Of a stretch of 37,966 nucleotides of DNA, positions 1-37,966 are shown piece after piece. Location of the stretch: assembly GCF_011058165.1 (NCBI RefSeq), contig NZ_JAALEG010000064.1, positions 1 through 37,966 of the forward strand, read 5' to 3'. A model generated the notes under the pieces. The model saw only the letters and a list, made by a program, of their open reading frames with translations, was not told the DNA's origin and searched no databases. This stretch comes from Rhodococcus aetherivorans. Its GTDB lineage: Bacteria > Actinomycetota > Actinomycetes > Mycobacteriales > Mycobacteriaceae. The position numbers were made by a program, and so were the translations under genes. Numbering within the stretch: position 1 is the stretch's first letter; the number at the start of each line of letters is the position of its first letter.

Positions 1-28
1 TATCCGTCCCGATCCCCTAACCCCCGCC

Positions 29-74
29 CCCGTACGGGCCCCGGACCGATGGGGGACTCCGCCCCCTTGGGCGG
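29..74. promoter_or_regulatory. Inverted repeats upstream of iniB
   Basis: Two short symmetric elements lie ahead of iniB. CCCGTACGGG at 29-38 is a perfect 10-base palindrome. CCGCCC at 59-64 pairs with GGGCGG at 69-74 across a 4-base loop. In M. tuberculosis the iniBAC promoter is controlled through a palindrome upstream of iniB, so the first element is a plausible operator, but I cannot match it to a known consensus. The hairpin could also be a terminator of whatever lies left of the window. Confidence 0.25.
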
Positions 75-126
75 GGGACGGGCCGTTCGTAGCGTGAATC
101 GCAGAACACCGACCTCAGGAGATGCG

Positions 127-2379
127 ATGTCCACCAACGCTGTGCTCGACTTCATCCTCAGCCTGCTGCGCGACGAAGAGGCCCTCGCCCGCTACTGCAC
201 GAACCCCGACGCCGCCCTGGCCCAGGCCGGTCTCGCCGACGTGTGCCACGCCGACATCGTCGCCGTCGCGCCCCTGGTCGCCGACAGCGGACTGTTCGCG
301 GGGACGGCCGCCGAGCTGACCGCGGCGCTCGGTGGGGCGGCGGGTGCGGCCGGCGCGATCGGTGCCGGTGCGGCCGGTGGCCTGGCCGGCGGCGCGGGCC
401 TCGGTCTCGCCGGCGGCGCGGGGCTCGGCCTGGCGGGTGCCGTCGGCGGCGGTCTCGGCGGCGGTCTCGGCCTCGACACCGACTTCGCGGCCGAGCTGGC
501 CGCCGATCTCGCCGGCACGCTGGGCGCGGCCCTGGAACTCGGCGGCGATCTCGGTGCCGCGCTCGGTGCGGCGTTCGGAGCGGCCCTCGGCGCGGGCGGC
601 GCGCTCGGCGGCATCGGTTCCGGCGCGCTCGACCTGGCGGGCGACCTGGACCTGGGCGCGGCGCTCTCCGGCGCCCTCGCCGGCGGCCTCGGGCTAGACG
701 CCGCGACCGGCGTCGTCGCGGACCTCGGTGCAGCGCTCGACGCGGCGCTCGGCGCGACGGCCGGGACCGCCCGGGACCTGTCGGGTGCGCTCGAGGCCGC
801 CTTCGGCGTCGGCGGTGAGCTCGGCGGCCAGCTCGGGGGGGCGCTGGGCGGTCTGCTCGACACCGCGCTCGCCGCGGGCGGCGGCTTCTCCACCGCGGTC
901 GAGGCGGCCCTCGCCGGTGGCGCGGACCTCGCGACGGCCGTCGGCGCGACCCTCGGCGGCACGCTGGGCCTGGGCACCGACCTCGCCGGACAGCTCGGCG
1001 GCGCCCTCGAATCCGTCCTCGAGGTCGGTACCGGGCTCGCCGGTGGCCTGGACCTCGGCGGTGGCCTCGACGCCCTCACCGGCGTGACCGCGGGACTCGG
1101 AGCCTCCCTGTCCGCGCTGCTCGAGGCGGGCGGCTCCGTCGCCGGTGATCTCGGTGGCACCCTCGGCGCCGTACTCGAGGGCAGTGCCGACGGCGGGCTC
1201 GTCGGCGGCATCGACCTCGGCGCCCTCCTCGGCGGCGACGCCTCCGGCGGCGTGGACCTCGGCACCGCGGTCGGCGGCCTCCTCGGCGGCGCGCTCGGCC
1301 TCGAGAACTCCGCGACCCTGGAGCTCGGCAACGCCCTCAACGTCGCGCTCGACCTGTCGACGACCGTCGAATCGAGCGCCGACGGCACCCTCTCCGCGGT
1401 GCTCGGCTCCGCGTTCTCCGTCGGCGGGGAAGCCGGTGCGAACCTCGGTTCCGCGCTGGGTGGGGTGTTCGAGGCCGGCCTCGGGGAAACGCTCGACTCC
1501 ACCGTGGCCCTGAGCTCCCAGCTGGCCACCACCCTCGGCGGCGGTCTCGGCGCCGACGCGGACCTGACCGGCCAGCTCGGCTACGCCCTCGACGGCGCGC
1601 TCGACCTCGGCGGGCAGCTCGCCGGCGGCGGCGAGGCGGTCGGCGGCCTCGCCGGCGGCGTGTCCGGGGGACTGGATACCGTCGCTGACCTCGGCGCCGG
1701 ACTCGGCAGCGGCCTGAGCGGTGGGTTGACGGGCGGGCTCGACGGGGCAGCGGACCTGGGCGGGGACCTAGCCGGTGGATTGACCGGCGGGCTCGACGGG
1801 GCAGCGGACCTGGGCGGCGGGCTGGCCGGTGGACTGTCGGGCGGGCTCGACGGGGCAGCGGACCTGGGCGGGGACCTAGCCGGTGGATTGACCGGCGGGC
1901 TCGGGAGCGCCGCGGATCTCGGGGCGGGGCTCGGCGGCGGCCTGACCGGTGGCCTGGAGGGTGCCGCGGACCTCGGCGGCGAGCTGACCGGTGGCCTGGC
2001 GGGCGGCCTGGGCAGCGCGACCGACCTGGGCGGCAGCCTGAGCGGCGGCCTCGACGGCGCCGCGGGCGGCGCGTCGCAGGTCGGCGGCGCCGTCACGGGC
2101 GGGCTCGAGGGAGCCACGGACGCCGGCGGTGCGCTCGGTGCGGGCCTCGGCGGCGCGGCCGAGGGCACCTCGCAGCTCGGTGGCCAGCTCTCGGGAGCCG
2201 TCGACGGCACGACGGATGCGTGGTCGTCCATCGACGCCGGCGACGTCTTCGGCAGCGCGGGCGGCACCGGTGGCCTGTTCGGTTCCGCCGACACCGGTGC
2301 CGACGCCGATCTGCACGGCGGGATCGACGCCGGCGCCGGTGTCGGCACCGATTCCGACTTCGACACCTTCCTCGGCTGA
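127..2379 (+). CDS. iniB: IniB-like glycine/alanine/leucine-rich repeat protein
   Basis: A 750-residue protein. The first 60 or so residues (MSTNAVLDFILSLLRDEEAL onward) form a normal helical domain of the IniB N-terminal type, with the phrase NPDAALAQAGL. Nearly everything after residue 65 is low-complexity Gly/Ala/Leu/Asp sequence of the pattern LGGxLGGALxLG, with no signal peptide or clear membrane segment. The start at 127 is preferred to upstream in-frame starts because AGGAG lies 5 bases before it and the IniB domain begins exactly there. The family belongs to the isoniazid/cell-wall-stress-induced iniBAC operon; its biochemical role is unknown. The next two genes are iniA and iniC, which supports the call. 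Residues about 539-592 are encoded by near-identical 54-base repeats. Identification rests on the N-terminal domain and gene order, because the repeat region is uninformative for homology. Confidence 0.85.
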   Translation: MSTNAVLDFILSLLRDEEALARYCTNPDAALAQAGLADVCHADIVAVAPLVADSGLFAGTAAELTAALGGAAGAAGAIGAGAAGGLAGGAGLGLAGGAGLGLAGAVGGGLGGGLGLDTDFAAELAADLAGTLGAALELGGDLGAALGAAFGAALGAGGALGGIGSGALDLAGDLDLGAALSGALAGGLGLDAATGVVADLGAALDAALGATAGTARDLSGALEAAFGVGGELGGQLGGALGGLLDTALAAGGGFSTAVEAALAGGADLATAVGATLGGTLGLGTDLAGQLGGALESVLEVGTGLAGGLDLGGGLDALTGVTAGLGASLSALLEAGGSVAGDLGGTLGAVLEGSADGGLVGGIDLGALLGGDASGGVDLGTAVGGLLGGALGLENSATLELGNALNVALDLSTTVESSADGTLSAVLGSAFSVGGEAGANLGSALGGVFEAGLGETLDSTVALSSQLATTLGGGLGADADLTGQLGYALDGALDLGGQLAGGGEAVGGLAGGVSGGLDTVADLGAGLGSGLSGGLTGGLDGAADLGGDLAGGLTGGLDGAADLGGGLAGGLSGGLDGAADLGGDLAGGLTGGLGSAADLGAGLGGGLTGGLEGAADLGGELTGGLAGGLGSATDLGGSLSGGLDGAAGGASQVGGAVTGGLEGATDAGGALGAGLGGAAEGTSQLGGQLSGAVDGTTDAWSSIDAGDVFGSAGGTGGLFGSADTGADADLHGGIDAGAGVGTDSDFDTFLG
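1741..1902 (+). repeat. 54-bp tandem repeats inside iniB
   Basis: Three consecutive 54-base units (1741-1794, 1795-1848, 1849-1902), each encoding an 18-residue unit starting DGAADLGG. Units 1 and 3 are identical base for base, while unit 2 differs in its middle. A more diverged unit continues from 1903. The near-identity implies recent duplication or gene conversion and potential length variation. Confidence 0.9.
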
Positions 2380-2397
2380 CCCACCGCACGGACCCGG

Positions 2398-2430
2398 CGC
2401 CGGCCCCGCGTGCACCACGCGGGGCCGGCG
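2398..2430 (+). terminator. Strong hairpin after iniB
   Basis: A perfect 15-bp stem, 2398-2412 pairing with 2416-2430, closed by a CAC loop, 18 bases after the iniB stop. There is no T-run, as is usual for actinobacterial terminators. It could attenuate transcription between iniB and iniA or stabilise the iniB message. A CATAAT hexamer at 2445-2450 could give iniA its own -10, but no matching -35 is visible. Confidence 0.6.
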
Positions 2431-2497
2431 TTCGTCGCGGAGGACATAATCTCGGTGCAGCCCGCACTCCGACAGAAGGCGAGTCGAAGCGATCACC

Positions 2498-4324
2498 ATG
2501 CACACGTCGTCCGCAGATGCCGCCGCTCGCCGCGCGGCCCTCGTCGAACTGATCGACGCGGCCGCCGAACACATCCGCGCCGCCGAGCGCGGTGACCTCG
2601 CCGCCAGGCTCGAGGCGGCGCGCACTCGCGTCGTCGACCCCCGACTGCGGGTCGTCGTCGTCGGCCAGCTCAAACAGGGCAAGAGCCAGTTCGTGAACTC
2701 GCTCCTCAACCTCGAGGTGTGCTCGGTCGGCGACGACGAGACCACCGCGGTGCCCACCGTCGTGCAGAACGCCGACCGCACCTTCGCCGAACTCGTGCTC
2801 GCCGAGCCCGGCCGCGATCCCGTCCGGGTGGACCTGCCCATCGACGAGTTGCAGCACGTCACGCCCGGCACGCCGCGCGCGGGCGGCCGGGAAGTGCTGC
2901 GGCTCGAGGTGAACGTGCCGAGCCCGCTGCTCGCCGACGGTCTCGTCCTCGTCGACACCCCCGGTGTCGGCGGGCACGGAAACCCGCACGCCGCAGCAAC
3001 ATTGGGTCTGCTTCCGGCGGCCGACGCGGTGTTCGTCGTCTCCGACGCCAGCCAGGAGTTCACCGAGCCGGAGCTGAGCTTCCTGCGGCAGGTGCTGCAG
3101 CTGTGCCCGGCCGCAGCGGTGCTGATCACCAAGACGGACCTGTACCCGCACTGGCGCGAGATCGTCGCCGCCGACCGCGGGCACCTGCAGCGCGCCGGCC
3201 TCGACGTGCCCCTGCTGCCCGTCTCGTCGCTGCTGCGCAGTCACGCCCTGCGCCTCGACGACGCGTCGCTGCACGAGGAGTCGGGCTTCGAATCGGTGTA
3301 CGGGTTCCTCCGTGAGCGGGTCGTCGCGCGCGGCGCCGACGCCGCCCGGCGGTCCGTCGCGCTGGACGTGAAGTCGGTCGTCGAACACGTCGCGCTCGGC
3401 CTGGGCAGCGAGCTCGCGGCGCTGCGCGACCCCGAGACCGGTGCGGCGGCCGTCGCGGAACTGCAGCGCGCCAAGACCGCCGCGGAGGCGCTGCGCACCC
3501 GGGCCGCCCAGTGGCAGCAGACCCTGGCCGACGGCATCGCCGACCTCGCCGCCGACATCGACCACGACCTGCGGGACCGGCTGCGCCGGGTCACCCGCGA
3601 GGCGGAGGCCACCGTCGACGAATGCGACCCCGGTGAGGAATGGCCGCGGATCGGGGAATGGCTGGGCGAGCAGGTCGCCGAATCCGTGGGCGACAACTTC
3701 GTGTGGGCCCACGAACGTTCGGTGTGGCTCGCGGAGGTCGTCGCCCGGCACTTCGCCGACAGCGGTGCGGTGGACCTGCCGGATCTGCGCCTCGGCGACC
3801 TCGAGGGGCTGCTCGAGCCCGTCTCCCGGCTCTCGGACCTCGAGTCGGGCCGCATCGGCGTCGGCCAGAAGATGCTCGTGGGAATGAAGGGCTCCTACGG
3901 CGGCGTGCTCATGTTCGGGCTCATCACCACGCTCATGGGCATGGCGCTGGTCAACCCGATCTCCGTCGGGGCGGGAGTTGTGCTCGGCACCAAGGCCTAT
4001 CGCGACGACAAGCAGGCGCGCATCGCCAAGCGCCGCGCCGACGCCAAGGTCGCCGTCCGCAAGTTCACCGACGACGTCGGCTTCCAGGTGGGCAAGGAGT
4101 CGAAGGACCGGCTCCGGCTGATCCAGCGCCAGCTGCGCGACCACTTCACCGAGCTGGCCGAGCAGACGCTGCGGTCGCTGTCCGAGTCGCTGCGCGCCGC
4201 GCAGGAGGCCGCGACGGTCGAGGAGGCGCAGCGGCAGCGCCGCATCGCCGAACTCGAGACGCACGTGCGTGCGCTGACGACCCTCCGCGAGCGGGCCGCG
4301 CAGCTGGCCGGGGCCGGCGCGTGA
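2498..4324 (+). CDS. iniA: IniA-like dynamin-family GTPase
   Basis: A 608-residue bacterial dynamin-like protein. GTPase motifs are in order: P-loop GQLKQGKS at 56-63, DTPG at 153-156 and TKTD at 211-214. Helical stalk-like sequence follows, then a hydrophobic paddle around 468-505 (GGVLMFGLITTLMGMALVNP), then a charged C-terminal helix rich in Arg/Glu. M. tuberculosis IniA is a membrane-remodelling GTPase linked to isoniazid/ethambutol tolerance and maintenance of the plasma membrane. The gene follows iniB after 118 bases that contain a hairpin, and overlaps iniC by GTGA. The start at 2498 is the only sensible ATG before the conserved N-terminus; its ribosome-binding site is weak. Confidence 0.93.
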   Translation: MHTSSADAAARRAALVELIDAAAEHIRAAERGDLAARLEAARTRVVDPRLRVVVVGQLKQGKSQFVNSLLNLEVCSVGDDETTAVPTVVQNADRTFAELVLAEPGRDPVRVDLPIDELQHVTPGTPRAGGREVLRLEVNVPSPLLADGLVLVDTPGVGGHGNPHAAATLGLLPAADAVFVVSDASQEFTEPELSFLRQVLQLCPAAAVLITKTDLYPHWREIVAADRGHLQRAGLDVPLLPVSSLLRSHALRLDDASLHEESGFESVYGFLRERVVARGADAARRSVALDVKSVVEHVALGLGSELAALRDPETGAAAVAELQRAKTAAEALRTRAAQWQQTLADGIADLAADIDHDLRDRLRRVTREAEATVDECDPGEEWPRIGEWLGEQVAESVGDNFVWAHERSVWLAEVVARHFADSGAVDLPDLRLGDLEGLLEPVSRLSDLESGRIGVGQKMLVGMKGSYGGVLMFGLITTLMGMALVNPISVGAGVVLGTKAYRDDKQARIAKRRADAKVAVRKFTDDVGFQVGKESKDRLRLIQRQLRDHFTELAEQTLRSLSESLRAAQEAATVEEAQRQRRIAELETHVRALTTLRERAAQLAGAGA

Positions 4325-5772
4325 GCGTCGAGCAGGCCCGCGAGCTCGTCGCCCACGCGCGTGCCCGGTACGGCGGCGACCCGCGCGCCGCCGAGCAGCT
4401 CGCGCTGTGTGCGGCGCGGCTCGAGCAGCCGCTGCGCGTCGCGCTCGCCGGCTCTCTCAAGGCCGGCAAGTCGACGCTGCTCAACGCCCTGGTCGGGCAG
4501 GACATCGCCCCCACCGACGCCACCGAGTGCACGCGCGTCGTCACGTGGTACCGCAGCGGCTCGACCCCCTCGGTCACCGCCCGCTACGACGGCGACCGGA
4601 TCCTCCCGGTGCCGGTGCAGCGCCGCGACGGCCGGCTCACCTTCGACCTCGGCGAGCTGACCGCGGACCGGGTGGACCGCATCGACGTCGAGTGGCCCGC
4701 CAGTGCGCTCGCCCAGACCACGATCATCGACACTCCGGGCACGTCGTCGCTGTCACAGGACGTCTCGGCCCGGACGTTCGAGCTGCTGACCCCCGACGAC
4801 GAAGCGTCCGGCGCCGACGCCGTCGTCTACCTGATGCGCACCCTCGGTGCCGCCGACGTGCAGTTCCTCGGCCGGATCGGCCAGCACGTGGGCGGCGAGT
4901 CCGGTCCGCTCGGCGTGATCGGCGTGGTCTCCCGCGCCGACGAGGTCGGCGCCGGCCGCATGGACGCGATGATGTCCGCCAAGGAGGTCGCGGCCCGGTT
5001 CGCGGGCGAGCTCGAGCGCACCGGACTGTGCCAGGCCGTCGTGCCGGTCGCGGGGCTGCTCGCGCTGGGCGCGCGGACGTTGCGGCAGAGCGAGTTCGCC
5101 GCGTTCGAGGCGCTCGCGCAGGTGCCGTCGCAGGATCTTCAGGTGGCGATGCTGTCGGCGGATCGGTTCGCGCGCCCCGACATCGCGCTGCCTGTCGATC
5201 CGGGGACGCGGGCGCACCTGGTCGACCGGTTCGGCCTGTTCGGGATCCGCATGGCCGTCACGCTGATCCATCTCGGGGTACGGGACTCGCCGACGCTGGC
5301 CGCGGAACTGGTGGCGCGCAGCGGGCTCGACGAACTGCGTCAGGTGATCGACGTGCAGTTCGGCCAGCGCGCCGATCAGCTCAAGGCGCATTCGGCGCTG
5401 ATGTCGCTCGAACGGGTCCTGCGCGCCCACCGCGACGGCCCGCTGCTCGCCTCGGTGCAGCGGCTGCTCGCCGACGTCCACGGCTTCACCGAGCTGCGCC
5501 TGCTCGGCCGCCTGCGCTCGACCCGGGTCGCGCTGAGCGAGAACGACCTGCTCGAACTGCAGCGGCTGATCGGCGGTTTCGGTATCGGCCCTGCCCAGCG
5601 GCTGGGCCTCGGGCCGGACGCGACCGCCGCGGAGATCCACGCCGCCGGCGTCGCCGCCGTCCGCACCTGGCGTGCCCGCGCCGAGCATCCCCTGCTCGAC
5701 CGGTTCACCGCGAACGCGTGCAGCGTGGCGGCGCGCAGCGGGGAAGGCATCCTCGCCGACGTCGCAGGCTGA
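4321..5772 (+). CDS. iniC: IniC-like dynamin-family GTPase
   Basis: A 483-residue partner of IniA, close to the mycobacterial IniC length (about 493). It starts at GTG 4321, four bases before the end of iniA (GTGA overlap), so the two are translationally coupled. P-loop GSLKAGKS is at 44-51 and DTPG at 137-140. The G4 position reads SRAD near 204-207 instead of the usual N/TKxD, a noticeable departure that could lower guanine specificity. Unlike IniA it has no obvious hydrophobic paddle. An open frame continues upstream inside iniA, but that is out-of-frame overlap and the family N-terminus begins at the GTG. A palindrome starts 4 bases after the stop. Confidence 0.9.
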   Translation: MSVEQARELVAHARARYGGDPRAAEQLALCAARLEQPLRVALAGSLKAGKSTLLNALVGQDIAPTDATECTRVVTWYRSGSTPSVTARYDGDRILPVPVQRRDGRLTFDLGELTADRVDRIDVEWPASALAQTTIIDTPGTSSLSQDVSARTFELLTPDDEASGADAVVYLMRTLGAADVQFLGRIGQHVGGESGPLGVIGVVSRADEVGAGRMDAMMSAKEVAARFAGELERTGLCQAVVPVAGLLALGARTLRQSEFAAFEALAQVPSQDLQVAMLSADRFARPDIALPVDPGTRAHLVDRFGLFGIRMAVTLIHLGVRDSPTLAAELVARSGLDELRQVIDVQFGQRADQLKAHSALMSLERVLRAHRDGPLLASVQRLLADVHGFTELRLLGRLRSTRVALSENDLLELQRLIGGFGIGPAQRLGLGPDATAAEIHAAGVAAVRTWRARAEHPLLDRFTANACSVAARSGEGILADVAG

Positions 5773-5775
5773 CAG

Positions 5776-5821
5776 GTCTCGGACTTCGACAACGGTCGCG
5801 ACGGTTGTCGAAGTCCGAGAC
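5776..5821. repeat. Palindromic repeat family A, copy 1
   Basis: Perfect 18-bp arms, GTCTCGGACTTCGACAAC at 5776-5793 and its complement at 5804-5821. The 10-base centre itself contains GTCGCGAC. It begins 4 bases after the iniC stop and can serve as its terminator. The core is shared with the element at 6838-6875. Confidence 0.85.
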
Positions 5822-5925
5822 GCATGTGGACACATTTGTCCACAGTCGGAGCGCTCATCCACAGATTCGCGGTTGCGGGTTCCGTGTCGCCTCGACCGGG
5901 CCGGATCGATCTCAGACTCGACGCC

Positions 5926-6827
5926 ATGGTCGATCCGATCCTCCGCTCCGCCGCCCTCGCCTCCGGGACCACGGAGGCAGAACTTCGCCAGGCGCTGCGC
6001 ACGGGCGAACTCCAGCGCATCGCTCCCGGTGCCTACCCTTCCCGCACCGTCCTTGAAACGCTCGACGCGACCGAGCTGCACCGTGCCCGGATTCGCGCCG
6101 TCCGGTGTGCGCTCGGATCGAGAGCCGCGATCAGCCATGTTTCGGCGGTGATCGTCCACGGGTTCGACGTCTGGGACGCCGACCTTTCCCGGGTCCACCT
6201 CACGCACAACCGTCCCACGGGTGCGCGTCGCACCACGCATCTGCACTCGCACGCGGCACCGTTGGCCGTCGATGACGTCGAGATCGTCGACGGTGTGCCC
6301 GTCACCTCCGCAGCCCGGACCGTCGTCGACCTCGCACGTACCCTGCCGCCCGAGCAGGCGGTGGTGATCGGGGATTCGGCGATGCGTATGCACCCGGCAC
6401 TCGACCTCCGGGCCGCGCTCGACGCGGCCGGGAGCAGGGCGGGAATCGCCGCGGCGCGCCGGATCGCCGGTCTGCTCGACGGGCGTAGCGAGAGCCCTGG
6501 CGAGTCGCTCAGCCGCCTGCGGATGCGTGAGGCAGGTACCCGCCCGCCGGAACTGCAGCACGAGCTGCGCACGCCCGCGGGCCTTTTCGTCGCCCGGGTC
6601 GACTTCTTCTGGGAGGACCCCGGCATCGTCGGCGAGTTCGACGGCATGGGCAAGTACGGAAGCGGGGCGCCGGGTGTGGCCGCCGACGTAGTACGGCGGG
6701 AGAAGCTGCGGGAGGATGCGATCCGGAGCTGGGTCTCGAAGTGGTGCGCTGGACGTGGGCCGAACTGTTCCGGTTCGACGTCGTGCTGGAGCGGCTGGCT
6801 CGGGCTGCCGAACGTGCCCGACGGTAG
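5926..6827 (+). pseudogene. AbiEi/DUF559-type protein, frameshifted near its end
   Basis: The N-terminal 50 residues resemble the winged-helix module of AbiEi-type antitoxins (ELRQALRTGELQRIAPGAYP). The C-terminal part resembles DUF559/Vsr-like nuclease-fold proteins (VDFFWEDPGIVGEFDGMGKYG). Around 6722-6728 the sequence reads ATCCGGAGCTG; one extra G (CGGGAGCTG) restores the expected ending ELGLEVVRWTWAELFRF and a stop at 6825-6827, giving about 300 residues. Without it the frame runs through the downstream palindrome to 7410. The cause may be a real one-base deletion or a sequencing error in a G run. The start at 5926 is chosen because the conserved wing begins there; upstream ATG 5824 adds unrelated residues. 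There is no AbiEii nucleotidyltransferase partner, so the gene is solitary. Its function is unknown. Confidence 0.7.
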
Positions 6828-6837
6828 ACACAACTCC

Positions 6838-6875
6838 CGGACATCGACAGCGGTTGCGACGGTTGTCGATGTCCG
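6838..6875. repeat. Palindromic repeat family A, copy 2
   Basis: Arms CGGACATCGACA (6838-6849) and its complement (6864-6875). The centre is nearly the same as copy 1 at 5776-5821: both contain GCGACGGTTGTCGA. The stem position reading GGACTT in copy 1 reads GGACAT here, with the matching change in the opposite arm. It lies between the frameshifted gene and the converging membrane-protein gene, where a bidirectional terminator would be expected. Confidence 0.8.
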
Positions 6876-6899
6876 ACAGCTGTGTGGCTGGCTCCGGCG

Positions 6900-7397
6900 T
6901 CAGCGACGCCGGGCCGCGACGGCGCCGACGACGGTGAGCCCGGCCCAGAGCAGGGGAGCCCACAGCAGGACGCCGGCGGTGGCGTCGCCGGCGTCGGCGA
7001 GGACGCTGCGGGCGGCGACGGCCGTGACGACGGTGGCGGCGGAGACGACGGCGAGCGCGAGGGGTGCCCGGGGGTGGCCGCGGCGCAGGAGTTCGAGGAA
7101 GACGACGGCGAGCAGGACGAGGAGCAGGCCGGCGGCGGCGAAACCGGCGAGGGTGAGGGCGACGGTGTCGGCGATGCTCTCGGCGGTGGTGCCGGGGTTG
7201 GCGCTGCGCAGCGAGTGCTCGAGGGCGTCCCGGACGGGTTCGCGGTCGAGGAGGACGGCGCCGAGCAGTCCGGCGAAGACGACGAACGACAGGACCCAGG
7301 CCGAGACCGCGGCGCCGACGCGCGGTGCGGGGGAGGCGGTGGGGTGCAGCGGGGTGACGGAGAACTCCGGGCGGGGCGGCTGCGGGCGCGTGCTCAC
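6900..7397 (-). CDS. Small four-helix membrane protein, unknown function
   Basis: About 165 residues from GTG 7397. A proline-rich cytoplasmic leader (STRPQPPRPEFSVTPLHPT) is followed by four predicted membrane helices: about 30-50 (AWVLSFVVFAGLLGAVLL), a long one around 80-108 (LAGFAAAGLLLVLLAVVFLE), 115-132 (LALAVVSAATVVTAVAA) and 143-161 (LLWAPLLWAGLTVVGAVAA). It ends in AARRR. The upstream in-frame ATG at 7538 is rejected because it would run through the dnaK promoter signals. It is divergent from dnaK, so the CRP-type site between them could serve either gene. I recognise no named family. Confidence 0.6.
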   Translation of the reverse strand: MSTRPQPPRPEFSVTPLHPTASPAPRVGAAVSAWVLSFVVFAGLLGAVLLDREPVRDALEHSLRSANPGTTAESIADTVALTLAGFAAAGLLLVLLAVVFLELLRRGHPRAPLALAVVSAATVVTAVAARSVLADAGDATAGVLLWAPLLWAGLTVVGAVAARRR

Positions 7398-7424
7398 CCC
7401 GGGATCGTAGCCTCCCGCAATTCT

Positions 7425-7440
7425 TGTGATCCGAGTCACA
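7425..7440. promoter_or_regulatory. CRP/GlxR-type cAMP receptor binding site
   Basis: TGTGATCCGAGTCACA is an exact match to the TGTGA-N6-TCACA consensus used by CRP of mycobacteria and GlxR of corynebacteria. The symmetry extends one base each side. It sits 28 bases upstream of the minus-strand membrane gene start and 3 bases before the SigH-type -35 element of dnaK, so it could act on either promoter. Confidence 0.6.
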
Positions 7441-7442
7441 AA

Positions 7443-7469
7443 GGGAACATCACGGGGCGGTCTGCCGTT
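7443..7469 (+). promoter_or_regulatory. SigH/SigE-type promoter of the dnaK operon
   Basis: GGGAACA at 7443-7449, a 16-base spacer and CGTT at 7466-7469 match the ECF SigH-type consensus (GGGAAYA, 16-17 bases, CGTT). The predicted start is near 7476, just ahead of the first HAIR element. A closely similar arrangement precedes clpB. Confidence 0.75.
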
Positions 7470-7484
7470 GGAGGAAGCAGACAA

Positions 7485-7505
7485 CTTGAGCGTCACAGGC
7501 TCAAC
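7485..7505. promoter_or_regulatory. HAIR element (HspR operator) of dnaK
   Basis: CTTGAGC, seven bases, then GCTCAAC. This is close to the HspR-associated inverted repeat CTTGAGT-N7-ACTCAAG, with one mismatch between arms. It lies at about the transcription start of the SigH-type promoter, where HspR would block transcription. HspR is the last gene of the same operon, giving autoregulation. Confidence 0.8.
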
Positions 7506-7539
7506 TTTGACTTGACTCGGGATTCCGGGCGGGTGCAAG

Positions 7540-7578
7540 CTTGAGTCGACTGCGCTCAGCTGAGCCGATCCGGCTCAG
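7540..7578. promoter_or_regulatory. Second HAIR-like site overlapping a leader hairpin
   Basis: CTTGAGT at 7540-7546, seven bases, then GCTCAGC at 7554-7560: a degenerate second HAIR. It overlaps the 12-base palindrome GCTCAGCTGAGC (7554-7565). That in turn overlaps a hairpin with arms CTGAGCCG (7560-7567) and CGGCTCAG (7571-7578) and an ATC loop. Operator and RNA-structure roles are both possible. Confidence 0.5.
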
Positions 7579-7596
7579 GTTGTGCAAGGACACCTA

Positions 7597-7618
7597 TGCG
7601 GCACACCGGTGTGCCGCA
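7597..7618. promoter_or_regulatory. Perfect 22-bp palindrome in the dnaK leader
   Basis: A gapless perfect palindrome with half-site TGCGGCACACC, ending 20 bases before the dnaK ATG and 9 bases before its GGAG ribosome-binding site. As RNA it folds into a 9-bp stem with a CCGG loop. It is not part of the HAIR signal. It could be an operator for another dimeric regulator or a translation-control structure. Confidence 0.6.
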
Positions 7619-7638
7619 GCGAAGAATGGAGAAACACT

Positions 7639-9479
<1,841 letters not shown>

Positions 9480-9483
<4 letters not shown>

Positions 9484-10115
9484 CGGCGGAGAAGCCCGAG
9501 CAGGAGCCGGTGACCGTCACCGACAAGCGTCGGATCGACCCCGACACCTTCGAGGTTCGCGACCCGGAGACCGGGTCGCAGCCCGTCGGCGGTGCGGACA
9601 CCGAGGCTCCGGCTGCGGGAGAACACGAGGAGGCCGCACTCGCGGCCGAACCGTCGCCCGAGTCGGCTCAGCTGGCCGAGCGCACGGCGGACCTGCAGCG
9701 CCTCACCGCGGAGTACGCCAACTACCGGCGTCGCGTGGAGCGCGAGCGGGTGGTCACGACCGAGGCGGCCAAGGCCTCGGTGGTCACCCAGCTGCTCGAC
9801 GTCGTGGACGACCTCGACCGGGCCCGCGCCCACGGCGACCTCGAGCAGGGGCCGCTGAAGTCGGTGGCGGACAAGCTGAACGGCGTCCTGTCGGGCCTGG
9901 GGCTCCAGCCCTTCGGCGACGAGGGCGACGCCTTCGACCCGGAGATCCACGAGGCCGTGCACATGGAGGGCGACGGCGCGAACCCGGTGCTCGACACGGT
10001 GCTGCGCAAGGGATACCGGCTCGGTGAGCGGATCCTGCGGCACGCGATGGTGACCGTGACGGACGCGGGCGACGCACCGGCGGAAAAGCCGGCGTCCGGT
10101 GCGGACAACGAGTAA
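9480..10115 (+). CDS. grpE: Nucleotide exchange factor GrpE
   Basis: 211 residues from a GTG that overlaps the dnaK stop (GTGA). A disordered acidic N-terminus of about 60 residues is followed by the long dimerisation helix ([26 protein letters not shown]). The beta-wing domain then contains the family signature region [15 protein letters not shown] and [16 protein letters not shown]. It speeds ADP release from DnaK. It is second in the chaperone operon, 33 bases before dnaJ. Confidence 0.97.
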
Positions 10116-10148
10116 GTACAGGGAAACAGCGAGAGGAGGAGACACCCG

Positions 10149-11330
10149 GTGAGCCAGAGGGAGTGGATCGAGAAGGACTTCTACAAGGAGCTGGGTGTCT
10201 CCTCCGACGCGTCGGCCGACGACATCAAGAAGGCCTACCGCAAGCTGGCGCGGGATCTGCATCCCGACGCCAACCCCGGCGACACCCGGACGGAGGAGCG
10301 CTTCAAGGCGGTCAGCGAGGCGTACGCCGTGCTGTCCGATCCGGCCAGGCGCAAGGAGTACGACGAGACCCGGCAGATGTTCGCCTCCGGCGGCTTCGGC
10401 GGCGGGTTCCGTCCCGGCGCCGGCAGCGGCGGGTTCTCCGGCGGCACCACCACCTTCGATCTCGGTGACCTGTTCGGTGGCGGCGGCGGTGGGGCCGGTG
10501 ACGCCGGTCTCGGCGACCTGTTCGGCGGCCTGTTCAACCGGACCGGCGGCGGTGGCGCGCGCACCACGTCGCGGCCCCGGCGCGGGTCCGACGTGGACGC
10601 CGAGACCACGCTCGACTTCCGCGACGCGGCCCTCGGCGTCACCGTCCCTCTGCGGCTGACCAGCCCTGCGCCGTGCACCACCTGCCACGGCAGTGGCGCC
10701 CGACCCGGCACCAGCCCGCGGGTGTGCCCGCGCTGCAACGGAAGTGGCATCGTCTCGCGCAACCAGGGTGCGTTCGGGTTCTCCGAGCCGTGCGACGACT
10801 GCCGGGGCACCGGGTCGATCATCGACGAGCCCTGCACGGACTGTCGCGGCAGTGGCATCCAGAACCGCACCCGCACCATCACGGTGCGGATCCCACCCGG
10901 GGTCCGGGACGGCCAGCGCATCCGGCTGGCCGGTCAGGGCGAGGCGGGACTGCGCGGCGCCCCGCCCGGCGACCTGTTCGTCACCGTGCACGTGCGCGCC
11001 GACAGGGTGTTCGGCCGCGACGGCGACGACCTGACGCTGGTGCTGCCGGTCAGCTACGGCGAGCTGGTGCTCGGCACCACCGTCTCGGTCCCCACCCTGG
11101 AGGGCCGGGTCGGGTTGAAGATCCCGGCCGGGACGGCCGACGGGCGCGTGCTGCGGGTACGCGGGCGCGGCGTCCCCAAGCGCGGGGGCGGCGCCGGCGA
11201 CCTGCTGGTGACCGTCAAGGTGGCCGTGCCCCAGAACCTCGACGACCAGGCGATCGACGCACTGCGGATCTACATGCACGCGGAGCAGGCGAGCGGCTTC
11301 GATCCGCGGGCGGGCTGGGCAGGTGCATGA
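10149..11330 (+). CDS. dnaJ: Co-chaperone DnaJ (type I, zinc-finger)
   Basis: 393 residues from GTG 10149, with GGAGGA 8 bases upstream. Domains in order: J-domain at about 8-70 with HPD at 38-40; Gly/Phe-rich linker to about 130; four CxxCxGxG zinc-binding repeats at roughly 176-240 ([32 protein letters not shown]); and the C-terminal substrate-binding domains. It stimulates DnaK ATPase. Location directly after grpE and before hspR corresponds to DnaJ1 of mycobacteria. The stop overlaps the hspR start. Confidence 0.97.
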
Positions 11331-11737
11331 TGAGCGAGAACCGCAACCGGCACGATTCGCCGATGGACCCGGACGCCCGGGTCTATGTGATCTCGGTGGC
11401 GGCGGAACTGGCCGGCATGCACGCGCAGACGCTGCGCAACTACGACCGGCTCGGCCTCGTCACCCCGCACCGCACGCGGGGCGGCGGGCGCCGCTACTCC
11501 CCGCGCGACGTCGCGCTGCTGCGTGAGGTGCAGCGCCTGTCGCAGGACGAGGGCGTGAACCTCGCGGGCATCAAGCGGATCATCGAGCTGACCAATCAGG
11601 TCGAGGCCCTGCAGCAGCGGCTGTCCGAGATGGCAGCCGAGATCGCGCAACTGCACGCGTCGCGCCGCGCGCTGGTGCCGGTGCCGCGCAGCAACGCGCT
11701 GGTGGTCTGGAAGCCGAAGCACCAGCGCGACAGGTAG
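11327..11737 (+). CDS. hspR: Heat-shock repressor HspR (MerR family)
   Basis: 136 residues. An N-terminal MerR-type winged helix ([40 protein letters not shown]) is followed by a coiled coil ([25 protein letters not shown]). HspR binds HAIR sequences, and such sites are visible before dnaK and clpB here. Two ATGs lie in tandem at 11327 and 11330; the first overlaps the dnaJ stop as ATGA and is preferred for coupling. No good ribosome-binding site is seen, which fits reinitiation after dnaJ. It is the last gene of the operon, followed by a large hairpin. Confidence 0.95.
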
Positions 11738-11777
11738 GTGCTCGGCCCCTCCGGCCTCGGTCACCCAATACCGTTGT

Positions 11778-11828
11778 GGCCGAATGTCACATCGCGTCGA
11801 TCAGATCGACACGATGTGACATTCGGCC
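11778..11828. terminator. 51-base bidirectional hairpin between hspR and the oxidoreductase
   Basis: A perfect 17-bp outer stem (GGCCGAATGTCACATCG, 11778-11794, with 11812-11828), one mismatch, then a 6-bp inner stem GTCGAT/ATCGAC with a CAG loop. It lies between two converging genes, as expected for a bidirectional terminator. There is no T-run. Confidence 0.75.
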
Positions 11829-11833
11829 GTTCA

Positions 11834-11863
11834 GGGCGGTCACGGGCGGTCACGGGCGGTCAC
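11834..11863. repeat. 10-bp tandem repeat, three units
   Basis: GGGCGGTCAC occurs three times in perfect tandem, followed by a partial fourth (GGGCCGTTCA), between the large hairpin and the stop of the minus-strand oxidoreductase at 11871. Confidence 0.9.
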
Positions 11864-11870
11864 GGGCCGT

Positions 11871-12860
11871 TCAGGCCGGGACGAGCCCGCTGACGTCGGC
11901 GAGCAGTTCGAGCGAACGCAGCCACGCCTTGCGCCCGGGTGCCGACGACACCACGATCAGCTCGTCGGCCTGCGCGCGCTCGGTGAAGCGGTCGAGGTAG
12001 GCACGCGCCTCGGCCGGGGTACCGACGGCGGTGTACCGCAGCATCTGCAGCACCTGCTGCCCGGCGGGGGCGTCGAGCAGCATCTCGACCTCGTCGTCGG
12101 TGAAGGTGCGGCCGCGGCCGAGCATCTGCCGGATGCGCTGTCGCTTGGTGGCCTCGAACAGTGCATTCGCCTCGTCGGTGGTGTCCGCGGCGATCACGCC
12201 GACGCCCGCGATGACGTACGGCTCGGCGAGCTGCTCGGACGGCTGGAACTCGCGCCGGTACAGCGCGACGGCGTCCTCGAGCGCCTGCGGCGCGAAGTGC
12301 GACGCGAACGCGTACGGAAGGCCGAGCAGCGCGGCGAGTTTCGCCCCGAACAGCGACGAGCCGAGGATGTACAGCGGCACGTCGGTGCCCTTGCCGGGGA
12401 CGGCGTCGACGCCCGGAATGCGCGACGTGCCGCGCAGGTAGCCCTGCAGCTCGAGCACGTCCTGCGGGAAGCTGTCGGCCGACGACGGGTCGCGGCGCAG
12501 CGCCCGCAGGGTGTTCTGGTCGCTGCCGGGGGCGCGGCCGAGACCGAGGTCGATGCGGCCGGGATGCAGCGTCTCGAGGGTGCCGAACTGCTCGGCGATG
12601 GTCAGCGGCGAGTGGTTGGGCAGCATGATGCCCCCGGCGCCGAGCCGGATCGTGGACGTGTGGGCGGCGACGTGCGCGATCAGCACGCTGGTGGCCGACG
12701 AGGCGATGGTCGGCATGTTGTGGTGTTCGGCGTACCAGATGCGGCGGTAGCCCCACCGCTCGGCGCGCTGCGCCATGTCCACGCTCGCGGCGAAGCTGTC
12801 GCGCGCGGTTTCGCCGCGGCCGATGTGAGCCAGGTCGAGAATCGATAGTGGTGTGGTCAC
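11871..12860 (-). CDS. LLM-class (luciferase-like) flavin-dependent oxidoreductase
   Basis: 329 residues from GTG 12860 ([20 protein letters not shown]). A GAAGGA ribosome-binding site lies just upstream; a longer in-frame start at 12905 lacks one. The bacterial-luciferase-like TIM barrel shows [17 protein letters not shown] near residue 50 and [10 protein letters not shown] near 130, typical of the group that includes YhbW. Such enzymes use reduced flavin or F420 to oxidise small organic molecules; the substrate cannot be read from sequence. The neighbouring flavin reductase (12962-13501, same strand, about 100 bases upstream) could supply reduced flavin, but that link is inference. Confidence 0.85.
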
Positions 12861-12961
12861 CTGGATCCTTCGCGTGTCCGGGGCCCGGGTTCGGGATCCG
12901 GGCACACGATCGGTCCAACCACACCGGCCGGTCCACTATTCCGTGACGTGCGCCTCGCCGC

Positions 12962-13501
12962 TCACCGCACCGGGTTCACGTCGGTGGCGGTGCGGGGATC
13001 GAGGAGCGTCTCGCCCGCATACCTGCCGAAGCCGCCGCGGTAGAACAACAGCGGTCCGTCGTCGTGCAGCGCGGTCAGCCCCGTCACACGCGCGACGACG
13101 ATGGTGTGGTCGCCGGCGTCGTGCTCGGCCTCGACGGTGGCCTCGATGCGGGCCAGCGCGCCCGCTATGGCGGGCGCGCCGTTGTCGCCGCGCGTCCAGT
13201 CCACGCCGGTGAACTTGTCGCCGCCGCTGACGGCGAACGCCATGCACGTGTCGCGCTGGTGGTGGGCCAGGACGTTGATCGCGAGGGTGCCGATCTCACG
13301 GATCTTCGGCCAGGTCCGCGACGTGCGGGCGGGGCAGAACGACACGAGCGGCGGATCCAGGGACACCGACGCGAACGACTGGCACGCGAAACCCAGCGGT
13401 TCGCGGCCGTCGTGGCCGGTCACGACGGTGACGCCGGTGCAGAAGTTGCCCAGCACGTCGCGCATCGTCCGGGGATCGAGCACCGTGTGTTCCGCGCTCA
13501 T
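12962..13501 (-). CDS. HsaB-like flavin reductase component
   Basis: 179 residues from ATG 13501, preceded by GAGAGGAA. It is a single flavin-reductase-like FMN-binding domain. The features DPRTMRDVLGNFCTGVTVVT, PLGFACQSFASVSLDPPLVSFCPARTSRTW, DKFTGVDW and GDHTIVVARVTGL...PLLFYRGGF closely follow HsaB, the reductase of the 3-HSA hydroxylase in steroid ring degradation. HsaA, its oxygenase partner, is not in the window. The adjacent luciferase-like oxidoreductase and the steroid enzymes at 13.6-16.0 kb make a role as reductase for a steroid-related monooxygenase plausible but unproven. Confidence 0.8.
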   Translation of the reverse strand: MSAEHTVLDPRTMRDVLGNFCTGVTVVTGHDGREPLGFACQSFASVSLDPPLVSFCPARTSRTWPKIREIGTLAINVLAHHQRDTCMAFAVSGGDKFTGVDWTRGDNGAPAIAGALARIEATVEAEHDAGDHTIVVARVTGLTALHDDGPLLFYRGGFGRYAGETLLDPRTATDVNPVR

Positions 13502-13590
13502 AAGGTTCCTCTCGCCGTTCGGTATCTCTCCAGTGTCCGTCATTCCGGCGGCGGGTTGCGACCGGCGTCCGGCGGACCGTGCCGGGGCTT

Positions 13591-13980
13591 TCAGCGCTGC
13601 CGCATGTCCGACGGCGCCCAGTAGGCGCGCATGCTCGTGATCCGGGCCTGGTCGTCGAAGGTCATCACGTCGATCGGCTCGACCTCGTGCACCCGGCCCC
13701 CGGTCTCGGTGACGACCCGGAAGTGGAACGCCGCGCACGACCCGGTCACCCGCAGCGCCAGCAGTTCGGTCGCGCGCCGGGAGCCCTCGAGTGCGCGGTA
13801 GAACTCGGCGATCGCCGCCCGTCCGGTCCTCGGCGCGGAGCCGACCGGGTCCTCGAGGGTGGCGTCCTCCGCATACAGCGCAGCGATGTCGGCGCCGCTG
13901 CCGTCGGCGACGGCCGCCAGATACTCGACGACGGTGGCGCGGATGCGTTCGGCGTGCGTGACGGTGCCGGACGTGGTCAT
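13591..13980 (-). CDS. 3-ketosteroid delta-5-isomerase (KSI)
   Basis: 129 residues, single SnoaL/NTF2-like fold. The sequence ALYAEDATLEDPVGSAPRTG with later EPIDVMTF matches bacterial KSI. Tyr20, Asp44 and Asp104 fall at the positions of the catalytic Tyr14, Asp38 and Asp99 of the Comamonas enzyme. The reaction moves the 5,6 double bond of a 3-keto-5-ene steroid into conjugation (4-ene), the step just before 1,2-dehydrogenation by KstD. The kstD-type gene is divergent 284 bases away. A general SnoaL-like protein is the alternative, but retention of all three residues favours a true isomerase. Confidence 0.85.
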   Translation of the reverse strand: MTTSGTVTHAERIRATVVEYLAAVADGSGADIAALYAEDATLEDPVGSAPRTGRAAIAEFYRALEGSRRATELLALRVTGSCAAFHFRVVTETGGRVHEVEPIDVMTFDDQARITSMRAYWAPSDMRQR

Positions 13981-14202
13981 GGCTGCTCCTGTGGGATCGA
14001 CGGTTCGTCGCGAGACGAGTCGACGCTAGCGGCACCGTGGACCCGGCCGGGGTCGTCGTCCCACGCATCGGGAGGTTGCGGGATCGCGTTTGCGCGCGCT
14101 GCGGTGAGCCGGTGGCGACCGCGCCCACGGACGTCCCGGTGGCCGGGAACCCGCCCGCCGGCGTGGTGGAACTGTCCTAGCGTCGTCGGGCATGCGTGCA
14201 GT

Positions 14203-14230
14203 GGGTCGCCTCGGGTCCGAGGCGCGACCC
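14203..14230 (+). other. Leader hairpin before the 3-ketosteroid dehydrogenase
   Basis: GGGTCG with CCTCGG pairs with CCGAGG and CGACCC across a short loop, with a two-base bulge, ending 34 bases before the start codon. In the rest of the 284-base divergent region I see no KstR-type motif (AAC-N2-GTT core); TAGCGT at about 14178 is a possible -10. Confidence 0.35.
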
Positions 14231-14264
14231 GACCAGGCAGCGACGATGTGAAGGAGAATTCGAA

Positions 14265-15980
14265 ATGGCGACGAGTCCCGTACCGGCCGTGACCCCCGCC
14301 CACGACACCACCGTGGATCTGCTGGTGATCGGGTCCGGCACCGGTATGGCCGCCGCGCTCACCGCGCGCGAGCTCGGCCTGTCGGCGCTGATCGTGGAAA
14401 AGACCCGGTACGTGGGTGGCTCCACGGCCCGCTCGGGAGGCGCGTTCTGGGTGCCCGCCAACCCGGTGCTGCGCGAGGCCGGTTCGGGCGACACCCCCGA
14501 GCGGGGTCACACCTACGTGCGGTCGGTGGTCGACGGCTCGGCGCCGGCCGAGCGCGGCGAGGCGTTCGTCGATCACGGCGCCGCGACCGTCGAGATGCTC
14601 CGGCGCACCACGCCGATGAAGTTCTTCTGGGCCAAGGGTTACGCCGACTACCACCCGGAGCAGCCGGGCGGCGCCGCCGTCGGACGTACCTGTGAGTGCC
14701 GGCCGTTCGACACGTCGGTGCTCGGCGACGAGCGCGGCCGGTTGCGCCCCGGTCTGATGGAGGCGGGGCTGCCGATGCCCACCACCGGTGCCGACTACAA
14801 GTGGCTGAACCTCATGATGCGGGTCCCCCTCAAGGGATTCCCGCGCATCTTCCGGCGGCTGGCGCAGGGTGTGGGCGGCCTCGCGCTCGGCCGGCAGTAC
14901 GTCGCCGGCGGGCAGGCGATCGCCGCGGGCCTGTTCGCGGGGGTGCTGCGGGCCGGGATCCCCGTCTGGACCGAGACGTCGCTGGTGCGGCTGGTCACCG
15001 AGGGCGAGCGGGTGACCGGTGCCGTCCTCGAACAGAACGGCCGTGAGGTGACCGTGACCGCCCGTCGCGGTGTGGTCCTCGCGGCCGGCGGGTTCGACCA
15101 CGACATGGCCATGCGACGGAAGTTCCAGTCCGACAGGCTCGCCGACAACGAAAGTCTCGGCGCCGAAGGCAACACCGGCGACGCGATCAAGGTCGCCCAG
15201 GAGGTGGGCGCCGGCCTCGACCTGATGGACCAGGCATGGTGGTTCCCCGCCGTCGCGCCGACGGCCCCGGGCAAGCCGCCGCTGGTGATGCTGGCGGAAC
15301 GGTCCCTGCCGGGGTCGTTCATCGTGGACCACACGGGCCGCCGGTTCACCAACGAGTCCTCGGACTACATGTCGTTCGGTCAGGTCGTCCTCGAGCGCGA
15401 GCGGGCCGGCGACCCGGTCGAATCGATGTGGATCGTCTTCGACCAGAAGTACCGCAACAGTTACCTGTTCGCGGCGGGGCTGTTCCCGCGCCAGCCCATC
15501 CCGGGCTCCTGGTACAAGGCAGGCATCGCGCACCGGGCCACGGATCCGGTCGAGCTGGCGCGCTCGATGGGGATACCCGAGGACGCGTTCGCCGAGACCT
15601 TCCGCCGGTTCAACGACGACGCCGCGTCGGGAACGGACTCCGAATTCGGTCGTGGGGGAAGCGCATACGACCGCTACTACGGCGATCCGACGGTCGAGCC
15701 GAACCCGAACCTGCGGCCGCTGACCGAAGGGCCGCTCTACGCGGTGAAGATGACGCTGAGCGACCTCGGCACGTGCGGTGGCGTGAAGGCCGACGAGCGG
15801 GCGCGGGTGCTGCGCGAGGACGGCAGTGTGATCGACGGTCTCTATGCGATCGGCAACACCGCCGCGAACGCGTTCGGCAACACGTACCCGGGTGCGGGGG
15901 CGACGATCGGTCAGGGCCTGGTGTTCGGGTACATCGCCGCGCAGGACGCCGCGAAGGCAGCCGTTCCCGCGAACGGATGA
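14265..15980 (+). CDS. kstD: 3-ketosteroid-delta-1-dehydrogenase family flavoprotein
   Basis: 571 residues from ATG 14265, with AAGGAG 8 bases upstream. An N-terminal FAD dinucleotide fold (VDLLVIGSGTGMAAALTARE) is followed by EKTRYVGGSTARSGGAFWVP, then GYADYHPEQPGG, YDRYYGDP and the C-terminal TYPGAGATIGQGLVFGY. These are hallmarks of KstD, in which the Tyr and Gly of the TYPGAG segment are catalytic. The enzyme removes hydrogens from C1 and C2 of 3-ketosteroids, opening the way to ring cleavage. Rhodococci carry several KstD paralogues with different substrate ranges, and I cannot place this one. It is divergent from the isomerase and converges with the hydrogenase maturation gene, leaving only 13 bases between stops. 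Confidence 0.88.
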   Translation: MATSPVPAVTPAHDTTVDLLVIGSGTGMAAALTARELGLSALIVEKTRYVGGSTARSGGAFWVPANPVLREAGSGDTPERGHTYVRSVVDGSAPAERGEAFVDHGAATVEMLRRTTPMKFFWAKGYADYHPEQPGGAAVGRTCECRPFDTSVLGDERGRLRPGLMEAGLPMPTTGADYKWLNLMMRVPLKGFPRIFRRLAQGVGGLALGRQYVAGGQAIAAGLFAGVLRAGIPVWTETSLVRLVTEGERVTGAVLEQNGREVTVTARRGVVLAAGGFDHDMAMRRKFQSDRLADNESLGAEGNTGDAIKVAQEVGAGLDLMDQAWWFPAVAPTAPGKPPLVMLAERSLPGSFIVDHTGRRFTNESSDYMSFGQVVLERERAGDPVESMWIVFDQKYRNSYLFAAGLFPRQPIPGSWYKAGIAHRATDPVELARSMGIPEDAFAETFRRFNDDAASGTDSEFGRGGSAYDRYYGDPTVEPNPNLRPLTEGPLYAVKMTLSDLGTCGGVKADERARVLREDGSVIDGLYAIGNTAANAFGNTYPGAGATIGQGLVFGYIAAQDAAKAAVPANG

Positions 15981-15993
15981 CTCGGCAACGGCC

Positions 15994-16449
15994 TTACCGC
16001 TCGCATTCGTCGATCACTGCCCGCACCACGGCGGGCAGTGCCGCGGCGGTGGCGGGCGTCAGGCCGACGCCGTAACCGACCTCCGTCACCTCGAGGGTGT
16101 AGACCACGACCCGACCCGGGTCGACGCCCAGGATCCGGCTCAGCGCCCACGCCTCGGCGGGGCCGAGGCTGTGCGAGCCGGCGTGTCGCGAGCGGCGGGC
16201 GAGACTCGCCTCCCCGATCTCGTGACGCCGGATCGCGCCGGGCGGACCGGTGCCGACGGTGGCGTCCACGACGACCGCCAACCGCGTCCCGGCCCACGCG
16301 TCCAGCATTGCCGTCGGCTCGCCGTCGGAGATCAGGACCCGCCATCCGGGCCGGGACCGGCCTACCTCCCGGGCCGCCGCGGGCCCGACGCCGTCGTCGC
16401 GGCGGTACTCGTTGCCGACGCCGATCACCACGAAGTTCGTCGCGATCAC
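15994..16449 (-). CDS. [NiFe]-hydrogenase maturation protease (HybD/HoxW type)
   Basis: 151 residues from GTG 16449, which overlaps the stop of the large-subunit gene (GTGA). The fold is that of the M52 endopeptidases: VVIGVGNEYRRDDGVG with Glu14, VVVDATVG with an Asp, and GSHSLGPAEAWAL with a His. These three are the nickel-sensing ligands in HybD. It clips the C-terminal tail of the large subunit after nickel insertion; that tail is present in the upstream gene. A longer reading from ATG 16527 adds residues encoded inside the large-subunit gene and is rejected. Confidence 0.88.
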   Translation of the reverse strand: MIATNFVVIGVGNEYRRDDGVGPAAAREVGRSRPGWRVLISDGEPTAMLDAWAGTRLAVVVDATVGTGPPGAIRRHEIGEASLARRSRHAGSHSLGPAEAWALSRILGVDPGRVVVYTLEVTEVGYGVGLTPATAAALPAVVRAVIDECER

Positions 16450-17738
16450 CCGCGGTCGATCGTGAGGTCGAGGAAGTGCGTGGCACACGAGATGCACGGG
16501 TCGTAGTTGCGGATCACCCGTTCGCACAGCGACGTCAGATCAGCATCGGACAGCTCCAGGTGGCCGGCGATCAGCGTGCGCAGATCGTGTTCGACGGCAG
16601 CCTGGTTCTGGGAGGTCGGGGGGACGATCACGGCCGAGCGGATCAGTCCGTCGTCGCCGAGCTCGTAACGGTGGTACAGCAGTCCCCGCGGTGCCTCGCT
16701 GACACCGTGCCCGGTCGCGGCGCGGGCGGCGACCTCGGTGCCGGGCCGGCCCGGACGCTCGTACCCGGCGATCAGGCGGAGCGCCTCTTCCACCGCATAG
16801 ACGGTTTCGACGGCGCGAACAACGATGCTGCGAAACGGGTTACGGCACTGCGTCCCCAGTCCCGCCGCGTGTGCCGACTGTCGTGCGGTGTCCGACAGCT
16901 GCGCGGAGTTCAGGGTGTATCGGGCCAGGGGTCCGGTCAGGTACCGGCGCCCGTCGAGCCGCGCGTACAGGGCCGTCGAGTGCGGGACCTGGTGTTCGAC
17001 CACATGGTCCGGGAACTGTGCTGCGGCGAAGGAGGATCCGGTCGACGACCGGATCTGCCCGTCCTCGATGGCGTAGCGGTCCGGCCGGTGCAGGGCGAGC
17101 AGGTCGTGATCGAGATCGACCTCGGGAAAGTCGAACCCGGCCACCCAGCGGACCGTGTCGAGCGCGTCGTCGAGGGCGCGGCGCAGCCGCTCGGCGAGCG
17201 GGGCGAGTTCCGTTCGGCTCGGTGCGCGATAGAAGCCGCCGATCCGCACGTTGACCGGGTGGATGGGCCGTCCGCCGACCTGCTCGAGGATCGCGTTGCC
17301 GGCCTTCTTCAGGGCCAGCCCGCGTTCGAGCGCGCTCCGATGACGCTCGGCGAGGGCGATCGCGTCGGGAAGGCCGAGGAAGTCGGGGGCGTGCAGGAAG
17401 TAGATGTGCAGCACGTGGCTGGCGATCCACTCGCCGCAGTAGAGCAGGCGGCGCAGGTTCAGCACCGGCTCGTCGAGCTCGACCCCGCAGGCCTGCTCCA
17501 GCGCATTGCAGGCGCTGACCTGGTAGGCGACGGGGCAGATCCCGCAGATCCGGGAGGTGATGTCCGGAGGCTCGCGGAAATCCCTTCCCCGCAGGAACGA
17601 CTCGAAGAACCGGGGCGGCTCGTAGATGTTCAGCTCCGCGCGCTGCACCCGCCCGTCGCGCACCGACACGTTCAGTCTGCCCTCGCCCTCGACGCGGGCG
17701 AGAGCACGGACCGTCAGCTCTCTACGGCTCCCGCTCAC
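16446..17738 (-). CDS. hyhL: Group 3b [NiFe]-hydrogenase large (alpha) subunit
   Basis: 430 residues from GTG 17738. The N-terminal nickel ligands lie in [11 protein letters not shown] (Cys65, Cys68) and the C-terminal pair in DPCISCATH (Cys415, Cys418). His421 precedes a nine-residue tail that the protease would remove. [13 protein letters not shown] supplies the conserved arginine near the active site. Moderate length, the CGICPV motif and partner subunits with an FAD/NAD module place it in cytosolic NAD(P)-linked group 3b (sulfhydrogenase-like), as in Hyd3 of M. smegmatis. It overlaps the small-subunit gene by 17 bases. hypA-F assembly genes are not in this window and must lie elsewhere for activity. 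Confidence 0.9.
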
Positions 17739-18495
17739 GGCGGTGCCTCTCGGCGAGCACGGGGGCGCCGACGTTGAACGTCGCGAAGGCGCGGTCGATG
17801 TCGTCGTCGCTCATGCCGCACGTGCGCAGCCACCCGGCCAGCGACGCGATGTTGGGGTCGGTCGTCGGCCCGAAACAGCCGTAGCAGCCGCGCGACTGCG
17901 CCGGGCACAGGGCGCCGCAGCCGGAGTGGGTCACCGGGCCGAGGCAGGGCGTGCCGTCGGCGACCATCACGCAGGTCAATCCCCGGCGCTTGCACTCGGT
18001 GCACACACTGGTGTTCGGGATGTTCGGCCGGCGGCCGGCCAGGAACGCGGTGATCACCTCGAGCAACTGGCGCCGGTCGATCGGGCAACCGCGCAACTCG
18101 AAGTCGACCGGCACGTGCGCCGCGATCGCCGTCGACGTCGCCAGGGTCTCGATGTACTCCGGGTGGGCGTAGACCATCGAGGTGAACTCGGCGACGTCGG
18201 CGAAGTTGCGCAACGCCTGGATGCCGCCGGCGGTTGCGCACGCGCCGATCGTGACGAGGGTCCGGGACCGCTCCCGGACCCGGTGGATGCGCGCGACGTC
18301 CGCGGCGGTGGTGATCGAGCCCTCGACCAGCGACAGGTCGTACGGACCGTCGTCGACGGCGCTCGACAGTTCGAGGAAATGGGCGATCTGCACCGCCCCC
18401 GACAGCGCGAGCAGTTCGTCCTCGCAGTCCAGCACGGACAGCTGACATCCGTCGCACGACGCGAACTTCCACACCGCGAGCTTCGGCCTGTCCAT
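17722..18495 (-). CDS. hyhS: Group 3b [NiFe]-hydrogenase small (delta) subunit
   Basis: 257 residues from ATG 18495. The proximal-cluster motif SCDGCQLS (Cys14, Cys17) is followed by [12 protein letters not shown] and ELRGCPIDR. Two more cysteine groups ([13 protein letters not shown] and [20 protein letters not shown]) can hold further iron-sulfur clusters that carry electrons to the FAD subunit. There is no twin-arginine leader, so the enzyme is cytosolic, as expected for group 3. The start shares one base with the preceding stop (TGATG), indicating coupling with the gamma-subunit gene. Confidence 0.9.
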
Positions 18496-19367
18496 CACAG
18501 CTCCCGTACGTGCAGCAGCGGTCCGGCCACCGCGTAATCCAGCACCGGGCCGTCCCGGCAGAGCAGGATCTCGCCGAGCTGGCAGTGCCCGCACAGCCCG
18601 ATCCCGCACTGCATGTTCCGTTCGAGCGAGACCCGGATATCCGGGGGCCGAATCCCTTTGCCCAGCAGCACCCGGGCCGAGAACCGCATCATCGCCTCCG
18701 GCCCGCACAGCAGGGCCGTCGTCCGCGCGGGATCGAGGTCGAGCCGGCTCAGCGGCGCGGTGACGAATCCGACGGACCCGGACCAGCCCTGGACCGGCTG
18801 GTCGATCGTCAGCCGGATCTCCACGCCGCCGTCGGCCCAGTCCTGTAGCTCGCGCCGATACAGGATCTCGGCCGGCCGGCGCGCTCCCACCACGAGCACG
18901 ACGCGCCGGAAGTCGCCGCGCGCGGCCACCGCGCCGAGAACGGCGGCCCGCACCGCGGCCAACCCCACCCCGCCGGCGACGATCACCAGGTCCCGGCCGG
19001 TGCACGACTCGAGGTCCCAGCCCACCCCGAACGGGCCGCGCACGCCGACGATCGCGCCGGGCTCGGCGTCGTGCAGGGCCCGGCTCACCGCACCCACCTT
19101 CCGCACGGTGTGGACCAGCTCCCCGGTCGTGTCGGTGGGATCCCCGCTGACCGAGAGCGCGATCTCGCCGACCCCGGGGGCGTAGAGCATCATGAACTGC
19201 CCGGGCCGGAACCGCGGTCGCGGCGCCCCCAGCGGGGCCAGCGACAGCGTCACCGCATCGGCGGTCTCGACGGTCCGCGAGCGAACCCGGTGGGCGCTGG
19301 GCAGCATCGGCGCGCCCGGCGCCGCTGCGGTGTCGTGCGCGAGGTCACCGAACATCGGGACCCGCAT
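18495..19367 (-). CDS. hyhG: Hydrogenase FAD/NAD(P)-binding gamma subunit
   Basis: 290 residues of the ferredoxin-NADP reductase type. The FAD-binding barrel contains [24 protein letters not shown], then a nucleotide-binding domain with [16 protein letters not shown] and [13 protein letters not shown]. The C-terminal [2Fe-2S] motif [12 protein letters not shown] ends with a further Cys in ILLCRDG. It passes electrons between the hydrogenase iron-sulfur chain and NAD(P). Its first 23 bases overlap the end of the cyclic-nucleotide-domain gene. The start at 19367 is followed by an in-frame ATG at 19355; either could be used. Confidence 0.9.
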
Positions 19368-19806
19368 ACAGGTCCAGCAGTCGCGCCCGGGTGGCCTGCA
19401 ACCGCTCCAGGAGGGCCCCGAACAGGGCCCGCATCACCGTGTATCCGAACTCGGCGTCGGCCTCGCTCAGCGCCTGCAGCGCCGCGGCGTCCACCTCCAG
19501 AGCCGAGGTCGCAGCGGCCGCGACGGCCCCGTAATGCCAGCGGTAGGGCGGCGTCAGCCACGACCATCCCAGGACGTCACCGTCGACAAACGTGTCGAGG
19601 GTGACCGGGCCGCGGCCGGGCACCACCGTGTACAGATCCACCCGGCCGTCCTGGAGCAGCCAGCAACTGCGCGCCTCCCCGCCCTCGTGGAAGACGTGCT
19701 CCCCGGCGGCGAAGCGGACCGGGTGGGCGAGCGCGGCGATCCGATCCCGCGCCTCCGGGCCCAGCCCCGCCAGAGCCCGGATGCCGTCGAGCGGTGGGGT
19801 CGTCAT
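19345..19806 (-). CDS. Stand-alone cyclic-nucleotide-domain-like protein in the hydrogenase operon
   Basis: 153 residues made of one cyclic-nucleotide-binding beta-roll (HPVRFAAGEHVFHEGGEARSCWLLQDGRVDLY), a degenerate phosphate cassette (GDVLGWSWLTPPYRWHYGAVA) and a C-terminal helix. There is no DNA-binding domain, so it is not a CRP-like regulator. The usual cassette Glu is replaced by the GWSWL segment, while an Arg remains; whether it binds a cyclic nucleotide is uncertain. It overlaps the beta-subunit gene by ATGA and the gamma-subunit gene by 23 bases, which makes a role as accessory subunit or activity switch for the hydrogenase likely. That role is inference. Confidence 0.8.
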   Translation of the reverse strand: MTTPPLDGIRALAGLGPEARDRIAALAHPVRFAAGEHVFHEGGEARSCWLLQDGRVDLYTVVPGRGPVTLDTFVDGDVLGWSWLTPPYRWHYGAVAAAATSALEVDAAALQALSEADAEFGYTVMRALFGALLERLQATRARLLDLYAGPDVR

Positions 19807-20963
19807 CGGTGCCCGTCCGGTTCGTCGTCGTGGGTGGCGAGCGCGCCGGTGAGGCGGGCCGCCTCCGCGGTGATGTCGATGCCGACGGGGCACCAGTCGA
19901 TGCAGCGGCCGCAGCCGACACATCCCGAGCTGCCGAACTGGTCGTGCCAGGTGCCGAGCTTGTGCGAGATCCACTGCCGGTACCGGCTCCGGCCGGACGC
20001 CCGGACGTCACCGCCGTGGATGTAGGAGAAGTCCGGTTCGAAACAGGACGCCCAGTGCTGCCACCTTCCGGCGTGCCCGTCGGCGAGGTCGGTGACGTCC
20101 TCCGTCGACGTACAGAAGCAGGTGGGGCACACCATCGTGCAGTTTCCGCAGGTCAGGCAGCGATCGGCGACATCCTCCCAGACGTCCGCCTCGCGGGCGT
20201 CGCGGAGCATCGCCCGCAGGTCGACCTCGGGCATGCTCCGTCCCATCCGGTCGCCGGCCGCCGCCACCGCGTTGCGGGCCCCGGTGGTCTCGTCCGCGGT
20301 GGCGTCGCGGTGGGGGAGCAGGTCCAGGATTCGGGCGCCCTCGTCGGTCCCGACGTCCACGAGAAAACGGTGTCCCTGCTCGTCGACGCGTTCGGTCAGG
20401 CCCAGGTCGTACCCCGGGCCCGCGGCGGGACCGGTGGCCATCGAGGCGCAGAAGCAGACCTCGCCCGGTTCGGTGCAGTTGACCGCGACGACGAACAGCC
20501 CGCGGAACCGTCGCGCGGTGGCCCCGTCGGGATGGGCGCCGCGGGTCAGCACCGTGCCCAGGATGCCGATCGCGGCCAGGTCGCAGCCGCGGACGCCGAG
20601 GAACGCGTACCGGGTCTCGTCCGCGGGTGGGGGCCGGTAACTGCCGTCCGGCGCGGTCGACCACAGTTGCTGTCGTGCGGGGTGCAGGAACTGCTTCCAC
20701 GACTGCGGACCCGCGGAATGGCCGAACACGGCGGTGTCGTCGCGCCGCCGGAGCCGATACCGCCCGGGTGCGGTCGACACGCCCCACCCGTCGGGCAGCT
20801 CTCGTCCCGACCCGAGCTCGTCGAGCACGATGGCGTCGTCGCGGACGGTGGGGCCGACGACGCGATATCCCTCGGCCTGCAGCACCTCGATCAGCCGGTC
20901 GAGGTGGGCGCGGGACAGGATTGCCGGCGTCGGGGGGTCGGCGTGCGAATCCGCAATACCCAT
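19803..20963 (-). CDS. hyhB: Hydrogenase iron-sulfur beta subunit
   Basis: 386 residues from ATG 20963, with GGGAG about 7 bases upstream; an earlier in-frame ATG (20990) is rejected. Two four-cysteine ferredoxin motifs stand near the C-terminus: CLTCGNCTMVCP and CVGCGRCIDWCP. The N-terminal part is the sulfhydrogenase beta-subunit type (FLGVRGCDLAAIGILGTVL, VNCTEPGEVCFCASM). It forms the electron-transfer arm with the FAD subunit. It is the first gene of the hydrogenase operon; a sigma-A-like promoter lies about 70 bases upstream. Confidence 0.9.
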   Translation of the reverse strand: MGIADSHADPPTPAILSRAHLDRLIEVLQAEGYRVVGPTVRDDAIVLDELGSGRELPDGWGVSTAPGRYRLRRRDDTAVFGHSAGPQSWKQFLHPARQQLWSTAPDGSYRPPPADETRYAFLGVRGCDLAAIGILGTVLTRGAHPDGATARRFRGLFVVAVNCTEPGEVCFCASMATGPAAGPGYDLGLTERVDEQGHRFLVDVGTDEGARILDLLPHRDATADETTGARNAVAAAGDRMGRSMPEVDLRAMLRDAREADVWEDVADRCLTCGNCTMVCPTCFCTSTEDVTDLADGHAGRWQHWASCFEPDFSYIHGGDVRASGRSRYRQWISHKLGTWHDQFGSSGCVGCGRCIDWCPVGIDITAEAARLTGALATHDDEPDGHR

Positions 20964-21032
20964 GGCAGCTCCCGTGATTCGAACGGTCACGACCCGGCGC
21001 AGCCCTCACTCGTCGCGCTGGTGGCCCCCTCG

Positions 21033-21062
21033 AGTATCGTCGCGGGTGCACCGCCCGGTCAA
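21033..21062 (-). promoter_or_regulatory. Sigma-A-like promoter of the hydrogenase operon
   Basis: On the minus strand TTGACC (21062-21057) and GATACT (21038-21033) are separated by 18 bases, in the 121-base gap before the beta-subunit gene. No DosR box or CRP consensus is seen here, although the related mycobacterial enzyme responds to hypoxia. Confidence 0.5.
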
Positions 21063-21084
21063 CCGGCCGGCCGTCGCGGCCCGG

Positions 21085-21876
21085 TCAGTACGGGTCGAAC
21101 CGGACGTTCTCGGCGGGGGTCCCGGTCTCGACGAGCGTGTGCAGGGTCGCGCGGACCATCGCCGCGGACCCGCACACGAGCACCTGGTGGTCGCCGAACG
21201 CCCCGTAGGAGGTGACCACCTCGTCGAGGCTGCCCTCGAGCAGCTCGTCGGGGTGGAACCCGGGATCGCCGACGTGGGCGACGATGCGGTCGTACCACTC
21301 GTCGGGGATCCCGGGGTCGTCGACCGACTCGACCACCGGCACCACGGTCAGCCACGGCAGCGTCTCGGCGAGCAGGATCAGCATGTCGGCGGCGTACAGG
21401 TCGCGGGGCGTGCGGCCGCCGACGAACAGGAAGGTCTGGGGCGGGTCCGGCCGGCGCGCGACGTCGAGGATCAGCGCCCTCAGCGGGGCCAGGCCGGTGC
21501 CGCCGGCCACCATGATCACGATGCGGCCGGAGTCGTCGACGTGCAGGTTGCCGCCCTGCGGCGCGCCGATCGTCCACACGTCGCCGGGCCGGGTGGCGGT
21601 GACGATGCTGCCGCTGACCCAGCCGCCGGGGACGGTACGGACGTGGAACTCGAGCTTGCCGTCGAGCGACGGGGGCAGTGCGGGGGAGAGGCGGCGCGGC
21701 AGCCGGGGATGCTGCGGCACGGTGACGTCGACGTACTGCCCGGGCGCGAACGGCACCATCGCGTCGTCGCATTCGAGGCGTACCACCGCGACGTCGTGGC
21801 GGAGCCGGTGGTGCTCGACGACGGTCGCCGACCACACCGTGTCGGGGGTGTGCAGGGTCTGTCCGGCCGGCTGCAT
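21085..21876 (-). CDS. Globin-less flavohemoglobin-type FAD/NAD reductase
   Basis: 263 residues from ATG 21876, with GGGAG upstream. It contains only the reductase half of a flavohemoglobin: an FAD barrel (FAPGQYVDVTVPQHPRLPRRLSPALPP), then an NAD domain (IVIMVAGGTGLAPLRALIL, LVCGSAAMVRATLHTL) and a C-terminal VRFDPY. It aligns along its whole length with the C-terminal half of the type II flavohemoglobin at 30862-32022 (shared phrases GGWVS, GTGLAPLRA, NPWLTVVPVVE/LPWLTVVPVVE), so the two are paralogues. The canonical RxYS FAD motif is RRLS here. It lies directly upstream of the hydrogenase operon on the same strand and may supply or accept electrons there; its partner is unknown. Confidence 0.85.
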   Translation of the reverse strand: MQPAGQTLHTPDTVWSATVVEHHRLRHDVAVVRLECDDAMVPFAPGQYVDVTVPQHPRLPRRLSPALPPSLDGKLEFHVRTVPGGWVSGSIVTATRPGDVWTIGAPQGGNLHVDDSGRIVIMVAGGTGLAPLRALILDVARRPDPPQTFLFVGGRTPRDLYAADMLILLAETLPWLTVVPVVESVDDPGIPDEWYDRIVAHVGDPGFHPDELLEGSLDEVVTSYGAFGDHQVLVCGSAAMVRATLHTLVETGTPAENVRFDPY

Positions 21877-22095
21877 GGTGTGACTCCCGGTGCTCGAGCG
21901 TGAAGGTGGCCCCACTCTAGGGACCGCTCCAACGCGGCTTGCACGCGCCCACCGCGACCTCGCCACAGACGATCAGCGACTCGTGCGTCCAGCGCGAGCA
22001 GCTGCTGCGCCAACTGCTGGGGATCGAGTGTTTCGGTCACGATCGTGAGTTCTCGCGAAACAAGCTCGGCGCGTCGGCCGAAGCCGGATCGGCCG

Positions 22096-22419
22096 TTATC
22101 CCGGGAGTCCCTGACGTGCTGGAGGACGCGCGTCGAATGCGGGAAGGCGGCCGAGGACGGGAGTCCATTCGTCGATTCGGTAGTGGGGAACGAGGCCGTG
22201 GACGACAAAGGGATCGTGGGTCAAGAGGGAGTCGACGGTGTCGACGGTGTCCGACTCGAGGAGGATGAGGGCGCCGGAGTCGTCGGCGTAGGGGCCGCAG
22301 GCAATGACGGTGCCGCGGTCGACCAAGGCGGCGAGCCATGTTCGGTGTGCGGCTCGATAGGTGTCCCGGCCGGTGGCGGTCTCGGCGGTGTAGGTGTAGT
22401 CGACGACGAAGAGCGGCAT
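22096..22419 (-). CDS. YciI-like small protein
   Basis: 107 residues from ATG 22419 (AAGGAA about 10 bases upstream). It begins MPLFVVDYTYTAETATGRD and continues HRTWLAALVDRGTVIACGPYADDSGALILLES, then THDPFVVHGLVPHYRIDEWTPVLG. This matches the YciI/ferredoxin-like alpha-beta barrel family, with His and Asp at typical positions (R..HR.WL, D.SGAL, DPF). Members act on small organic acids or as dehydrochlorinase-like enzymes, but most have no known substrate. It follows the Nramp-like gene after 119 bases that contain a long hairpin. Confidence 0.8.
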   Translation of the reverse strand: MPLFVVDYTYTAETATGRDTYRAAHRTWLAALVDRGTVIACGPYADDSGALILLESDTVDTVDSLLTHDPFVVHGLVPHYRIDEWTPVLGRLPAFDARPPARQGLPG

Positions 22420-22469
22420 GTTCTCGGGTTCCTTGTCGGGCCGGAGGTGGTGGCGAGTGGTTTTCGTGT

Positions 22470-22520
22470 GGCAAGCAGTGGGGCGGACACCGAGTCCCGG
22501 TGTCCGCCACACTGCCTGCC
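22470..22520 (-). terminator. Long hairpin after the Nramp-like gene
   Basis: The inner stem GGCGGACACCG (22482-22492) pairs with CGGTGTCCGCC (22498-22508). After one mismatch an outer stem of 11 positions (22470-22480 with 22510-22520) continues with a single mismatch. It lies 18 bases beyond the transporter stop, on the side expected for a terminator. Confidence 0.65.
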
Positions 22521-22538
22521 ATGTGTGCGTGAAGTGCT

Positions 22539-23834
22539 TCAGCTGAGCAGTTCGTAGAGCAGCAGCGCGGAGAGCGACAGGATGGCGACGAGGCCGGCCG
22601 CGGCGATGGCGTTCTTCCACCAGGTGTTGCGCAGGGTGCCCATCAGATCGCGGTTGTTGCTCATCACCAGCAGCAGAACGCCCAGGAGAGGCGCAATGAG
22701 AACTGTCAGGGCTTGGGCAACGATGATGAGTTGGACCGGGGACTTGGTGAACAGCAGCGTGATGGCCAGGCCGAAGGTGAGGATTGCCGCACTGGTGAGT
22801 TTTGCTGTCGGGGTGCTGGGCGAGGGGCCCTTGTCCAGGGCGTCGGAGAGCATAGTGCCGCCGGCGGTGGCGTTGGCGACCATCGAGGAGAACGCGGCGC
22901 CGGACAGGCCGAGGGCGAAGATGGTGGATCCGACGGGGCCGGCGATGGGTTCGAAGACTTTGGCCAGGCCGGTGAGGGTGGTGGCTTCGGTGCCGGTACG
23001 GCCGAGGACTGCGGCGGCGACGATGATGACGAGGCAGGTCATGATGCCAGGTGCCACGATGCCGGGGATGGTGTCGGCGATGGTGGTCCGCCGGTAGTCG
23101 GCGGCGGAGCGCTCGCGTTCGTGGGTGCCGTAGGCGGTGAAGAAGGCAGCGTTGAGGGAAAAGTTGGTGCCGACGAGGGCGACGATGAGTAGTTGTCCGC
23201 CGGCAGGGATGGTGGGGACGGCGCCGCTGAGGGCCTGATACCAGTCCGGCTCGGCGATGACGGCGCTGAGGACGAACGTCGCCGCCATCAGGGCGACGAT
23301 CACCAGCAGCACCCGTTCGACGGTGCGATAGACGTTGCGGAACAGCAGGATCAGCCCGACGAAGGCTGTGCAGATCGCCGACCACAGCAGTGGGGAGCCC
23401 CCGAAGACCATGGACAGCCCGAGGCCGGACCCGACGGCATTGCCGACGGAGAAACACAAGGTAATGAGGAAGACGCCCGCACCGGCCGCCACGCCGACGC
23501 GACGGCCGAGGACGTCCTTGACCGAGCTGATCATCGATACCGGGGTGCGGATACCGAGGCGCACGCTCATGTCGGCATAGACGAGCATGAAGGTCGTCGA
23601 CAGTGCGATGACCCAGATCAGGGAGTAGCTGTATGCGCTGCCGGCCTGTACGGCGCTGGCGAGGTTGCCGGGGCCGAACTGCCATGCTCCCGCGATGAAT
23701 GCCGGTCCGGCCATTGCCAGGGTGCGAACCCAGCTCCGTCGGGGTCGGGGCCGGCTCTGTTGCGGTGAGGGGCTGCCCGCGACCACTGGTTCGCCTCCGG
23801 GGGCCTCGGTGGAGAGAGAAGTGTGCTGACTCAT
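22539..23834 (-). CDS. Nramp-superfamily membrane transporter lacking canonical metal ligands
   Basis: 431 residues from ATG 23834 with about eleven hydrophobic helices. Helix 1 (AMAGPAFIAGAWQFGPGNLASAVQAGS) matches the Nramp signature GPAFIA...DPGN...QAG, but the metal-binding Asp is Gly (GPGN). Helix 6 (VALVGTNFSLNAAFFTAYGTHERER) lacks the MPH motif whose Met contacts manganese or iron. Known divergent Nramp relatives carry other cargoes (magnesium, aluminium, organic substrates), so this protein probably does not carry manganese. Context with a DapA-family lyase and LacI regulator suggests uptake of the lyase substrate; this is inference. The N-terminal 30 residues are Ser/Pro-rich and cytoplasmic. 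Confidence 0.82.
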   Translation of the reverse strand: MSQHTSLSTEAPGGEPVVAGSPSPQQSRPRPRRSWVRTLAMAGPAFIAGAWQFGPGNLASAVQAGSAYSYSLIWVIALSTTFMLVYADMSVRLGIRTPVSMISSVKDVLGRRVGVAAGAGVFLITLCFSVGNAVGSGLGLSMVFGGSPLLWSAICTAFVGLILLFRNVYRTVERVLLVIVALMAATFVLSAVIAEPDWYQALSGAVPTIPAGGQLLIVALVGTNFSLNAAFFTAYGTHERERSAADYRRTTIADTIPGIVAPGIMTCLVIIVAAAVLGRTGTEATTLTGLAKVFEPIAGPVGSTIFALGLSGAAFSSMVANATAGGTMLSDALDKGPSPSTPTAKLTSAAILTFGLAITLLFTKSPVQLIIVAQALTVLIAPLLGVLLLVMSNNRDLMGTLRNTWWKNAIAAAGLVAILSLSALLLYELLS

Positions 23835-23971
23835 CGACGAGCCTACTTTCTGGTGCTCGAACCGCGGGCGGACGGCTGCGTGGACGACGAGGAGGTCGTG
23901 CGGGCGCTGACGGTTCGACGGGAAGGTGACCACGGATGCACGAGTGTGGTGCCGGTGGCATGTGGTGGAGG

Positions 23972-24012
23972 TCGGCCGGCCCGCCGGGCCATGTGAGCGG
24001 CGGGCCGGCCGA
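23972..24012 (-). terminator. Hairpin between the DapA-family gene and the Nramp-like gene
   Basis: A perfect 15-bp stem, TCGGCCGGCCCGCCG (23972-23986) with its complement (23998-24012), and an 11-base loop. It lies 86 bases after the lyase stop at 24098 and probably ends or attenuates that transcript before the transporter gene. Confidence 0.6.
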
Positions 24013-24097
24013 ACCTGTGCGTCACGCACAAGCGGTGACGGCCGGGAACGCGGAATGCGGATGGTCCGTCGGATGCTGACGGGAGCAGCGATGAGGG

Positions 24098-25036
24098 TCA
24101 GGCGAAGGCGGCGACCGACCCGAGGCCGGCCGACTGCAGCGCGGCCGCGATCTCGGCGCCGGCGCCGGCGGCCAGCGGCAGCAGCGGAGAGCGGACGGTG
24201 GCGTGCTCGAGGATGCCGCGGGCGACGAGGCCTTCCTTCAGGGCGACGGTGCCTTCCATGTGGGAGCCGCGGTGGTAGACGTTGGCGGTCACCGGCAGCA
24301 GGCGGTCGTGGAGGGCGCGGGCGGCGGGGTAGTCCTTGGCCTTGCCGGCGGCGATGAGCTCGACCAGCGGCTCGGGAGCAAGTCCGCCGTAGCCGACGAG
24401 CAGGCCGTCGACGTCGAACGCGGTGTGCAGCAGGTACTCGTCGTGGCAGCTGAGGATCTGCAGGTCCGGGTTCTCCTTGCGCAGCACCGGGATCTCGCGG
24501 TCCCAGCGGCGCATGTTGCGCACGCCGTTCTTGGTGGCGAACACTCCTGCTTGGGCGGCGATCTCGAGCTGGGTGTCCAGGTTGTACGTGGCCTTGGTGG
24601 CATCCGGGTACTGGAACAGGATCAGCGGAAGCCCCGATCCTTCGTAGATGGCCTTGTAGCGGTCCTGCGGAGCGCCGTCCTGGTAACCGAAGCGCAGCCA
24701 CCCGTGAGAGGGATAGACCAGTCCGGCCGAGGCGCCGGCATCGACGGCACGCTTGGCCTCCTCCACCGAGACTGCGGTGCCCTCGCCCGTGATGCCGGCG
24801 ATGATGGGCAGACGGCCGTCGACGGAGTCTTTGAACGCGGCGATGACGCGCACCTGCTCGTCCTGGGTGAGGAACGTGCCCTCGCCGGCGTGGCCCAGGA
24901 CCACCAGGCCCTTGACACCGTCGACGCTGCCGAGCCACGAGCCGAGGCGCTGGATGGCGGCGTAGTCGACGTCGCCGTCACGGGTGAACGGGGTGACCGG
25001 TGCAGGGGTGAGGCCGCGGAGGTCGAGTGTGCTCAT
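24098..25036 (-). CDS. DapA/NAL-family aldolase or dehydratase
   Basis: 312 residues from ATG 25036 (AGGAAAG upstream). A TIM barrel of the dihydrodipicolinate synthase/N-acetylneuraminate lyase family: GHAGEGTFLTQDEQVRV near residue 48, LFQYPD with Tyr143 and ATKNGVR with Lys169 as the Schiff-base lysine. The usual GTTGE phrase near residue 48 reads GHAGEG, which argues against true lysine-pathway DapA. It more likely cleaves or dehydrates a 2-keto acid (sugar acid or aromatic). A divergent LacI-type regulator with operators 37 bases upstream supports an inducible catabolic role. Confidence 0.85.
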   Translation of the reverse strand: MSTLDLRGLTPAPVTPFTRDGDVDYAAIQRLGSWLGSVDGVKGLVVLGHAGEGTFLTQDEQVRVIAAFKDSVDGRLPIIAGITGEGTAVSVEEAKRAVDAGASAGLVYPSHGWLRFGYQDGAPQDRYKAIYEGSGLPLILFQYPDATKATYNLDTQLEIAAQAGVFATKNGVRNMRRWDREIPVLRKENPDLQILSCHDEYLLHTAFDVDGLLVGYGGLAPEPLVELIAAGKAKDYPAARALHDRLLPVTANVYHRGSHMEGTVALKEGLVARGILEHATVRSPLLPLAAGAGAEIAAALQSAGLGSVAAFA

Positions 25037-25072
25037 GATCGCTCTTTCCTGGAAGTATGACGCTTCTTTGCA

Positions 25073-25100
25073 AACGTTCCCGGGAACGTTCCCGTGAACG
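25073..25100. promoter_or_regulatory. Overlapping operators for the LacI-type regulator
   Basis: AACGTTCCCGGGAACGTT (25073-25090) is a perfect 18-base palindrome. GGGAACGTTCCC (25082-25093) is a second perfect palindrome in overlapping register. CGTTC at 25087 and GAACG ending at 25100 form a third, gapped one. They lie in the 177-base divergent region between the lyase and the regulator, so both genes are probably repressed together. TACGAT at 25115-25120 is a possible -10 for the regulator. Confidence 0.7.
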
Positions 25101-25213
25101 ATTTCATCGTGCGGTACGATCGGTCTCTGTGTCAAGGGTCACTCTCGACTCGGGAGGTGATCAGCCGGCCTTGCCCGGGCAGACGAGGGCCAACGCGGTA
25201 GACAGGGACGATC

Positions 25214-26260
25214 ATGAAGACGAACGGGAACGCGGCAGAGAGCAGGCACAAGGTCGTCACGCTGCGCGAGGTGGCCGAGGCTGCCGGCGTGAGCACCTCG
25301 ACGGTGAGCCGGGTGCTCGACGATCGGATTCCCCCTTCGCACTCACCGACGGCCCAACGCGTCCGCGAGGTCGCAGCCGCCCTCGGCTACCGGCGCAACA
25401 CCTTCGCCTCCAGCCTGCGCCGTGGCCAGACCGCCACGATCGGTGTGCTCGTCCCCCGGCTCAGCGATACCGTTATGGCCCTGATGTACGAGGCGGTCGG
25501 GCGGGCCGCGAAGCGACTCGGCTACTTCACCATGGTTGCCACCACCGGCGACGACCCCGCCGACGAGCAGGACGCGGCGCATTCCCTCCTCGGCCGCAAC
25601 GTCGACGGGCTGATCATCGCCTCGAGCCGCCGCGACGATCCGTTACCCCGCCAGCTTCGCGAGCAGAACGTGCCCCATGCCCTCGTGTTGCGCACCGACG
25701 GCATCAGCCCGTCCTCGATCGGCGACGACGAAGCCGGCGGATACCTCGCCACCCGGCACTTGATCGACCTCGGGCACAACGACATTGCCGTGCTGTCGGG
25801 ACCGTTGTTCACCTCCACCGCCGCCGGCCGCCTTGCCGGTGCACAGAAGGCTCTGCGGGAAGCCGGGATCGAGGTCGATCCGGGCTGGATCGTCGAAACG
25901 GGATTCGGCATCGAAAGTGGAGAGGAAGCCGGGCGGCGGCTCTTCGCTTCCTCCGTGCGTCCAACGGCCGTCTTCGCCGCCAACGACAACCTTGCCCTGG
26001 GGGTCATGGCGGCGGCCCACCAGAGGTCGCTGGCTATAGGCGACGACGTGGCCCTGGTGGGCTACAACGACATCCCGTTGTCGCAGCGCCTCCCGGTTCC
26101 GCTGACATCGGTACGGACGCCGTTCGATCAGATCGCGGCTACCGCACTGGATTTGATGCTCGCCGCCGGTCCTGTCGGCACTCCGATCCGCCGAGCCCTG
26201 CCCACGCTGATTCCGAGACAGTCGTCCGGCCCCCACAGAAGCGCCGCATCCGCGCTCTGA
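25214..26260 (+). CDS. LacI-family transcriptional regulator
   Basis: 348 residues. The N-terminal helix-turn-helix and hinge are VTLREVAEAAGVSTSTVSRVLDDR...AQRVREVAAALGYRRNTFASSLRRGQT. The periplasmic-binding-protein-like sensor follows, beginning IGVLVPRLSDTVMALMYEAV, with AVFAANDNLALGVMAAA and DVALVGYNDIPLS. The effector is unknown. An AGGGA motif precedes ATG 25214. The gene is divergent from the DapA-family lyase, with palindromic operators in between, so it likely controls the lyase-transporter-YciI group and itself. The C-terminus (SSGPHRSAASAL) is short and unremarkable. Confidence 0.92.
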   Translation: MKTNGNAAESRHKVVTLREVAEAAGVSTSTVSRVLDDRIPPSHSPTAQRVREVAAALGYRRNTFASSLRRGQTATIGVLVPRLSDTVMALMYEAVGRAAKRLGYFTMVATTGDDPADEQDAAHSLLGRNVDGLIIASSRRDDPLPRQLREQNVPHALVLRTDGISPSSIGDDEAGGYLATRHLIDLGHNDIAVLSGPLFTSTAAGRLAGAQKALREAGIEVDPGWIVETGFGIESGEEAGRRLFASSVRPTAVFAANDNLALGVMAAAHQRSLAIGDDVALVGYNDIPLSQRLPVPLTSVRTPFDQIAATALDLMLAAGPVGTPIRRALPTLIPRQSSGPHRSAASAL

Positions 26261-26709
26261 TCCGGACACCTGCGGCACCCGACCGCATCGTGCGACAGAG
26301 CCGCCAGGGGGCGAGGCAACGGCAAGGCGCAGCCGCGGCGATCGGCGGAGTGGACCCGCCGCAGCAGGGTATAAACCTTCGAGCATTCGCCGGTGTGCTC
26401 GCCCCGACGATGCAGATGCTGCCCTGTCTTCGGGCCCGGCGGCGTGCCTCCACCCGCCCGGCGGCGTTGCAGGGCAACCGCTCGCCCCCGAAACGGGTGA
26501 GCATCAGGCGCCACCCACGCTGTGTGAGATCGACCGGGTCGCGATCGGTGAACGTTCGCCGAGGCGATGCGCGTCGGCAGCGCGGCTCAGCGCGACCCGG
26601 CAACTGCTACGCCGAGACATTCGATCTCCGGATGAGGATCTCGACGTCGGCGTAGCGAGTGGTATCCGTCGACGAGGACCATCGGGATGCGACCGGACCG
26701 CGTCCGGAA
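26261..26709. other. Gene-free stretch between the regulator and the acyl-CoA ligase
   Basis: About 450 bases with no convincing gene. Open frames on both strands here are Arg/Cys/Pro-rich, lack ribosome-binding sites and match no family I recognise. The stretch could be a decayed gene; no terminal inverted repeats are visible. Confidence 0.5.
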
Positions 26710-26748
26710 TGAAACATGTTCCAATTTCGGTGTCGATGTGGTTATGGT
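26710..26748 (+). promoter_or_regulatory. KstR-type operator overlapping the fadD promoter
   Basis: TGAAACATGTTCCA at 26710-26723 fits the KstR consensus TNNAACNNGTTNNA at every fixed position. It overlaps a possible -35 (TTCCAA, 26719-26724) that is 18 bases from a -10-like TATGGT (26743-26748). A TetR-type repressor bound here would block the promoter. Confidence 0.55.
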
Positions 26749-26813
26749 GACGAAGGCGGCGGCCCCGTCGCGCCCAGCTGCCGTCACGCCGCCCACGACC
26801 GGAAGGACGCTCA

Positions 26814-28367
26814 ATGACCGAGGAGTACGCCGACCTGCATCGGCCCGTGTTCACCGCGGACCTGCTCATCACCGCCCTCGAGCGCAGCGCCGAGAAGCCG
26901 GCCCTGTACCTCGGCGACGTCGTGCTCACCGGCGGGGAGATGCGCGACGAGATCAGCCGGTTCGGGCAGGCACTCGCCTCGGTCGGGGTGGGGCAGGGAT
27001 CGTCGGTGGCGATGCTGTCGAAGAACCGCCCCGAGGTTCTCATCTCGATGGGCGCGACGATGGTCGCCGGCTGCCGCAACAGCGCGCTCAATCCCATGGG
27101 TTCGCTGTCGGACCACCTCTACATCGTCGACGACGCCGCCATCGAGACCCTCATCTTCGATCCGAACCACTTCGAGGAACGCGCCGCCGAACTGAGGGCA
27201 CAGGTGCCGACGCTGAAGAACGTCTTCTCCCTCGGCCCGTCGGAGGTCGGCACCGACATCCTCGCCCTGGCCGCACAGTTCACTCCGCAGCGGCTCGTCG
27301 CCGCGCCGGTGGCGGCCGAGGACACGTCGAGCATCGTCTACACCGGCGGCACCACCGGCAAACCCAAGGGCGTCATGGGCTCGTTCCGCTCCGGCGCGAC
27401 GCTCACCCAGATCCAGATGGCCGAATGGCAGTGGCCCGACGAGCCGCGCTTCCTGATCTGCACGCCGCTCTCGCACGCCGGCGCCGCGTTCTTCGTCCCG
27501 ACGCTGCTGCGCGGCGGATCCCTCTACGTGCTGCCGTATTTCGAGCCGGGCCTGGTGCTCGAGACGATCGAGAAGCACCGCATCAACGCCACCATGCTGG
27601 TGCCCACGATGATCTACCTGCTGCTCGACCACCCCGATTTCGACCGCCGCGACCTGTCCAGCCTCGAGACCCTGTTCTACGGCGCGTCGGCGATGTCCCC
27701 GGCGCGGCTGCGGGAGGGCATCGAGCGGCTGGGCCCGGTGTTCTTCCAGTTCTACGGGCAGAGCGAATGCGGCATGACCATCTCCGTGCTGCGCAAGGAG
27801 GACCACCTCGCCGACGATCCGGAACGCCTCGCCACGTGCGGGCGGCCGGTCCCGTGGCTCGACGTGCGACTGCTCGACGACGACCTGAACGAGGTGCCGC
27901 GCGGGGAACTGGGGGAGATCTGCGTACGCGGGCCGCTGGTGATGAAGGGATACCTCGGCAAACCCGCAGAGACCGCCGAGGCGCTGCGGGGCGGCTGGCT
28001 GCACACCGGCGACGTCGCCCGGGCCGACAAGAACGGTTTCCTCACCATCGTCGACCGCAAGAAGGACATGATCGTCACCGGCGGATTCAACGTCTTCCCC
28101 CGCGAGATCGAGGACGTCATCTCCGCGCATCCGGCGGTCGCGTCCGTCGCGGTCGTCGGCGTGCCCGACGCCAAGTGGGGTGAGGCCGTCAAAGCCTGCG
28201 TGGTGCTGCGCGACGGCCGGTCGGTCCGCGCGGAGGAGCTGATCGAGAGAGTCCGCGCCGCAAAGGGTTCGGTGCACGCACCGAAGTCGGTGGACTTCCT
28301 CGACGCGCTGCCGCTCACCCCGTTGGGCAAGCTGGACAAGAAGACCCTGCGTGCGTCGTACCGGTAG
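26814..28367 (+). CDS. fadD8: FadD8-like acyl-CoA ligase
   Basis: 517 residues from ATG 26814, with GGAAGGA upstream. It is an ANL-superfamily adenylating enzyme: P-loop YTGGTTGKPKGVMG, FYGQSECGMT, GWLHTGDVARADKNGF, DRKKDMIVTGGFNVFPREIE and the C-terminal catalytic Lys in PLTPLGKLDKKTL. Phrases such as FLICTPLSHAGAAFF, MLVPTMIYLLLDHPD and SLETLFYGASA follow mycobacterial FadD8 closely. It activates a carboxylic acid to its CoA ester via an adenylate. The KstR-type site upstream suggests a steroid-derived acid, but the substrate is not determined by sequence. A family B palindrome begins 12 bases after the stop. Confidence 0.85.
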   Translation: MTEEYADLHRPVFTADLLITALERSAEKPALYLGDVVLTGGEMRDEISRFGQALASVGVGQGSSVAMLSKNRPEVLISMGATMVAGCRNSALNPMGSLSDHLYIVDDAAIETLIFDPNHFEERAAELRAQVPTLKNVFSLGPSEVGTDILALAAQFTPQRLVAAPVAAEDTSSIVYTGGTTGKPKGVMGSFRSGATLTQIQMAEWQWPDEPRFLICTPLSHAGAAFFVPTLLRGGSLYVLPYFEPGLVLETIEKHRINATMLVPTMIYLLLDHPDFDRRDLSSLETLFYGASAMSPARLREGIERLGPVFFQFYGQSECGMTISVLRKEDHLADDPERLATCGRPVPWLDVRLLDDDLNEVPRGELGEICVRGPLVMKGYLGKPAETAEALRGGWLHTGDVARADKNGFLTIVDRKKDMIVTGGFNVFPREIEDVISAHPAVASVAVVGVPDAKWGEAVKACVVLRDGRSVRAEELIERVRAAKGSVHAPKSVDFLDALPLTPLGKLDKKTLRASYR

Positions 28368-28378
28368 GCGGCTCCGCC

Positions 28379-28437
28379 GCCGGTGTGTCCTTTGGGCGGT
28401 CAGGGGGGCCCAAAGGAGACACCGGCAGCGCAGCTGC
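28379..28437. repeat. Palindromic repeat family B, copy 1
   Basis: The large hairpin has arms GCCGGTGTGTCCTTTGGGC (28379-28397) and 28408-28426 with one mismatch. A small hairpin GCAGC-GCA-GCTGC follows (28425-28437). It lies after the fadD stop and overlaps the last codons of the minus-strand AbiEi/DUF559 gene, whose TGA falls at the loop edge. The same architecture recurs at 29538-29596 and 34824-34882. Confidence 0.85.
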
Positions 28438-29455
28438 ACCTGTTGTCGGCGCTGCGTCGCCACCCGAGCCGGACAAGGACGGTCTCGACCTCTTCGGCGA
28501 CGCCGCACGGGTCCCGGCTGACCTCGTCGTAGCCGTACACCAGGCGGGACCGCCCGGCCAGTTCGGCGGCGTTGTCGCGGCGACGGTCCCGGAAGGCGAC
28601 CTCCGCCATCGAGTGGAACCTGCGTCCGTCGAGCCGGACCGTCAACGCGGCACCGTGGCCGTCGTACGTGCAGTCCTCGTACAGTGTCCGCCCATCCACG
28701 ACGACCGGCGTCTGTCGATGTGCGAGGGGAAGCCCGTGTCGTTGCTCCACCTCGATCGCGTAACGGAGTTCGAGCATCGACTGGACGCCGTCGGCGAGCA
28801 ATCGGACCGCATCCTCGAGCGCCTTCCGGTATCGGAACGGGGTTCGTTCCTGCGTCCGCCGCCGGATCTCCGACAGCGGAATACGACTGTCCGTGACGAT
28901 CCGGATCAACCGGATGTAGCCGTCGTGCGAGGTGGGCGCGGCCGTCGCCAGGTCGAGCGCGGTGTCGGCCCGGCCGGTGCGCGGGGGCATCGTCGGCACC
29001 CCGATGTGCGCATGGGCCCGGCTGCGGTGCACGATCACCCCCGGATGGAGCATCTCCCCGAGGTGCGGCAGCCGGATGCCGTGTGGCCTCGCCGTGGCGA
29101 AGGTGGCAGCCTGTCCCTTGGTCGACGATCCCATCGGCACGGTGACATGGACCGGTTCGAGTGGATCGTGGGGCAGCATCCCCCATTCCTCGGCGGCTGT
29201 GCGGTGACTGAGGATTCCGGCGTCACCGCAGAACGCGACGGCCGCGGCCAGTACCGCGGGCCGGGACAGCGGGCCGGTCGTCACCGAGTACACGCCACGG
29301 AGCACCTGCTGCCACCGCCCGTACTCGAGACGGTGCCGGATCCACGGCCACGTGTGTCCGTGATGTTCGAGCTGGGCGCGGGTGACGATGCCGTGCTGGA
29401 ACGCGACGATCCGATCGAGTTCGGGCACGTCCGGAAGAACTGGCATGAAAGTCAT
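28400..29455 (-). CDS. Solitary AbiEi/DUF559-type protein
   Basis: 351 residues from ATG 29455. The N-terminal winged-helix part (LDRIVAFQHGIVTRAQLEHHGHTWPWIRHRLEYGRWQQVLRGVYSV) is typical of AbiEi-like proteins. The C-terminal part (YEDCTYDGHGAALTVRLDGRRFHSMAEVAFRDRRRDNAAEL...LVYGYDEVSRDP) is DUF559-like, a fold related to Vsr/restriction nucleases. No AbiEii toxin gene is adjacent. The last eight or so residues (AGVSFGPP) are encoded by a family B palindrome, so the natural C-terminus appears overwritten. Upstream in-frame ATG 29617 also lies beyond a palindrome and is rejected. Start 29446 (MPVLPDVPEL) is an alternative. Its general layout is shared with the frameshifted gene at 5926-6827. 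Its function is unknown. Confidence 0.75.
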   Translation of the reverse strand: MTFMPVLPDVPELDRIVAFQHGIVTRAQLEHHGHTWPWIRHRLEYGRWQQVLRGVYSVTTGPLSRPAVLAAAVAFCGDAGILSHRTAAEEWGMLPHDPLEPVHVTVPMGSSTKGQAATFATARPHGIRLPHLGEMLHPGVIVHRSRAHAHIGVPTMPPRTGRADTALDLATAAPTSHDGYIRLIRIVTDSRIPLSEIRRRTQERTPFRYRKALEDAVRLLADGVQSMLELRYAIEVEQRHGLPLAHRQTPVVVDGRTLYEDCTYDGHGAALTVRLDGRRFHSMAEVAFRDRRRDNAAELAGRSRLVYGYDEVSRDPCGVAEEVETVLVRLGWRRSADNRCSCAAGVSFGPP

Positions 29456-29537
29456 GATTCGGGCGTGGATCGTCTCCGGAGGCCGGCAGAGGGCGAAGCG
29501 GCGCAATCTGTGGACGAACCGGGCGGGTGGGGATAAC

Positions 29538-29596
29538 CCGGTGTGTCCTTTGGGCGGTCGGAGCCGCCCAAAGGACACACCGGCGGCGCAGCCGCC
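29538..29596. repeat. Palindromic repeat family B, copy 2
   Basis: Perfect 20-bp arms (29538-29557 and 29564-29583; core GGTGTGTCCTTTGGGC) with a 6-base loop, followed by the small hairpin GGCGGC-GCA-GCCGCC (29582-29596). It lies between two divergent genes, where a simple terminator is not expected. TATAGC directly after it could be part of the hmp promoter. Confidence 0.88.
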
Positions 29597-29638
29597 TATA
29601 GCGTGGGAGTGACACACCGGACACCCCTGGGAGGCGTA

Positions 29639-30853
29639 ATGCTGTCAGTCGAGTCAGCCGACGTGGTGCGCGCGACCCTGCCGGTCGTCGGTGCTGCGAT
29701 CGGCGACATCACCCCGATCTTCTACCGCCGTATGTTTGCCGCGCACCCGGAGTTGGAGCGGGACCTGTTCAACCGCGGCAACCAGGCGCAGGGCGACCAG
29801 CAGCGCGCCCTCGCGGGGGCGATCGCCGCGTACGCGACGTTGCTGGTCTCGGAGAACGTTCCGCAGCCGGACGATCTGCTCGCCAGGATCGCGAACAAAC
29901 ACGCCTCGCTCGGGATCATCGCCGACCAGTACGAGATCGTGCACAAGCACCTGTTCGAGGCGATCGTGGAGGTTCTCGGCGAGGCGGTCACGCCGGAGGT
30001 CGCGGCGGCGTGGGACGAGGTGTACTGGGAGATGGCGCGGGCCTTGATTTCGATCGAGGACGGACTCTACCGGGACGCGGGTGTGGAGCCGGGGCAGGTG
30101 TGGCAGCGTCTCGTGGTGACGCGGCGCGTCCAGGAGTCGCCGGACACGGTGTCGTTCGTGCTGGCGAATCCGGACGGGACGACGCTGCCGGCGGCCCGGC
30201 CCGGCCAGTACGTGTCGGTGGCGGTGCGACTTCCGGACGGCGCCCGGCAGATCCGTCAGTACAGCCTCACCCGAGCTCCGGAGCGCACCAGTTGGGGGAT
30301 CACCGTCAAGGCGATCGGACCGAGCACGGCCGAGGACGGGACGGAGATTCCGGCCGGTGAGGTGTCGGTGTTCTTGCATCACAACGTGTTCGAGGGTGAC
30401 GAGCTGGACGTGTCGCTGCCGTTCGGGGATCTGGTGCTCGACGACAGCAGCGACCCACTGCTGCTGATCTCGGCGGGCATCGGCTGCACACCCATCATCG
30501 GGATGCTGCACTATCTCGCGCGCACCGAAACCGACCGTTACGTCACGGTGCTGCACGCCGACCGGGCGCCGTCGCGGCACGCGCACCGGCAGGAACTGGT
30601 CGAGCTGGTCGACCGGCTGCCCGGCGCGAAACTGCACCACTGGTACGAGGACCTCGGTGTTCGGCCGGCTACCGACACCACCCGGCTCGGTCGAATCGAC
30701 ATGGACGAGATCGAAATCCGGCCGGATTCCCGGGTGTACCTGTGCGGTCCGCTACCGTTCATGGAGTCGGTCCGGACCTCGCTCCTGGCCCGTAACGTGC
30801 CGGAGGGCAACATCCGTTACGAGGTGTTCGGCCCCGACAAATGGCTGCCGTGA
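29639..30853 (+). CDS. hmp: Flavohemoglobin, nitric oxide dioxygenase (type I)
   Basis: 404 residues from ATG 29639 (GGGAGG upstream). The globin domain (1-140) has Tyr29 (FYRRMF) and Gln54 (GDQQRAL) at the distal B10/E7 positions and His88 (NKHASLGI) as proximal ligand. The FAD domain carries RQYSLT and the NAD domain ISAGIGCTPIIGML and LCGPLPFMESV. The enzyme uses oxygen and NAD(P)H to turn nitric oxide into nitrate. All key residues of the E. coli Hmp type are kept. It converges with the type II flavohemoglobin gene with only 8 bases between stops. The upstream region holds a family B palindrome; no NO-sensor site was recognised. Confidence 0.93.
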   Translation: MLSVESADVVRATLPVVGAAIGDITPIFYRRMFAAHPELERDLFNRGNQAQGDQQRALAGAIAAYATLLVSENVPQPDDLLARIANKHASLGIIADQYEIVHKHLFEAIVEVLGEAVTPEVAAAWDEVYWEMARALISIEDGLYRDAGVEPGQVWQRLVVTRRVQESPDTVSFVLANPDGTTLPAARPGQYVSVAVRLPDGARQIRQYSLTRAPERTSWGITVKAIGPSTAEDGTEIPAGEVSVFLHHNVFEGDELDVSLPFGDLVLDDSSDPLLLISAGIGCTPIIGMLHYLARTETDRYVTVLHADRAPSRHAHRQELVELVDRLPGAKLHHWYEDLGVRPATDTTRLGRIDMDEIEIRPDSRVYLCGPLPFMESVRTSLLARNVPEGNIRYEVFGPDKWLP

Positions 30854-30861
30854 CCCGCCGC

Positions 30862-32022
30862 CTACAGCGGGTCGAAGCTGATGTTCTGCCGCGGCGTGCC
30901 GCCGGCGGACAGTGCGTAGAGGGTGGTCTTGATCATCGACGGGGACCCGGCGATCTGGATCTGCCGATCGGCCCAGGAGCCGAACTGTGAGACCACCTTT
31001 CCCAGCTTGCCGTGCAGGGTCCGGTGCAGGCCCGGCGGCGGATCTTCCACGGGAACCGGGTGCCACCACGGGTTCTCGGTCTCCTCCACGACGGGCACGA
31101 CCGTGAGCCACGGATTGGTGGTGGCCAGCTGCCACAGCGTCTGCAGGTCGTAGAGGTCGCAGGGGTACTTGCCGCCGAAGAACAGGTGCACACGCGGGTT
31201 GTCGCCCCGCATGCCCATCTCCATCAGTTGCGCCCGCAGCGGCGCGAGGCCCGTGCCGGAGGCGATCATCAGCACGTCCTCACCGCTGTCGCGGTCGACG
31301 TGCAGGCCGCCGAGCGGGGGCCCGATCACCCAGCGGTCCCCGACGGAGGTGTCGCCGACCAGTGCCGGGCTGACCCAGCCGCCGGACACGCGACGGACGT
31401 GGAACTCGATCTGGCCGTACGGGTTCGGGGGGATTGCCGCCGACAGGTACCGCCACATGTGCGGCCGCTGCGGGATCTGCACGCTCATGTACTGCCCGGC
31501 GTGGTACGGGATGGGCGAGTCCGTCTCGAGCCGGATGATCGCCAGGTCGGGCAGCACCCGTTCGTGGCCGACGACGGTGGCGCCCCACGCGGCGGGCAGG
31601 TCGTCGTCGGCGACGGCGTCGGCCATGGTCCCGACGAGCAGGTCGATCACCCGGGCCCAGGTGCGGTCGAGAGCGTCGGTCCACAGGATGGGCGGGGTGC
31701 ACTCGCGCACGGCGGTGTGCAGGGCCCGGCCGGCGGCATGGAAGTGGTCGGGCCGGACGCCGTACTTGCGGTGGTCGCGGCCGAGCTGGGTGAGGAAGGC
31801 GGTGACGGTGTCGGGGTCGCCGAGCCGGTTGATCGCCCAGCCGACGGCGGTCGCGAATCGCTGCCGCATCGTCTCCATTCCCGCGGGGAACAGCTCGCGG
31901 ATGCCGACGGTGTCGCTCCACAGGGCGGTGTAGAAGGCCGTGGCGAAGCGCTCGGCGCCGCCGGGAGTCGCGACGATCGACGCGAAGCTGAGCTGGACAC
32001 GGGCGACGGCGAAGGCCTCCAC
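30862..32022 (-). CDS. Type II flavohemoglobin (Rv0385-like)
   Basis: 386 residues from GTG 32022, with GGGAGG 4 bases upstream. The globin domain (FATAFYTALWSDTVGIRELFPAGMETMRQRF) has a likely proximal His in GRDHRKYGV; the position of the distal Gln appears to be Met. The reductase half contains MWRYLSAAIPP in place of the RxYS motif (Tyr to Leu) and MIASGTGLAPLRAQL for NAD. These changes are those of the mycobacterial type II class, reported to use electrons differently from Hmp and to be poor NO dioxygenases. It is divergent from clpB, exactly as Rv0385 is next to clpB (Rv0384c) in M. tuberculosis. Confidence 0.88.
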   Translation of the reverse strand: MEAFAVARVQLSFASIVATPGGAERFATAFYTALWSDTVGIRELFPAGMETMRQRFATAVGWAINRLGDPDTVTAFLTQLGRDHRKYGVRPDHFHAAGRALHTAVRECTPPILWTDALDRTWARVIDLLVGTMADAVADDDLPAAWGATVVGHERVLPDLAIIRLETDSPIPYHAGQYMSVQIPQRPHMWRYLSAAIPPNPYGQIEFHVRRVSGGWVSPALVGDTSVGDRWVIGPPLGGLHVDRDSGEDVLMIASGTGLAPLRAQLMEMGMRGDNPRVHLFFGGKYPCDLYDLQTLWQLATTNPWLTVVPVVEETENPWWHPVPVEDPPPGLHRTLHGKLGKVVSQFGSWADRQIQIAGSPSMIKTTLYALSAGGTPRQNISFDPL

Positions 32023-32147
32023 GCACCCTCCCGCTCGCCGTCTCTGCTGGTCGGCCGCCACTGTAGTCCCGCGGCGGTGTTTCGGCCACAATCGACGTCG
32101 AGCGGCTCGATGACCCCCGCGATGTGCCGCAGGTCACACGACTCGAT

Positions 32148-32183
32148 AAAGTTGAGCGGAACAAACTCAACTTTGGGGCCGTT
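32148..32183 (+). promoter_or_regulatory. clpB control region: HAIR merged with a SigH-type promoter
   Basis: GTTGAGC, seven bases, ACTCAAC (32151-32171) is a HAIR-type operator; the symmetry extends to AAAGTTGAG (32148-32156) and CTCAACTTT (32166-32174). Within it GGAACA (32158-32163), a 16-base spacer and CGTT (32180-32183) form a SigH-type promoter. The -35 lies in the operator, so HspR and the sigma factor would compete directly. Confidence 0.8.
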
Positions 32184-32264
32184 GAAGCATGCGAACGCCC
32201 GCGGCGGGAGGCTGGCGGGTGCAGAATTGATACCAGCTCGCTCAATGAAGGGAAGGGGTTCGCA

Positions 32265-34820
32265 GTGGACTCGTTCAATCCCACCACCAAGACCCAGGCG
32301 GCGATGACGGCTGCCATGCAGTCCGCGTCCGCTGCGGGCAATCCGGAGATCCGTCCGGCCCACCTGCTCGTCGCGCTGCTCGACCAGACCGACGGCATCG
32401 CCGCGCCGCTGCTCAAGGCCGTCGGCGTGGACCCGACCGTCGTGCACCGGGAGGCGCAGACACTCGTCGACCGACTGCCCAGCGCCACCGGCGCCACCAC
32501 CACGCCGCAACTCGGCCGGGAGGCCGTCGCCGCCCTGACCGCCGCGCAGCACCTCGCCACCGAACTCGACGACGAGTACGTCTCGACCGAGCACGTGCTC
32601 GTCGGCCTGGCCGGCGGCGATTCCGACGTCGCCAAGCTCCTCGTCGGGCACGGCGCCACCCCCGCCGCGCTGCGCGACGCGTTCACCACCGTCCGCGGCA
32701 GCGCCCGCGTGACCAGCCCGGACCCCGAGGGCACCTACCAGGCGCTCGAGAAGTACTCGACCGACCTCACCGCCCGCGCCCGGGAGGGCAAGCTCGACCC
32801 GGTCATCGGCCGCGACAACGAGATCCGTCGCGTCGTCCAGGTGCTGAGCCGGCGCACCAAGAACAACCCCGTGCTCATCGGCGAGCCCGGCGTCGGCAAG
32901 ACCGCCATCGTCGAGGGCCTCGCCCAGCGCATCGTCGCCGGCGACGTCCCCGAGTCCCTGCGCGGCAAGACCGTCATCGCGCTCGACCTCGGGTCGATGG
33001 TCGCCGGCGCCAAGTACCGCGGCGAGTTCGAGGAACGCCTCAAGGCCGTGCTCGACGAGATCAAGGAATCGGCCGGGCAGATCATCACCTTCATCGACGA
33101 GCTGCACACCATCGTCGGCGCCGGCGCGACCGGCGAATCGGCGATGGACGCCGGCAACATGATCAAGCCCATGCTCGCCCGCGGCGAGCTGCGCCTCGTC
33201 GGCGCCACCACCCTCGACGAGTACCGCAAGTACATCGAGAAGGACGCCGCCCTCGAACGCCGCTTCCAGCAGGTGCTCGTCGGCGAACCCAGCGTGGAGG
33301 ACACCGTCGGCATCCTGCGCGGGCTCAAGGAGCGGTACGAGGTGCACCACGGCGTGCGCATCACCGACTCCGCGCTCGTCGCCGCCGCCACCCTCTCCGA
33401 CCGGTACATCACCTCCCGGTTCCTGCCGGACAAGGCCATCGACCTCGTCGACGAGGCCGCGTCCCGGCTGCGCATGGAGATCGACTCGCGCCCCGAGGAG
33501 ATCGACTCGGTCGAGCGCATCGTCCGTCGCCTCGAGATCGAGGAGATGGCGCTGCAGAAGGAGACCGACGAGGCCTCCAAGGACCGGCTCGAGAAGCTGC
33601 GCGCCGAACTCGCCGACGAACGCGAGAAGCTGAACCAGCTCACCACCCGCTGGCAGAACGAAAAGACCGCCATCGATTCGGTGCGGGGGATCAAGGAGCA
33701 GCTCGAGGCGCTGCGCGGCGAGGAGGAACGCGCCGAACGCGACGGTGACCTCGGCAAGGCCGCGGAGCTGCGCTACGGCCGCATCCCGCAGCTGGAGAAG
33801 GAACTGGAGAAGGCCGCCGCCGCGTCCGGAGCCGCCTCCGACGGCGACGTCATGCTCAAGGAGGAGGTCGGCCCGGACGACGTCGCCGACGTCGTCGCCG
33901 CCTGGACCGGCATCCCCGCCGGCCGCATGATGGAGGGCGAGACCGCCAAGCTGCTGCGCATGGAGTCCGAGCTCGGCAAGCGGGTCGTCGGCCAGGACGA
34001 GGCCGTACAGGCCGTGTCGGACGCGGTGCGCCGCTCGCGGGCGGGCGTCGCCGACCCGAACCGGCCCACCGGCTCGTTCCTGTTCCTCGGCCCCACCGGC
34101 GTCGGCAAGACCGAGCTGGCGAAGGCGCTGGCGGACTTCCTGTTCGACGACGAACGCGCCATGGTGCGGATCGACATGTCCGAGTACAGCGAGAAGCACT
34201 CCGTCGCGCGGCTCGTCGGCGCCCCTCCGGGCTACGTCGGCTACGAGTCGGGTGGCCAGCTCACCGAGGCGGTGCGTCGCCGCCCCTACTCGGTGGTGCT
34301 GTTCGACGAGGTCGAAAAGGCCCACCCGGACGTGTTCGACACGCTGCTGCAGGTGCTCGACGACGGTCGGCTCACCGACGGGCAGGGCCGCACCGTCGAC
34401 TTCCGCAACACGATCCTGATCCTCACCTCGAACCTCGGTGCGGGTGGCGACCGGGAGCACATCATGGCGGCGGTGCGGGCGGCGTTCAAGCCGGAGTTCA
34501 TCAACCGGCTCGACGACGTGGTGATCTTCCACTCGCTGACCGAGGAGCAGCTCGAGCAGATCGTCGACATCCAGCTCGAGCAGCTGGCCGGGCGTCTGGC
34601 GGCCCGGCGGCTCGCGCTCGACGTGTCGACCTCGGCCCGGTTCTGGCTCGCCGTGCGGGGCTACGACCCGCAGTACGGTGCGCGTCCGCTGCGCCGGCTC
34701 ATCCAGCAGTCGATCGGCGATCAGCTCGCCAAGAAGCTGCTGGCCGGGGACATCAAGGACGGCGACACCGTCTCGGTGGGCGTCAGCGACGACGGCGACC
34801 ACCTCGTGATAGGCGCCTGA
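32265..34820 (+). CDS. clpB: Disaggregase ClpB
   Basis: 851 residues from GTG 32265 ([14 protein letters not shown], as in mycobacterial ClpB), with GGAAGGGG 6 bases upstream. Domains: Clp N-domain to about 150; first AAA+ module with Walker A GEPGVGKT near 206-213; middle coiled coil ([20 protein letters not shown]...); second AAA+ module with GPTGVGKT near 609-616 and [14 protein letters not shown]-terminal D2-small domain. It extracts polypeptides from aggregates together with DnaK. The middle domain and absence of a ClpP-binding loop separate it from ClpC/ClpA. A family B palindrome starts 4 bases after the stop. Confidence 0.97.
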
Positions 34821-34823
34821 CGC

Positions 34824-34882
34824 CGCCGGTGCGTCCTTTGGGCTGCTGTGCCAGCCCAAAGGACGCACCGGCGCGCAGCGCC
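34824..34882. repeat. Palindromic repeat family B, copy 3
   Basis: Perfect 21-bp arms (34824-34844, 34853-34873) with core GGTGCGTCCTTTGGGC, then the small hairpin GGCGC-GCA-GCGCC (34870-34882). Compared with copy 2, a T in the left arm is C and the paired A in the right arm is G. It follows clpB directly and precedes the next gene; TAACCT immediately after it may be a -10. Confidence 0.88.
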
Positions 34883-34897
34883 TAACCTGGAGGGACC

Positions 34898-35833
34898 ATG
34901 ACGAACCCGCACGATCCGCGCACCCCCCAGGAGCGCGCCTACTCGCTCGACGAGGGGCGTGCGGACGACGCGCGCGCGACGGGCACCGGCCGCACGGACC
35001 CGGACGCCGACGACACCCGGGTCCTGCACACCGCCGACCCGACCGAGGCGTACGGCCGTCCGCCCGCCAACCCCACCCTGGTCTACCCGGCGTACGACCC
35101 CCGGTTCGATCCGACGGCGGCGCCGCCCAACCCGACGCAGGCGTTCGAGCAGCCCGGCTCCTACGGGCCCCAGCCGCAGTACACGCCGACCCAGCAGTAC
35201 GCGCCGACCCAGCAGTACACGCCGACCCAGCAGTACACGTCGGCGCAGCAGTACCCGCACACCCAGCAGTACGGGGCGGCGCCACCCACCCCGCCGCACA
35301 CCGGCGAGTACCCGGCGCTCGACGCGAAGCCGCCCCGGCGGCGCCGTTGGGGCCTGATCCTGCTCGCCGCGGTTGCGCTGATCGTGCTGGCCGGCTTCGG
35401 CGGCTATCTGCTCAGCGGCGGCAGCGGCGACGACCCGCAGCAGCGCAGCGCGGCGGCCCCGACCACCACGACCACGGTGCCCCGGCCCGCGCCCACGACG
35501 CCCGCGCCCACCACCGACCCGGCCGTGCCCGGCCTGCCGTTCGAGCAGCTGCCCGGCGGGCTCGGCGACGTCATCGGCGCGGCCGGCACCGTCGTCGGCA
35601 CGATCACCGCCAACGACGGCACCTCCCTCACGCTCAGCGGCATGGGCGGCGCGAGCGTCACCGTGCGGCTCACGCCCGAGACGCAGATCATGTCGCTCGC
35701 GGGCTCCGATCCGTCGGCGCTGCGGGTCGGCGACTCGGTCGTCGCGCAGGGCTCGCCGTTGCGGGACGGGGAGATGATCGCCGACACTGTGGTCAGCGCG
35801 TCCCTGCCGTCCTTCGGCGGTCCGGGCAACTAG
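34898..35833 (+). CDS. Membrane-anchored protein with Gln/Tyr repeats and an extracytoplasmic DUF5666-like domain
   Basis: 311 residues with GGAGGG before ATG 34898. Residues 1-145 are hydrophilic and disordered, with acidic and Pro-rich stretches and five hexapeptide units of the type YTPTQQ at 95-124. After RRRR (147-150) a single membrane helix spans about 151-172. A Thr/Pro-rich outer linker follows, then a small beta domain (GTVVGTITANDGTSLTLSGM...TPETQIMSLAGSDPSALRVGDSVVAQGSPLRDGEMIADTVV) resembling DUF5666. The predicted topology has the N-terminus inside and the C-terminus outside. The function is unknown. It sits between clpB and a TtfA-like gene that are adjacent in M. tuberculosis, so it is an insertion relative to that order. 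Confidence 0.75.
   Translation: MTNPHDPRTPQERAYSLDEGRADDARATGTGRTDPDADDTRVLHTADPTEAYGRPPANPTLVYPAYDPRFDPTAAPPNPTQAFEQPGSYGPQPQYTPTQQYAPTQQYTPTQQYTSAQQYPHTQQYGAAPPTPPHTGEYPALDAKPPRRRRWGLILLAAVALIVLAGFGGYLLSGGSGDDPQQRSAAAPTTTTTVPRPAPTTPAPTTDPAVPGLPFEQLPGGLGDVIGAAGTVVGTITANDGTSLTLSGMGGASVTVRLTPETQIMSLAGSDPSALRVGDSVVAQGSPLRDGEMIADTVVSASLPSFGGPGN
35180..35269 (+). repeat. 18-bp tandem repeats, five units
   Basis: Five in-frame 18-base units encode YTPTQQ, YAPTQQ, YTPTQQ, YTSAQQ and YPHTQQ in the cytoplasmic part of the membrane protein. Unit number could vary between strains. Confidence 0.85.
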
Positions 35834-35840
35834 AACGCGA

Positions 35841-35846
35841 TAGGCT
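35841..35846 (+). promoter_or_regulatory. -10 element for a leaderless TtfA-like transcript
   Basis: TAGGCT ends 8 bases before ATG 35855, which places the predicted transcription start at or next to the start codon. There is no ribosome-binding site. Confidence 0.45.
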
Positions 35847-35854
35847 GACCCTCG

Positions 35855-36523
35855 ATGACGGTTATGTGGTTCGGACTGGCGGCGATCGCACTCGCGGGTG
35901 CGCTGGTGCTGCTCTACATCGACCGCACGCGCCGCGAACAGTCCGGCCGCGTGCGCGAGATCTGGGCGCGCGCCCAGGGCTACAAGTACAGCGCCGCCGA
36001 CGACACCCTGCCCGGGCACTGGCACCGGGCGGCCCTGGCCAAGCAGGAGTATCTCGGCGCGGTGGACGTGGTCCACGGCATCCGCCGCGGCGAGGAGTTC
36101 ATCCTCTTCGACATCGAGGAGACCGCGACGATCGTCGCGGTGCGCCGCAAGGTCGGCTCCGATGTCGACATCGACCTGCGCCTGAAGTCGACGCCGCCGC
36201 CGAAGGACTCGGACATGAACCTGCTCGGCGCCATCGGTCCGCGCATCGTGTTCGCCACCGACCTCGAGATCGCCCGCCGCATCTGTGACCAGCGCATGGT
36301 CGCCTACACCGAGTCGATCCCGCCGCACGTGCAGATGCTGTGGAGCGAGGGCGAATGGACCCTCGGCTCGATCCCCGTGGGCAGCACCGGCCGGGAATGG
36401 GACTCGGCCATCGAGACCGTCGCCCGGCTCTCCGGGATCCTGCACGTGCTGCCCCCGATCGTGGAGCCGCAGGAACTCGACCGGGTCGCGCACGACCCCG
36501 GCCGCCCCTCCGCGCGGCACTGA
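35855..36523 (+). CDS. TtfA-like membrane-anchored protein (Rv0383c family)
   Basis: 222 residues. One N-terminal membrane helix (MWFGLAAIALAGALVLLYID) is followed by a soluble domain beginning RTRREQSGRVREIWARAQGYKYSAAD, with FILFDIEETATIVAVRRKVGSDVDIDLRL and PRIVFATDLEIARRICDQRMVAY. Position two genes after clpB, same orientation, matches Rv0383c, the TtfA protein that works with MmpL3 in moving trehalose monomycolate to the cell envelope. It is somewhat shorter than the mycobacterial protein. I rely on gene order and overall architecture more than on remembered residues, so the family call is moderate. Confidence 0.55.
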   Translation: MTVMWFGLAAIALAGALVLLYIDRTRREQSGRVREIWARAQGYKYSAADDTLPGHWHRAALAKQEYLGAVDVVHGIRRGEEFILFDIEETATIVAVRRKVGSDVDIDLRLKSTPPPKDSDMNLLGAIGPRIVFATDLEIARRICDQRMVAYTESIPPHVQMLWSEGEWTLGSIPVGSTGREWDSAIETVARLSGILHVLPPIVEPQELDRVAHDPGRPSARH

Positions 36524-36560
36524 GCCCACCGCGTCACCGGAAGCGGCCGGCGCGCTGCGC

Positions 36561-36566
36561 TAGCTT
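36561..36566 (+). promoter_or_regulatory. -10 element for a leaderless dehydrogenase transcript
   Basis: TAGCTT ends 6 bases before ATG 36573, with no ribosome-binding site between: the pattern of a leaderless actinobacterial transcript. Confidence 0.45.
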
Positions 36567-36572
36567 TAGCCC

Positions 36573-37361
36573 ATGACTTCCGCTGCCACCCGGCCCGTCG
36601 CCCTGATCACCGGCCCCACGTCCGGCATCGGCGCAGGCTTCGCGCGCGCGCTCGCCGGCAAGGGGTACGACCTCGTGCTCGTCGCCCGTCGCGAGGAGAG
36701 CCTGCGGTCCCTCGCCGACGAACTGACGTCGCGTTTCGGCACCACCTCGGAGATCCTCGCCGCAGACCTGGCCACCGAGGACGGCCGCGTCTCCGTCGCG
36801 CGGCGCCTCGCCGAGGGCGTGGAGATGCTCGTCAACAACGCCGGGTTCGGTACGTCCGGCGAATTCTGGACCGCCGACCCCGCTCTGCTGCAGTCGCAGC
36901 TCGACGTCAACGTCACCGCCGTGATGCAGCTGACCCGGGCCGCGCTGCCGCCGATGATCGCGGCAGGCAGGGGCAGCATCGTCAACGTCGCCAGCGTCGC
37001 CGGATTGCTCTCCGGGCGTGGTTCGACGTACTCGGCGAGCAAGGCCTACGTCGTCTCGTTCACCGAGGGACTGGCCGGCGGCCTTGCCGGCACCGGGGTG
37101 CGGGTGCAGGCGCTGTGCCCCGGCTTCGTGCACACCGAGTTCCACGAGCGGGCCGGGATCGAGATGAGCTCGATCCCGGAACTGATGTGGCTCGACGTGG
37201 ACACGGTGGTGCGCACGTCCCTTGCCGACCTCGAGGCCGGCAAGGTGATCAGCATTCCGGGCCTGCAGTACAAGGTGCTCACGACGGTGGGCCGGCTCGT
37301 CCCGAAGAACCTGGTGCGCAGGGCGACCAACCTGGTCGGCCGCGGCCGGGGACGGACGTAG
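36573..37361 (+). CDS. Short-chain dehydrogenase/reductase
   Basis: 262 residues. The classical SDR cofactor motif is TGPTSGIG near residue 13. VLVARREES suggests an NADP preference from the Arg pair; NNAGFG stands near 90, a catalytic Ser in NVASVAG near 139, and YSASK supplies the Tyr-Lys pair. The C-terminal extension (WLDVDTVVRTSLADLEAGKVISIPGLQYKVLTTVGRLVPKNLVRR) resembles the tail of the mycobacterial mycolate-reductase-type SDRs (CmrA/Rv2509 group). The substrate is unknown. The tail and the TtfA-like neighbour make an envelope-lipid substrate conceivable, as inference only. Confidence 0.88.
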   Translation: MTSAATRPVALITGPTSGIGAGFARALAGKGYDLVLVARREESLRSLADELTSRFGTTSEILAADLATEDGRVSVARRLAEGVEMLVNNAGFGTSGEFWTADPALLQSQLDVNVTAVMQLTRAALPPMIAAGRGSIVNVASVAGLLSGRGSTYSASKAYVVSFTEGLAGGLAGTGVRVQALCPGFVHTEFHERAGIEMSSIPELMWLDVDTVVRTSLADLEAGKVISIPGLQYKVLTTVGRLVPKNLVRRATNLVGRGRGRT

Positions 37362-37438
37362 GCCCAGCGCAGGTAACGGTCCGGACACGGCGCGCCGACA
37401 CGGCGCGTCGCGACTCGGGCGCCCCCGCGGGCCCGCGG

Positions 37439-37444
37439 TAGATT
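37439..37444 (+). promoter_or_regulatory. -10 element for a leaderless LemA-like transcript
   Basis: TAGATT ends 7 bases before GTG 37452. No ribosome-binding site is present, matching the arrangement at the two preceding genes. Confidence 0.45.
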
Positions 37445-37451
37445 TCGCCCT

Positions 37452-37966
37452 GTGACGTCTGTGGCTCTTGTGATTGTCGTTGCGGTCGTGGTGGTACTGC
37501 TGCTGTGGACGCGCGCCGCCGTCCGCCGCCTCCGGGTGCTGAAGATGCGCCACCGCGACAGCCTGCGGCTGCTGACCAACGAACTCGACGACCGCTACGA
37601 CCAGGTGCCCGCCCTCGTCGCGGCCTCCGCCGGCGCCGGCATGGACCGCAGCCGGCTCAGCCCCGTCGTCGGAGCCCGCTCCCTGGCAATCGCCATGCGC
37701 GACCAGCGGCTGCCCCTGGGCGAGCGGGCCGCGGCCGAGAACACCCTGTCGGCGGCCCTGCACGACCTGATCGGCGTCCTCGACGGCGTCAACCACTGGC
37801 CGTTCATCCGCGTCGCCCGCGAGTTGCAGACCCGCGAGCAGCGCATCGCCGGGGCCGCCCGCGTCCACAACGACCTCGGCCGCGCCATCAACACCGCGAC
37901 CACCACCTTCCCGGCCTCGGTGTTCGCGCGCCTCGCCGCGGTCGGACCCGTCCCGCTGTTCGAGGT
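37452..37966 (+). CDS. LemA-like membrane-anchored protein (partial, runs off the window)
   Basis: At least 171 residues, open to the window edge. After GTG 37452 comes a membrane helix (VALVIVVAVVVVLLLWTRA), then a helical domain. NELDDRYDQVPALVAAS matches the LemA phrase for the first helix (RRxDLIPNLV). LIGVLDGVNHWPFIRVARELQTREQRIAGAARVHNDLGRAINTATTTFPASVFARL matches its second half (NF..LQ..L...E..IA.AR..YN..V...N.....P). The closing VGPVPLFE corresponds to the F-E end of the core. LemA proteins are four-helix-bundle membrane proteins of unclear role. The first half is diverged, so this is a distant member. Confidence 0.7.
   Translation, partial: MTSVALVIVVAVVVVLLLWTRAAVRRLRVLKMRHRDSLRLLTNELDDRYDQVPALVAASAGAGMDRSRLSPVVGARSLAIAMRDQRLPLGERAAAENTLSAALHDLIGVLDGVNHWPFIRVARELQTREQRIAGAARVHNDLGRAINTATTTFPASVFARLAAVGPVPLFE

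Follow-up and report, generated by a model that had tools for sequence, protein, structure and literature searches.

The genome of Rhodococcus aetherivorans contains a dispersed family of structured palindromic units, with at least 46 copies at E ≤ 0.01 and 48 at E ≤ 1 in a model-based search (46 is a lower bound; the best 150 candidates were scored). We propose that this is a REP/RPE-like palindrome family whose members, we infer with a probability of about one half, act as two-way 3′-end hairpins lacking a U tract. Three copies lie in the window, the whole stretch of 37,966 nucleotides that was analysed, and all three are present where the initial annotation had placed them (Table 1). That annotation had taken a lack of further copies with pairing and a small hairpin to speak against its reading; such copies occur at 46 places in the genome, with pairing kept and a triloop small hairpin on about half of their flanks. 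Matches to GTCCTTTGGGC with at most one mismatch number six in the window against 0.41 expected, a count reached by none of 100 shuffles.

The full unit spans ~76 nt and consists of a small hairpin, a 20-bp hairpin and a second small hairpin. The main palindrome and the 3′ small hairpin had been recognized from the outset, while the 5′ small hairpin had been overlooked, and the large stem of copy 1 is not perfect as had been thought (right arm, GGAGACACC). The small-hairpin loop, described as always GCA, is so in the three window copies but is usually GNA across the family. On 48 of the 92 flanks of the 46 R. aetherivorans copies there is a hairpin with a triloop and a stem of 4 bp or more, compared with 7 of 92 control flanks; the loop was GNA in 36 of the 48, and GCA in 21 of these. 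A GNA loop is typical of the small hairpin 3′ of the main stem, read on either strand.

Table 1. Positions of the three window copies, their parts and neighbouring features
Feature	Positions	Remarks
Copy 1, whole unit	28365..28438	Seen in sequence
Copy 1, TAG inside unit	28365..28367	Stop codon of AMP-binding (acyl-CoA-synthetase-type) gene, 26814..28367
Copy 1, 5′ small hairpin	28369..28379	Loop TCC (GGA on minus strand); seen in sequence; helix 1 of covariation set
Copy 1, main hairpin	28380..28425	Right-arm mismatch; loop holds stop of a minus-strand ORF (28400)
Copy 1, 3′ small hairpin	28426..28436	Loop GCA; seen in sequence; helix 3 of covariation set
Copy 2, atypical 5′ hairpin GGGT..ACCC	29525..29539	7-nt loop; predicted fold
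Copy 2, main hairpin	29538..29583	Fully paired; sequence and fold
Copy 2, 3′ small hairpin and CCTA end	29584..29598	Hairpin 29584..29594, loop GCA; sequence and fold
Flavohaemoprotein-gene stretch between copy 2 and globin-type gene	29604..30856	Missing here in G006 and G014
Copy 3, whole unit TAGGCG...CGCCTA	34810..34884	Behind clpB-type gene; ends 13 nt ahead of next start codon
Copy 3, 5′ small hairpin GGCG-CCTGA-CGCC	34812..34824	Loop of five, containing clpB stop TGA (34818..34820); seen in sequence
Copy 3, main hairpin	34826..34871	Fully paired; sequence and fold
Copy 3, 3′ small hairpin GGCGC-GCA-GCGCC	34870..34882	GG common to main stem; seen in sequence

Two stem types were distinguished, in scripts by a rule that looks at two bases of the stem and assigns some copies wrongly. 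Form I (CCCGTGCG-N7-GGTAGC) usually stands bare; in form II (CCGGTGYG-N7-GGC), GNA-loop small hairpins are often present on the flanks. An earlier view that small hairpins are restricted to form II was withdrawn, as they also stand beside form I stems (G005 L063, G013 L065, G002 L066). Form II is numerous in R. aetherivorans and four relatives, and the five form II genomes (G000, G003, G006, G014, G017) form one group with 98/98 support in a midpoint-rooted tree. The sequence TCCTTTGGGC occurs 36 times in 6.4 Mb, compared with 7 times for the reversed control, and 20 of the 36 occurrences lie within ten exact palindromes; a DNA uptake sequence, which would be present in very many and mostly single copies, was ruled out because single TCCTTTGGGC copies are too few. 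Rfam gave no match above the gathering score in the window, and at E ≤ 1 the stretch 28340-29620 matched solely microRNA models, with scores well short of the gathering cutoffs. No match to the unit was found in phages, and no description of the palindrome family was found in the literature searched, in which subscription journals were sparsely covered.

Pairing in the main stem is kept despite base changes, as had been claimed from the window copies. In a set of 32 copies taken from twelve genomes, 12 of the 20 stem pairs vary on both sides, 95.9% of 640 stem cells pair (78.5% in shuffles and 35-45% with the arms slid), and all copies share the frame GTG.G / GG. In the wider order, G114, G072 and G086 also have hairpins with the frame. 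In a hand-chosen set of 16 of the 46 R. aetherivorans copies, double changes were seen at all four pairs in the 5′ small hairpin, and at two of four in the 3′ one. Conserved pairing stands but is by itself no proof of selection on structure, since template-switch repair of palindromes could also yield double changes. Between R. aetherivorans and R. ruber (G006), an unpaired state takes part in 51 of the 77 pair cells that changed, and 17 are double Watson-Crick changes. RNA folds of the three window copies were more stable than dinucleotide shuffles (z = -6.1, -7.8 and -9.2), and in the minimum-energy prediction for copies 1 and 3 the outer arms pair to give a single long hairpin. Contrary to the energy model, covariation favours separate small hairpins; the single long hairpin, though energetically preferred, was rejected as the conserved fold since the covariation score of the whole was at or below that of shuffles.

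The gene context of the copies points to 3′ ends. According to our own codon-based gene caller, which used no annotation, 30 of the 46 R. aetherivorans copies lie between convergent genes, 8 between tandem genes, 3 between divergent genes and 5 inside genes, so that 38 are convergent or tandem. Convergent pairs made up 119 of 658 gene pairs (18%) in 780 kb of R. ruber, and the excess over this background is significant (binomial, 2e-12). Convergent copies were also counted in G006 (8/14), G003 (11/17), G016 (4/8), G017 (5/8) and G014, where they accounted for 10 of 15 copies from long stretches and, at element-centred loci, for 22 of 44, the latter hardly above the 19 tandem ones. Stop codons are frequently found within units, and in R. 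aetherivorans the distance from the 48-nt core to a TAG stop is exactly 11 nt on 13 of the left flanks and 12 of the right ones. Few convergent pairs carry a unit, 8 of 119 in the stretches from G006 and 10 of 58 in the ones from G014, and the unit is therefore not the general device at convergent ends.

These placements are consistent with a compact two-way 3′-end device. When either of two facing genes is transcribed, the RNA would carry a stop codon, a small hairpin, the long hairpin and a GNA small hairpin, and this series may stall RNA polymerase without a U tract, block 3′ exonucleases, or both, by which convergent transcripts would be kept from running into each other. Form II would have multiplied in the clade ancestor, in the manner of a REP/RPE-like repeat, and later been retained for 3′-end use. 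The units do not correspond to the canonical intrinsic terminator, a GC-rich hairpin followed by a U tract: a T-rich tract was present on just 2 of the 92 R. aetherivorans flanks, and a terminator scan of 28000-35200 found none, with 1.9 expected by chance. Termination would therefore need to be of the disputed U-less kind; transcript ending without U tracts is debated in high-GC actinobacteria. A strong terminator would be hard to reconcile with the five intragenic copies or with the start codon that follows copy 3 after 13 nt. The family is useful for this debate in that its hairpins are a defined set that can be counted, contain stop codons for both strands, lie at sites open to comparison between species and have natural variants of each part.

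Comparison with relatives showed that many sites are shared. In R. ruber, the hairpin was present at 16 of the 16 R. aetherivorans loci (of 46) that had a two-sided match in the R. ruber DNA retrieved, 12 of them from long stretches (three on a contig picked for carrying units) and 4 element-centred, and also at copy 2. Inspection by eye showed a hairpin at the corresponding position of the clpB 3′ end in 18 of 18 genomes. Copy 2 had been thought to lie beyond what a terminator-like role could explain, a view our comparison does not support: in both G006 and G014, the same copy comes directly after the stop codon of the globin-type gene on the minus strand, and the flavohaemoprotein gene between them in R. 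aetherivorans is a gain or loss, in either direction. A wider locus comparison among genomes gave 118 present, 3 weak and 30 absent rows of 151, although it drew mainly on element-centred DNA and overstates presence. Among the matches listed, 18 of the 30 absent rows are the GalK site counted from two genomes, 4 come from clpB, where the gap was truncated although a hairpin does exist, 3 (G014 L319, L324 and L259 against G017) have hairpins of another length, 2 are a single empty G014 site, and 3 are truly without a unit (L315 in G017; L077 and L356 in G006). Two of the weak rows, L311 and L328 in G006, also have no unit.

A selfish REP/RPE-like mobile palindrome is an explanation we consider possible but rather unlikely, in which form II spread by transposition or copying, settled where it does least harm, between stop codons and in protein loops, and affects transcripts only incidentally. 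It would account for a uniform unit in many copies, for its abundance in a single five-genome group and for the five of 46 copies that lie in genes which stay open and match Pfam families either to each side of the unit or across it. These host genes encode a galactokinase, an AftA-type arabinofuranosyltransferase and three proteins with condensation, AMP-binding and carrier domains. The copies use two different reading phases; a common frame for all was withdrawn, as four of five agree and the AftA copy deviates, and the GalK copy fell below the score threshold in one intragenic scan. Mobility is also suggested by an R. ruber plasmid record with a copy within an annotated arabinofuranosyltransferase gene, by a plainly empty convergent site in G014, where the ORF stops are 4 bp apart compared with 70 bp in R. 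aetherivorans, and by additional sites where G014 or G016 carries a unit but G006 does not. The GalK unit segment, present in 2 of 18 genomes, weighs on both sides: insertion was rejected here, since the segment replaces a variable loop with no added length relative to G014, G017 and G003. No target duplication was seen, and against a selfish element also stand the 16 loci shared with R. ruber and the distribution of the Y1 (REP-type) transposase PF01797, which is found in 5 of 18 genus genomes (one match in G006, two in G017) but had no match in three of the five form II genomes (G000, G003 and G014). Ten fetched transposase loci contained no unit, the unit model giving chance-level matches alone (13.5 bits).

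The spelling of the stem bears on two other explanations. The heptamer in the middle of the stem differs at 7 of 7 R. aetherivorans loci compared outside G006 (11 comparisons; loci entered from both directions are omitted), with pairing mostly kept. It is TCCTTTG or TCCTTCG in 77 of 92 R. aetherivorans arms and TCCTTTG in 30 of 38 form II arms of G006, as against CCTTTGT in 59 of 102 form II arms of G014, a set partly selected by a model built from the R. aetherivorans genome. We tentatively suggest a hairpin code with species dialects, in which a co-evolving factor or inter-locus copying holds dozens of gene-end hairpins to one spelling; if so, a species' hairpin set respells together while the hairpins stay paired. 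That a trans-acting factor reads the stem, with the species heptamer as candidate recognition sequence and the copies following the factor, would fit the dominant heptamers and the invariant frame but appears improbable to us, given some 50-75 sites per genome only, the model-aided G014 set, a G014 clpB unit that keeps the form I spelling common to other species, unlike that genome's form II spelling, and the identical pattern that copying among units would produce. A heptamer change at a fixed locus in step with the species' other copies provides a test between a reading factor and mutual copying. Mutation alone, with template-switch correction matching the arms and recombination homogenizing functionless copies, agrees with loops that vary while arms match, with the many copies that have TTT in one arm and TTC in the other, suggestive of ongoing correction, and with the unpaired states among the R. 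ruber differences; we regard it as very improbable because it predicts neither the convergent placement, nor the GNA bias 3′ on both strands, nor the clpB hairpin in all 18 genomes.

Among known systems, GTAG-tagged REPs are described in part of PMC3733652 as head-head dimers with structured spacers that prefer convergent or unidirectional gene pairs and occasionally lie inside genes. The Rhodococcus units resemble them, as far as that description goes, in having short palindromes in inverted pairs around a foldable spacer and in sharing the convergent and unidirectional preference with occasional intragenic copies (PMC3733652), but their long middle hairpin is the conserved part, and the Y1 transposase often flanked by repeats in REP/RAYT systems is missing from the R. 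aetherivorans genome. The main text of PMC3733652 makes no mention of Rhodococcus, actinobacteria, Mycobacteri, Streptomyces or Actinomyc. At the foot of the palindrome, GTAGG stands at 29 of 92 R. aetherivorans ends, where G precedes TAGG in 29 of 39 cases, and at 7 of 102 G014 form II ends, where GTGCG stands at 21. RPEs, in the sections describing them, are palindromes tolerated in frame within protein-coding genes, and the CGTC-tagged kind apparently has no dedicated transposase (PMC10969869, PMC3733652). Rhodococcus units likewise lie in frame within open genes (5 of 46) but, compared by description, are mostly intergenic, about half of the stated ~150 bp and from another phylum. Bidirectional intrinsic terminators and hairpin clusters, as outlined in portions of PMC5381666 and PMC8355165, share the clustered hairpins near stop codons and the compensatory changes between relatives; unlike them, the Rhodococcus unit has no U tract, a sequence common to dozens of loci and a species-specific spelling. 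The GC-GNA-GC small hairpin resembles the GNA-triloop DNA minihairpins reported for isolated oligonucleotides (Hirao 1994 and Yoshizawa 1997, as summarized in PMC6479982), whereas in Rhodococcus it is the flank of a genomic palindrome and may fold as DNA or RNA.

All three elements described in the initial annotation are real in sequence and in their folds within the window. Its layout stood for the main hairpin and the small hairpin that follows, but not for the two-part extent: the whole unit extends further and has greater symmetry, running from a small hairpin through a 20-bp main hairpin, variable at its inner end and loop, to a second small hairpin. TAGGC and GCCTA are its commonest outer ends, which gives a length of ~76 nt. 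In the 6.43-Mb R. aetherivorans genome, the covariance search proposed with that annotation recovered at least 46 places at E ≤ 0.01 (at least 48 at E ≤ 1), using a model of the main hairpin only, built from ten exact copies. A second, wider model (32 copies from twelve genomes) returned at least 118 rows at E ≤ 0.001, or ~59 places with both strands counted.

Positions of the units and of other features (window coordinates unless a contig, C, or compared stretch, L, is named)
Feature	Position
Copy 1	28365-28438
Copy 2	29525-29598
Copy 3	34810-34884
Flavohaemoprotein gene	29604-30856
CCGCCTA edges	29592-29598; 30858-30864
Inverted repeats	5776-5821; 6828-6885
Palindrome with GAATGTCACAT	11778-11828; R. 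ruber L231:7157, L233:14284, L243:15274
Palindrome with AGGCTATCG	L098 ~1507 (G000:C190:3956)
Empty-site comparison, R. aetherivorans locus	C159:40089
AftA-type gene units	L081 1508; L325 1478
G014 unit compared with G017 (L099)	L315 1039
(C/G)TCGTGAGTGNTTTGGGTCGTT hairpins	L207, L208, L225, L209 at 1501-1546

The compensatory change claimed initially was borne out in the main stem, where pairing is kept and 12 of 20 pairs changed on both sides among the 32 copies. Paired cells made up 95.9% of 640, compared with 78.5% in shuffles and 35-45% with slid arms. In 16 hand-chosen R. aetherivorans copies, the three-hairpin structure gave 35 double-change cells against a shuffle mean of 14.3 (0 of 500 shuffles as high), and a single long hairpin gave 12 against 15.3. 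The energy model favoured the long hairpin for copies 1 and 3, folded as RNA or as DNA, and likewise for two further copies from the same genome as RNA and for one further copy as DNA. Triloop hairpins of at least 4 bp directly followed the main stem in 48 of 92 flanks of 46 copies, whereas control flanks gave 7 of 92. The loop was GNA in 36 of these 48 hairpins, and 11 copies carried such hairpins on both flanks. Form II flanks (stem CCGGTGYG-N7-GGC) of the related genome G014 behaved similarly (47/102 versus 5/102 in controls; GNA in 37/47). Reading was 5' to 3' along each strand, so the GNA loops that follow the stem on either strand are a strand-aware signal, one for which a plain DNA palindrome would have no need.

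Genes were called with a codon-based caller trained on long ORFs. Thirty of the 46 copies lay between convergent genes, eight between tandem and three between divergent genes, and five inside genes; with 119 of 658 neighbouring pairs convergent in 780 kb of R. ruber, this is a large excess (2e-12). The bias was weaker in G014 (22/44 element-centred loci), and form I copies, the other stem type, of G003, G006 (R. ruber), G014, G016 and G017 were convergent in 20 of 35 cases and tandem in 13, with two left unassigned. A TAG stop stood exactly 11 nt off the 48-nt core at 13 left and 12 right flanks, and other units had TGA inside a small-hairpin loop. The units generally lack a U tract: 2 of 92 flanks were T-rich, and a terminator scan of window positions 28000-35200 gave no call. 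As a dispersed palindrome that lies at gene ends, holds stop codons for both strands and keeps its pairing, the unit is best explained as a two-way 3'-end hairpin, a putative function read from placement and structure. The unit would serve in this way at gene ends, and form II may have spread in a REP/RPE-like manner.

The heptamer (N7) in the middle of the main stem was species-specific: TCCTTTG or TCCTTCG in 77 of 92 R. aetherivorans arms, TCCTTTG in 30 of 38 R. ruber form II arms, CCTTTGT in 59 of 102 G014 form II arms and CACTTCT in 12 of 16 G016 form I arms. In 11 comparisons with species beyond R. ruber, covering seven R. aetherivorans loci, it differed at every locus. At two of three compared loci, one or both G014 arms had the form II spelling of that genome; its spelling was a form I one at clpB, where 11 of 16 other genomes read CGTGCG-N7-GG, seven of them with CGTTTCC. 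In the 61 comparisons that excluded the R. aetherivorans-R. ruber pair, 427 pair cells changed: 293 by a double Watson-Crick change, 34 via wobble and 100 with an unpaired state involved, counts that are not independent events because species pairs overlap. The R. aetherivorans-R. ruber pair itself gave a poorer picture (77 changed cells: 17, 9 and 51, respectively). The likeness of copies within a species would fit copying among loci as well as a co-evolving reader.

In R. ruber NBRC 15591 the hairpin was present at 16 of 16 loci with a two-sided match, copy 2 being paired with its counterpart separately; the other 29 R. aetherivorans loci had no two-sided match there. Among the named species genomes scanned, perhaps excluding R. 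aetherivorans itself, the exact core pattern occurred in R. ruber only (20 stretches). The wider model matched 18 of 18 genus genomes, with at least 118 to at least 150 rows in G000 (R. aetherivorans), G003, G006, G014 (the one with at least 150) and G017; G016 gave 79 and each of the remaining 12 genomes 4-32. Under stricter filters, 19 of 121 genomes sampled across the order, R. aetherivorans among the 121, matched. Form II was numerous in those first five, which form one group (support 98/98; three-protein tree, midpoint root), the remaining genomes being read at few loci. Small hairpins also stood beside form I stems (G005, G013, G002). One site was plainly empty, in a comparison with G014, where the stops of two ORFs lie 4 bp apart. 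G017 lacks most of one G014 unit, keeping its first bases and last few. Hairpins reading (C/G)TCGTGAGTGNTTTGGGTCGTT share this frame and occur in genomes from a different family of the order.

The divergent setting initially given for copy 2 holds in R. aetherivorans, but in R. ruber and G014 the unit sits directly behind the stop of a minus-strand globin-type gene. A 1.25-kb stretch with a flavohaemoprotein gene, edged by CCGCCTA on both sides, separates the two in R. aetherivorans and is missing at the same place in R. ruber and G014; G010 has a similar gene close to its fadD, so the stretch may have been either gained or lost.

Of the five intragenic copies, one lies in a galactokinase gene, three in multidomain genes and one in an AftA-type arabinofuranosyltransferase gene. 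The multidomain genes combine AMP-binding, carrier and condensation domains; in all three the unit comes after the AMP-binding match, and in two it is followed by an AMP-binding_C match. In GalK the unit-coded segment, present in 2 of 18 genomes, stands in for a variable loop. The AftA-type genes of R. aetherivorans and G014 carry the unit at nearly the same place with different heptamers, and an R. ruber plasmid has one copy within a gene annotated as arabinofuranosyltransferase.

Other palindromes were also seen. One long palindrome, short-looped and containing GAATGTCACAT, recurs in the window and in R. ruber. Two near-perfect inverted repeats in the window, alike in sequence, are perhaps family A of the initial annotation. 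A form-I-like palindrome whose outer arms read AGGCTATCG lies between divergent genes; it is nearly identical in R. ruber and is possibly a shared promoter device.
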